Below are positions 1 to 47,557 of a DNA stretch of 47,557 nucleotides, in pieces. Numbering within the stretch: the first letter of the stretch is position 1; every line of letters begins with the position of its first letter. This DNA is from Acidobacteriota bacterium (GTDB lineage Bacteria; Acidobacteriota; Holophagae; Thermotomaculales; Thermotomaculaceae), in contig JAADGL010000022.1 of assembly GCA_013152385.1 (NCBI GenBank), positions 1 to 47,557 of the forward strand, in the 5' to 3' direction. The translations under genes were made by a program, and so were the position numbers. The notes under the pieces were generated by a model. It was not told the DNA's origin and did not search any database. It worked only from the letters and a program-made list of their open reading frames with translations.

Positions 1-57
1 CTTCCATCGGAACCCCCGGCTGAAAGCTCCGGTATGAAACCCGCAAAGAAAAAATAG
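1..57 (+). CDS. C-terminal end of an upstream protein (partial)
   Basis: The first frame is open from the window edge and reads LPSEPPAESSGMKPAKKK before a TAG at 55-57. The Pro/Ser/Lys-rich composition is typical of a disordered C-terminal tail, and the next gene on the same strand starts 500 bases later. Nothing identifies the protein. An outer-membrane efflux channel would fit the neighbouring pump genes, but that is only a guess from context. The open stretch is short enough to be chance. Confidence 0.3.
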   Translation, partial: LPSEPPAESSGMKPAKKK

Positions 58-557
58 CGCATTTATTCGGCCGAACATTGAGATAATCATCCGGTCGGAA
101 CGCCTGAGCCGGGCATTTGCCATCCCTGGCGGCAAAAAAGAAAAGTACACCGTACAAACGTGAATATCGTTCCTTGTAGAAAAAAAGCTGTTTATATTTT
201 GACGGTTGAGCAAAAAACAGCACAAAAAGGGAAGTTGTTGCTTCTTTTCAATGCTGCTTTTTCTTAAAAAATGACTATTCTGATTCGGTTTGCCCTGTTT
301 TTTTAATTGGATTGTAAAAAATAATGAACCTTGATACTTACCGGGTCGTTGTTAAGAGGAAGGTGATCAACCGGGAAACTGAGGTGTGATTTTAACGCTA
401 CGGGAGGAAGGTCGTGAAGCTCGGGGCAGATATGAATCTTATTATCAGGGAATTTATTAATTTTTACCGAATTGAGAATAGAGTGGAAAATATTTCATTC
501 TTTTCCGGCCGGATATTCTTGATGTTTATATGAAGCGCCATTAAAACAGGGGGGAAG
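58..557. other. Intergenic region before the efflux operon
   Basis: I see no convincing gene, tRNA or terminator in these 500 bases. The stretch is AT-richer than the genes. It must hold the efflux-operon promoter, but I found no pair of hexamers close to consensus: TTGACG at 199-204 and TTGTAA at 312-317 each lack a well-spaced -10. Confidence 0.4.
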
Positions 558-656
558 ATGGCAAGAAAACAACTTAAATTATGGTTTTTCCTCGTGTGTC
601 TGGTATTATGTTTTTACGTGATTCTGAATCAAAAAGGTGGATTTTCAATATGTTAA
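558..656 (+). CDS. Small single-span membrane peptide (32 aa), overlapping the adaptor gene
   Basis: An ATG at 558 preceded by a strong purine-rich site (GGGGGGAAG) opens a 32-codon frame ending at TAA 654-656. The peptide has a basic N-terminus (MARKQLK), one hydrophobic stretch of about 16 residues (WFFLVCLVLCFYVIL) and a short polar tail. Its stop codon overlaps the start of the adaptor gene, whose ATG is at 650, so the two would be translationally coupled. I do not recognise a family. It could be a small pump-associated membrane peptide or just a leader that loads ribosomes onto the adaptor gene. The ribosome-binding site and overlap are seen; a function is not. Confidence 0.4.
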   Translation: MARKQLKLWFFLVCLVLCFYVILNQKGGFSIC

Positions 657-1876
657 ATGCCAAGAGTTTTGCGATGCTTCTGTTGGGCTCGACAGTGCTG
701 GTTTTGTCTCTTTCCTGCAACAGTGTGGGAAAGGCGGAAACGATTTCCAAACCGGCAGCAGGGGAGAGCGGGGCGGAAAAACAGGAAGTTCCGGTGATTG
801 TAAACGGAGCGGTGGTGAAGAGCGGTACGCTGGTGAAGGATATCCGGACCCAGGGCAGGGTGGTGTGCCGCCGGAAGCAGTCGGTGACCGCCCGGGTGGA
901 AGGCCGGATTGTAGACGGAGTGTTTCGAAACGGCGTTTCGGTAAAGAAGGGCGGTGTGATTGTGCGGATTGATGACCGGCGTTACCGCCTGGCGGTGAAT
1001 CAGGCGGAAGCGGAATTGTCCAAGGCAATTTCGGAACTGGTGGTGAATCAGTATGATTTGAAGGATTCGGGAGCGGATTCCGTAAGGAAAGTTCTGAATA
1101 ATCTGGACAAACAGTATCGGGGCGGAAAAATTGATTTTGATACGTATATGGACCGTTCTTTTGAGGTACGGAAAAAAGCGGTTGCAGACGGGACACTCCG
1201 GAAAGAGGTGGCGTTCGGGATGAAAGGGGCCAGTTCCGCCCGGTATCAGTTGGAGCAGGCCAAGTTGAATCTTGAAAATTGTCGAATTACGGCTCCTTTT
1301 GACGGTGTTACCGCAGAGATGGAAGCATTCAAAGGGCGGTATGTGAATGTCGGTGACCATTTGTTTGATTTTCTCGACCCGGCGGCGTTGTATGTGAAAG
1401 CATCCATTATGGAGACGGAGCTGCCGTTTGTGGCGAAGGGGAAGGCGGTGGAGCTGCGGTTTCCGGCGTGGCCGGGCAGGGTGTTTAAGGGGACGGTGGA
1501 TGAGATTAACCCGGTTGTGGACGGGAAAGACCGGACGGTGTCGGTGTTTATTCATGTGGAAAATAAGGGCGGGAAGGTATTTGAAGGCATGTATGCCGAT
1601 GTGAAGGTGGATACGGTCCGGCTCAAAAGCCGGATGCTGGTGCCGTTGTCTGCGGTGGTGGTTCGGGAAGGCCGTCCGCTGGTATTTGTGGTGGGGGCGG
1701 ATAGGCGTGCAAAGTGGATTTATGTAAAGGTTGTGGATAAAAATGACCGGGTTGCGGCCATTGTATCGGATTCCAGTTATGATTCGGTAAAAGTGGGAGA
1801 CACTGTGGTGGCAACCAATAATTTCACTCTGGGCCACGGTTCACTGGTGGAAGTAAAGAAAATTATAGCGTTTTGA
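650..1876 (+). CDS. RND efflux periplasmic adaptor (membrane fusion) lipoprotein
   Basis: This is the periplasmic adaptor that links an inner-membrane RND pump to an outer-membrane channel. I chose ATG 650 because it gives a clean lipoprotein signal (hydrophobic core ending LSLSC, Cys23) and has AGGTGG nine bases upstream; earlier in-frame ATGs would bury the signal. The mature part has the HlyD/AcrA order. First comes a biotinyl-lipoyl-like half (VEGRIVDGVFRNGVSVKKG), then a helical hairpin around residues 100-200, then the second lipoyl half (NCRITAPFDGVTAEM), and finally beta-barrel and membrane-proximal domains. It is 408 residues, normal for the family. Two RND genes follow on the same strand, so it probably serves one or both. 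No TolC-like channel gene is visible in the window. Confidence 0.93.
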   Translation: MLNAKSFAMLLLGSTVLVLSLSCNSVGKAETISKPAAGESGAEKQEVPVIVNGAVVKSGTLVKDIRTQGRVVCRRKQSVTARVEGRIVDGVFRNGVSVKKGGVIVRIDDRRYRLAVNQAEAELSKAISELVVNQYDLKDSGADSVRKVLNNLDKQYRGGKIDFDTYMDRSFEVRKKAVADGTLRKEVAFGMKGASSARYQLEQAKLNLENCRITAPFDGVTAEMEAFKGRYVNVGDHLFDFLDPAALYVKASIMETELPFVAKGKAVELRFPAWPGRVFKGTVDEINPVVDGKDRTVSVFIHVENKGGKVFEGMYADVKVDTVRLKSRMLVPLSAVVVREGRPLVFVVGADRRAKWIYVKVVDKNDRVAAIVSDSSYDSVKVGDTVVATNNFTLGHGSLVEVKKIIAF

Positions 1877-1935
1877 TGGGGAACAGAGGCAGGGAAAGAA
1901 GATGAGAGAGGAATTGAAATAAAGAGGTATGTTTC

Positions 1936-2079
1936 TTGATAAACAGTAAATTATATGAAAATGAGACAGCTGAAAAAATTGTTGATGCAGCCATGGAAGT
2001 TCACCGTTTTGGTACTGCATTGGTGAAAAATGGGCTGTGCCGGATTATAAATGGAATATTTGAGAATCAGGAGGGATAG
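1936..2079 (+). pseudogene. GxxExxY-type protein remnant
   Basis: A 47-codon frame from a TTG reads through ENETAEKIVDAAMEVHRFG, which matches the conserved N-terminus of GxxExxY proteins (TEKIIDAAMEVHR followed by LGPG). After about 30 residues the similarity is lost and the frame stops at 2077-2079, so only the first third of the usual 120-130 residues remains. The bases before the next gene (about 2163-2200) hold a phrase resembling the direct-repeat text that often surrounds these genes (GTGCCTTTGTG, CCTTTGC). I read this as an internally deleted, non-functional cassette between the adaptor and the first RND gene. Confidence 0.5.
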
Positions 2080-2208
2080 CTTGAGTTATTTCAATTTACT
2101 CAATGCCTTCGTTATTCGGATACCTTCCGCATTTAGTTTTCCGTTTTTCTCCAATGTTAAGCTATTTCATTTTGTGCCTTTGTGTTTATCCTTTGCAGGG
2201 GCGGTTCG

Positions 2209-5200
2209 ATGATCAGGTTGGCGCTGCGGCGGCCGGTGTTGACGATTGTGGTATTTCTCGCGGTGGTGTTTACCGGGGTAATTGCGTTTCAGCAGTTGTC
2301 CCTGTCCCTTTTTCCGTCTTTCGACTATCCGGAATTAACGGTTGTGACCGAGTATCCCGGAGCGACTTCCGTTGAAGTGGAAGAGTATGTGACCCGTAAT
2401 TTGGAGCAGGCGGTCAGCGGTGTGGCGGGGGTTCGGACGGTGCATGGAATTTCGCGGGAAAACCTGTCGGTGCTGCAACTTCAGTTTGACTGGGGAACGA
2501 ATATGGAGTATGCCACGTTGAATACCCGGGAAAAACTGGATGCCGCCCGGATGATGCCGGGGTTTCCGGAAGATGCGGGGCGGCCTACGATTTTGAAGTG
2601 GAATCCTGCCAGTGCGCCTGTGATGGGTGTGTTTGTAACCGGCGGGGAAACGACAGCCCGGTTGACAGAATTTCTGGAAACGGTGATCCGGCAGCGGTTG
2701 GAAGGCTTGGACGGTGTGTCGGCGATTCAGCTGAAGGGCGGCCGGGACCGTGAGGTGGCGGTGTCGTTTGACCCCCGGAAACTGGCTTTTTACGGTTTGT
2801 CTCCGGATCGGATTAATGCGGCAATCCGGGATTATAATCTGAATCAGATCGGCGGATATATTCGAAAAGGGAATTACCGCTATTCCCTTCGGGTTGTATC
2901 CGGGTTAAAAACCCTGGAGGATATCCGGAATGTTCCGGTGGCGAAACGGGGCGCGGCTGTTGTCCGGATACGGGATGTGGCGGCGGTCCGCTGGGTGGGG
3001 GCGGATGTTACCGCCCTTGCCGGGATGAACGGCCGGCGGGGGGTGCTGCTTCTGGTTTACAAAACCGTGTCTGCCAATACCCTGGATACGATTTCGCAGG
3101 TTAAATCCGCCATCCGGGAGCTGGCGTCGGAATTTCCCGGCTATCGCTTTGACGTGGCGTTTGAAAACGGCCGGATCATCCGCCTGGCGATTCAGAATGT
3201 GGTGCAGACGATTCTGTGGGGCGGTTTCCTGGCTTTTCTGGTAATTGTTTTGTTTCTCGGTAATTTCCGGGCGCCGCTGGTCATTTCGGTTGCCATTCCG
3301 GTGTCAATTCTGGGAACTTTTGCCTGGATGTATTTTCTGAAAATTGATTTGAATATTATGTCACTTTCCGGCCTGGCGCTGGCGGTGGGAATGCTGGTGG
3401 ATAACGGTATTGTGGTACTGGAGAGTATTGTGCGCCGTCATGATTCGGGAGACCCGAAAGCCCCTGAAACCGGTACGAGAGAGGTAGCCGGGGCGGTGCT
3501 GGCATCTACTTTGACTACGGTGGCGGTTTTTCTGCCGTTGATGTTTGTGCACGGTGTGGCCGGCCATCTGTTCCGGGACCAGTCTTTAACCGTTACGGTG
3601 TCGCTGTTATTTTCTTATTTTGTTTCCATTACCCTTCTGCCGGTAACGGCAAGATGGCTGTTTTCGACTGCCGGGCGTTCCAGCCGGGACTGGCGTCCCG
3701 CCCGGCCTGAAGCCCCTTCGTGGAAACGGGGTGCGCTTCTGTTTCCGTGGTATGCCGCAGGGTATCTCGGCTGGCTTTCCTTGTGGCTGGTGGCGTCAGT
3801 TTCCTGGTTTCTCGGCCGGGGCCTGGGGGGGCTGGCCCGCTTGTCGGGACGGATACTTCAGCCCCTGCTGGATGGGTTTGAAGCCGGGTATCAATGGGTT
3901 TTTTCAGTTTATCACCGGTTACTGAAGGTGGTTCTGGACAAAAAAGCACTGACGTTTTTGATTTCGGCCCTGTTGATTTCAGCGGGGATTTTCGGAGGGT
4001 TTCACCTGAGGCGGGAACTGTTCCCCAAAACCCGGTCGGAGTACCTTCGGTTTAAGGTAATGCTGCCGCGGAACGTGTCTGTTTTTGCGGCGGAAGGTTT
4101 TGCCGGTGAGTTGGAGGACTTTCTGAAACAGGATGCTTCGGTGGGAAATTTACTGACTGTAGTGGGTGTGGATCCCACAGACCTGACAGCCGTGACCGAG
4201 GATTCCGGCCCCAATACCATCAATATTACGCTGCGGTTGAAAGGAAATGAAGCCGCACTCCGGGGGCGCATTATTGCTTATTTTTCCCGCCAGCCGGCGG
4301 CAAGGCTGATGTTTGAGAAAGGGCGGGATGAGTTTTCCATGGTGATGCGAACCGGCGCGCTGAAGTTGAAGTTTCAGTCGGCAAAACGCAAAGATGCCAT
4401 CGCATTGGCAAAGAAGGTACGAAAGGTTCTGGAAAAAGATTCCCGGGTGGCGGGGGTTACGGACAATGCGTCGCAAAACGGTGTCCAGGTTACCGAAATC
4501 CGTTTTCGTCAGGATCAGCTGTTGAGATACGGAATCAGTGCTGATTTTCTGGGAGATTTCCTGACCACTGCTATCCGGGGCAAGGTTGCTTCACTTCTCC
4601 GGCTGACAGACCGGAATTACGGTATTCGGGTACGGATGGATGAAAAAGACAGGGCACGGATGGATGAGATTCTGCAAACCCCGTTTCTGAAAGACGGAGT
4701 ACATTTGAAGCTCGGAGAGCTTGTAACTGTGAAAACGGCGGTGATTCCGAATCTGCTGGAACGGGAACAGCAGAATCCGATGGTATCATTGACAATCGCA
4801 TTGCGGCCCGGGGCGAATCCGGAAGGGGTGATGAAAGACGCACTGGCAACCGCTTTCCGCCTCAAGGGGAATTTGCCTGTGGCTGTAACCGAAGGGCGGG
4901 AAATGCGGGAGATGCACCGGTCTCTGCAATCACTGGCAGCCGCACTTCTCCTTTCGTTTATGCTGGTGTATCTGCTGTTGTCTGCTCAATTTGAGTCTTT
5001 CAAAATCCCGTTTATCATTATTTTTACCTATCCTATGGGGCTGGCCGGCGCATTCCTCGGATTGATTCTCACCGGTATGACGTTGAATGTACTCTCTGCG
5101 ATCGGCCTGGTCATTTTAACCGGTATTGTGGTAAATGATGCCATTGTCAAAGTAGATTGTATCCACCGGAAAGTGGGCGCCGGCATACCGGTTCGGCAGG

Positions 5201-5463
5201 CGATTTTCGAAGCATCGGAGGAACGGTTCCGCCCCATCTGGATGACCACGATTACAACGGTTCTGGGGCTGGCCCCGGTTTTTGTAATTTCCGGTGCCGG
5301 CTCCGATTTGTTGAAACCCCTGGCAGTAACACTGATGTTCGGTATTACCGTTGCCACCGCATTGACCCTGTTTCTGATTCCGGCTATCTATGAGGTGATG
5401 AACGGGGGGAAAGAGGGAAGACAGGGGATTTTCACCGCAGAGGACGCCGGGGGAGAAGAGTAG
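2209..5463 (+). CDS. RND-family efflux transporter, inner-membrane subunit 1
   Basis: A proton-driven inner-membrane pump of the HAE1/AcrB superfamily, 1084 residues from ATG 2209 (GCAGGGGCGG lies just upstream). It starts with the typical MIRLALRRPVLTIVVF helix, followed by a large periplasmic loop, transmembrane segments 2-6 (about residues 335-500), a second helix and loop, and segments 8-12. The TM4 motif is GLALAVGMLVDNGIVVLE: the first proton-relay Asp is present and the second is Asn. TM10 reads GIVVNDAIVKVD, with Asn where AcrB has its key Lys; both variants are common outside AcrB. The loop between TM6 and TM7 is long and Trp/Arg-rich. The last residues (IFTAEDAGGEE) appear to come from a repeat element that overruns the gene end. 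Confidence 0.93.
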   Translation: MIRLALRRPVLTIVVFLAVVFTGVIAFQQLSLSLFPSFDYPELTVVTEYPGATSVEVEEYVTRNLEQAVSGVAGVRTVHGISRENLSVLQLQFDWGTNMEYATLNTREKLDAARMMPGFPEDAGRPTILKWNPASAPVMGVFVTGGETTARLTEFLETVIRQRLEGLDGVSAIQLKGGRDREVAVSFDPRKLAFYGLSPDRINAAIRDYNLNQIGGYIRKGNYRYSLRVVSGLKTLEDIRNVPVAKRGAAVVRIRDVAAVRWVGADVTALAGMNGRRGVLLLVYKTVSANTLDTISQVKSAIRELASEFPGYRFDVAFENGRIIRLAIQNVVQTILWGGFLAFLVIVLFLGNFRAPLVISVAIPVSILGTFAWMYFLKIDLNIMSLSGLALAVGMLVDNGIVVLESIVRRHDSGDPKAPETGTREVAGAVLASTLTTVAVFLPLMFVHGVAGHLFRDQSLTVTVSLLFSYFVSITLLPVTARWLFSTAGRSSRDWRPARPEAPSWKRGALLFPWYAAGYLGWLSLWLVASVSWFLGRGLGGLARLSGRILQPLLDGFEAGYQWVFSVYHRLLKVVLDKKALTFLISALLISAGIFGGFHLRRELFPKTRSEYLRFKVMLPRNVSVFAAEGFAGELEDFLKQDASVGNLLTVVGVDPTDLTAVTEDSGPNTINITLRLKGNEAALRGRIIAYFSRQPAARLMFEKGRDEFSMVMRTGALKLKFQSAKRKDAIALAKKVRKVLEKDSRVAGVTDNASQNGVQVTEIRFRQDQLLRYGISADFLGDFLTTAIRGKVASLLRLTDRNYGIRVRMDEKDRARMDEILQTPFLKDGVHLKLGELVTVKTAVIPNLLEREQQNPMVSLTIALRPGANPEGVMKDALATAFRLKGNLPVAVTEGREMREMHRSLQSLAAALLLSFMLVYLLLSAQFESFKIPFIIIFTYPMGLAGAFLGLILTGMTLNVLSAIGLVILTGIVVNDAIVKVDCIHRKVGAGIPVRQAIFEASEERFRPIWMTTITTVLGLAPVFVISGAGSDLLKPLAVTLMFGITVATALTLFLIPAIYEVMNGGKEGRQGIFTAEDAGGEE

Positions 5464-5636
5464 AAGATGCGGAAAAGACGGGAAAAATGATTGTTAAAGA
5501 ACCGGGCAGGGATTTAGAGGGATTAAAATGATTGTGGAAGAAATTAATCAATTGACAGGATTTTCAGGAGTGAATTATAAAAAACGCCTGTTTTATCTTT
5601 TATCCCATTTCCCCTCAGTGTCCTCTGCGATAAAAA
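5431..5636. repeat. MITE-like element with imperfect terminal inverted repeats
   Basis: The left end, TTCACCGCAGAGGACGCCGG at 5431-5450, is matched in inverted orientation by CTCAGTGTCCTCTGCGATAA at 5614-5633. The shared core is CGCAGAGGAC, with about 18 of 23 positions matching over the longer arms. The 206-base unit has no intact gene. Its middle carries a TTGACAGGATTTTCAGG phrase of the sort seen around GxxExxY genes. The left arm lies inside the 3' end of the first RND gene and supplies its last codons. It is probably a decayed mobile or cassette remnant; I cannot see target-site duplications. Confidence 0.5.
5552..5581 (+). promoter_or_regulatory. Predicted sigma-70-type promoter for the second RND gene
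   Basis: TTGACA (5552-5557) is followed after an 18-base spacer by TATAAA (5576-5581). This is a near-consensus promoter 84 bases upstream of the second RND start. It lies inside the inverted-repeat element, so the element may give the downstream gene its own transcription start. Confidence 0.5.
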
Positions 5637-5664
5637 CACTCTTTCCCGGGGGCGGGGGCTTTCA

Positions 5665-8600
5665 ATGACTGAATTTGCCCTTCGGCGGCCGGTATTGACC
5701 ATTGTTATTTATCTTGTCGTGGTTGCCTTTGGTGTGTTTGCTGTGCGGCATATCCGGGTTGATCTTCAGCCTGAAATTGAATTGCCCCGGGTGAGTGTTA
5801 CAACACACTGGATGAACAACGGCCCGGAAACCATTCAACGGGAGATTACCAGCCCCATTGAAGAAGTTGCCGGGCGGATTCGTTCGGTTAAGGATGTTAC
5901 ATCCGAATCTTCCTACGGTACATCCATTGTCCGGATTACCTTTGAAAAAGGAGCGAATGTTGAGTTCGCTGTTTTTCAGCTCAAGGAGGAGTTGGCTTCT
6001 CTTCGGCAGAAACTGCCCCGGACGATTCGGGGCCCTACGGTTCGAACGGTTTTGCCGAGGGAGATGCGGAGGGAACAGCGGACTTTTTTTCTGTTTGAGG
6101 TGTCGGCTCCGATACCGATTCAGGATGTGCGGCGTTTTGTTGTCCGGCAGGTGGTACCTGGAATTATGGCTTTGGACGGGGTGGCGGATGTCACGATTAA
6201 CGGCGGCTCCGAGCGGGTGGTCCAGCTGACGCTGGATCGGGAAAAACTGGAACGTCTCGGCCTCAGTTTCAGCAGTATTCTTGCCCGTGTACGGAAAACC
6301 GGTGTCCGCTACCCTGCGGCGCCGCTTTTTGAGGGGGATCGCCGGGTGGTGATTCTGATTAACAATGCCCCTGCCGATTTGAAGCAGCTTCGTTCCCTTC
6401 CGGTGGCTGAAGTGGGTTCCCGGGTGGTGACGCTGTCGGAATTGGGATCGGTAACCTGGGGGTATGGCGAATTGTATACCCTTTCCCGGGTCAATGGAAA
6501 ACCGACCATTACGGTGGATGTGGAAAAAGCCCGGGATGCGAACACGATTCGGACTGCTGCCAGAATCCGCGCTTTAATTAAAAAAATGGAGCGGCAATTT
6601 CCCGGAAAATCTTTTCGGGTACTGGAAGATGGCGGCAGGGATATTACGGCGGAATTGTTGTCACTGGCGAAACGGGGAGGCTGGATTTTCGTGCTGGTTT
6701 TTATTACCCTGGCCCTGTTTCTTTTTTCAGTCCGTACACCGCTGCTGATAATCCTGACCATTTTGTTGTCCGCAATGTTTACGGTGGATTTATTTTACCT
6801 TTTCGGCACGGCATTGAACTTTGTTTCCCTGTCGGGGCTGGCATTGGGGTTCGGAATGATGGTGGACAATGCCATTGTGGTGGCGGAAAGCATTATTGAG
6901 CACATTGATCTGGGGATTCGGCGGGAAGACGCGGTGCTTGTCGGTACGAGAAAGGTTTCCGGGAGCATTCTGGCATCTACCCTCACTACCTGCGGTGGAT
7001 TTTTTTCTTTTGTTTTCCTGTCCGGGCGGATGGCCGGTTACTATATGCCGCTGGCGGAAGCAATTGTTTTTTCCCTGCTGGCATCCATGTTTGTTGCGTT
7101 TACATTGATTCCGCTGGTATTCCGGTACCGGCGGATGCGGACAGCGGTCTCCCGTTCTTTCCTGTCCCTGAACTGGTTGTACCGCCCCATTGACCGGCTT
7201 CGTAAAGGGGCTCTGCTGACGGTGATTCTCGTGGCGCTTCTGGGGTGGCACGCATGGCATACTTTTGACAAAGGTGTGACCCGGGGCGGTTTCTTTTTCC
7301 GTTCCCCGGCTCACACCGTGACGGTTTATATAAAATTGCCGGCGGAATCCGATGTGGAAACAGTCAATCGGGCGCTGATTCCCTTTGAGCGGCGCCTGGT
7401 GGGCCGGCCGGGCGTCCGGGATGTGGTATTGTCGGTTTACCGGACATCCGGTACAATCCGGATTACATTTACCCCGGCTGCGGAGAAAACGGCATTGCCT
7501 TTTCAGGTAAAACAGGAAATGATTGCCGTTGCTTCTCAGCTGGCCGGGATCAGGGTTGGGGTATATGGCCTGAATCAAGACAATTACGCTTCCTCACCGG
7601 GTGGAGGAATCCAATGGATGAACTCCAGCATTACCCTTACCGGCTACAGTTATGACAAGGTGAAAGAAGTGGCGGAAGCCTTAAAACGGAGGGTATTGAA
7701 AGAACGGAGGGTAAGAAAAGTAAATATAAGATTTAACAATCGGTTCTGGTCTTCGGATAATCGGGAAGAAATGGTCATCCGTTTCAAAACCGATGTGCTG
7801 GCACGCCGGGACATCTCCAAGTCAAGGCTGCTGGCATTTATTCAGCGTAATCTGGTGATAGAAGAACCGTTCCGATTTCAGATCAACGGGGAAGAAATGG
7901 GATTGGATGCCCGGTTCACCGGTTTTCAGGGGATGAGTAAGGACGATTTTCTCGGTTTGACTTACGTGACAAAAGACGGGAACCGCTATCGCCTTCGTCA
8001 ATTGCTGGATTTTGATAAAGAAAAAGCTCAGGGTATCATTTCCAAGAAAAACCAGAAATATATGGCGGTGGTGGAATGGATTTACCGGGGGTCAACCCGC
8101 CGGGCACAACGATTTAACCGCCGGGTTTTCCGCCAGCTGGAGTTGCCGCCGGGATATACCAAAGAAATGAGTCGGCAATACATGACGGAAGCGGAACAGC
8201 ATATGGTCTTTCGCACCTATGGAATTGCCCTGTTTATTATTTTTCTGATTCTGGCCGCGTACACGGAATCTCTGGTACTGCCGTTTGCGGTGCTGGCGGC
8301 GGTGCCTTTTTCTCTCATCGGTGTTGCCTATATCTTCGCGTACGGGGGCTACAGTTTTGACGCTTCGGCTTACATGGGCATGATTCTTCTGTTCGGCATT
8401 GTGGTCAACAACAGTATTCTGCTGGTGGACCACTGGCGTTTTGACCCGAAAAAAGATAAAACCGCGGCTGCTGTCCGCCGGGCACGGCCCATTCTGATGA
8501 CAACACTGACCACCGTGGTGGGGATGCTGCCGCTGGTACTCGGCAGCCACCGGGGCGGAGGAGACCAGAGTATCTGGGTATCACTTGGAATTGCCACCAT

Positions 8601-8751
8601 CGGAGGCCTTACCGCATCCGCGCTGTTGATTATTGTCGTCATGCCCGCGTTTCTGGAACTTTTTGAGACACTGCAGCGCTTTGGGAGCCGTCTCGCTCTG
8701 GCATTCCAATCCGGGTGGTCGGGAACAGGAAAATGTCGAAAAAAGGCATAG
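5665..8751 (+). CDS. RND-family efflux transporter, inner-membrane subunit 2
   Basis: A second, clearly different RND pump of 1028 residues, again opening with the FALRRPVLTIVIYL helix. ATG 5665 follows GGGGGCGGGGG. The fold order is the usual one: TM1, periplasmic porter/docking loop, TM2-6 (about 330-490), TM7, second loop, TM8-12. TM4 reads GLALGFGMMVDNAIVVAESI, again Asp-Asn rather than Asp-Asp. TM10 reads GIVVNNSILLVDHW, followed by RARPILMTTLTTVVGMLPL. Two RND subunits behind one adaptor resemble the MdtABC arrangement, in which MdtB and MdtC form one heterotrimer, but here the pair may equally be two independent pumps. The substrate cannot be read from sequence. Confidence 0.93.
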   Translation: MTEFALRRPVLTIVIYLVVVAFGVFAVRHIRVDLQPEIELPRVSVTTHWMNNGPETIQREITSPIEEVAGRIRSVKDVTSESSYGTSIVRITFEKGANVEFAVFQLKEELASLRQKLPRTIRGPTVRTVLPREMRREQRTFFLFEVSAPIPIQDVRRFVVRQVVPGIMALDGVADVTINGGSERVVQLTLDREKLERLGLSFSSILARVRKTGVRYPAAPLFEGDRRVVILINNAPADLKQLRSLPVAEVGSRVVTLSELGSVTWGYGELYTLSRVNGKPTITVDVEKARDANTIRTAARIRALIKKMERQFPGKSFRVLEDGGRDITAELLSLAKRGGWIFVLVFITLALFLFSVRTPLLIILTILLSAMFTVDLFYLFGTALNFVSLSGLALGFGMMVDNAIVVAESIIEHIDLGIRREDAVLVGTRKVSGSILASTLTTCGGFFSFVFLSGRMAGYYMPLAEAIVFSLLASMFVAFTLIPLVFRYRRMRTAVSRSFLSLNWLYRPIDRLRKGALLTVILVALLGWHAWHTFDKGVTRGGFFFRSPAHTVTVYIKLPAESDVETVNRALIPFERRLVGRPGVRDVVLSVYRTSGTIRITFTPAAEKTALPFQVKQEMIAVASQLAGIRVGVYGLNQDNYASSPGGGIQWMNSSITLTGYSYDKVKEVAEALKRRVLKERRVRKVNIRFNNRFWSSDNREEMVIRFKTDVLARRDISKSRLLAFIQRNLVIEEPFRFQINGEEMGLDARFTGFQGMSKDDFLGLTYVTKDGNRYRLRQLLDFDKEKAQGIISKKNQKYMAVVEWIYRGSTRRAQRFNRRVFRQLELPPGYTKEMSRQYMTEAEQHMVFRTYGIALFIIFLILAAYTESLVLPFAVLAAVPFSLIGVAYIFAYGGYSFDASAYMGMILLFGIVVNNSILLVDHWRFDPKKDKTAAAVRRARPILMTTLTTVVGMLPLVLGSHRGGGDQSIWVSLGIATIGGLTASALLIIVVMPAFLELFETLQRFGSRLALAFQSGWSGTGKCRKKA

Positions 8752-8770
8752 GAGACAGGAGGGTTGGGGA

Positions 8771-9940
8771 ATGCGAAAATTCGGGCAACTACGGAATTAT
8801 TTAATCGTGGTATTTATGATGCCGACGCTTGTGGCATGCGGCGGGAACCGCGGCACCGGAAATTCAAACCCCACCGGGGCGGCAGCGGTAAAGGCGGAAA
8901 AAAATCAATGGGACGAATATGTTCCGAAACGAAGGGAAATCTGCCGGATTTCCCAGAATCCGTCGTGGGGAAAGGATATAAGAATTCAATATATTGCCCC
9001 GGTGGACGGGAAGAAGATGTATCTGATGGATGCCCGGCTGGAGCGCATTCTGATTGTGGACCGGGCGGGAAAACTTCTTCGGGGCTTTCTCGGGAAAGGC
9101 CAGGGGCCGGGCGAGTTTCAATTTGTAGCGAAAATTCAGGAATTCAACAATGAACTGTGGATTTCCGAAGCCCATAAACTGGACAGGTTTTCCATGGATG
9201 GAGAGCTTCGGGATGAATTTCGCTTTCAACATTACTATTTCGGGCAGACAGTTGTGCCGGGCCAGCGCTTTACCGGGGTTCTGGAGGTTTTGGAGGGAAG
9301 AAACTTCGATGCAAAACGTGAAAAAGAAGCCGGCCTCTGGAATATGAAAGAAAAAAGGCTCCGTTTATATCGCAAAAGCAGCAAATTGGGTATGGTTGGA
9401 ATTTATTTGACAAACGCCTATCTGGCCCTGCGTTTTGACGGGGGAATTGTACCGGATCTGCTTATGGCCGCCGACCCGGTTCGGAAACGGGTGTACATCT
9501 GCGAAAGCGACCGATACAGAATTGATGTGATAGCCCTGGACGGAAAGCCGATTCGGACCATCCGGCGTCACCCGGAACCGGTGCGGTTTACAACCCGGAA
9601 TAAAGAAGAAACCGTAGAGAGTTTCTCTGTCTCCGGAGTGGACCGGAATGCTGTAAAGAGAAAATTGATGAAACAATTTCCCGATTTTTTCTATCCGATA
9701 TCCGGAATCTTTGTAACTTCCGATGGATATCTGATGGTGAGGCGGAGAATCCGCCCGGGCCACAGCGGATTTGATATTTTCACCCCGAACGGCAATTATC
9801 TTGTTACCTGGGTAGATCCCGATGATTTGAGGCTTTCCGATGCTGTTTTCTTTACCCACGACCGCTTTGCCGTACTGGATGACAGCGGAGATCTGCCGGT
9901 TGCGGTGAAATATCAGGTGTTGCCGGGCAGGGGAAAGTGA
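8771..9940 (+). CDS. Six-bladed beta-propeller lipoprotein
   Basis: A 389-residue predicted lipoprotein. ATG 8771 is chosen because AGGAGGG lies just upstream and the N-terminus then shows a signal ending LVAC, with GG following the Cys. The body carries the GKGQGPGEF motif typical of the six-bladed propeller family that is abundant in Bacteroidota, Acidobacteriota and related phyla. Further NHL-like strands follow (RVYICESDRYRIDVIALDGKPIRTI and VTSDGYLMVRRRIR, given here only as guides). It ends without a recognisable catalytic domain. It sits 19 bases after the second RND gene and is probably co-transcribed with it. Function is unknown; surface or periplasmic ligand binding is an inference. 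Confidence 0.8.
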   Translation: MRKFGQLRNYLIVVFMMPTLVACGGNRGTGNSNPTGAAAVKAEKNQWDEYVPKRREICRISQNPSWGKDIRIQYIAPVDGKKMYLMDARLERILIVDRAGKLLRGFLGKGQGPGEFQFVAKIQEFNNELWISEAHKLDRFSMDGELRDEFRFQHYYFGQTVVPGQRFTGVLEVLEGRNFDAKREKEAGLWNMKEKRLRLYRKSSKLGMVGIYLTNAYLALRFDGGIVPDLLMAADPVRKRVYICESDRYRIDVIALDGKPIRTIRRHPEPVRFTTRNKEETVESFSVSGVDRNAVKRKLMKQFPDFFYPISGIFVTSDGYLMVRRRIRPGHSGFDIFTPNGNYLVTWVDPDDLRLSDAVFFTHDRFAVLDDSGDLPVAVKYQVLPGRGK

Positions 9941-9994
9941 CGGGACAATCTGAATCCATACACTGTGTAATCATCTGAATCCTTCTTTTCCCCT

Positions 9995-10756
9995 CTATCC
10001 GGCATCCCGGCTTGTCCGGGCAGTGGCGGTGAGGGCGGTGAGTTCTTTCAGAGCAAGTGCCGGACGGCTGCCGGGGTGGCGCTGAAAAACCGGTTCATGA
10101 TGAACCATGGATTCGCCGATGAGGGAAGATCGGGGAATGAGTGTGCCGCTGAATTCTACTTTTCGGTGACGCTTTTCCACGTATCGGCGCGCCTGCTCGG
10201 CAAGGGCCCGGGTTCGGGCTACCTGGTTGAATATCACCTGCACATCCACGTCAAAATCCTGAAAGTCCCGGAGCATCATCACAATATCCGCCCCGGTGGC
10301 GGGGCCGGGGATAAAGGGCATCAGCACAGCGTCACTGAAATTCCACGCGTTTACGGAAAAGAGGTTGTAGGCCGGCCCGGTATCAAGAATGATAAAATCG
10401 TGTTCACTTTTTGCCGGCAGCAGCTTTTTTTTCAGTTTCATGTATGAAAAGGGTTTGCTGAGCATATGATAATCCATTCCCGCCAATTCGTCCGTGGCCG
10501 GGATGAGATAGAGGTTCCGGCTTATAAACAGCGTACTTTTCCACCACGTAGTGCTTCGGGTAAGGATGTCCTTGACAGAATACGTGATAAGGTCTTCCCG
10601 CCGGCCCATTGCGCGGGTGAGGGAGGCTTTTGGGTCAATATCCACTGCGAGGACTTTATAGCCCAGCATGGCCAGCCCGTGGCTCAGGTGGAAAGCGATG
10701 GTTGTTTTTCCGGTTCCACCGAGCGGGTTGCTGATACTGATAACAGTTGCCTGCAT
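9995..10756 (-). CDS. Orphan ParA/Soj-like ATPase with atypical P-loop
   Basis: A 253-residue member of the ParA/MinD (SIMIBI) ATPase class. The P-loop is NPLGGTGKTT (residues 10-19), the Walker A' motif VDIDPKAS is at about 38-45, and the Walker B-like FIILDTGPA is at 121-129. The deviant Walker A of this class normally reads KGGxGKT, where the first Lys reaches across the ATP-sandwich dimer. Here that position is Leu12, confirmed by reading the codons on the minus strand. No parB-like gene or parS-like site is near, so a chromosome-segregation role is not supported. The gene lies 106 bases downstream of the WD40-like gene on the same strand. Confidence 0.8.
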   Translation of the reverse strand: MQATVISISNPLGGTGKTTIAFHLSHGLAMLGYKVLAVDIDPKASLTRAMGRREDLITYSVKDILTRSTTWWKSTLFISRNLYLIPATDELAGMDYHMLSKPFSYMKLKKKLLPAKSEHDFIILDTGPAYNLFSVNAWNFSDAVLMPFIPGPATGADIVMMLRDFQDFDVDVQVIFNQVARTRALAEQARRYVEKRHRKVEFSGTLIPRSSLIGESMVHHEPVFQRHPGSRPALALKELTALTATARTSRDAG

Positions 10757-10862
10757 AGTGTTCTCCTCTCTGGCGTTTCGCCGGATAAATTTCTCCCCTC
10801 TTCATAAGGTAGGCGAAAACGGGATGGAAACCGGTAATCTGTGTCACAAAAGCGGAAATATT

Positions 10863-12014
10863 TCAGTTTTTCGCTTTCAGGTGAGATTTACAGAATTTTT
10901 TAATGGGAATAAAGTATAAATCTACCTGATCCATGGTCCGTGCGATGGTTTTTGACGCGTTCCCGAATACGTGACGGCCCCATGCCGCCATTACAATGCA
11001 GCGTCCGTCCGGCGTGACGGCAAAGTTGCCGGCAGTCAGTGCCCCCCTGTTTCTCTGGACCGTTTTCCCGGTTTTTCTCTTTGAAAGGTCAATGGTTTTG
11101 AACAGGGAACCTTCATCGTCTTCAAATTGGCAGATAAGATAGTTATCGGCTGCCGGGCTGAATGCGAGGGTCATTTCTTTCAGGCCTGCGGAGAAGAGAT
11201 AAACGCGTTTTTTCAGGAGAACACTGCCGGTTTTCATATCCAGAAGAAGCAGTGCCCCTTTTCCGTAGGTGGCGGCGAGAATTTGGCTGTTCCGGGAAAA
11301 CGATAATGAGCAGAAGCGCTGTGTCAGTGTAGTTCTGGACTGGAATTGGTACAAAGGTGTCCAGCCCGGCAGTTTCCAGACTGAAATTCTGCCTTTGTCC
11401 GTGCTGATTGCCGCGATTTCTCCGGACAGGGATACAGCCACACTCACAACCCGCCGTTTACCGCATCCTTTTCGAATAAGTTCTCTGCCGGTATGGGTGT
11501 CAAAGATGACAATTCCGTTGCCTCCGTCCGGGGAGATGATGCGGTTTCCGTCCGGTGTCAGTGCGAATGCCTGGCTGGAAAAAAGAGGCCGGCTGCCGCG
11601 GATGTCTCCGGTACGGATTATTCTGCGGGTACCGTTCTCCATGTTATAAAGGGTGATGCTGCCGTCAATGGCTTTCCACACAATCCGGTTCCGGTCCGGA
11701 AAACCCAATGCGATAATGCCGGTGGCGGCGGGGTTTTTCAATTCGCCGGTGTACATGCTGCTCCAGTCTCCATCACTTTCTCCGGTGGCATAAAGTGCGA
11801 TACGGCCGGTTTTTCCGATGCTGTCCAAAGGGATTCCTTTCCTGATTTTCCGAAGTTTGGATATTTTGTAGTTCTGCGGCGAAAATGCCACCGCTGTCAG
11901 GGTGCCGTCCGGAGACATGGCCAGCGCGGCGGGGATTTCCGGATTAAAGAAATTTCCCCCGAAAATCGAAACGGTAAAACAGAGGATCAACAGCGTGGAG
12001 ACAAAAAATTTCAT
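10863..12014 (-). CDS. Secreted WD40-like beta-propeller protein
   Basis: A 383-residue protein with an N-terminal signal peptide (KFFVSTLLILCFTVSIFGG). It has repeated blades of the type AMSPDGTLTAVAFSP, ALTPDGNRIISPDGG, SLSGEIAAISTDKGRISVWK and FAVTPDGRCIVMAAWG. These are the SPDG turns of WD40/PD40-type propellers, so a seven-bladed propeller located outside the cytoplasm is likely. There is no enzymatic domain. It is divergent from lexA, and the parA-like gene lies downstream on the same strand. Its function is unknown; propellers of this class usually bind protein or cell-wall ligands. Confidence 0.7.
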   Translation of the reverse strand: MKFFVSTLLILCFTVSIFGGNFFNPEIPAALAMSPDGTLTAVAFSPQNYKISKLRKIRKGIPLDSIGKTGRIALYATGESDGDWSSMYTGELKNPAATGIIALGFPDRNRIVWKAIDGSITLYNMENGTRRIIRTGDIRGSRPLFSSQAFALTPDGNRIISPDGGNGIVIFDTHTGRELIRKGCGKRRVVSVAVSLSGEIAAISTDKGRISVWKLPGWTPLYQFQSRTTLTQRFCSLSFSRNSQILAATYGKGALLLLDMKTGSVLLKKRVYLFSAGLKEMTLAFSPAADNYLICQFEDDEGSLFKTIDLSKRKTGKTVQRNRGALTAGNFAVTPDGRCIVMAAWGRHVFGNASKTIARTMDQVDLYFIPIKKFCKSHLKAKN

Positions 12015-12085
12015 ACATGTTCCCGAATGTGTTCATTTCCGGTGCCGGTTTATTGTACCACCGGGGCGGTTTTTTTGCCGAATGT

Positions 12086-12114
12086 TTGTGAATTTTCTTG
12101 TTTTTTCGTTTAAT
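12086..12114 (+). promoter_or_regulatory. Possible lexA promoter
   Basis: TTGTGA (12086-12091) and TTTAAT (12109-12114) are separated by 17 bases, 71 bases before the lexA start. Matches to consensus are four and five of six. The octamer CCGAATGT occurs twice nearby, at about 12023-12030 and 12078-12085. The second copy abuts the -35, so it is a candidate operator, though not a known LexA box. Confidence 0.35.
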
Positions 12115-12185
12115 TTCGGTATTCTTGGGTAGGGATTGGTGTTTTTTCTTTTTTTATTGATTTTTATTTTCTCAGGGAGGTATTC

Positions 12186-12770
12186 ATGGAACTGACCCGG
12201 AAGCAGTTGCAGTTGATGGATTGTATAAAAAAGCAGATGGCGGAAACCGGTGTATTCCCCACTTTGCGGGAGTTGGCGGATTGCATGGGAATCCGTTCCC
12301 TTTCCACAGTTCATGAGCATATCCGAAAACTGCGTGAAAAAGGAGTGGCGCTGATGCCGGTGGCGGAAGTATTGAATCCCCCCGCTTCTCCCGTTTCCAT
12401 TCCCCTCTTCGGCTGGGTGGTGGCGGGTATTCCTTCCGATGTCTGTGAATTTCAGGAAAATATCGAGGTTCCCACCGGATTGGTACCCAATCCCGCCCGG
12501 ACTTATGCGTTGCGGATTACCGGGGATTCCATGATTGACGAGCATATCTGTGAAGGGGATGTGGTGATTGTGGAAAAACGGGATACGGCCCGGGACGGCG
12601 ACATTGTAATTGCGTTGGTAAATGGAAGGGAAACCACAGTGAAGCGTTTCCGAAAAGAGGGGGAGCTGGCGGTTCTGGCCCCGGCGAATCACAGCATGAC
12701 ACCGATTCGGGTACCGCTGGTGGATGTCGAAATTCAGGGTGTTGTCATTGGCGTTGTCCGGAAATATTAA
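12186..12770 (+). CDS. lexA: LexA, SOS-response repressor and self-cleaving protease
   Basis: A 194-residue LexA. The N-terminal winged helix-turn-helix (about residues 1-60) reads LTRKQLQLMDCIKK through FPTLRELADCMGI. The C-terminal S24 peptidase domain has the self-cleavage pair Ala80-Gly81 (WVVAGIP), the catalytic Ser115 in TGDSMIDEHI and the catalytic Lys153 in TTVKRF. All elements for RecA-stimulated autocleavage are present. A strong GGGAGGT lies seven bases before the ATG. The DNA polymerase IV gene 1.7 kb downstream is a plausible regulon member. I could not find a convincing LexA box of the GAAC-N4-GTTC, CTG-N10-CAG or GTTC-N7-GTTC type at either gene. Confidence 0.96.
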   Translation: MELTRKQLQLMDCIKKQMAETGVFPTLRELADCMGIRSLSTVHEHIRKLREKGVALMPVAEVLNPPASPVSIPLFGWVVAGIPSDVCEFQENIEVPTGLVPNPARTYALRITGDSMIDEHICEGDVVIVEKRDTARDGDIVIALVNGRETTVKRFRKEGELAVLAPANHSMTPIRVPLVDVEIQGVVIGVVRKY

Positions 12771-12853
12771 TCAGAACTAATGGATATTGGAAAAAGAGGG
12801 AATGGCCAATCTCCCTTTCTTGCGTGCATGCGCCTTCATTTACTCTTTTTCCT

Positions 12854-13810
12854 CTATTTCTCTGTTATTTTAGAAATCGGAAGTTTGAGGATAGACTCAT
12901 TGTCTTTATCAAAAAGTATTAAAATATTATTGATTATACCCGCCAATGCTTTCACGCTGTCCTTGAATGCTACCTTTGTGATTTTCTTGTTTTCTATTCG
13001 ATATAGAAATGTCGTGTTTTTATGGGTGGATGAATCTGTCTGCACATAGGTCAGGAATATGATATTTTGATGTGTTTTCATTGAATTGAAATATCCCAGG
13101 GTTTCAAGTGTAACAGTGTCGCCCTCTACGCTGATTTTTCCTTCATTTTTCACAGGGAGTCTTTGTCTGTCAATAATTTCCCCGTTCTCACGGATTATGG
13201 TAATTGTTCCCTTATCATTCAGCATAATGAAATCACCATTTTGTTTTATGCAATAAAGATTATTAGACCAAAACTTGGCCCCATTGATGGTTCGGACAAA
13301 AGATAACCGACGCGTTACAACTGTTGTTTTTATCACTTTTCTTGATTGTTCATCAATCTGCTGTGCAAATGTAATGGGTGGGAATCTACCGTTATTCTGG
13401 AAAAAAACAACGATTCCACCATTCTTTTTCTCTATTGTCGTAATGGGTTTTCTAAATTGAATTTCACCCTTGAAAACGCCGTTAAAATTGTAGAAATTTA
13501 TTTTTCTTTTTCTTTTATCGCAAACAACAAGAGTGTCCTGAAAAAGTAAAATAGCTCCTGGATTGTTGAAAAAATTATTACTTAGTTCTCCAGGACCCTG
13601 GCCAATTGAGAGGGGAATGCTTCTGGTTACATTCTTGTAATTGGCAGATAGAATCTTCAGGCCGCGTTTTCCACCATCCAGAACCACTGTTGTGCCATCG
13701 CAACAGTAAACATAAAGAGGGTATGAAATTTCCCTGGGAAGCGCTATTTCGCTTTGACATTTCACTGTGACACTCATCAGCAATACGGTACAAAATATTA
13801 AATATTTCAC
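12854..13810 (-). CDS. Secreted six-bladed beta-propeller protein
   Basis: A 318-residue protein starting at GTG 13810, with AGGAG ten bases upstream. It has a signal sequence (KYLIFCTVLLMSVTVKC; Cys18 could be lipidated) and the family motif SIGQGPGEL at about residue 70. That motif is shared with the propeller lipoprotein at 8771-9940, although overall identity looks low. Codon use is markedly more AT-rich than in neighbouring genes, suggesting a different origin. It lies 24 bases downstream of a cysteine-rich mini-gene on the same strand. In Bacteroidota, propellers of this broad class are often paired with tiny secreted peptides, which makes the pairing notable. Function is unknown. Confidence 0.75.
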   Translation of the reverse strand: MKYLIFCTVLLMSVTVKCQSEIALPREISYPLYVYCCDGTTVVLDGGKRGLKILSANYKNVTRSIPLSIGQGPGELSNNFFNNPGAILLFQDTLVVCDKRKRKINFYNFNGVFKGEIQFRKPITTIEKKNGGIVVFFQNNGRFPPITFAQQIDEQSRKVIKTTVVTRRLSFVRTINGAKFWSNNLYCIKQNGDFIMLNDKGTITIIRENGEIIDRQRLPVKNEGKISVEGDTVTLETLGYFNSMKTHQNIIFLTYVQTDSSTHKNTTFLYRIENKKITKVAFKDSVKALAGIINNILILFDKDNESILKLPISKITEK

Positions 13811-13834
13811 TCTATTTACTCCTGATTGATATTC

Positions 13835-13957
13835 CTATCCCAAAGCACCGCAACAGGGGGGCACACAGCATTCTCCACAACTCATATTAACGGCACATCC
13901 ACAAGCTTTCCATCCATTACAAGTTATACAACATTTCCCACCAACGCCAGTTGCCAT
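13835..13957 (-). CDS. Cysteine-rich 40-residue peptide with a Gly-Gly motif
   Basis: A 40-codon frame from ATG 13957 encodes a peptide with ten cysteines in its last 33 residues. The cysteines fall in CC, C-x2-C-type and CxC spacings (KCCITCNGWKACGC, then SCGECCVPPCCGALG). Just before the first Cys is TGVGG, resembling a double-glycine leader-cleavage site. The frame stays open upstream to about 14071 and reads IKVIEILGIENTPNRIKGF, which could be leader sequence, but I see no ATG, GTG or TTG there and no good ribosome-binding site for ATG 13957. So the start is uncertain, and a frameshifted or decayed longer precursor is possible. It could be a RiPP-like or disulfide-rich secreted peptide, or a metal binder. 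It lies 24 bases before the propeller gene. Confidence 0.5.
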   Translation of the reverse strand: MATGVGGKCCITCNGWKACGCAVNMSCGECCVPPCCGALG

Positions 13958-14433
13958 ATTTGTTTTTTCAAAACCCTTTATTCTGTTTGGTGTATTTTCT
14001 ATTCCTAAAATTTCAATTACCTTTATGTCGGAAGTTGGTTGGGAATGACCGGTCCTAAGAATTCGTTTTGATTATCAAAATATTTTTTAATTCATGATCT
14101 CCATTCAAAATAGGAGTGATGCTCTATAAAAAAATGTGTGTGTTGATTTTTTTAATAATTAAAGCATGGCCTTTTGCTTTTCTTGTCCGCGGTCTCTGTC
14201 TTTCCAACGGCGTGTCTTTCTCTGTCTTGAACACTCTCTCTTCTGGCGAAAAAAAAGGAAATGTAGGATAATCGGAGAATCGGCATAAGGAGGGGATATG
14301 GGTTACACGATACCTGTGGATCGGAACTTTATGGGATGTGGGGATGGGCGTTGGAAAGAGAAGGAATGATTGATGTTATGATTTTTCTTTTCCCTGTTTC
14401 AACACCTGTGCCGATTGTTGGCAGGGGCCGGTT
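13958..14433. other. Intergenic region between the Cys-rich peptide and dinB
   Basis: About 475 AT-rich bases without a supported gene apart from the open extension of the Cys-rich frame (to about 14071, minus strand). On the plus strand an extended -10, TGTTATGAT, lies at 14374-14382, with TTGGAA at 14351-14356 spaced rather long (20 bases). It is a possible dinB promoter. I see no tRNA or strong hairpin. Confidence 0.3.
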
Positions 14434-15549
14434 ATGCTGAATGGAATTGATTCTGTTTTTGCCCATGTGGATATGGATTCGTTTTTTGTGTCGGTGGAGC
14501 TGGCCCGTCACCCTGAACTGGCGGGTAAACGGGTTGTGGTGGGAGGCGGCCGGGGCAGCCGGCCGGGGGTTGTTGCCGCAGCTTCCTATGAGGCAAGGGC
14601 TTTTGGTGTACGTTCCGGGATTTCCGTTCTTGAAGCAAAACGCCGCTGTCCCGGCCTGGTGATTATCCGGCCTGATCATCAGCTGTATGAGTCGGTTTCC
14701 CGGAATGTGATGGAGATTTTGAGAGGAATTACACCGGATATTCAGGTTTTGTCTGTGGATGAAGCGCTGCTGGATTTAAAGGGTGTATTGCGTCTGTGGG
14801 GCCCGCCCATGGCAATCGCAGGTCGAATTCACCGGGAAGTTCAGCGGAAAGCCGGCGTGCCGTGCTCCATCGGCCTTGCCCGGTTTCCCCTTGTGGCAAA
14901 GGTGGCATCCCGTTTGGCAAAACAAAACGGTATCTGTATGATTTTGCCCCGGGAAGAAGAGGCGTTTCTTTACGATCACCGGATTTCCATGATGCCGGGC
15001 GTGGGCCGGGCGACATCGGCATATTTGAAGTATTTTGATGTTGTTACAGTTGGGGATCTGGTGAATCGGGCACCGCTTTTCTGGGAGCGGTTGCTTTTGA
15101 CCCGGCCGGTGGAAAATCCTTTTCCCAAATCAATTTCATCGGAATTGACGCTGGATAGAGATACGCAGGACAGAAAGGCGGTGCGGGCGGTACTTCGAAA
15201 CCTCTGCCGGAAGGCGGCATACAGGATGAGAAACCGGGGGCTGAAAGCGGGCGGGATTTCAGTCCGGGTCCGGTACGGGGATTTTCAGTGTTTCGAGCGG
15301 CATCAGACAGGGACAGAGCTGCGTTATGATTTTGAAATAATAAAGCTGGCTGAAGTTTTGTTTAAAGCGGCGGATTGTTTTCCCCTGCCTGTCCGGCTGG
15401 TGGGGGTTCGCCTGGCCCCTCTTTCGGTTGACGGGGGAAGCAGGGCCCTTGCGGTGGCGCCCCGCAGCCGTGCTGCGGCTGCTTTGTACCGGACAATGGA
15501 CAGGATTCAAAAGAGGTACGGACACGGAGCTCTGTTGCATGGGCGGTAA
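14434..15549 (+). CDS. dinB: DNA polymerase IV (Y-family translesion polymerase)
   Basis: A 371-residue error-prone polymerase. The palm motif VDMDSFFVSVE carries catalytic Asp13, and LSVDEALLDL carries the Asp109-Glu110 pair. The fingers read VAAASYEARAFGVRSGIS, the thumb helix-hairpin-helix is around MMPGVGRATSAYLKYF, and a little-finger domain completes the protein. The C-terminus (DRIQKRYGHGALLHGR) is typical, but I do not see the usual QLSLF-type clamp-binding tail. GCAGGGG sits seven bases before the ATG. It probably belongs to the SOS regulon with the nearby lexA, though no operator is visible. Confidence 0.95.
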   Translation: MLNGIDSVFAHVDMDSFFVSVELARHPELAGKRVVVGGGRGSRPGVVAAASYEARAFGVRSGISVLEAKRRCPGLVIIRPDHQLYESVSRNVMEILRGITPDIQVLSVDEALLDLKGVLRLWGPPMAIAGRIHREVQRKAGVPCSIGLARFPLVAKVASRLAKQNGICMILPREEEAFLYDHRISMMPGVGRATSAYLKYFDVVTVGDLVNRAPLFWERLLLTRPVENPFPKSISSELTLDRDTQDRKAVRAVLRNLCRKAAYRMRNRGLKAGGISVRVRYGDFQCFERHQTGTELRYDFEIIKLAEVLFKAADCFPLPVRLVGVRLAPLSVDGGSRALAVAPRSRAAAALYRTMDRIQKRYGHGALLHGR

Positions 15550-15728
15550 TAATAAACCGGAATAGAATTGAGTTAAAAATCGGCAGGGCCAGGGAGTTGT
15601 TTCCATTTTCTTTTTCCGGCCCCGGTCTTAAAGTTGGTGTTGTCTTTTTTTATCTCCCTTCCCATTCTTTTTTGTGTTTGCTACAATGTTTTTATTAAGT
15701 CTTTTTGAGAGGGGAGTTGTATAAAAAA

Positions 15729-16781
15729 GTGACGCAGTTGAATGAGAGAGAAGAACGAATTCTTAAAATTTTAATTGAGCGGCACATCCAGACCCGGGAG
15801 GCATTGAGTTCCGGTGCCGTAGCTGTTCTTTATTCGGAGAACGGGCGTTCTCTTTCTTCCGCGACTGTGCGAAATGTTCTTCATCTCCTTGAAGAAAAGG
15901 GTTTTCTTCACAAATCGCATCTCTCGTCCGGCCGGGTGCCGACCCGAAAGGGTTTCCGTTTTTACGTCAATCAACTGGTGGAGCAATACTATCGCCTGGA
16001 ACTGCCGCCGGATGCCGAAGCGCACCTTTCCGGTTATATCCGGGATATTTCGGATACCCGTTCACTGCTGGTGCAATATCTGGATTTTCTGAAAGATGAA
16101 ACCGGATTTGTGTCTCTGCTGGTTTTTCCCAGTTTGTTCAATATGCGTTTGTCCCGGGTGGAGTTTGTCCGTTTGTCTCCCCGGCGCCTTCTGATGGTTG
16201 TGATTACCGGAAGCAAGATGTATCGGCAGATTCCGGTGGAGCTTGACCGGGATATTTCCTATGAAGAGCTGATTTCGGTAAACCGCTACTTGAACCGGGA
16301 GTTTCCGGGCAAGACTTTGTTCCAGATTCGTCAAAGCCTGATTCGGGGAATGAAAAAACGGGTGGAGCAGATTGATACCCTTGCAAGGAGTATTCTTTCC
16401 TCTTCTTTCCGGGAAATTGAACGGATGGATGCCGGAGAAGACAAGCTGGTGGTCCGCGGGATGGCTAATCTGGTTTCACGGGAGGATATGCGCAATCTCC
16501 GTCAGCTGCAGGATTTGGTTCTTTGCGTGGAAGAGAAGCATAACCTGGTGGAGCTGATCAATACCTGTATGGATAGAGATGTGACCGTGTTTCTCGGGGG
16601 TAAAATTGCGGACAATTATTCTATGGTGATTTCTCCGTACGGGATTGGCAGCGGGATTAAAGGGGCTTTCGGGCTGTTGGGGCCGGTTTGCATGGATTAT
16701 CGCCGGGTTTTTTCAACAATGCGCCTGATGACCGGAACCCTGATGAACGCGATTATGCAGAAAAATATGCGAAATGAATAA
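15729..16781 (+). CDS. hrcA: HrcA, heat-inducible transcription repressor
   Basis: About 350 residues. The N-terminal winged helix (QLNEREERILKILIERHI through SSATVRNVLHLLEEKGFL) is followed by SSGRVPTRKGFRFYVNQL, the family hallmark, and a GAF-like C-terminal domain ending in PYGIGSGIKGAFGLLGP and MDYRRVFSTMRLM. I favour GTG 15729, because HrcA proteins begin right at LNER. TTG 15717 or TTG 15705 would also be in frame, and the GAGGGGAG at 15709-15716 is slightly far (12 bases) from the GTG. HrcA normally binds CIRCE inverted repeats (TTAGCACTC-N9-GAGTGCTAA), but none is present upstream, so its operator here must differ or lie elsewhere. It is first in the heat-shock operon. Confidence 0.93.
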   Translation: MTQLNEREERILKILIERHIQTREALSSGAVAVLYSENGRSLSSATVRNVLHLLEEKGFLHKSHLSSGRVPTRKGFRFYVNQLVEQYYRLELPPDAEAHLSGYIRDISDTRSLLVQYLDFLKDETGFVSLLVFPSLFNMRLSRVEFVRLSPRRLLMVVITGSKMYRQIPVELDRDISYEELISVNRYLNREFPGKTLFQIRQSLIRGMKKRVEQIDTLARSILSSSFREIERMDAGEDKLVVRGMANLVSREDMRNLRQLQDLVLCVEEKHNLVELINTCMDRDVTVFLGGKIADNYSMVISPYGIGSGIKGAFGLLGPVCMDYRRVFSTMRLMTGTLMNAIMQKNMRNE

Positions 16782-16804
16782 AAATAGAAAGCGAGGAGTA
16801 TGAG

Positions 16805-17545
16805 ATGGGCAAAAAAAAGCAGAGCAAACCCCGTGAGGAAGACAGAGGGCCGGCAGAAGATACAGCAATGGAAGCGATGGATGCTCCTGAGGTAATTGTG
16901 GTGGATGCACCGGTTTCTGAAAAAGCGGAGAATTCTGTTTCAGCAGAAGCGGGTGTGGCCAAAGGAGTTGCCGGCAATGGTTCCGGTGAGGAAATGCTGT
17001 CCGATACGGCAGATATTACGGAGCAGATGACTCAGCTGGAGAGGGAAACCCACGAATTGAAGGAGACACTTCTGCGGAAAATGGCGGAATTTGAAAATCT
17101 GAAGAAAAGGACAGCGAGAGAAAAAGAAGAGGCTGTCCGCTATGGTACGGCAGCGGTTTTGACCCGGCTTCTTGAAGTATTGGATAATTTTGACCGTGCG
17201 CTGCTTCTGGATCCGGATTCGGAGGGGTTTGATATTCATTCTTTTTATGAGGGAATGAAGCTGATTTCCAAGCACCTTCTGGATATTCTGAGGGGGGAAG
17301 GGCTGATTGAAATTGATCCGAAAGGGGAGCCGTTTGACCCCTTTTTCCATGAGGCGATGATGCGGGAAGAGTCAGCGGATCTTCCGGATAATATGGTGAT
17401 TGAGGTATTTCAGAAAGGGTATAAGTTGAAAGATCGCCTGTTGCGCCCGGCGAGGGTGAAGGTTTCTGTTCGCCCGAAAGCTGCTCCGGTGGAAGAGGAT
17501 GCGGCTGATTCGGCCGAACCGGCCGGTGAGGAGAGTGAATCATGA
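16805..17545 (+). CDS. grpE: GrpE, DnaK nucleotide-exchange factor
   Basis: A 246-residue protein. An acidic, Ala-rich disordered N-terminus (about 1-70) is followed by a coiled coil around LERETHELKETLLRKMAEFENLKKRT. The family signature then reads FYEGMKLISKHLLDILRGEGL, with FDPFFHEAMM and VFQKGYKLKDRLLRPARVKVS in the beta-domain. It speeds ADP release from DnaK. GAGGAG precedes the ATG. Its stop overlaps the dnaK start by four bases (ATGA), indicating translational coupling. A polar tail of about 20 residues after the conserved end is of no known role. Confidence 0.95.
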   Translation: MGKKKQSKPREEDRGPAEDTAMEAMDAPEVIVVDAPVSEKAENSVSAEAGVAKGVAGNGSGEEMLSDTADITEQMTQLERETHELKETLLRKMAEFENLKKRTAREKEEAVRYGTAAVLTRLLEVLDNFDRALLLDPDSEGFDIHSFYEGMKLISKHLLDILRGEGLIEIDPKGEPFDPFFHEAMMREESADLPDNMVIEVFQKGYKLKDRLLRPARVKVSVRPKAAPVEEDAADSAEPAGEESES

Positions 17546-19356
17546 ATTATATACTTGGGATTGACCTGGGAACAACCAACAGTTGTGTCTCTATTTTTGA
17601 AAACCAGTCTCCGGTAATTGTTCCCAACAAGGAGGGCAGCCGGATTACGCCTTCGGTAATCGGGTTTACGGAGAAAAAAGAAATTCTGGTTGGGCATATT
17701 GCCAGGCGGCAGGCAATTACAAATCCCCGGAATACTGTTTTTGGTATCAAGCGGTTAATGGGCCGGAAGTTTGATTCTCCTGAAGTGAAAACAATGCTGA
17801 AGACCCTGCCGTATCACGTTGTCCGGGCTGAAAACGGGGATGCCTGGGTGGAGATTATGGACAAACGGTATTCCCCTCAGGAAATATCCGCTCTGATCCT
17901 CAAGGATTTGAAAGAAAATGCGGAACAGTATACCGGTACAGAGATTAAGCAGGCCATTATCACGGTTCCGGCTTATTTTAACGATGCCCAGCGCCAGGCG
18001 ACAAAGGATGCCGGAACCATTGCCGGGCTGGAGGTTTTGCGCATTATCAATGAGCCCACGGCGGCGGCGCTCTCCTACGATATGGGGAATCTGAGGGGAA
18101 AGGTGGCGGTGTATGACCTGGGCGGCGGTACCTTTGATATTTCGGTTTTGAATATTGAGGAAGGGGTGTATGAAGTTTTGTCCACCAGCGGTGATACTTT
18201 CCTCGGCGGCGATGATTTTGACCGGCGGATTATCGAATGGATCGTGCAACGGTTTATGGATGAGACCAAAATTGACCTGACGGAAGACAAGATGGCATTG
18301 CAGCGGCTGAAAGAAGCGGCGGAAAAGGCGAAGTGCGAACTGTCTTCGGTAATGGAAACTGAAATCAATCTGCCGTTTATTGCTGCGGACAGCAGCGGGC
18401 CGAAGCACTTTATTCATACCCTTACCCGGGCGGAGTTCACTTCACTGGTTTCAGACCTTGTGGACCGGACGCTTCCGCCCTGTGAAGAAGCGATTCGGAT
18501 GGCAGGCCTGGAGAAGGAGCAGATTGATCACGTGCTTCTGGTCGGCGGCCAGAGCCGGACACCGCTGGTGGTGGAAAAGGTCAGGGAGTTTTTCGGAAAA
18601 GAACCCCGTGATGATGTGAATCCCGATGAGGTCGTGGGTATCGGTGCCGTGATGCAGGGCAGCATTCTTTCCGGTGAAGTGAAAGATATTGTCCTTCTTG
18701 ACATTACGCCCCTTTCTCTGGGTGTGGAAACAAAGGGCGGCCTGTTTGTGAAACTCATTGAGCGGAACAGTACGATTCCCACGAAAGCCAGCCAGATTTT
18801 TACAACGGTTGTGGACAATCAGAAAAAGGTTGAAGTCCATGTTCTTCAGGGAGAGAGTGAACTTTGTGAAAACAACTTTTCTCTTGCCAGATTTGAACTG
18901 ATAGATATTCCTCCCGCTCCCAAAGGCGCTCCCCGGATTGAAGTGATTTTCGAAATTGATTCCAACGGAATTGTGAATGTCAGTGCGGTGGATCAGGACA
19001 GCGGAAAATCCCAGTCTATCCGTATCCGTCCCACCAGCGGATTGACCGAGAAAGAAATTCAGAGCATTATTGACCGGGCTGCGGCAAGAAAGGAAGAGGA
19101 ACTCCGAATCCGTGCTCTGGTGGTGGCACGCAACAATCTCGAAGGCCTCCTCGCCACTACGGAACGTTCGTTTACGGAACATGGCAAAAAGATACCTTCG
19201 GATTTTACCGATGCCATGCGGAATGCCATTGAAAAAGGGAAAGAAGCGATGGATTCCAACGAAATAGAGATCCTGAAAGAAGCATATGACGAACTGCAGA
19301 AAGTTTCCAGAAAGCTGGGAGAAATTCTCCTTTACGGGACAACCATGGGTGATTAA
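17542..19356 (+). CDS. dnaK: DnaK, Hsp70 chaperone
   Basis: A 604-residue Hsp70. The ATPase domain begins IDLGTTNSCVSIFE and includes INEPTAAALSYD, DLGGGTFDISVL and VGGQSRTPLV. The linker region reads DIVLLDITPLSLGVETKGG, and the substrate-binding domain includes PPAPKGAPRIEVIFEID. The helical lid is shorter than in E. coli DnaK (638 aa), and the usual acidic, disordered C-terminal tail (EEVD-like/DVVDAEF) is missing: the protein stops at LLYGTTMGD soon after the lid helix. With grpE overlapping upstream and dnaJ downstream it is most likely the main housekeeping DnaK despite the short tail. Confidence 0.96.
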   Translation: MNYILGIDLGTTNSCVSIFENQSPVIVPNKEGSRITPSVIGFTEKKEILVGHIARRQAITNPRNTVFGIKRLMGRKFDSPEVKTMLKTLPYHVVRAENGDAWVEIMDKRYSPQEISALILKDLKENAEQYTGTEIKQAIITVPAYFNDAQRQATKDAGTIAGLEVLRIINEPTAAALSYDMGNLRGKVAVYDLGGGTFDISVLNIEEGVYEVLSTSGDTFLGGDDFDRRIIEWIVQRFMDETKIDLTEDKMALQRLKEAAEKAKCELSSVMETEINLPFIAADSSGPKHFIHTLTRAEFTSLVSDLVDRTLPPCEEAIRMAGLEKEQIDHVLLVGGQSRTPLVVEKVREFFGKEPRDDVNPDEVVGIGAVMQGSILSGEVKDIVLLDITPLSLGVETKGGLFVKLIERNSTIPTKASQIFTTVVDNQKKVEVHVLQGESELCENNFSLARFELIDIPPAPKGAPRIEVIFEIDSNGIVNVSAVDQDSGKSQSIRIRPTSGLTEKEIQSIIDRAAARKEEELRIRALVVARNNLEGLLATTERSFTEHGKKIPSDFTDAMRNAIEKGKEAMDSNEIEILKEAYDELQKVSRKLGEILLYGTTMGD

Positions 19357-19374
19357 GGCGGACAGGGATAAAAA

Positions 19375-19402
19375 TTGACATTGATTGTTGAATACAGATA
19401 AC
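19375..19402 (+). promoter_or_regulatory. Possible internal promoter before dnaJ
   Basis: TTGACA (19375-19380) and GATAAC (19397-19402) are spaced by 16 bases in the 68-base dnaK-dnaJ gap. The -35 is perfect and the -10 weak. If used, the transcript would have a very short leader before the dnaJ ATG. Confidence 0.3.
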
Positions 19403-19424
19403 TGAAAAAGGGCGGAATACGGTG

Positions 19425-20525
19425 ATGAAACGGGATTATTATGAAGTTCTGGGGATAGCCCGGACAGCAACAAGTCAGGAAATTAAAACAGCGTACCGAA
19501 AACTTGCCATACAATATCATCCGGACCGGAATCCGGATAATCCTGATGCGGAAAATCAGTTTAAGGAAATTGCCGAAGCGTATGCGGTTTTAAGTGACAG
19601 TTCCAAACGGGAAAAATATGACCGCTATGGCCATGACGGGCTGTCACAGGGTGATATTTCATATGACTTTAATGACATCTTCGGCGGATTTACCGATATT
19701 TTCGATACACTCTTCGGCGGCGGTGGGAGGCATTCCCCACGCCAGGGGCGGCAGCAGCGGGGGAACGATCTTCAGTATTCACTCCGGATTTCCTTTGATG
19801 AGGCCTATACCGGAACTGAAAAAAAGATTCGAATTAAACGGCGCGAGCATTGTCCCGCGTGTGCCGGCAGCGGGGCGGAACCCGGAACGGGAAGAAAAAC
19901 CTGTCCCACTTGCCGGGGCAGGGGAAATGTCCTGATTCGGCAGGGGTTTTTTACAATGTCCCGAACCTGTCCGGCTTGCGGGGGTCAGGGAGAAATCATT
20001 GAATCTCCCTGTAAAACCTGCGCCGGTGAGGGGACGGTGCTGAATGAACATGAAGTGGCCATCAGAATTCCTGCGGGGATTGAGGACGGTGATACTCTCC
20101 GTGTCCGGGACAGCGGAGAAGCCGGGCCGGGTGGTGGAATATACGGTGACCTTTATATTGTGGTGGGGGTCAAATCCCATCCGGTTTTCCGGCGCAGCGG
20201 GCCGGATGTGGGCTTTGATCTGCCTGTGACATTTTCCATGGCGGCTCTCGGCGGGGAAATGGAAGTGCCTACACCGGGAGGAAAGGCGAAATTGAAAATT
20301 CCCGCAGGTATTCAGGCCGGGACTGTGCTGGAATTGAAGGGAGAGGGGTTTCCGGACATGAATACCGGAAAGAAAGGCCGGCTTCTTGTCGAAGTACAAA
20401 TCAAAACTCCGCATCACCTGAACGAGGAACAGCGGAAACTGTTTGAAAAGCTTCGTGAGATTGAAGATGAACCGGTATCGGTGTGGGACCGCCTGAAAAA
20501 TATGTTTGCCGGCAAATCCGTATGA
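19425..20525 (+). CDS. dnaJ: DnaJ, Hsp40 co-chaperone
   Basis: A 366-residue type I DnaJ. The J domain begins [20 protein letters not shown] and has HPD at about 32-34. A Gly/Phe-rich linker ([16 protein letters not shown]) follows. The zinc region carries four CxxCxGxG repeats ([32 protein letters not shown]), and the C-terminal substrate-binding domains end near [17 protein letters not shown] 19425 is preferred over the adjacent GTG 19422, and GGGCGG is upstream. The stop overlaps the next gene by four bases, so an unusual partner is coupled to this chaperone operon. Confidence 0.96.
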
Positions 20526-22303
20526 AAAAAGAAGACCGTAAGCTGTTTTCCCACCGATTTCATGAAGAATCCATTTTTGTCCATACCACGGACGAGGATT
20601 TGAACCCCTGGGATCGAACCCGTATTGTCGCGGTACTGGTAAATGAAACGGGAATTGATTATCAGCTTGCGGATAAAATCAGCGAAGAAATTCAGGCTAC
20701 TGTTTTTTCTTCCGGAATCCGGGTGGTGACATCCGAGCTGGTTCGGGAACTGGTAAATGCGAAGCTGATTGAGTACCGGTTTGAGAAGGCAAGGGAACGG
20801 AATAAACGCCTGGGCCTTTCCCTCCACGATGTGGACGGGCTTCTCCGTTTTTCTGCTGTCCCCCGCCCCGGCCCGGTTCCTTCCCCTGCCGGGACAGGAG
20901 CTGTTATATCTGATGTTTTAAAGCGCCAGTTTGCTTTGTCTGAGATTTATCCGGCGCATCTGCACCGGATGCACCTTGAGGGAAGATTTCATATTCACGG
21001 GCTTTCCACTCCGGACAGGCCCTGGAAAGTTTATCTGAACGCCCTTGACCTGTTGCAATTTTCATATGCCGGCGAGGGATTGATTCTGGAAAAACCAACA
21101 GGGATTTCCCGTTTCCTTATAAATGTCAAGCGGCTGAATGCACTGTTGTCCGGATTTGTCGGCTATGGTGTCCACTGGACGGGACTGGAGGATGCCCTCC
21201 TGAAACTCGGGGCAGCTGAAGAGGAACTGCCTCATCTGTGTGCAGAGCTGGTTCAGGCGGTTCTGCTCAGTGGGCCGGGGGTTTACAATGGGGCATTCAG
21301 AGGATTTCATTTTTTACGTCCGGATGTCATTCATGCAGTGACTTTGAGAATGGCGGAAGAAAAATTATTGAATGCCTTTATTACCACGGATGGCGAGAAC
21401 TGGTTTCCTTCACCGTTTCTGGTGTTGAATAACCGGGTTCCCAAGGAAACAACTTATGTGCTGGAAGCAATTTCCCTGAATCTGCCGGGCCTTGCCATTC
21501 GTTCTATCCTGGAAGATACGACACCGGAGGCGGAGTTAAAGCATTTGATGACAAAGGTGCTGGCTGTTTTTGCACGAAAGCGGCTATTTCTTGAAAAAGT
21601 TTCGGCTGTGCGTCCGGGCGGCCCGTTGGATCTTCTGAATCATCTCGGTTTCAATCCGACGCTTGCATCTTCAGTGGTAGCTGTCTGCGGTTTGAATGAA
21701 TGGACCCGGGTGTTGTTAGACGGAGATATGGATGAAGGGCCGGACCGGTTCACAGGTGCCGATGCCTTTCTTTCCGGGATTCGGAACCGAATCTCCGAGG
21801 AGTCGAAACGGGGAAAAATTAAACTTCTTCTCGGTACGGCGGATCAGGGGGAAGCGGCTTATCGTTTTGCCAGATTGGATTTGAAGTTCCAACCTTTTTA
21901 TGCGAGCCGGGTTCTCAATGGCGAAATTCGGGACGGAGCGGTTTATTACACGCATGATGCGGCATTGCCAAGTGATAAACCGCTGGATATAAAGAAAAAA
22001 GTTGAAATTGAGGGGACTTTTCAGAGAAAGTTTGATTTGCCTTTCCGGACAATAATAAAAACCCGGGATCCCGAACAGATGCCCCTTTCTCATTTTACGA
22101 AGACTTTACGACATTTGCTTTTGACACAGGATTTCTCAATTTGCTATAATTGCTTCACTATGGAATCTGGTGTTTACCAAACGTGCCCAAAATGTCACAG
22201 TACGGAAGTTTCAACCTACTCGTCCGGGGATGGCGGATACGAATGTGAACTGGGGCAAACAAAAACGAAGGGCATGGAAAACATTAGATTTTTCTTTTAT
22301 TAA
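20522..22303 (+). CDS. NrdD-like (class III ribonucleotide reductase) protein, probably catalytically dead
   Basis: A 593-residue protein starting at ATG 20522, which overlaps the dnaJ stop as ATGA. Residues 20-95 look like an ATP-cone ([18 protein letters not shown], then [14 protein letters not shown]). The rest follows the order of anaerobic Nrd[17 protein letters not shown] at 153-168, [24 protein letters not shown], then FTKTL and a zinc site (Cys541, Cys544, Cys555, Cys558). Catalytic features are eroded. NrdD has Cys shortly after RPF or in FNC, whereas here the text is [13 protein letters not shown]. The glycyl-radical loop, normally R-x-x-G-Y, reads [10 protein letters not shown] without the Arg. 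It is probably a nucleotide-sensing pseudoenzyme. The link to heat shock is inferred only from the operon. Confidence 0.75.
22121..22150 (+). promoter_or_regulatory. Consensus sigma-70-type promoter for the TonB-dependent receptor
   Basis: Perfect TTGACA (22121-22126) and perfect TATAAT (22145-22150) are separated by 18 bases. The promoter lies inside the last 60 codons of the NrdD-like gene and would start transcription near 22157, leaving a leader of about 180 bases before the receptor ATG. It is the best promoter match in the window. Confidence 0.65.
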
Positions 22304-22335
22304 GGTTTGAGTATTAATCTCAAAGGAGGTCGTTT

Positions 22336-25236
22336 ATGAAGAATCGGATCCTGATGTTTGTGTTCGGGTTCCTGCTTTGCGGTGTCACTGTCTTTGCGCA
22401 GATGAGCACGAAAGCAACTGTTAACGGTCTGGTGGTGGATGACCAGGGGACAGCACTTCCCGGTGTCACCGTCGTACTGACCAGCATGGAGCAGGGAACG
22501 AGACGTACCGTGGTCACAGATGCCAACGGTAAGTTTCGGGCACCTTTTCTCCCGTTGGGGACGTACAGTGTACAGGCCAGTCTCCCGGGTTTTTCCACCT
22601 ACAAGGCGAAAGACCTTAAACTGGGCCTCGGCGATATTGTAAATTACAAAATTACAATGAAGCCGGAAAAACTTGCCGCATCCATTGTGGTTACGGCGGA
22701 AAAACCGCTCATTGAAACCCAGAAAGTGGATGTGACATCAACAATTGACAATGATTACATTGAAAACCTGCCGGTCCAGGGCCGGGATTTCAAGGACTTT
22801 GTTCTGTTGACCCCCGGTGTGACCGAAGCAGCCGGAAACCGCGTAACCGACATGGGAACCCGCGGTATCATGAACAACCTTCAGATTGACGGTGCCGGAT
22901 ACAACTCCACTTTCTTTGGCGAACAGCGCGGTTCCACAAGAATTCCTTTCACCTTTTCTCAGGAAACCATCAAGGAATTTAACGTGGTATCCAACGGTTA
23001 TTCCGCCAAGTACGGAGATGCCAGCGGCCTGATCATCAACGCGGTTACCAAGTCCGGTGGAAACGAACTTCACGGAAGCGCCCACTGGTTCCGTCAGACC
23101 GACAATATGATGAATGCCGACGCTCCGTCTGATTATGACCCTCTGCCTCTTTCCATGCGGCAGCACAATTTCACAAAAGATCAGTTCGGATTTACCCTTT
23201 CCGGTCCCATCATTAAGGATAAATTGTTCTATTTTATTTCTTATGATGCGCAGCGCAGAGACTCCACTTTTTCCTGGAAGTTCCGGGAAACCAGCGGATA
23301 CGATGCGTTTGCGGCAGCTTTCCCGGACATTATTGCGGCGAACGAAGGGCCTGCGCCGGAAACGGAAGACAACGACGTGTACTTCCTGAAACTGGATTGG
23401 CAGATCAATGACAACAACCGGATGTCTTTGCGTGTGAACCGTCAGGAATTCACGGCGAAAAACGGTACAAATCCCCACAAATACGTGACCGACGGTATTA
23501 CTTCCAACGGCACGGAAGAGGATTTTTCCACATCCGTTGTGCTGGAACTGACATCGATTCTTTCGGATACCATGTTCAACGAAGCGAGAATTCAGTGGTC
23601 TCAGGAGCACCGTCCCCGGTATGCCAATACCACAGATATGATGGAAGTGAACATCGGCAGTTACTACGCCCTGTTTGGCCAGAACAACTTTCTGCCCAAC
23701 TGGTTGAATGAAACCCTGAACGAATTTCAGGATGATTTCACCTGGATGGTAACGGACAATCACACCATCAAAGCCGGTATCCGGTATGCCACCTATGATT
23801 ATGACGACATGTTCTTCCGCTATGGCGGCGGTTCCATGCGGTTCTACGGCGGGTATAACGATTTTCTGGCATGGATGGATGATGATCCGACAAATGACCC
23901 CGGCCGTTATGATATGAAATATACCCAGGCATTCAGCCCCATCAATGGTGTTGTGAAATACAGTGCCGATGAAGCCGATGCCTATATTGAAGACAGCTGG
24001 CAGTTTAATTCAAAGACTCTGGTGGAATATGGTGTTCGTTATTCCAGCCAGAAATATGACAAGATGATCAATCCGAATCCGGAACTGGCAAGCCTGGGCC
24101 TGGAAGAACTGCCCAATGAAAGTAACCTTGCCCCGCGTCTCGGTATTACCTATGATGTGACCGGCGACGGTACAAACCTGATTCGCTTCGGTGCCGGCCT
24201 GTTCTACAACCGGACGCCGTCCCTGTTGGCTGCCAACGCAATTCTGACCAACGGCGTCAACGTAATCCGCCTGGAGTTCCGTCCGGGAGACCCCCTGTTC
24301 CCGACCAACCTCAGCGACCGGATTCTGCCGTCAGAGCTGGATCCTCAGAACCCGTATCCGCCGGATGTATTTGTGTTCAGCCCGGATTTCCAGAACCCCT
24401 ACGTGTTCAAAACCAGCCTGTCCTATGAAAAGGCACTGGACGATATCTGGAAAGTGGCTGTGGATTTGAAGTATACCCGCGGTTACCATTTCGAGCGGAA
24501 ACTGGATACCAACCTCGGTATCAGAGACGACAACCACGACGGTGTGCAGGATGTTGATGAGTACGGCCGGCCTCTGTGGGATTCCCGTAATCGGCCGAAC
24601 CCCAACTTCCGGAAAATCCTGACATTTATGTCTGACGGCGCATCCAAAGCGTCCTCCATCACCTTCCGGGTAACCAAGAAGTTTGCCAACCGGTGGAGCA
24701 TGTTTGCGTCCTATACCCTGTCCAGTTCCTTTGACAATGATACCAACGAACGTTCGGTATCTTCCCGGAGCAACTACCCGACCAACCCGGCGAATCTGAT
24801 GGACGACTGGGGCCGTTCCGACTATTTCAATAAATCCCAGTTTAAATTCACATGGACTGTGCTGTTGTGGTGGGATATCCGTTTTTCCGGTTATACCCGT
24901 TTCTATTCCGGCCGGCCGTACACGGTCACATCCGGACATGATGATAACGGCGATGGTTTCTACAATGACTATGCTGTAATTGATGGTGTACTCGGACACC
25001 GGAACACCTATCGGCAGCCCAATTTCTCTCAGACCGATATCCGGCTCTCCCGCCGTTTCGATTTCTACAAACGTCATTCCATTGAAATCATTTTTGAAAT
25101 GTTCAATGTGTTTGATAACTCCAACCAGTATACGGATATGACCAATTACCGGTACTATGCGGATCACCTCGGCGCACTGGACCGGGCTTCTCTGAATCCC
25201 CGCCAGTATCAGCTGGGTATCAAATACCGGTTCTAA
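22336..25236 (+). CDS. TonB-dependent receptor with carboxypeptidase-regulatory-like N-domain (Oar type)
   Basis: A 966-residue outer-membrane protein. It has a signal peptide (KNRILMFVFGFLLCGVTVFA), then a CarboxypepD_reg-like beta-sandwich at about 30-110 (VNGLVVDDQGTALPGVTVVL, then GKFRAPFLPLGTYSV). A plug domain follows at about 125-235 (LPVQGRDFKDFVLLTPGV, DGAGYNSTFFG), then a long beta-barrel ending KYRF, the usual outer-membrane terminal Phe. AAAGGAGG lies eight bases before the ATG. Codon use is more GC-biased and regular than in neighbours, suggesting strong expression, in line with the consensus promoter upstream. The family takes up or exports large ligands such as peptides or polysaccharides; no SusD-like or ExbBD/TonB genes are here, so the substrate is unknown. 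Confidence 0.92.
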   Translation: MKNRILMFVFGFLLCGVTVFAQMSTKATVNGLVVDDQGTALPGVTVVLTSMEQGTRRTVVTDANGKFRAPFLPLGTYSVQASLPGFSTYKAKDLKLGLGDIVNYKITMKPEKLAASIVVTAEKPLIETQKVDVTSTIDNDYIENLPVQGRDFKDFVLLTPGVTEAAGNRVTDMGTRGIMNNLQIDGAGYNSTFFGEQRGSTRIPFTFSQETIKEFNVVSNGYSAKYGDASGLIINAVTKSGGNELHGSAHWFRQTDNMMNADAPSDYDPLPLSMRQHNFTKDQFGFTLSGPIIKDKLFYFISYDAQRRDSTFSWKFRETSGYDAFAAAFPDIIAANEGPAPETEDNDVYFLKLDWQINDNNRMSLRVNRQEFTAKNGTNPHKYVTDGITSNGTEEDFSTSVVLELTSILSDTMFNEARIQWSQEHRPRYANTTDMMEVNIGSYYALFGQNNFLPNWLNETLNEFQDDFTWMVTDNHTIKAGIRYATYDYDDMFFRYGGGSMRFYGGYNDFLAWMDDDPTNDPGRYDMKYTQAFSPINGVVKYSADEADAYIEDSWQFNSKTLVEYGVRYSSQKYDKMINPNPELASLGLEELPNESNLAPRLGITYDVTGDGTNLIRFGAGLFYNRTPSLLAANAILTNGVNVIRLEFRPGDPLFPTNLSDRILPSELDPQNPYPPDVFVFSPDFQNPYVFKTSLSYEKALDDIWKVAVDLKYTRGYHFERKLDTNLGIRDDNHDGVQDVDEYGRPLWDSRNRPNPNFRKILTFMSDGASKASSITFRVTKKFANRWSMFASYTLSSSFDNDTNERSVSSRSNYPTNPANLMDDWGRSDYFNKSQFKFTWTVLLWWDIRFSGYTRFYSGRPYTVTSGHDDNGDGFYNDYAVIDGVLGHRNTYRQPNFSQTDIRLSRRFDFYKRHSIEIIFEMFNVFDNSNQYTDMTNYRYYADHLGALDRASLNPRQYQLGIKYRF

Positions 25237-25262
25237 CGCCTCTGAAATAACAGGCAAAACGA

Positions 25263-25290
25263 AGGCCCGCCATCAGGCGGGCCTTTTTTT
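25263..25290 (+). terminator. Rho-independent terminator of the receptor gene
   Basis: A perfect 9-bp stem AGGCCCGCC/GGCGGGCCT with a four-base loop (ATCA) is followed by a run of T, 27 bases after the receptor stop. It is strong in the plus direction and marks the end of the transcript. Confidence 0.9.
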
Positions 25291-25295
25291 ATCTA

Positions 25296-25340
25296 GCAAA
25301 ACGGGGACTGGCAACGCTCCGGTGCCTGTCCCCGTTTTGC
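25296..25340. repeat. Palindromic intergenic repeat, type A copy 1
   Basis: The 13-base arms GCAAAACGGGGAC (25296-25308) and GTCCCCGTTTTGC (25328-25340) are perfect inverted repeats around an inner TGGCAAC/GGTGCC hairpin. A related copy occurs at 43536-43567. It lies directly after the terminator between two convergent genes, the usual position for REP-like elements. Confidence 0.7.
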
Positions 25341-25399
25341 GGGATTTTGCGGTTTTGCACTCAATTCTTTTTCTGACACTCACACCCACTTTTTCTTTG

Positions 25400-26608
25400 T
25401 CAACTTTCTCTCTTTAGAATAATCCCTTTCAGGTATTCCGTTTCCCGCATGGCAGGTAAAACAGGGTGATCGGCTGCCTGGTGAAGCCTGCCGATCACTT
25501 GTCCGCGGATTCCGGCTGACGACAGGGCTTTTGACAGAACCAGGTCAAAGCGGGCTGAATCCATAAGACGGGAACAGCTCATTGTAAACAGAACTCCGCC
25601 GGGATTCAGAAGATTCAATGCCATCCGGTTGAGCCTTGTATAAGCTTTTTCCGCTTTGGCAAGGGATTTTCTGTTTTTGACAAAAGCCGGCGGATCCAGT
25701 GAGATAAGGTCAAATTTCCGGTTTTCTTCCGCAAATTGCTGTAATGCCTTAAATCCGTCATTCTGAATATAGCTTCCTTTCCCAAGCCGGTTCAATTCCA
25801 TGTTCTGCCGGCAGAATTCAAGCGCAGTTTCCGAGCTGTCCACAAAGGTGACATGCTCCGCTCCTGCCGCTGCGGCATTTAAGCCGAATCCTCCGACATA
25901 GGAAAAGCAATCCAATACATTTCCCCGGGCAAATCTTCTGAAAAGCCGTTTGTTTTCCCGCTGGTCAAAATAATAACCGGTTTTCTGGCCTGTTTTTGCG
26001 GGGACCAGTATTTTTAAACCGTTTTCCAGCAGTTCCACTTTTTCCGGGACAGATCCCAGTGCGATACTTTCTGTTTCCAATCCTTCCGCCTGACGGAAGA
26101 TATTTTCGTTTTTCAGCATAATCGGCAGGTTTCCGAAAATTTCCCTTAAAGCGCACAGATAGGGTGTTTTCAGACGTTCCGCCCCTGCCGTGTTCAGCTG
26201 GATTGAAAGAACCTGTCCGCCGAGAATATCGGTGATAAATCCCGGGAGTCCGTCTGCTTCCGCGAAAACCAGCCGGCAATTGTTCAAGTCTACTAATTTC
26301 TCCCGAAACCGCATTGCCGATTGAATCCGTTTCAGAAAGAAAGCGGTATTCGGCGTGCTTCGTTGCCTGGACAGGATTCGTACCGCAATGAGGGAATGGG
26401 GATTGATGGTTCCGGCGGCAATGAACTCCCCTTTCGGAGTAAGCAGTTCCACCCATTCCCCGGGTTCGATTCCTTTCATGGAGGGAAGTTCGTTGGCATA
26501 AACCCATTGAAATCCGTTTGAAACACGGCGGAGTGCCCGTTTGTCCGACAGTATCAGTGCAGGTGTGCTTTTTGTTGAAATCCTGTTTCTGTTATCTGCG
26601 TTATCCAT
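25400..26608 (-). CDS. RlmI-like 23S rRNA cytosine methyltransferase (PUA + SAM-MTase)
   Basis: A 402-residue class I SAM-dependent methyltransferase of the RlmI/YccW group. An N-terminal PUA domain (about 15-85, including WVYANELPSMKGIEPGEWVEL) is followed by the family's middle RNA-binding part (YYFDQRENKRLF). The Rossmann fold has VLDCFSYVGGFGLNAAAAGA, the acidic VDSSE at the end of beta-2, and the catalytic-region motif LDPPAFVKNRKSL. TMSCS at about 345 corresponds to the conserved catalytic-Cys strand. The gene overlaps the symporter stop by 8 bases and is last in the long minus-strand run. The RlmI assignment within m5C rRNA methyltransferases is from the domain order; the precise target base is not proven. 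Confidence 0.88.
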   Translation of the reverse strand: MDNADNRNRISTKSTPALILSDKRALRRVSNGFQWVYANELPSMKGIEPGEWVELLTPKGEFIAAGTINPHSLIAVRILSRQRSTPNTAFFLKRIQSAMRFREKLVDLNNCRLVFAEADGLPGFITDILGGQVLSIQLNTAGAERLKTPYLCALREIFGNLPIMLKNENIFRQAEGLETESIALGSVPEKVELLENGLKILVPAKTGQKTGYYFDQRENKRLFRRFARGNVLDCFSYVGGFGLNAAAAGAEHVTFVDSSETALEFCRQNMELNRLGKGSYIQNDGFKALQQFAEENRKFDLISLDPPAFVKNRKSLAKAEKAYTRLNRMALNLLNPGGVLFTMSCSRLMDSARFDLVLSKALSSAGIRGQVIGRLHQAADHPVLPAMRETEYLKGIILKRES

Positions 26609-27989
26609 ATACTTCCTCCTTTTTTCCGTTTACCGCGGATCCGCCGAAAAAAAGAAGGAGAGCGGCAATGAACGAAACCAGGATGTATGAAATTCCATTT
26701 GCTCCGGGAATGGCGAAACAGCCGTACTTTTCCAGTCCATAGAATAAAATTGTTAAGACCGGGGCAAAACCCAGCACTGCAAGAACGCCGGGTTTTCTGC
26801 CCACCGGCAGGTAGCAGGCCAGTACCGGAAGAAATAAAGTGGTGGACAGAATGCCGGATGACAGATAGAAGGCATCTTTCAGTGAATTGGAGTAGATGCC
26901 GAAAAGAAATGCCAGGCCGGCGGTAAGCCAGACAGCGGCAATATTTTTTCCAAGAGTCCGTTTTTCCGTAAGGTCATAACTCAGTGTCATGGCTGCGACA
27001 TTGATACAGGTGTCAATGGTGGACATGGATGCGGCAATCAGTCCGATTGCCGCCAGTGCCACGAATACCGGGTGGTGAATCTGTGACAGAAGCCGGGCAA
27101 CGCCTTTGGTTCCGCTGACCATTCCTGCGGGAAGAAATGCTGCGGCAAGAAGCGGCATCAGAAAAACGAATAAAACCGCGTTAACCAGTGAGATACCCAT
27201 TGCCTTCCGGGCCTCCCGGCCGTTTCTGGTGATTTGCAGGCGAATCCAGATATCGGTTTCCGCCAGCCAGCCGGGAAGGTATGCGATAAATGTCAATACA
27301 ATGAACAATGGCTGAATTCGATGGCTGTCAAGTTTGAAAACAGCGGGATTCACAGGGTGTGAGCTGTATCCTGCATAGAGAATAATAATGAAAAACAGGG
27401 CAACGAGGATGTACTGAATGACATCGGTGACAATAACGGCATTTGTGCCGCTGAAAGACATGTAGATGGCAATGACCAGGGCGATGATAAAAAGGAGCAG
27501 CGGCTGGCTCATTCCCATGGTTCCGGCGAGGAGGGAAGCTGCCACATCCATTTCCGCCCCGGCCCAGATAATGAAAACCAGAAGAATCGGGACAGCAGCC
27601 AGTTTTCCGGCTTTTTTGCCGAATTTTCCGGAAATCAATTCCGGCTGACTGAAAACGGGAATATCCCGGAGCCGGGGGGCAAGCCACAGAAACACGGCAA
27701 GGACAATAATCCAGGGGAGACTCAGAACAAAGAAGCCCCCCAGTCCATAGCGGAGAAAGACTTCAATTCCGTACACCACGCTCCAGCTGATGGACATGAA
27801 TGTGGCGGAAAGGGAGATACCTGCCCTGAGCCCGGAGACAGAACGGTTTTCCGTCCAGAATCCATTGGGGTCGGCCAGACGTTTGGATAGAAAAGTAAAT
27901 CCCAGAACAAGAACAATGTAAGCAACAAAAACAGTCAGATAGATGGTTGCGTGTCCGTTTCCGGAAGATATCATGACGGCAGAATCCAT
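26601..27989 (-). CDS. Sodium:solute symporter (SSS) family transporter
   Basis: A 462-residue integral membrane protein with about 12-13 hydrophobic helices. Its SSS-type features include DPNGFWTENRSVSG after helix 1, SATFMSISWSVVYG, SFSGTNAVIVTDVIQ and AASMSTIDTCINVAAM. ATG 27989 has AGGAAG ten bases upstream. ATG 27974, which forms an ATGA overlap with the tsaD stop, would remove only five residues and is equally possible. It would import an organic solute using the sodium gradient; the substrate is not deducible. It is embedded between tsaD and an rRNA methyltransferase, so context does not help. Confidence 0.88.
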   Translation of the reverse strand: MDSAVMISSGNGHATIYLTVFVAYIVLVLGFTFLSKRLADPNGFWTENRSVSGLRAGISLSATFMSISWSVVYGIEVFLRYGLGGFFVLSLPWIIVLAVFLWLAPRLRDIPVFSQPELISGKFGKKAGKLAAVPILLVFIIWAGAEMDVAASLLAGTMGMSQPLLLFIIALVIAIYMSFSGTNAVIVTDVIQYILVALFFIIILYAGYSSHPVNPAVFKLDSHRIQPLFIVLTFIAYLPGWLAETDIWIRLQITRNGREARKAMGISLVNAVLFVFLMPLLAAAFLPAGMVSGTKGVARLLSQIHHPVFVALAAIGLIAASMSTIDTCINVAAMTLSYDLTEKRTLGKNIAAVWLTAGLAFLFGIYSNSLKDAFYLSSGILSTTLFLPVLACYLPVGRKPGVLAVLGFAPVLTILFYGLEKYGCFAIPGANGISYILVSFIAALLLFFGGSAVNGKKEEVYG

Positions 27990-28972
27990 GTGGAAAACGC
28001 TTCCTGGTGAAGGGGGGCTTTGGTTTCATTCCGTTTTATCCATGCCAGAGAGGCGACCATTGCCCCGTTGTCTGTGGCGTAGCGCATGGAGGGGATGAAT
28101 GCCTGTTCTCCGAACGCCTGCCGGAACCGTTTTCTGAGGTAAGAGTTGGCTGAAACACCTCCTGCGAGAATAACCGATTCAAAGGGGGACTCTTTTCCGA
28201 ATTGTTTGATTCTGTCAATGAGAATGTCCCCGACAGTTTTCTGAAATGAGGCTGCCAGTCCCGGAACATCCAGGTTTTCTCCTTCTTTCTGAACCAGCCG
28301 GAACATGGCGCTTTTAATCCCGGAGAAGCTCATGTCCAGGGAGCGGTCGGACATTCGGGGTTTGGGCAGGGCATAGCGGGTTTCATCACCGGTTTTTGCC
28401 AGTTTTTCAATAATCGGCCCGCCGGGATATCCCAGCCCCAGCATTTTGGACAGTTTGTCGAATGCTTCTCCCACCGCGTCGTCCCGGGTTCTCGCGAGAA
28501 GGGTTAAATTCCGTTTTTCATCCACCCGGAAAAGATGGGTATGGCCTCCGGATGCCACAAATGCCGCGGCCGGAAAGCGGATCGCATCGCCGAATTCGAT
28601 GAACGCGCTTTGAATATGGCTTTCAATATGATTCAGTGGAATCAGGGGAATTCCGGAAAAAAAAGAAAGTGCTTTGGCAAAAGAAAGCCCCACCAGAAGA
28701 GAACCCAGGAGCCCGGGCCCCACCGTCACCCCGATAAGGTCAATATCGTTGAGGCTTACACCGGCACTTTCCATGGCTTCCCGGTAGACGGTGCGGATGT
28801 TTTTCACGTGTTCTCTGGATGCCAGTTCCGGTACAACGCCTCCGTATTCGCTGTGGACGGGAATCTGGGAGGAAACGATTGATGAAAGTACATTCGTTCC
28901 GTTTTCCACCACAGCGATACAGGTATCATCACAGGAAGATTCAATTCCCAGGGTCCGGAAAGTTTCCGCCAT
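27971..28972 (-). CDS. tsaD: TsaD, tRNA N6-adenosine threonylcarbamoyltransferase subunit
   Basis: A 333-residue ASKHA-fold enzyme that transfers the threonylcarbamoyl group to A37 of ANN-decoding tRNAs. It shows GIESSCDDTCIAVVENG at the start, GGVVPELASREHVKNI, GVTVGPGLLGSLLVGL and the metal-binding HIESH. VASGGHTHL, GYPGGPIIEKLA and AGGVSANSYLRKR follow. The start codon ATG 28972 overlaps the upstream stop by one base (TAATG). Length and motifs are normal. TsaB, TsaC and TsaE are not in the window. Confidence 0.97.
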   Translation of the reverse strand: MAETFRTLGIESSCDDTCIAVVENGTNVLSSIVSSQIPVHSEYGGVVPELASREHVKNIRTVYREAMESAGVSLNDIDLIGVTVGPGLLGSLLVGLSFAKALSFFSGIPLIPLNHIESHIQSAFIEFGDAIRFPAAAFVASGGHTHLFRVDEKRNLTLLARTRDDAVGEAFDKLSKMLGLGYPGGPIIEKLAKTGDETRYALPKPRMSDRSLDMSFSGIKSAMFRLVQKEGENLDVPGLAASFQKTVGDILIDRIKQFGKESPFESVILAGGVSANSYLRKRFRQAFGEQAFIPSMRYATDNGAMVASLAWIKRNETKAPLHQEAFSTWILPS

Positions 28973-29880
28973 TACCGGACTCCATAGTGCAGTGCGGTTT
29001 TCTGGTGAATTTTTCCGTTTTCTCCAATGACAATTTTAATATGGCCGACCCAGATCCCTGCCCAGCCGACCTGGTGAATCAGCGTGGTCCAGCCGGAAGG
29101 GGTGGAAACCATCATGGGGCTGTCCATGAAGGTGTGGGAATGCCCGCCGACAATTACGTCAATTCCGCTTACGTTTTCAGCAAGCTGAATGTCTCCCGGT
29201 TCACCGTCGGCACCGTCAATTCCGAGGTGGGACAGGCAGATTACCACATTGCATCTTTCTTTTTCCCGAAGGGCCCGGACTGTTTTTTCTGCGGTTGATA
29301 CCGGATCGCTGTATTGGAGCCCCAGGTGATGATCCGGGGTTACGAGGCCTTTGAATGTGACACCCAGTCCGAAAACTCCGATTTTTGCGTTTCCCCGGTG
29401 AACAATGGTGTAGGGGGTTACCCGGTTTCTGAGCAGCGGGTTTGTGATGATGTAATTGGCGTTGACCATTTTGAAATTACATTTTTGCAGAGCGGCAAGT
29501 AATTTGTCGACACCGAGGTCGAAATCATGATTTCCCAGGGTGCCGATTTCATAGCCGAGTTTTGACATCAGTTCGTAATCCAGTTTCCCTTCGTAGTAGT
29601 TGAAATAAGGGGTTCCCTGGAACACATCCCCTGCGTCCACAAAGAGTGTGTTTTTGTAGTGCTGCCGCAATTGCTTAAACAGGGTGGCCCGGCGGGCATA
29701 GCCGCCCATGTCCGGGTACCGCCGGTCTGTTTTCGGGAACGGGTCAATATGGGAATGAATATCATTGGTGTGGATGATGTGCAGCGTATTTTCTTTTGGA
29801 AACAGCCAGTCCATGGGTCTTGCCAGTACGGTTGAACCCGCGAGGAGGCCCATTCCTTTGATAAAGTCTCTTCGTTTCAT
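28972..29880 (-). CDS. Tat-exported metallophosphatase half of a split 5'-nucleotidase
   Basis: About 302 residues from ATG 29880, preceded by GGGAGGA. It begins with a twin-arginine signal (MKRRDFIKGMGLLAGSTVLA). The calcineurin-type metallophosphatase core follows: IIHTNDIHSHIDPF, DAGDVFQGTPYF, LGNHDFDLGVDKL and VGGHSHTF, giving all metal ligands expected for UshA-type enzymes. The C-terminal nucleotide-binding domain normally fused in 5'-nucleotidases is missing; it is encoded by the gene immediately upstream in the transcript, whose stop overlaps this start by four bases. The likely reaction is hydrolysis of extracytoplasmic nucleotides to nucleosides, with the partner. Confidence 0.92.
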   Translation of the reverse strand: MKRRDFIKGMGLLAGSTVLARPMDWLFPKENTLHIIHTNDIHSHIDPFPKTDRRYPDMGGYARRATLFKQLRQHYKNTLFVDAGDVFQGTPYFNYYEGKLDYELMSKLGYEIGTLGNHDFDLGVDKLLAALQKCNFKMVNANYIITNPLLRNRVTPYTIVHRGNAKIGVFGLGVTFKGLVTPDHHLGLQYSDPVSTAEKTVRALREKERCNVVICLSHLGIDGADGEPGDIQLAENVSGIDVIVGGHSHTFMDSPMMVSTPSGWTTLIHQVGWAGIWVGHIKIVIGENGKIHQKTALHYGVR

Positions 29881-30614
29881 TGGATGATAATCCTCCCTTC
29901 GATCTGCGGGTGGATGACCCGGTGTTTTTTGACGTAGGCAATGAGGGCTTCCCGGAGAAGGACGTGGGTATCTTTGCTGATTTTGCCGTTCCACATGCTT
30001 TCAAGGTTCCCCCCGCCGTGCATCAGGTAGTCAATGGTCGCAACCGTGTAGCTTCGGTTGGGATCAAATTTTTCCTGTCCCACCGTGGCGTTTACAATTC
30101 CGCCGGTGGACACAATGGTGATACCTGAAACCGGTGTTCCGCCGCGTTTGACAATTTCTGTCAGCAGGGCTTCCAGTTGTTTCCCGGTAAATTGGGCCAG
30201 CACAATCCGGTTATCAAAAGGCATCAGCTCAAAAATATTTCTGATGGTAATGTTCCCTTTGTAGATGGGCGCACGCAGCCCGCCGTTGTTTGTGAGTGCG
30301 AAATCAACGTGGCCGAACCGGCGGGCGGTATCCAGGATAACGTCCGTGACAAAGTCTCCCAGCAGGCTTTCCGGATTGCCCCGGGTCATATTCACTTCAC
30401 TTTTCCCGATAACCGTGTCCATTTCCTTTTTCAGTTGTTCCCGGTAGGGCCGGATAATTTTTTCTATCGCAGGGTCGGATGGAATTCTGGATGAAACGGG
30501 AATGTGAGTTGCCACAGCCATTGATGTTGCCGGCCGGGGTGTGGATACCGGGGGTGCCTGGCAGGAAAGCGAGGTAATCAGTACCGCAGTCAGGATAATT
30601 TTCAGTTTATTCAT
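29877..30614 (-). CDS. 5'-nucleotidase C-terminal-domain lipoprotein (separate half)
   Basis: A 245-residue predicted lipoprotein (signal ending TSLSC, Cys18). It contains only the substrate-binding domain of UshA-like 5'-nucleotidases: NNGGLRAPIYKGNITIRNIF, MPFDNRIVLAQFTGKQLEAL and YTVATIDYLMHGGG. The catalytic metallophosphatase is the next gene in the transcript, so the halves are encoded in the reverse order of the fused protein and use different export routes (lipoprotein versus Tat). Its start overlaps the queC stop as ATGA. It probably forms a complex with the phosphatase at a membrane; this is inferred from the domain complement. Confidence 0.9.
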   Translation of the reverse strand: MNKLKIILTAVLITSLSCQAPPVSTPRPATSMAVATHIPVSSRIPSDPAIEKIIRPYREQLKKEMDTVIGKSEVNMTRGNPESLLGDFVTDVILDTARRFGHVDFALTNNGGLRAPIYKGNITIRNIFELMPFDNRIVLAQFTGKQLEALLTEIVKRGGTPVSGITIVSTGGIVNATVGQEKFDPNRSYTVATIDYLMHGGGNLESMWNGKISKDTHVLLREALIAYVKKHRVIHPQIEGRIIIQ

Positions 30615-31315
30615 AAACGCTCCTTGGCTTGAATTTCATCAGGGTAGGGCAGGGGATCGGTAAGCCCCGCTTCCCGAAATCCCCGGAGGCGGAGTTTGCA
30701 TGAGTCGCAGCGGCCGCATGGATTTCCGTTTTGGTCCGGATTGTAGCAGGTACTGGTCAGGGAATAGTCCACCCCCAGCTCGGTCCCTTTTCGAATAATT
30801 TCGGATTTTTTCATATTGGACAAAGGCGCATGGATGCTAAATTGCCTGCCCTCATCCGTGTACCGTGTTCCCAGGGTGATGGCGATTTCCATTGCTTTAA
30901 TAAATTCCGGCCGGCAATCGGGGTATCCACTGTAATCCATTGCGTTTGTGCCGATGAAAATATCCTCAATTCCATTCACTTCGCAGTATCCGGCCGCAAT
31001 GGCGAGAAAAATGGTATTTCTTGCCGGTACATAGGTGACGGGAACTTTTCCGCCGATTTCTTCCGCCGGAGTGTCCGGCACATCAATCTCGGAATCCGTC
31101 AACGCTGAACCGCCGATTGTGTTCAGGGGAACATGCATAACAACGTGGGGGACCTTGTATTTTTCTGCGAGAAGCCGGGATTTCCGCAGCTCCACCCGGT
31201 GGCGCTGTCCGTAGTCGAAACTCATGGCGACCGGTCGGAATCCTTCTTTCAGGGCGATGGCCAGAACGGTGGCCGAATCCAGTCCGCCGCTCAATAAAAC
31301 AACTGATTTCTTCAT
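30611..31315 (-). CDS. queC: QueC, 7-cyano-7-deazaguanine (preQ0) synthase
   Basis: A 234-residue enzyme that makes preQ0 from 7-carboxy-7-deazaguanine and ammonia using ATP, in queuosine biosynthesis. The PP-loop SGGLDSATVLAIA is at residues 9-21, MSFDYGQRHRVEL and YVPARNTIFL follow, and the C-terminal zinc motif has the four cysteines of CYNPDQNGNPCGRCDSCKLR. Length is standard. QueD, QueE and QueF are not nearby. The gene's last base triplet overlaps the 5'-nucleotidase C-domain start. Confidence 0.97.
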   Translation of the reverse strand: MKKSVVLLSGGLDSATVLAIALKEGFRPVAMSFDYGQRHRVELRKSRLLAEKYKVPHVVMHVPLNTIGGSALTDSEIDVPDTPAEEIGGKVPVTYVPARNTIFLAIAAGYCEVNGIEDIFIGTNAMDYSGYPDCRPEFIKAMEIAITLGTRYTDEGRQFSIHAPLSNMKKSEIIRKGTELGVDYSLTSTCYNPDQNGNPCGRCDSCKLRLRGFREAGLTDPLPYPDEIQAKERL

Positions 31316-31359
31316 ATCCGAAAGCCTCCGTAACTGGCTGTTACTATACCGGAAAAGCC

Positions 31360-31962
31360 TTAACCTTGCAAATTCATCAGTGAGAGAATTTCCCGTTGAA
31401 GTGTTCGCCCCCGGTCTTTTGCGTACCAGAGCTGCACCTGTTTGACAAAATCTTCATGGCTTTCTTCCGGTTTTGTTTTGTGAATTATGAGAAGCTCCTG
31501 AGCCGGTGCGGGACGGGGCCCCCAATGCCAGGACACATTCAAAGTATTTTTTTCCAGACAAATTAATTTGGGAATGGCACGGCCCCCGTTTGTGAGAAAA
31601 GCATCAATAACCTCCGGGTTTTCATCCCGAAGGAGAATTTTTAATGCAATACGTGGAGACTGATCTGCCATTTTTGCCAGAATCGGCAAGTTTTGAGCGG
31701 CATCTCCGCACCATGCTTCACTGAGCACAAGCCAGATGAAGTCATCTCTCAGCATTTTCAATTTTTCTACAGTTTCATCTGCCAGTTTTGTTGTCCGGTC
31801 GATTCGGGACATTCTGTGAACATTGAGCCGACTGTATTCCAGCATCTTCTCCGAATGATCGTTTCCTGTGGTCCGGTTCTGTGCCAGAAGAGAATCAATC
31901 AGCTGACGGTATTCCTGATATCCGAATGCTTTTTCAATATGCCGTGGTGTAATGATTTTCAT
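31360..31962 (-). CDS. Thioredoxin-family protein with a single active-site cysteine
   Basis: A 200-residue cytoplasmic protein of the Thioredoxin_9-like group. The redox-fold strand reads WLVLSEAWCGDAAQNLPIL, with one Cys where thioredoxin has CxxC, followed by the conserved cis-Pro region GGRAIPKLICL. The N-terminal 70 residues are helical and family-specific. A one-Cys form is normal for this family, so it is not a damaged thioredoxin; the role is unknown. No signal peptide is visible. It sits 19 bases after the ankyrin gene. Confidence 0.85.
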   Translation of the reverse strand: MKIITPRHIEKAFGYQEYRQLIDSLLAQNRTTGNDHSEKMLEYSRLNVHRMSRIDRTTKLADETVEKLKMLRDDFIWLVLSEAWCGDAAQNLPILAKMADQSPRIALKILLRDENPEVIDAFLTNGGRAIPKLICLEKNTLNVSWHWGPRPAPAQELLIIHKTKPEESHEDFVKQVQLWYAKDRGRTLQREILSLMNLQG

Positions 31963-31981
31963 GGCGGTACTTCTCCGGGGT

Positions 31982-32815
31982 TCAATCTTCAGGGAGCATC
32001 ACGGCTCCGTGTTTTTTCAGAAACGGGACAATCTTTTCAAGCCCTTCCGGGGCATTCTTCTCTTTTCTAAAACACGTAACCCGTGCGGAAGCATGTTGAA
32101 GTACGGAAATATAATCTTTGTCTTTCGCATTTACATCTGCCCCGGCTTTCACCAATTCTTTTATACAGGGAAAACTGGCGGATTCCACTGCGTGAATCAG
32201 AGGTGTCCATCCCTTTTTGTCCCTGAGGGTTACATCCGCCCCTTTTTTTAACAGGAGTTTCGTAAGCTCAACATTCCCGGTATCTGCTGCAATCATCAGG
32301 GGAGTCATTCGCTTTTTCTTTTCCCTGATGTCAACTTTTGCCCCTTTATTCAACAGCAATTCCACAATTCCCAACTCTCCTTTCTCAATTGCCAGTTGAA
32401 TGGGGTGCCACCCGGCATATTCCCCTTTTTTCGGTGTCAGAGACAGTTTTGCGCCTTTTTGAATCAGAAACTTTGCGATTTCGATATGGCGGTTTTGAAT
32501 CGCGTACATCAGTGCGGTCCAGCCTTTCTGTTTCCCTTTATCCCGGGTATTGATGTTACAGCCGGATTTCAGCAGAATCTTTATGGGACCGAGGTCCCCG
32601 TTTTTGGCGCAAAAAAGCAGGGCTTCTTTACCGGAACGGTTTTTGGAGACGTACAGATTTCCAAGTTTAACTATCCTTGCCACCTCTTTTTTGTTTCCCG
32701 CTTTTACGGCGGCAATCAAATCACTGTTAATGTCTCCGGCGCGGCTGTTTGGAGTTCCCGCGGCCAGAAGAATCATAAAAACAGGCACAAACCGGAAAGC
32801 TCTTGTGAGACGCAT
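31982..32815 (-). CDS. Secreted ankyrin-repeat protein
   Basis: A 277-residue protein with a cleavable signal (RFVPVFMILLAAGTPNSRAG) and six to seven ankyrin repeats between residues 30 and 250. The repeats include GWTALMYAIQNRHIEIAKFL, MTPLMIAADTGNVELTKLLL and GWTPLIHAVESASFPCIKEL, with typical GADVNAKD turns. It should be a periplasmic protein-binding scaffold. It lacks catalytic domains. Periplasmic ankyrin proteins can protect or regulate enzymes such as catalases or phospholipases, but no such partner is adjacent. Confidence 0.88.
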   Translation of the reverse strand: MRLTRAFRFVPVFMILLAAGTPNSRAGDINSDLIAAVKAGNKKEVARIVKLGNLYVSKNRSGKEALLFCAKNGDLGPIKILLKSGCNINTRDKGKQKGWTALMYAIQNRHIEIAKFLIQKGAKLSLTPKKGEYAGWHPIQLAIEKGELGIVELLLNKGAKVDIREKKKRMTPLMIAADTGNVELTKLLLKKGADVTLRDKKGWTPLIHAVESASFPCIKELVKAGADVNAKDKDYISVLQHASARVTCFRKEKNAPEGLEKIVPFLKKHGAVMLPED

Positions 32816-32826
32816 GGCTTTACTCC

Positions 32827-33549
32827 TTATCGATTGAGATTTAAGTCGGGATTTCCCCTGTGTTTATTTCGGCATTCACTGCAATAAAATGTTGAGCCGC
32901 TCCAGTCGGTTAATTCCTCGGCGCCGCAGGAAAGGCATTTTCTATAACGCTTTTCTTTTACCAGGCGGATTTCATCCAGGTGTTCGTCAAGGAGAAGATG
33001 GGGAAAATCAAATAAATCCGTACTGTTCAGTAATTTTTGAGAAGTGGGGTAAACATTTCCCAGTCTCCGGAGGGCAGCCAGCAGTGTTCGTTTGCCCAGT
33101 GCCCGAACCCGGCGTAATACCGGCATATAATCAAAATCGCCGGCCAGCAGCACGGCAACATCCAGCGCTCCGGGGATGGTCGCATAATGCATCATGGAAG
33201 TGGAAAGGGCAATGTCCACACACTTTTCCTGTGGCGACAACCCCTGCTGGTTTTTGAAATCAATTTGGTAAATTTCCGTTTCAAAGAGACATTCTTTTCT
33301 CAGATAATCGTAAAAGGCTTCCTGCGGAGCAGGATCAAAGTCCGGCTTGTTCACGGGGATGGACCCGAAAAAACAGGTTCGAACGATATCAATTTCTTTT
33401 TCACTGGTTGAAGCCAGATGCCGGGAGATAAGTTTGGGAATACTCTGATAATTAATTTTGAAGCCCGGATCATGCAGAGCATTTGCGATTTCTCCTTTGT
33501 TGTGAAAAATCCAGCTTCCATCTATAAAAATCATGGTTTTCAGTGCCAT
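32827..33549 (-). CDS. NYN-domain (LabA-like) PIN-fold RNase with zinc ribbon
   Basis: A 240-residue protein. The N-terminal NYN domain has the acidic residues of the PIN-like fold: TMIFIDGSWIFHN, VDIALSTSMMHYA and VAVLLAGDFDYMPVLRRVRA. The C-terminus forms a four-cysteine zinc ribbon (CLSCG and CSECRNKHRG). NYN domains are single-strand RNA nucleases, and the ribbon probably aids RNA or ribosome binding. The gene follows a 122-base gap, so it may begin a separate transcript. TTGACA on the minus strand at 33607-33602 could be a -35, but I cannot pair it with a good -10. Confidence 0.85.
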   Translation of the reverse strand: MALKTMIFIDGSWIFHNKGEIANALHDPGFKINYQSIPKLISRHLASTSEKEIDIVRTCFFGSIPVNKPDFDPAPQEAFYDYLRKECLFETEIYQIDFKNQQGLSPQEKCVDIALSTSMMHYATIPGALDVAVLLAGDFDYMPVLRRVRALGKRTLLAALRRLGNVYPTSQKLLNSTDLFDFPHLLLDEHLDEIRLVKEKRYRKCLSCGAEELTDWSGSTFYCSECRNKHRGNPDLNLNR

Positions 33550-33671
33550 TATTCACCTCTTTTACAATAAAATCTTATTTCAGGCTTGTTTATAGCTCAA
33601 TTGTCAAAGAACAGTTTCCTTTCATACTCTTCTTCTCATACTCTACTCATTTTTAACATATTCGGCAAGGC

Positions 33672-34667
33672 CTAATGGGAGATTTCGTTCTTGAATTCCG
33701 AAAGGAGGACAGTTAATTCAGCCTGGGAATGAATCCGGTTCAGGCCGGAGCGGAGTTTTTTTCCTCCGGGAATGGAACGGGAATACCAGCCGGAAAGAGT
33801 TTTCATTTTGTGGAGGGCGAGTTTTTCGGGATAAATTTCGGTAAGTTCCCGGAACTGTTTCTCCATAATGGAAATCAATTCTTTCGGAGAGAGCCGGAAA
33901 CCGGAGAGCAGTTCGGCAAAAATCCAGGGTTTTTTGATGGCGGCCCGGGCAATCATAATGCCGTCGCAGCCGGTATCCATCATTTTCTCCAGTGTGTCCC
34001 GGTCTTTGATATCTCCGTTGCCGATTACCGGAATAGAACATTCTGATTTCAGCCGGGTAATATCTTCGTAATGAACTGTGTCCCGAAACATCTCCTTCCG
34101 GGTCCGTCCGTGAAAAAAGATGGCATTTACCCCGTTTTCTTCCGCCATTTTTCCGAATTCGGAAAATACGAGGGAATCCCGGTTCCAGCCGCTGCGAATT
34201 TTGACGGTCAGGGGAATTGAAATTTGTTTTCTCACCGCAGAAACAATGGATTCAGCCAGTTTCAGGTCTTTCAGCAGGGCGGAACCGCTGCCGTGCCGGG
34301 TAATGGTGCTGGAGGGACAACCCATGTTAATGTCCACCGCATCAGCTCCGGCAGTTTCAGCAAGTATTGCGGCCTGTGCCATTCTCGCGGGATCTTTTCC
34401 GACAATCTGAAAAAAAATCGGGTGTTCGTCTTCGGTGAACGCCGCCATGTGAAGGGTACGCTCACAGCTTCTTGTGTAGGCATCCGATGAAATCATTTCG
34501 GTAAAAACAGCCCCCACATCTCCGAATGAGCGGACAATTCTGCGAAACGGCCCGTCTGTGATATCCGCGATAGGTGCGAGAAAAGTGGCCGGTTTCACCG
34601 TCAGCGTACCGATTTTGACTGTACCGGGAACCTGTTTCTGTTTAGCCGTACCGGAAGTAGGGTTCAT
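33672..34667 (-). CDS. dusB: tRNA-dihydrouridine synthase (Dus family, DusB-like)
   Basis: A 331-residue FMN-dependent TIM-barrel enzyme that reduces uridine to dihydrouridine in tRNA D-loops. Visible motifs are FLAPIADITDGPFR, VDINMGCPSSTITRHGSGSALLKD with the catalytic Cys in MGCP, LTVKIRSGW, FFHGRTRKEMF and GNGDIKDRDTL for FMN phosphate binding. A helical tail follows. The first 20 residues are a polar extension. It lies nine bases after the HD-nuclease gene. The DusB subgroup is the usual one outside Enterobacteria, and I assign it at moderate certainty within the family. Confidence 0.93.
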   Translation of the reverse strand: MNPTSGTAKQKQVPGTVKIGTLTVKPATFLAPIADITDGPFRRIVRSFGDVGAVFTEMISSDAYTRSCERTLHMAAFTEDEHPIFFQIVGKDPARMAQAAILAETAGADAVDINMGCPSSTITRHGSGSALLKDLKLAESIVSAVRKQISIPLTVKIRSGWNRDSLVFSEFGKMAEENGVNAIFFHGRTRKEMFRDTVHYEDITRLKSECSIPVIGNGDIKDRDTLEKMMDTGCDGIMIARAAIKKPWIFAELLSGFRLSPKELISIMEKQFRELTEIYPEKLALHKMKTLSGWYSRSIPGGKKLRSGLNRIHSQAELTVLLSEFKNEISH

Positions 34668-34676
34668 GTTTCCAAT

Positions 34677-35636
34677 TCAGGGACGGTCTTTGTAAATGAC
34701 CCGGCTGAACATGGGCAGAAAAGGGGTCCAGTCCGGGTGGTCCGACTGAATATCCGCTTCAATTGCATGGCGCATGGCGTTGAGTTTGGCATCCATATTA
34801 TCCAGGCTGTTGACCATCAGTGCTTCCGGTGTTTTGGGCCGTTTCGGTGAGCCGAATTCCAGTTCTCCGTGATGGGAGAGAATGATGTGCAGCAGGTGGA
34901 GCCGGAGTTTGTCCGGGAAATCCGGAATTTCCCGAATTCGGGCTGCGATATAGTCATATTCAATGGCAATGTGGCCGAGGAGACGGCCTTCGGTGGAATA
35001 GCTGAATTCCCGCTGATAGGAGAGTTCCCACAGTTTTCCCAGGTCGTGGAACAGCAGCCCGGCCAGTACCACTTCCCGATTGATGAAAGGATAAACCGGC
35101 GTAACCTGAATTGCCAGTTTCAGCAGCGTCAGCAGGTGTTCCAGATATCCGCCCCGGTAGGCATGGTGCAGGCTCTTTGCCGCCGGAGCAATTTTTGACA
35201 GTTCAATGATTTCAGGGTCGTTATATACATGGTCTGCCAGTTCTTTCAGAAAAGGGTTTTTCAGTTCGGCTTCAATAATCTGATGAATTTCTTTCAGCAT
35301 ATCTTCCGGGGGCCGTTCACTGACCGGAAAGAAGATGGTCGGGTCTTCGATTTCATCGGGATTGGCTTTGCGGATTTTTGTGACCACCATTTGGAGCTGG
35401 TTATTGTATACCTGAATACGAAAGCGGATTTTTACGAAATCTCCCGGCTTTATGGAAGTGACTGCATCTTCAAAATTATCCCACATCATACCGATAAGTT
35501 CACCGCTGGAATCCCCGAATTTCATAAACAGGTAGTGGCCCCCGTTTTTCTTATCCCGGACTGCAAGCAGTTTCAACAGGTAAATTTCGTCGCCCTTCCA
35601 GTCCGGTTTTAAATCTTTTATAAATACATGTTCCAT
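34677..35636 (-). CDS. YhaM-like 3'-5' exoribonuclease (OB-fold + HD domain)
   Basis: A 319-residue protein. The N-terminal OB-fold (about 1-110; LKPDWKGDEIYLLKLLAVRD through VKIRFRIQVYNNQLQMVV) is followed by an HD phosphohydrolase domain. Metal ligands of the latter are in LHHAYRGGYLEHLL, LFHDLGKLWEL, GHIAIEYDYI, ILSHHGELEFGSPK and NSLDNMDAK. The order and length match Bacillus YhaM (314 aa). It degrades short RNAs from the 3' end. Its start abuts the S4-domain gene stop with no gap. Confidence 0.9.
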   Translation of the reverse strand: MEHVFIKDLKPDWKGDEIYLLKLLAVRDKKNGGHYLFMKFGDSSGELIGMMWDNFEDAVTSIKPGDFVKIRFRIQVYNNQLQMVVTKIRKANPDEIEDPTIFFPVSERPPEDMLKEIHQIIEAELKNPFLKELADHVYNDPEIIELSKIAPAAKSLHHAYRGGYLEHLLTLLKLAIQVTPVYPFINREVVLAGLLFHDLGKLWELSYQREFSYSTEGRLLGHIAIEYDYIAARIREIPDFPDKLRLHLLHIILSHHGELEFGSPKRPKTPEALMVNSLDNMDAKLNAMRHAIEADIQSDHPDWTPFLPMFSRVIYKDRP

Positions 35637-35894
35637 TTATACAATCTCCTCTTCCAGAATCTCATAATAATCAAGTTCCGTCCCTTTTTTTACCGGTCTT
35701 GCAGGAATGGCTTTGATTCTGATTTTCAACCGGCGGCGGTGGAGCGGCAATTGCAGAATATCATCCGGTTTCACCTCCCGCCCCGGCTTGGCAAGGGCAC
35801 CGTTCAGCAGAACCCGCCCGGATCGGACCAGCTCATTGGCAATGGACCGGCGTTTTACAATCATTGTTTTCTTTAAAAACAGATCCAGTCTCAC
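35637..35894 (-). CDS. S4-domain RNA-binding protein (Hsp15/RqcP-like)
   Basis: An 85-residue protein made almost entirely of one S4 domain: MRLDLFLKKTMIVKRRSIAN, then GRVLLNGALAKPGREVKPDD, with a basic tail. This matches RqcP/Hsp15, which bind stalled 50S-peptidyl-tRNA complexes during ribosome quality control. The start overlaps the upstream foldase stop (ATGA), and the YhaM-like nuclease follows directly, so an RNA or ribosome-rescue link between the two is plausible. RqcH is not in the window. Confidence 0.9.
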   Translation of the reverse strand: MRLDLFLKKTMIVKRRSIANELVRSGRVLLNGALAKPGREVKPDDILQLPLHRRRLKIRIKAIPARPVKKGTELDYYEILEEEIV

Positions 35895-36868
35895 AGGTCT
35901 TCCGGTTTTACATCCACCCGAACGTAAAAACTGCCCTTCAGTTTTTCAATAAATTTGTTGATGGCCGCTGCAATCTGCGGCTGCCGGATTTTATTCCGAA
36001 TTTCCTCTTTAACGTCTTTAAACGGCCGGGGTTCGGGTTTGTGAATTTCAGTGAGCCGGATCAGGTGAAAGGATCCCGGAATTTCAATGACTGAAGACAG
36101 TTCCCCCCGTTTTAAGGAAAGGGCGGCATCTTCCAGTTTTTTGTTTAAATCTCCTTTCTTGAGGTTTTGCAGTTCGCCGTTGTAGTCTTTGGAACCGGCT
36201 TCAGAGTATTTTTGAACCGCTTCGGCAAATCCCAGTTTGTGGGTAAGAATCTGATTCCGGCATTTTTCCATTGTTGTACGGACATCGGTTTTGTTCTGGT
36301 CATTGTAGAACATCACAATTTCCTGAAGGGAATAGGTGAACGGCGTTTCATAATCTTTCAGGTGCTGGGCATAATATGCCCGCACCTCGGCATCATCCAC
36401 CTGGATTTTTCTGACAACCAGCTGGTTGATGACGGTTTTGGCTGTATTCTGAGTTTTTTGGCTCTTTTTGAACTCTGCCAGTGTCATACCGGCGGACTGC
36501 ATCAATGCATTTTCAAGCTGGGCTTCTGTTTTGATGTTGTTTTCTTTCATCAGCTGATGGATGAAGGCATTGATCTGCTCATCTGTAATCTTAATCCCTT
36601 CCAGGTCGGCTTTTTCCAGCAGTAGCATTTCTTCCAGTTTTTCCTTAATCACGTTTTTTTTCAGCGATTCAATCTGCTTTTTCAGCTCTTCTCCACTGTA
36701 CTTCTGAAACAGAACCGAGGATCTGGCATCGTAGATTTTTTTCAGTTCCAGAAGTGTCGTTGCCCGATTGTTGACAATAATCGCAATCTTTTCAACGATT
36801 TTTGACACGCCGATAGTTGCCGGTACCAATAAAATGAATAAAATGAAAATCAATGCGCGTTTTGTCAT
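35891..36868 (-). CDS. SurA-like periplasmic chaperone/foldase, third of a tandem trio
   Basis: A 325-residue exported protein with a signal (LIFILFILLVPATIGVS) and an N-terminal SurA-type domain (VEKIAIIVNNRATTLLELKK, EKLEEMLLLEKADLEGIKIT). A single PPIC (parvulin-like) domain lies at about 180-290 (YSLQEIVMF, FAEAVQKYSE, ALSLKRGELSSVIEIPGSFH). SurA proteins escort outer-membrane proteins through the periplasm. The parvulin domain is partly altered (NGELQNLKKGDL in place of the G-GDLGW motif), so isomerase activity is uncertain. It overlaps the second foldase gene by four bases. Confidence 0.85.
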   Translation of the reverse strand: MTKRALIFILFILLVPATIGVSKIVEKIAIIVNNRATTLLELKKIYDARSSVLFQKYSGEELKKQIESLKKNVIKEKLEEMLLLEKADLEGIKITDEQINAFIHQLMKENNIKTEAQLENALMQSAGMTLAEFKKSQKTQNTAKTVINQLVVRKIQVDDAEVRAYYAQHLKDYETPFTYSLQEIVMFYNDQNKTDVRTTMEKCRNQILTHKLGFAEAVQKYSEAGSKDYNGELQNLKKGDLNKKLEDAALSLKRGELSSVIEIPGSFHLIRLTEIHKPEPRPFKDVKEEIRNKIRQPQIAAAINKFIEKLKGSFYVRVDVKPEDL

Positions 36869-37815
36869 TCTTCCTCCCCATGAGAAACGGGAAATTTCCC
36901 GCTATAATTAAACAACAGAATTCGTTTCGGGTAAACAACAATCCGGGAATGTTGCAGGATTTCCCGTTTTTTCAGGGAAATGGCCTTATTCAGTTCTTTT
37001 TTCAGCAACTTTTTCCGAATACTGTCCTTCACATTGTCAAAAGGTAGTTTTCTCGGTGAGATTTTTTCTTTCAGTTTTAACATGTTGTACGATACAGATG
37101 CCCCCAGGTTCATCTTAATAATCCTGGAAATTCTGCCGGGTTTGAGTTTCTCCAGCGTTTTCAGGAACAAATCCGGAATCTCATTGATCTGATAACAGTT
37201 TTCTTCAATTTGAATATCCTGATACCGTTTGCGAAAAAAATCCAATCCTTTTTTTCGCCGGACAATCCAGTAACGGGCATCTTTCAGCAAATCTTCGTAG
37301 GGGGAGGAAAAACGGATAAAACAATAGGTTTCCCCTTTCAAAAACTCATTTACATTCTGATCATAGTAGTTTCGGAGTTTTGTGCTTTGAATCGGCGGGA
37401 TGCTCTGTTCAATCAGATTTTCAAATTTTTCTTCCGCAAGAATGAGAGAGGTATTCAAGGCAAGGATCCGTTTTTCGTGCAAATCGTAAGTATTGAGTAA
37501 TCGTGATTTCCCGGTCAATTCAAGATATTCCGAAATCTCCTTTTCACCGGGAAGCTGATGAAGAGTCTGAAGATAATTCAACAGCGCCCGTTGTTCCAGA
37601 TAATTGTCGAAAATCCGGTTCAGAATTTCTTCGTCTTTTTTCTCAAGAATCGAGGCATAGTTTGCACGGAGGTAAAATGCGAATTCTTCCCGCAATACAT
37701 CCTGATTATCAATGCACGCAATAACATTATCGGGAATCGGGGACGGATTTCCGCCCCCGCATGCGATCCCTGTGATTAAAAGAAAAAGAACCGGAAAAAT
37801 ACCTGATTTCCACAC
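36865..37815 (-). CDS. SurA/PpiC-like lipoprotein, second of a tandem trio
   Basis: A 316-residue predicted lipoprotein (LLITGIAC, then GGG) with the same general order as its neighbours. A SurA_N-like helical part (DNVIACIDNQDVLREEFAFY) is followed by a degenerate PPIC-like region (YCFIRFSSPYEDLLKDARYW, LKPGRISRIIKMNLGASVSY). None of the parvulin active-site signature is recognisable, so it is probably a chaperone without isomerase activity. It starts two bases after the first foldase gene ends and overlaps the next by four. Its specific client is unknown. Confidence 0.75.
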   Translation of the reverse strand: MWKSGIFPVLFLLITGIACGGGNPSPIPDNVIACIDNQDVLREEFAFYLRANYASILEKKDEEILNRIFDNYLEQRALLNYLQTLHQLPGEKEISEYLELTGKSRLLNTYDLHEKRILALNTSLILAEEKFENLIEQSIPPIQSTKLRNYYDQNVNEFLKGETYCFIRFSSPYEDLLKDARYWIVRRKKGLDFFRKRYQDIQIEENCYQINEIPDLFLKTLEKLKPGRISRIIKMNLGASVSYNMLKLKEKISPRKLPFDNVKDSIRKKLLKKELNKAISLKKREILQHSRIVVYPKRILLFNYSGKFPVSHGEEE

Positions 37816-37817
37816 AG

Positions 37818-38723
37818 TTATAACTGAATCTTGATAGCTGCTTGTTTCTTCAGCTTTTCAACCTCGGCGGTCAGGATAGAACGATAATAATCGCCTTTCA
37901 GCTGCTGTTTTTCTTTTTGGGTGAGCTGATCAAAAGGCGGTCTCTGCCCGTTTGTTTTGTTTACCAGTTTCACCAGGTGATATCCGAACCGTGTTTTTAC
38001 AATGCCGCTGATTTCACCGGGTTTCATTTTTGCCAGCGCCTGTTCAAACTCAGGGACCATTGTGCCCTTTTCAAATGTACCCAGATCTCCGCCCCGGGAC
38101 GCGGAAGGGCCTTCCGAATATTTCTTTGCGAGTTCGCTGAAATCCGCCCCTTTCGCCAGCTTCTTCTGTATCATTTTAATTTCTTTCATTGCAGCGGCAT
38201 CGGTGGTGGCATCGGTTCCGGTACTGTTGAACACCTTCATGTCTTTTTTCGGGGTGATAATGATATGTTTTGCGGTATATTTGATTTTTCCCGCCATAAT
38301 ATCCGGATGGGTTTGATAAAATTTCTTCAGTTCCGCATCCGTTGCGGGATTATTTTCCACAATATACTGATAGTAGCGGTTAAGTAAAATTTCATTGGAC
38401 ATCAGTTCGCGGCGAACCAGGAAGATCGGATCTTTATTCAGTTTCAGCCGTTTTGCTTCCTGTACCAGAAGGGTCTGAGTTGTCAACTGATCCAGCAGTT
38501 TTTTTTGGCCGTCTTTGGACTGGAACTGCTGCTGGCTCTGAGGGGGAAGGGACTGAATAAGAAGTTTCAGTTTATCTTCCGTGATTTTATTTCCGTTGAG
38601 ATTGGCAATAACCTTGCCGCTTCCCTGATAAGTGGCACATGTTTCCCGGGATTGGCAGCCGGTCATGGTGAATGAAGCAGCCAGAAGGGCTGCGGCCAGA
38701 GTGAAACCAAAAAACTTTTTCAT
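37818..38723 (-). CDS. Parvulin-type peptidyl-prolyl isomerase lipoprotein, first of a tandem trio
   Basis: About 301 residues from ATG 38723 (AGGAG six bases upstream); an in-frame upstream ATG at 38804 would hide the signal. The lipoprotein signal ends TMTGC. The SurA_N part (VIANLNGNKITEDKLKLLIQ) is followed by a well-conserved PPIC domain: TAKHIIITPK, ADFSELAKKYSEG, RGGDLGTFEKGTMVPEFEQA and ISGIVKTRFGYHLVKL. It should be an active PrsA/PpiC-like isomerase on the periplasmic face of a membrane. A 90-base gap separates it from ribH, so a promoter may lie there. Confidence 0.93.
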   Translation of the reverse strand: MKKFFGFTLAAALLAASFTMTGCQSRETCATYQGSGKVIANLNGNKITEDKLKLLIQSLPPQSQQQFQSKDGQKKLLDQLTTQTLLVQEAKRLKLNKDPIFLVRRELMSNEILLNRYYQYIVENNPATDAELKKFYQTHPDIMAGKIKYTAKHIIITPKKDMKVFNSTGTDATTDAAAMKEIKMIQKKLAKGADFSELAKKYSEGPSASRGGDLGTFEKGTMVPEFEQALAKMKPGEISGIVKTRFGYHLVKLVNKTNGQRPPFDQLTQKEKQQLKGDYYRSILTAEVEKLKKQAAIKIQL

Positions 38724-38813
38724 GAAATTCTCCTGTAATTTGTCTACCGGGTCATTATCCCAGATTCTTCCGCTCTTTTCCACCGTAAGAATCACGGTTG
38801 ACAAGAATGATAG

Positions 38814-39278
38814 TTATTTAATTTTCCCCATCAAATCCGCCATTTCAATAGCGGAAAGGGCGGCGGACCAGCCTTTGTTTCCGGCCTTTGTCCCGGCACG
38901 GTCAATTGCCTGTTCCACCGTGTCCGCGGTGATAACACCGAATATTACCGGACTGTTGCTGGACAGGGAAACATTGGCAATCCCTTTGGTTACTTCCGCC
39001 GCCACATAGTCAAAATGCGGGGTTTCTCCGCGGATAACGGCTCCGAGACAGATGACAGCGTCATACCCGCCGCTTTCACACAGGCGTTTTGCCGCCAGCG
39101 GAATTTCAAAACTTCCCGGTACCCAAATCACAGCGATATTTTCGCTCTCACAGTGATGCCGGTTCAGGCAGTCCAGTGCACCGTCCAGAAGTTTTGAGGA
39201 GATAAAATCGTTGAACCGGCTGACAACGATGGCAAAAGAAAATCCTTTCGCGTTGAGTTTTCCTTCAATTGTTTTCAT
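38814..39278 (-). CDS. ribH: RibH, 6,7-dimethyl-8-ribityllumazine synthase
   Basis: A 154-residue enzyme of the riboflavin pathway. It condenses 5-amino-6-ribitylamino-uracil with dihydroxybutanone phosphate. Signature stretches are [57 protein letters not shown] and [20 protein letters not shown]. It overlaps the ribBA stop by four bases and is the last rib gene of the cluster. Confidence 0.97.
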
Positions 39279-40483
39279 TTTTTAAATTCCTCCATAAGGA
39301 TCTGGTGACCCATTTTATCGCGTTTTGTTTGCAGATAGTGAAGATTTGACGGGTTGGGCGGGATTTCAAGGGGAATTCGTTCTACAACAGAGAGTCCGTA
39401 GCCCTTTACCGCGATAATCTTTGTGGGATTGTTGGTCAGAAGCCGAATCTTTCGGATTCCCAGGTCAAGGAGAATCTGCGCACCCACGCCGTAATCTCTG
39501 AGGTCGGGCTTGAATCCCAGTTTACAGTTGGCTTCAACCGTATCGTGGCCCTGATCCTGAAGCTGATAAGCCAGAATTTTATTTTTCAGTCCGATCCCCC
39601 GCCCTTCATGGGGGAGATAAACAACCACCCCGCCCTCATTTCCGATTTTCTGTAAAGCGGCGGCAAGCTGGTCACCACAGTCGCAGCGCATGGAACCCAG
39701 AACATCACCGGTTTTACATTCCGAATGCATCCGCACCAGCACGGGGGAATCCTCGTTGAATTCACCCTTTACGATTGCCAGATAGTCTTTCTCATCCAGG
39801 TCACAGCTGTAATACATCAACTTGAAATGTCCGTAACGGGAGGGAAAATCAACAGTGGCAACCCGGTGGACCAGTTTTTCATACCGGCGGCGGTACGCAA
39901 TGAGATCCGCAATGGTGACAATGGGAATATCCATTTTTTCCGCCAGTTTTCGCAGCTGCGGCAACCTTGCCATTGTGCCGTCTTCATTCATGATTTCACA
40001 GAGCACACCGGAGGGATTCAGTCCGCACAGCCGGGCGAGGTCAACAGACGCTTCGGTATGTCCCGCCCGTTTCAGAACGCCCCCCTTTTTCGCAATCAGC
40101 GGGAAGATGTGGCCGGGCCGGGCCAGATCTTCCGGACATGCGTCCGGATTCATCATAACTTCAATGGTTTTTGCCCGGTCTCCCGCCGAAATGCCGGTTG
40201 TGGTGCCGGCCACGGCGTCCACACTCTCAGTGAAAGCGGTTGAATGGCGGGCTGTATTTTTTTGAACCATGGGTTGAAGTGCCAATTTTTCCGCCCGTTC
40301 TGCAGTAATCGCGACGCAGATAAGGCCCCGGGCGTTTCGCGCCATGAAATTAATGGCTTCCGGGGTCACTTTATCCGATGCAATGATGAAATCACCTTCA
40401 TTTTCACGGTCTTCATCATCCACAACAATCAGAAAACCGCCGTCCCGGAATCGGGCCAGGGCATCTTCAATGGGAATAATCAT
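39275..40483 (-). CDS. ribBA: RibBA, bifunctional DHBP synthase / GTP cyclohydrolase II
   Basis: A 402-residue fusion. Residues 1-200 are 3,4-dihydroxy-2-butanone-4-phosphate synthase ([52 protein letters not shown]). Residues 205-402 are GTP cyclohydrolase II, with the zinc cysteines in [20 protein letters not shown], the active-site [14 protein letters not shown], and [13 protein letters not shown]. Both halves carry their catalytic residues, so the protein should supply both branches entering riboflavin synthesis. It overlaps ribE and ribH by four bases each. Confidence 0.97.
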
Positions 40484-41073
40484 TTTGACTCCTTCTGGAA
40501 TTCATAAAGATATTTACCGACAATATCGGTTTCAATATTTACGGAATCTCCCCTTTTCAGGAGATGCAGATTTGTGGCATTCAGTGTAAACGGAATAATG
40601 GACACTGTAATTGCCACCCCTGTTTTCCTGGCAATGGTAAGCGAAACGCCGTTTATGCAGACAGAACCGTGGAGAACCGCGAGATGTGCCCAGCTTTCCG
40701 GTAGCCTGATATCCAGAAGGCAGCTCTGCTGCTTTTGGACAATCCGGGTAACAGTGGCAACCGTATCCACATGTCCCTGAACCAGATGGCCGCCCAGTCT
40801 GTCTGTTGCCTGCAACGCGCGTTCCAGGTTGACGGCTCTTCCTGTCTTCCATCGTGCGGCGGTTGTTTTTGCGAGGGTCTCGGCAGCGGCAAAAACAGAA
40901 AACCCGGTGTCGGAACATGCGGTCACAGTCTGGCAGATCCCATCAATCGCCACACTGTTATCCACCGACAGGTCGTCAAGAATCCGCCGGCAGAAAACAT
41001 GAATTTCCATTCCGTTTCCCCGTTTCCGGAGAGATTGAATTTTACCGATTTCTTCTATAATCCCCGTAAACAT
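40480..41073 (-). CDS. ribE: RibE, riboflavin synthase alpha chain
   Basis: A 197-residue protein with two lumazine-binding repeats: MFTGIIEEIGKIQSL and VNLERALQATDRLGGHLVQG. The second half has VHGSVCINGVSLTI and FTLNATNLHLLKRGDSVNIE. It dismutates two dimethyl-ribityllumazine molecules to riboflavin. The start lies within the ribD 3' end (19-base overlap). Confidence 0.96.
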   Translation of the reverse strand: MFTGIIEEIGKIQSLRKRGNGMEIHVFCRRILDDLSVDNSVAIDGICQTVTACSDTGFSVFAAAETLAKTTAARWKTGRAVNLERALQATDRLGGHLVQGHVDTVATVTRIVQKQQSCLLDIRLPESWAHLAVLHGSVCINGVSLTIARKTGVAITVSIIPFTLNATNLHLLKRGDSVNIETDIVGKYLYEFQKESK

Positions 41074-42092
41074 ATCCTGGTATCCCGTCCTGAGAGGCGA
41101 ATTGCCTCTGACATTGTTCCGGGGGGAAAATCAAACAACGGTTTTCCTCTTCCCAGAACAAGCGGTGCCACATAAATAAGAAACTCATTTACAAAGCCTT
41201 CTTTGACAAACGAGCTGAAAACGCCGGTGCCTCCCTCCACAAGAATAGACGCCATGCCCATTGTAGCAAATGATTTCAGCAGCGGGGAAAGTTCCGGCCC
41301 GCTTTGTTCCAGCAGCTCAACACCTTTCCGGATAAACCGGCTTTTCTTTTCCCTGCTCATGGCATCCGGGGCGGTCACTAAAATCGTACCGGCAGCGAAA
41401 ACTTCCGATTCCGGCGGGAGACTGCCTGAACGGTTCAATACAATCCTTCGGGGATTTCTTCCTTCAACCAGCCGGACAGTCAGCTTCGGGTTATCACTTC
41501 GAACTGTTCCGGCCCCCACCAGAACCGCGTCCGTGCGGCTTCTGATCCGATGTACGTCTTCCCTTGATGCCTCATTTGAAATCCACTTGCTGTTTCCCCT
41601 CGTGTCCGCGATGAACCCATCCAGAGAAACAGCGGCTTTCAGAATAATGTACGGCATACCGGTGGAGATATAATGAATGAAAAAGCGGTTTATCTCCCTG
41701 GCCTCTTTTTCCATATACCCCACATGGACTTCAATGCCGGAAGCCTTTAACTGCCGAATCCCGTTCCCGCTGACCAGTGGGTTCGGGTCTTTTGCCGCAA
41801 TGAAAACCTGTTTGACCTTTTCCCGGATAAGCCGCTCTGCGCAGGGGGGCGTTTTCCCGTGATGAGAACAGGGTTCCAGCGTTACATACACATCACTTCC
41901 CGATACCGGTTCGGATGCGGACTCAATTGCGTTGATTTCAGCGTGAGGGCCGCCGAAATAACCATGATATCCTTCTCCGATAATGCGCCCGTTCTTCACA
42001 ATTACACAACCCACCGCCGGGTTTGGAGAAACCGAGCCCAGCCCGCGTTTTGCCAGATTCAGCGCGCGCTGCATAAATTCAATTCGAAACAT
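41055..42092 (-). CDS. ribD: RibD, riboflavin-specific deaminase/reductase
   Basis: A 345-residue bifunctional enzyme. The deaminase half has the zinc motif GGPHAEINAIESA and the LEPCSHHGKTPPCAERLI cysteines. The reductase half (from about 150) has ILKAAVSLDGFIAD, GNSKWISNEASREDVHRIRS, DAVLVGAGTVRSDNPKLTVR and SILVEGGTGVFSSFV. It is first in the rib cluster. GGAGG precedes the ATG. I looked for an FMN riboswitch in the 127 bases upstream and did not see its conserved core, so regulation is probably not by that element. Confidence 0.96.
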   Translation of the reverse strand: MFRIEFMQRALNLAKRGLGSVSPNPAVGCVIVKNGRIIGEGYHGYFGGPHAEINAIESASEPVSGSDVYVTLEPCSHHGKTPPCAERLIREKVKQVFIAAKDPNPLVSGNGIRQLKASGIEVHVGYMEKEAREINRFFIHYISTGMPYIILKAAVSLDGFIADTRGNSKWISNEASREDVHRIRSRTDAVLVGAGTVRSDNPKLTVRLVEGRNPRRIVLNRSGSLPPESEVFAAGTILVTAPDAMSREKKSRFIRKGVELLEQSGPELSPLLKSFATMGMASILVEGGTGVFSSFVKEGFVNEFLIYVAPLVLGRGKPLFDFPPGTMSEAIRLSGRDTRICLRGL

Positions 42093-42167
42093 GAATTCCT
42101 CCGCCGGGAAACATAAGGGCAGGGAGAAACAGCAGTTGATACAGTCCGCTTCTCCCCGCAGAACGAA

Positions 42168-42195
42168 AAGGAGCCGGGAATTTCCCCGGCTCCTT
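42168..42195 (-). terminator. Terminator hairpin after the substrate-binding-protein gene
   Basis: An 11-base stem AAGGAGCCGGG/CCCGGCTCCTT with a six-base loop lies 25 bases beyond the stop of the binding-protein gene. Read on the minus strand it is followed by a short TTTTC tract. It separates that gene from ribD, although the short T-run may allow some read-through. Confidence 0.75.
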
Positions 42196-42219
42196 CAATT
42201 CAGATAATTTTCAGTACAT

Positions 42220-43404
42220 CTATTTCACATTGAGAATCGAATCTTTAATTTCTGCCTTGTCCTCGTCTGTCAACAGAGTGCATTTCAAAGATCCGTCGGG
42301 TTCAATGCTGCGTACCCGGAAAATTTTGGGGTACTGAACCACATCACCGTAGCGGTCAAAAGTAATGTCTCCGGAAACACCTTTAAACTGCTTTACCTGC
42401 TGGAGACGCCGGAGAATATCATCCGGCCGGGAACTCTTGGAAAAAGATTTGGCCGCAATCGTAATGGCATCGTAACCGTGTGCCGCATAAACACCGGGCA
42501 CCTTTCCGCAGATATCCACATAATCCTGAACAAACTTCCGGGTTTTCTCATCGGTAGCCTTCGGATTAAACGGGGCTTTTGCATAGATTACGCCCAGTGC
42601 GGCTTCGCCGGTTGATTTCAGTGAATCCTGTCTGGAGCCGGAAGAAGTCATAAAAATATAGCATTTGGCTTTCACTTCATGCAATGCTTTGAGAAGTTCT
42701 GCGGAATCTTCCGGATAACCTGCGATCAAAACAGCTTCCGGTGCCAGTGCTTTGACCTTTTCCGCGATGGCAAGAAAATCCTCATACGTAGAATCCGGAG
42801 AATAGCGGATAACTTCCGGGATATTCATGGCCTGCGTGCTGCGCGCGATTCGAATAACCTCATTCGAAATCCCGTATCCGTATTCGTTTTTAATGGCAAT
42901 GGGGACAAACTTTCTGATAAAAAGCTGGGTAAACATGGTATCGGAAAGCCGTCTCGCCTCAATTGTGTCGGAGGGATAAACCCGAAAAGTATAATCATTT
43001 CCTTCTTTCGTTAGCTTCGGGCTTGAAGATGTTGGTGAAATAATCGGCACTTCGTATTTTTTTGCCAGCGGTGCCAGCGCAAGGGTAACCTCGCTTGAAA
43101 CGGCGCCCACAATCACATGAACCCCTTTTTCCTTTACAAGGCGGATATACGCGGCCTTTCCCTTGTCCGGCAATCCCAAAGAATCTTCAAAAAAAACCTG
43201 AACCGGTTTGTTTCGGATACCCCCTTGGGCATTCAGGTGTTTAACACCGATTTTAATTGCGCACTGAATGTCTTTCCCGATGGATGCCAGTGGCCCGGAC
43301 AACGGCAGAATCGCACCGATTTTAATGGTCTTTTCTCCGGAACACCCGGTCATCATCATCATTGAAACTGCGATAATTCCTATGAACACCAGAAGTTTTT
43401 TCAT
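42220..43404 (-). CDS. Branched-chain-amino-acid-type ABC transporter substrate-binding lipoprotein (orphan)
   Basis: 394 residues from ATG 43404 (GGGAGG upstream; an in-frame ATG at 43449 lacks a signal). The lipoprotein signal ends MMMMTGC. The Peripla_BP_6 (LivJ/LivK-like) fold is evident in IKIGAILPLSGPLASIGKDI, IVGAVSSEVTLALAPLAKKY, VPIISPTSSSPKLTKEG, VLIAGYPEDSAELLKAL and FKGVSGDITFDRYGDVVQYP. No permease or ATPase genes (LivHMGF) adjoin it, so its partners lie elsewhere or it acts in sensing. Confidence 0.9.
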   Translation of the reverse strand: MKKLLVFIGIIAVSMMMMTGCSGEKTIKIGAILPLSGPLASIGKDIQCAIKIGVKHLNAQGGIRNKPVQVFFEDSLGLPDKGKAAYIRLVKEKGVHVIVGAVSSEVTLALAPLAKKYEVPIISPTSSSPKLTKEGNDYTFRVYPSDTIEARRLSDTMFTQLFIRKFVPIAIKNEYGYGISNEVIRIARSTQAMNIPEVIRYSPDSTYEDFLAIAEKVKALAPEAVLIAGYPEDSAELLKALHEVKAKCYIFMTSSGSRQDSLKSTGEAALGVIYAKAPFNPKATDEKTRKFVQDYVDICGKVPGVYAAHGYDAITIAAKSFSKSSRPDDILRRLQQVKQFKGVSGDITFDRYGDVVQYPKIFRVRSIEPDGSLKCTLLTDEDKAEIKDSILNVK

Positions 43405-43535
43405 TGTGCCTCCCCCGATTAAAAATCTTTCTTCAACAGGAATGAACATAGCAAATTCACCTTAGAAAGTCAAAAAAAGACATTTGCGGCACTTCGCGTC
43501 GAAGTGCGAGTGAAAGTGTGGCGGGAATCGAGGGC

Positions 43536-43587
43536 AAAGCGGGGACTGGTAACATTCCCGGTACCAGTGGGGTTGTTGAATAACCCC
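43536..43587. repeat. Palindromic repeat, type A copy 2 fused to type B
   Basis: Type A: CAAAGCGGGGACTGGTAAC at 43536-43553, then TACCAGT. ACTGGTA/TACCAGT form a perfect 7-base stem. This matches the palindrome at 25296-25340 with compensating changes (GGCA/TGCC there, GGTA/TACC here). Type B follows directly: CAGTGGGGTTGTTGAA, whose GGGGTT/AACCCC (43569-43587) forms a second hairpin. Confidence 0.65.
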
Positions 43588-43644
43588 ATAAAAATTGGCA
43601 GATGGCTCTTGTTCCGTTTCCCCACCGCTTCTGAATTGTACATT

Positions 43645-43881
43645 CTATGAAATTTCCTGAATCGGCCCCAACGAGAATCTGGGGACAGTGGGGTTATTGA
43701 AAAAGCCTCCGGCAAAATGCAGCCCAGTTTCCTTTACAAAGTGATAGAATGATGCAAACTGAACATTTGGAGGCGTGTTGCAGACAACATCCGATTCCCT
43801 TTCTCTGATTAACAAGTCACTGATCCCTCGGTGTTTCCTGATTCTTTCAAATTCCTCCAGTTCTGCCCGTTCGTATCCCAT
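43645..43881 (-). pseudogene. Truncated frame of unknown family crossing the 65-bp repeat
   Basis: A 78-codon frame begins GYERAELEEFERIRKHRG and contains VQFASFYHFVKETGL before running into a type B repeat (FNNPTVP). The other copy of the 65-base repeat, at 45663-45727, encodes nearly the same peptide on its minus strand (VQFGSFYHFVKETGL), but with a one-base indel just upstream. Conservation at peptide level hints that the repeat is the end of a formerly coding sequence. I do not recognise the family. Confidence 0.25.
43720..43784. repeat. 65-bp direct repeat, copy 1
   Basis: A stretch beginning CAGCCCAGTTTCCTTTACAA and including AGTGATAGAATGATGCAAAC is repeated at 45663-45727 with about 53 of 65 positions identical, one single-base indel, and the same orientation. 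The two copies bracket the three orphan membrane-protein genes. Confidence 0.75.
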
Positions 43882-43926
43882 TACGTTTCGGCCCTTACCA
43901 GATCCGTTTGATGAGGAGAATGCATC

Positions 43927-44580
43927 ATGACCATAAGAACAAGAAGAATCATTGTTTGGACAGTCGCCGCAGTCTTTTTTTATATCCCCGTTGCATGGTT
44001 TACAGGGTCAATGTCGGATGGGAGCCCTTTTGTATCGCCTTACATTTCATATGAAGTGGCTGCAAGAGATTTTGCCGCAGGGGTAGGGGCGCATCCAAGT
44101 GTTGTTCGGGCCGTTTCATTAAGCAGTACAATTGCTTTCAAAGAAGTAAACAATGGCAATGAACCTGGCCGTCATTGGGAGTTGGAGTATGTAAGTCCAA
44201 TCTATTTTGAAAGAGTTTCTTTAAACTTTTTGATTTTGAGAAAATATTGGATTTTCCATAATCGAGATCCATTTGAAATACTCCTTTTCAGGAACAAGAA
44301 TAAAGTGGATTATCCGATAGACTATTGGTGTGAGCCATTTAAGACAATCTTTGGCGATACGGTTTTTTCCGTATCGTATAGATTCAAATCCGGGATTGTG
44401 CTGCAGGTTGTGAATGCTGATGAAATAGTATACGGGATGGCTCAATATCAACAAAAAGAAAATTGCAAGGTTGCAAGGATATATTTTGTGGGTGAGAAAT
44501 TTCGTTCGGATTTTCCATTGGCGCGGATTTTAAACGAGTCAGATGTGAAGAAATTAAAAAAGCAAAATAATTGCAAGTGA
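43927..44580 (+). CDS. Unknown protein with one N-terminal membrane segment
   Basis: A 217-residue protein. ATG 43927 has GAGGAGA seven bases upstream. After a basic start (TIRTRR) a single hydrophobic helix (IIVWTVAAVFFYIPVAWF) anchors it, and the remaining 190 residues are presumably extracytoplasmic. They are rich in aromatic and charged residues (HWELEYVSPIYFERVSLNFL) and carry two cysteines near the middle and end. I recognise no domain. The gene is AT-rich compared with the housekeeping operon. It is first of three same-strand genes between direct repeats near an Rhs tip, so an immunity-type or transferred gene is possible but unproven. Confidence 0.65.
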   Translation: MTIRTRRIIVWTVAAVFFYIPVAWFTGSMSDGSPFVSPYISYEVAARDFAAGVGAHPSVVRAVSLSSTIAFKEVNNGNEPGRHWELEYVSPIYFERVSLNFLILRKYWIFHNRDPFEILLFRNKNKVDYPIDYWCEPFKTIFGDTVFSVSYRFKSGIVLQVVNADEIVYGMAQYQQKENCKVARIYFVGEKFRSDFPLARILNESDVKKLKKQNNCK

Positions 44581-44608
44581 ATTGATGAAATCGTTGAGGA
44601 GAAAAAAT

Positions 44609-45178
44609 ATGTACATGATTCCATACAGAAATTGGGAAACAACCATTTCAGAAGATTTGGGACAATTAGAAGCAAGGGTCGAAAAATCAAACGTCTCCGG
44701 GGTTCGTGTTTCAAAACTCAAAGGAGAGAAAATCACATTCTTAATAAGAAAAAGAAGCCATCTCGGGCCATTGGGTCCAATTGCCAGAATGACCTTTTGC
44801 GGCAGGAACAATATGACTCAAGTCGAAGTTACAATCAGGCCTTATCACGTCGTAACAGTCGTAGTATCAGCTGGGATCCTGTATTCATTGCTAGGGACAA
44901 TGATCCCTACTTTACTTGCTACGGGTAATTTTCTTTCCGTTTTGGTAAGTGTAATTTTTCTATTTCTGGGCTACAGTGTTTACTGGCTTTCATTTGATAA
45001 AGTTATGGATCAATTGGAAAATCGGATTACTGCGATATTAGAAACCGGTGACAGTGGGACTTTTTCAACAGCCCCACTGTCACCGGATTTTCTGGATTTT
45101 GGTCCCCGGATTTTGAAAGAATTTTTCTCTAAAGATTCGAGCGAAGATGAAGGAAGTGACAGTAAAAATGAGCGATAA
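44609..45178 (+). CDS. Unknown protein with two membrane segments, carrying an in-frame palindrome
   Basis: A 189-residue protein. ATG 44609 is preferred because GAGGAGA lies just upstream; an earlier start at 44585 lacks a site. The soluble N-terminal part (about 1-80) includes MIPYRNWETTISEDLGQLEA. Two hydrophobic helices follow at about 85-135 (VVTVVVSAGILYSLLG, LVSVIFLFLGYSVYWLSF), then a hydrophilic tail. The tail's residues 146-160 are encoded by a 42-base palindromic repeat (45045-45086), so the repeat has inserted without breaking the frame. I do not recognise the family. It overlaps the next gene by eleven bases. Confidence 0.65.
   Translation: MYMIPYRNWETTISEDLGQLEARVEKSNVSGVRVSKLKGEKITFLIRKRSHLGPLGPIARMTFCGRNNMTQVEVTIRPYHVVTVVVSAGILYSLLGTMIPTLLATGNFLSVLVSVIFLFLGYSVYWLSFDKVMDQLENRITAILETGDSGTFSTAPLSPDFLDFGPRILKEFFSKDSSEDEGSDSKNER
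45045..45086. repeat. Type B palindromic repeat inside a coding sequence
   Basis: Perfect 14-base arms CCGGTGACAGTGGG (45045-45058) and CCCACTGTCACCGG (45073-45086) enclose a 14-base loop. On the minus strand it reads GACAGTGGGGCTGTTGAAAA, the same core as the copies at 43565, 43684 and 47443. The 42-base length keeps the host reading frame. Confidence 0.75.
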
Positions 45179-45542
45179 ACGACGTGTTTTAGATATGTTA
45201 GCACTTTTTGTTATAATTGGAAGTTGCCTAATATTATCTGTCTTATTTGTTCATTTTTATGGTGAATTTGTTCATAATCCGATGACGAATTTGGCACAAT
45301 CATTTAGATTGGCTCCTGGAGTATTGGGTATTGTTTGTTTCGTCTTTTCAGGTGTTCGTCTTATTTTTGATTACTCTCCTGTTGATGAGAAAGTTCGTAA
45401 AATGTATTTATGGGTGCGATATCACCATCAATTCATACTTGGAAGCAGAGAAGATGCTTGGAGGGGAATTCTGTATGGATGTGTATTAATTGCTGTGCAA
45501 GTTGCTTTCGACCATTTTGTCCCATACGGAAAGTACTTTTGA
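45168..45542 (+). CDS. Unknown small protein with about three membrane segments
   Basis: About 124 residues from ATG 45168 (AAGGAAG 11 bases upstream; ATG 45147 is the alternative). Hydrophobic helices are near VLDMLALFVIIGSCLILSVL, PGVLGIVCFVFSGVRLIF and GILYGCVLIAVQVAF, with a conserved-looking charged loop (YSPVDEKVRKMYLWVRYHHQ). No family is recognised. It partly overlaps the previous gene and is AT-rich like it. It is the last of the three orphan genes between the direct repeats. Confidence 0.6.
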   Translation: MSDKRRVLDMLALFVIIGSCLILSVLFVHFYGEFVHNPMTNLAQSFRLAPGVLGIVCFVFSGVRLIFDYSPVDEKVRKMYLWVRYHHQFILGSREDAWRGILYGCVLIAVQVAFDHFVPYGKYF

Positions 45543-45574
45543 TCAAGAAACTTCCCCGGCTTCCCATCCCAAGC

Positions 45575-45592
45575 CCCGCCGCCTTCGGCGGG
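45575..45592. repeat. GC-rich hairpin after the orphan gene trio
   Basis: CCCGCCG/CGGCGGG (7-base perfect stem, CCTT loop) stands 32 bases after the last orphan gene. There is no T-run, so it is a weak terminator at best; it may equally be an interspersed hairpin of the region. Confidence 0.45.
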
Positions 45593-45662
45593 ATGAACGG
45601 TTTTAGATGGTAGGTGCTCAATGGCAGAAAAACCGGATAGTGAACCATAGATCGGGGCCAAT

Positions 45663-45727
45663 CAGCCCCGTTTCTTTTACAAAGTGATAGAATGATCCAA
45701 ACTGAACACCGGAGGCATATTGCAAAC
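45663..45727. repeat. 65-bp direct repeat, copy 2
   Basis: The second copy of the element at 43720-43784 (CAGCCCCGTTTCTTTTACAA, then AGTGATAGAATGATCCAAAC). It ends immediately before the Rhs-tip sequence, so it marks the junction at which the tip was joined. Confidence 0.75.
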
Positions 45728-46325
45728 TAAAACCGGCTCCCGTTCTTCAATCTGCCAATCACAAATCACCGGTCACGAATCACTGCGCCCCCGGCGCAAC
45801 TATATGTTGGCTAGGTATTACGCGGCAGGTTCCGGAAGGTTTTTGCAGGTGGACCCGGGGTATGACTACAAGACGGATGATCCCGTGTCGTTTAATCTGT
45901 ATTCGTATGTGCGGGAGAATCCGGTAGTCGGCGTGGATCCGGATGGCTTAAGGCTTTACGCTTTTGAGAATGGGCAAACAATAACAGTTGATGATGGCAT
46001 TGACGAAGTTTATGCAGTTACCCAAGATGGTTGCACGCCTGTTACAGATACGGATGGAAATGCCATGACTCAGCATGATTTTCTTGATTTTGTGGCGACA
46101 GTGTATGCTGAGAGTGGTTCCACTGGGGATCAATCTGAAAACAACGCAATTGCTGACGTTGTGGTTAACAGGGCGAAATACAAAAACTCAAACATTTCTG
46201 ACGTCATTCATAAAGGGAACAATAAAATAGGAGGCGGATTGAGCGATACTTATGACAAGGTACTTAATCGACTGGAAGGGAAAACAAAGGACTGGATTTC
46301 AGGAAAAAAACAAGGGCAGGCGTGA
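45720..46325 (+). CDS. Displaced Rhs tip with SleB-like cell-wall hydrolase domain (frame-interrupted N part)
   Basis: The first homologous residues are from the Rhs core-associated motif: LARYYAAGSGRFLQVDPG, then FNLYSYVRENPVVGVDPDGL. In full-length Rhs proteins this ends the shell, and the toxin starts after DPxGL. Here everything upstream of the motif is missing; TTG 45720 or ATG 45804 are only formal starts. The toxin part contains FVATVYAESGSTGDQSENNA and IADVVVNRAKYKNSNISDVI, resembling the SleB/Hydrolase_2 fold (the catalytic-type Glu follows VYA). The frame stops at 46323-46325, and its homologous continuation is in the -1 frame. It is probably an orphan toxin cassette, usable only by recombination into an Rhs gene. 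Confidence 0.7.
   Translation: MQTKTGSRSSICQSQITGHESLRPRRNYMLARYYAAGSGRFLQVDPGYDYKTDDPVSFNLYSYVRENPVVGVDPDGLRLYAFENGQTITVDDGIDEVYAVTQDGCTPVTDTDGNAMTQHDFLDFVATVYAESGSTGDQSENNAIADVVVNRAKYKNSNISDVIHKGNNKIGGGLSDTYDKVLNRLEGKTKDWISGKKQGQA
46304..46310 (+). promoter_or_regulatory. Slippery A7 heptamer at the Rhs-toxin frame change
   Basis: Zero-frame codons GGA AAA AAA contain A AAA AAA, a classical bacterial -1 slippery heptamer. A -1 shift here reads straight into the downstream frame (AGVKGAVDVLTGNIDDSNGA). This is either a programmed frameshift, an indel mutation, or a homopolymer sequencing error. Confidence 0.45.
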
Positions 46326-46576
46326 AAGGAGCGGTTGATGTGTTAACAGGCAATATTGATGATTCCAACGGGGCATATTGGGGGGAATCTACTCATTTTC
46401 TGGATCCAGATTCTAAAAATTATAAGCCAAAAGAAATGTTTGTTATCAATGTGTGGGGAACAACAAAAGGGACTGAGAAAAAAGGTGTTATTACTTTTCT
46501 TGAAGTTGCAAGATACCAGACCACAGTATTTATGAAGTACAATCCAAAGCTAGAAGGGAGTAAAATATGGCTATGA
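46322..46576 (+). CDS. Continuation of the SleB-like toxin domain in the -1 frame
   Basis: 84 codons from GTG 46322 read VKGAVDVLTGNIDDSNGAYW, then GESTHFLDPDS and a C-terminal strand-rich part. This is the expected second half of a SleB-like domain, in which a DxSNGAxxW element follows the helical part, so the piece is not an independent gene. It overlaps the preceding stop by four bases and its own stop overlaps the next gene by ten. Joining the two parts would give a toxin domain of about 200 residues after the Rhs motif. Confidence 0.55.
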   Translation: MKGAVDVLTGNIDDSNGAYWGESTHFLDPDSKNYKPKEMFVINVWGTTKGTEKKGVITFLEVARYQTTVFMKYNPKLEGSKIWL

Positions 46577-47418
46577 TCGAAAAAGTTCCTAGGATTGTGA
46601 TTTTGGCGTGTTTTTTCGTAGTGATTTCGGGATATGGTTTTGCTCAAGCTGTACCGCATAACAACTCTAAAGGCTTGAGTTGGGTGGAACTGGACAATCA
46701 ATTTGTGTCTCTTGGAACCAAAATGAAGTACAAAGTTCTTTTTGACCGGTACAAATTAGACCAGAAAACGAGAAATTCATTCAACAATGTTGAGTGTGAA
46801 TTAGGAGAGTGGAAGATTCGTATAGACTTGACCGATCCTTCAAGTGATCAAAACGCAATGTGCACAGTAAGTTCCATGAAATCGGGTAAAGTTGTTCTCA
46901 GGCATGAGCTGCCGTCAACTTTATGGAGGGGTACCATTGAGAACATTGTTACCCAGGATCTCAATGGTGATGGTTATCCCGATATCATCATAACGAATGC
47001 TGTAATGGGAACACAGTATTTGGCTTCACTGAGTTATATGACCTTACTTCTGTTCACTCAAAATGGAGTTCATCCTTTAGAGGTCAGTACATTTGGCCCT
47101 GATTTGAATGGCTGGCAGGATCTCAATGGCGACGGAAAGGCAGAGTTTATCTGTGAAGCTGTTGATCAATGGGATTTCAAGCCGTCAAAACCGGATCAAT
47201 GTATTGACCGAAGAATATATGCTTTTTACAACATATTTGCTTTTCAAGAGAATTTTCATTTAATTAACGTAACATCTTCCTTTGATTTTAGTAATACCTG
47301 CTTTGAGTCCAGATTGGACAGATCGAACAAGGGCTTTTTCCCGATTAAATGCAATAAATTGCCAAAGAAACTGCAACATTTGGCAACCTTAACTAAGCCA
47401 ATTGCCTATGATCGATAA
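46567..47418 (+). CDS. Secreted protein with FG-GAP-like repeats, candidate immunity partner
   Basis: A 283-residue protein with a signal peptide (VPRIVILACFFVVISGYGFA) and two calcium-binding-type segments, QDLNGDGYPDIII and QDLNGDGKAEFICEA, typical of FG-GAP/VCBS propeller blades. AGAAGGGAG precedes ATG 46567. Its start overlaps the end of the Rhs-linked toxin continuation by ten bases. Immunity genes normally sit directly after Rhs toxin tips, and a cell-wall hydrolase toxin would need a periplasmic antidote, so the export signal fits. I know of no immunity family with this fold, so the role is an inference. Confidence 0.6.
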   Translation: MAMIEKVPRIVILACFFVVISGYGFAQAVPHNNSKGLSWVELDNQFVSLGTKMKYKVLFDRYKLDQKTRNSFNNVECELGEWKIRIDLTDPSSDQNAMCTVSSMKSGKVVLRHELPSTLWRGTIENIVTQDLNGDGYPDIIITNAVMGTQYLASLSYMTLLLFTQNGVHPLEVSTFGPDLNGWQDLNGDGKAEFICEAVDQWDFKPSKPDQCIDRRIYAFYNIFAFQENFHLINVTSSFDFSNTCFESRLDRSNKGFFPIKCNKLPKKLQHLATLTKPIAYDR

Positions 47419-47442
47419 GGAAAACCGGCGAGGGAAACCGGA

Positions 47443-47458
47443 GACAGTGGGGTTATTG
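47443..47458. repeat. Type B repeat core at the transposase remnant
   Basis: GACAGTGGGGTTATTG at 47443-47458 is identical to 43684-43699. Here it coincides with the point at which the transposase similarity ends. Confidence 0.55.
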
Positions 47459-47557
47459 GTTTTAATGGAACGCCGGTGCCGGCTGGGGAAGTGGTAGTCG
47501 CTGAGGGTTTCGTGCGCTCCGTCTCTGACTTTGCCCGCTGCACGTTTCAGTTTCATT
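47449..47557 (-). pseudogene. IS256 (mutator)-type transposase fragment, cut by the window edge
   Basis: Read on the minus strand, the last 109 bases encode GAHETLSDYHFPSRHRRSIK followed by TNNP. This matches the C-terminal region of IS256-family transposases (LxYxxFPxEHWRRIRTNNPLERL). After NNP the similarity stops abruptly and the type B repeat begins, so ERL and the remaining approximately 40 residues are lost. The upstream part, if any, is outside the window. It is a dead remnant consistent with an insertion and recombination hot spot. Confidence 0.6.

Follow-up and report, generated by a model that had tools for sequence, protein, structure and literature searches.

The minus strand of the window (the whole stretch of 47,557 nucleotides analysed here) encodes, directly upstream of a secreted beta-propeller gene, a ten-cysteine tail that sequence comparison confirms as a genuine, long-conserved polypeptide module with Cys positions under selection. 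The frame carrying this tail is probably the 3' end of a secreted-protein gene, i.e. a 5'-truncated remnant that arrived together with the propeller gene. The features of the region are as follows.

12780 to 14430, no strand assigned: low-GC (38%) segment between lexA and dinB, missing from three congeners (borders approximate).
12797 to 12816, minus strand: terminator-like hairpin downstream of the propeller gene (from a consensus scan only).
12854 to 13810, minus strand: secreted beta-propeller of 318 codons, with a GTG start and AGGAG at 13823–13819, 8 bases ahead of it.
13835 to 13957, minus strand: ATG-initiated frame of 40 codons plus TAG stop, containing the tail, with neither a signal peptide nor a well-placed ribosome-binding site.
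13838 to 13936, minus strand: ten-Cys C-terminal tail module, KCCITCNGWKACGCAVNMSCGECCVPPCCGALG, recognised by profile matches, shuffles and Cys conservation.
13958 to 14071, minus strand: stretch upstream of MATG over which the frame stays open, with no standard start codon; it contains DIKVIEILGIENTP.

As listed above, the tail lies in a longer open frame, which runs from 14071 to 13838 (78 codons, no internal stop) and ends with TAG at 13837–13835. Read from the ATG at 13957, it gives the 40-residue MATGVGGKCCITCNGWKACGCAVNMSCGECCVPPCCGALG, whose final 33 residues hold 10 Cys, the highest density among all frames of the window (the runner-up has 8). No in-frame ATG, GTG or TTG was found upstream of MATG, the sole purine-rich candidate for a ribosome-binding site before MATG is about 16 bases away, and a scan for small ORFs with a Shine-Dalgarno sequence and a signal peptide did not recover the frame at 13835–13957. 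The frame stop and the propeller GTG (13810) are separated by 24 bases, in which a consensus scan found no terminator-like site. The initial annotation, made from the letters alone, had described this frame, its 10 Cys, the absent start codon and the 24-base gap, and all of these were confirmed on the sequence. The frame has no match in NCBIfam or Pfam (PF14055 included), and an AlphaFold2 (AF2) model of the lone 78-residue frame from a single sequence was uninformative (pLDDT 50).

We searched 396 genomes of the phylum with a DNA pattern for the CCxxPCCG end. The pattern gave three clear homologues (in G109, G192 and G305), the tail of G109 and G192 reading RCCVTCNGWTACACAVxMGCDSCCCNPCCGIL. 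With profiles, we then found a second and a third copy in G305, two copies in G487, and single copies in G457, G483 and G501. Each of these ten tails terminates an ORF; the weakest matches have E-values of about 1e-2 to 1e-4, and their assignment is based on the common Cys spacing and the C-terminal position. The window shows the family spacing (CC[VI]xC, C, C, CGxCC) at its C-terminus, and profile A2 run against the window's own genome found the tail with an E-value of 1.6e-16. Using a profile of the ten tails built without the window, the window core scored 72.1 bits. The highest score among 2000 composition-preserving shuffles was 38.0 bits, and the second-ranking frame of the 1309 in the window reached 11.1. 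A Cys-rich frame that arose by chance had to be considered, as such shadow frames are common and many were returned by our pattern scans; this difference in bits, together with the retention of every Cys while synonymous sites are saturated, leaves chance with next to no credibility. Between the window and G109 cores, there are about 19.7 synonymous differences over 17.7 sites (saturated) and 17.3 nonsynonymous differences over 72.3 sites (0.24 per site); all 10 Cys are kept, 8 of them with TGT in one core and TGC in the other. The G109 and G192 cores are closer to each other (dN 0.025, dS 0.44). The comparison of nonsynonymous and synonymous changes that the initial annotation had proposed thus points to selection at the Cys positions, given saturated synonymous sites with all 10 Cys kept.

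A single-sequence search of 61 relatives gave noise only; tblastn-type scans with the window peptide found no homologue in viral contigs or in 84,980 species genomes, and nothing credible in plasmids (best E-value 2). The homologous tails likewise had no matches in plasmids and phages. A pattern scan of viral contigs returned 19 matches, which were low-complexity shadow frames and were rejected. Profile A4 matched no chain in the PDB, and the tail-family members tested against Pfam, NCBIfam and PHROGs had no family match (G487:C17 and G457 were searched against PHROGs only, and G483, G487:C22, G501, G305:C19 and G305:C36 were left out of these scans). A text search of the available papers found neither the motif strings nor the word NVEALA.

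In other Acidobacteriota, the homologous tail lies at or very close to the C-terminal end of proteins that are about 115–265 residues long. In most of these carriers, a Sec signal peptide comes first, and the N-domain behind it appears rich in beta-strands, judging by its sequence; two (G501 and G305:C36) have a membrane segment, with a coiled region as well in G501 (signal peptides and anchors were called from the sequence, without a predictor). In their general layout, the carriers begin with a Sec signal peptide or membrane anchor, continue with an N-domain of roughly 100 residues and a linker, and end with CC[VI]TCxGxxxCGCxVxxxCGxCC(xxxCCG). The number of Cys per tail is 6, 8, 10 or 12, hence even in all 11 tails (the window and ten homologues), and the variable Cys come and go in twos. 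Such even counts suggest a disulfide module, and the tail may be disulfide-bonded: paired, even Cys are expected from disulfide pairing outside the cytoplasm, though they could also reflect metal binding. We also observed that G305 encodes three Cys-tail paralogues (L108, L137 and L148) with 10, 8 and 6 Cys; two of their carriers are secreted and the third is membrane-anchored.

These carriers bear on the proposal of the initial annotation that the frame encodes an exported RiPP or bacteriocin-type precursor with a Gly-Gly leader. The window does resemble Gly-Gly bacteriocins and RiPP precursors in having GVGG immediately before its Cys core, and GG is found at the same place in G501. That is, however, one of ten homologous tails, so GG does not mark a leader boundary. 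Sec signals or membrane anchors, together with folded or coiled N-domains, are found in most carriers, and inspection of the translated frames next to the members revealed no recognisable modification enzyme, immunity gene or peptidase-type exporter. The window frame also lacks an NCBIfam or Pfam match. The double-glycine reading is contradicted by the domain architecture, and we consider it highly improbable. Alternatively, the short frame with its ten Cys codons, which stops 24 bases ahead of the propeller start, could be a leader that senses Cys-tRNA supply and controls translation of the propeller, and in a second genome (G008, see below) a tail even overlaps the propeller start. Such an attenuator is very unlikely, considering that the encoded residues have homologues in a protein module at unrelated loci, that the spacing and several non-Cys residues are conserved, and that the gap has no terminator-like site.

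For the propeller, the AF2 model is all-beta with about 24 strands (pLDDT 72, pTM 0.71), and a Foldseek search of the PDB matched propellers (best E-value 4.5e-9), an exported Bacteroides protein and NHL domains among them. The strand count of the model indicates a putative six-bladed propeller. It shares the propeller fold with Pfam DUF5128 (PF17170), TolB_like (PF15869) and NHL, but differs from these families in being below Pfam sequence detection; a GQGPGE motif is common to it and its homologues. Among 93 genomes of the class, one clear homologue was found (G008, 23% identity, E-value 7.2e-31), and among 396 genomes of the phylum one weaker homologue (G384; L022, 6963–9573), which adjoins a B12-binding-type radical SAM gene and is near an ABC exporter. 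Ahead of the G008 propeller, and on its strand, is a frame ending in FCSGNKCCVEPCCGIL and a stop codon. This tail is short and decayed, with about half of its Cys lost; it overlaps the propeller start, matches CCVxPCCGxL and ends with CCVEPCCGIL. Since its DNA alignment score was reached by 3 of 2000 shuffles, and its contig (JALWHA010000297.1, from an Acidobacteria MAG) has 1.68x coverage, an arrangement of tail and propeller common to the window and G008 is probable on these alignments rather than proven. The initial annotation had looked to homologues in the phylum with conserved Cys spacing upstream of propeller genes: the spacing is indeed conserved, but the tail lies upstream of a propeller in two genomes only (the window and G008), one of which has the degraded copy.

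The propeller and the tail are on the same low-GC segment. In three congeners (G001, G002 and G003) lexA adjoins dinB and the segment is absent. The GC content at third codon positions (GC3) is 0.36 in the propeller gene, compared to 0.55–0.59 in lexA, dinB, dnaK and another neighbouring gene, and the sister-genus stretches have 29–33% GC. Based on the low GC, the low propeller GC3, the congeners without the segment and the sister-genus stretches, the segment likely came laterally from a low-GC source; no convincing flanking repeats of a mobile element were found. A Pfam search of the window neighbours identified lexA, dinB, AcrB-type pumps, hrcA and chaperones.

The explanation we favor is that the tail and propeller genes would have entered together on this segment of about 1.65 kb. 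For the ancestral pair, when intact, we conjecture that both proteins were exported, with the tail disulfide-bonded outside the cytoplasm, and that the propeller served as physical partner or scaffold of the Cys-tail protein. In the window copy, the tail would have been preserved, and with it probably the final strand of the N-domain, while the signal peptide, a usable start and the bulk of the N-domain would be gone. Since a signal peptide, an N-domain and a start are all missing from the window frame, a truncated remnant is the most likely explanation, and the missing start would reflect 5' truncation rather than a rare start codon; the intact tail implies that the cut may be recent. The suspicion of decay raised in the initial annotation also looks right. 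A full-length profile run over the three frames upstream to dinB recognised the tail alone, and the 360 bases between the frame and dinB hold no N-domain remnant, start or signal peptide. By eye only, DIKVIEILGIENTP resembles the last N-domain strand of other carriers (FDIELIGIEEI in G487, LDVELVETKKV in G305); the likeness of DIKVIEILGIENT to the N-domain was also seen by eye and was not significant in a profile search. Two observations speak against a remnant. A frame of 78 codons without an internal stop and with a perfect tail is not expected of a long-dead gene, and the G008 copy is likewise short on its 5' side, with two independent truncations at the same place being less likely than one functional short form.

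The latter observations would fit a complete tiny gene, in which translation of the Cys tail alone begins at MATG or at a rare AUU/AUA codon, and the product acts as a free partner or ligand of the propeller. The open frame, the intact tail and the past selection are consistent with this, as are the short tail before the G008 propeller and a position and gap that resemble the real peptide–propeller pairs of the family (described below). On the other hand, there is no well-placed ribosome-binding site, no version of the frame has a signal peptide, most homologues look like exported C-terminal tails, and the G008 copy lacks about half of the Cys; we therefore regard a tiny gene as unlikely. It is a still more doubtful proposition that the tail was freed from its carrier, became independently translated, and was recruited as a propeller partner in two diverged lineages through a non-standard start or coupling. 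We retain the truncated remnant as the best explanation of the window frame.

In Bacteroidota, NVEALA peptides (PF14055) pair with six-bladed propellers. With a scan for small ORFs that have a ribosome-binding site, a signal-like start and Cys, applied to 159 kb of sequence at loci of this family and of G384, we were able to identify seven small secreted Cys peptides, six of which are directly upstream of propeller genes (gap of -25 to 51 bases); the remaining one is followed by a thioredoxin-like gene in the same cluster. The scanned loci were mostly picked for propellers, so no background rate can be derived from these counts. The pairs are as follows.

L068 (contig C46, the window's own genome), peptide 381–578 and propeller 629–1657: a better example of a pair than the window.
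L072, 1276–1524, 3809–4063 and 5491–5706: three small secreted Cys peptides, every one immediately followed by a propeller gene.
L070, 4589–4876, and L020, 3418–3699: small secreted Cys peptides directly upstream of propeller genes.

The five peptides of L072, L070 and L020 come from three related genomes. L020 (1–7479, from G008) also contains ABC transporter genes, three propellers, two secreted Cys peptides and a thioredoxin-like protein, which suggests a dedicated export or folding locus.

The paired peptides are unlike the window tail, and none of those searched against Pfam fell into a family. For comparison, L077 is a clear NVEALA–propeller pair, in which PF14055 was detected as a positive control (E-value 1e-12). 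The layout of NVEALA pairs is the same as that of the six Cys peptide–propeller pairs of the family. The window is similar in having a small Cys-containing polypeptide frame immediately upstream of a secreted propeller; it differs in lacking a signal peptide, the NVEALA motif and a PF14055 match, and its Cys module is elsewhere the C-terminal tail of larger proteins. The analogy with Bacteroidota drawn in the initial annotation is thus sound for the family, where six pairs with other peptides have this layout, whereas the window peptide is no relative of the pairing type, and the window holds a different, probably broken member.

The Cys-tail module went unrecognised by the Pfam, NCBIfam and PHROGs searches run here, and it occurs on exported-looking Acidobacteriota proteins of several architectures, with Cys gained and lost in pairs. 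The peptide–propeller pairing known from Bacteroidota recurs in this acidobacterial family, which makes the partnership testable outside Bacteroidota.
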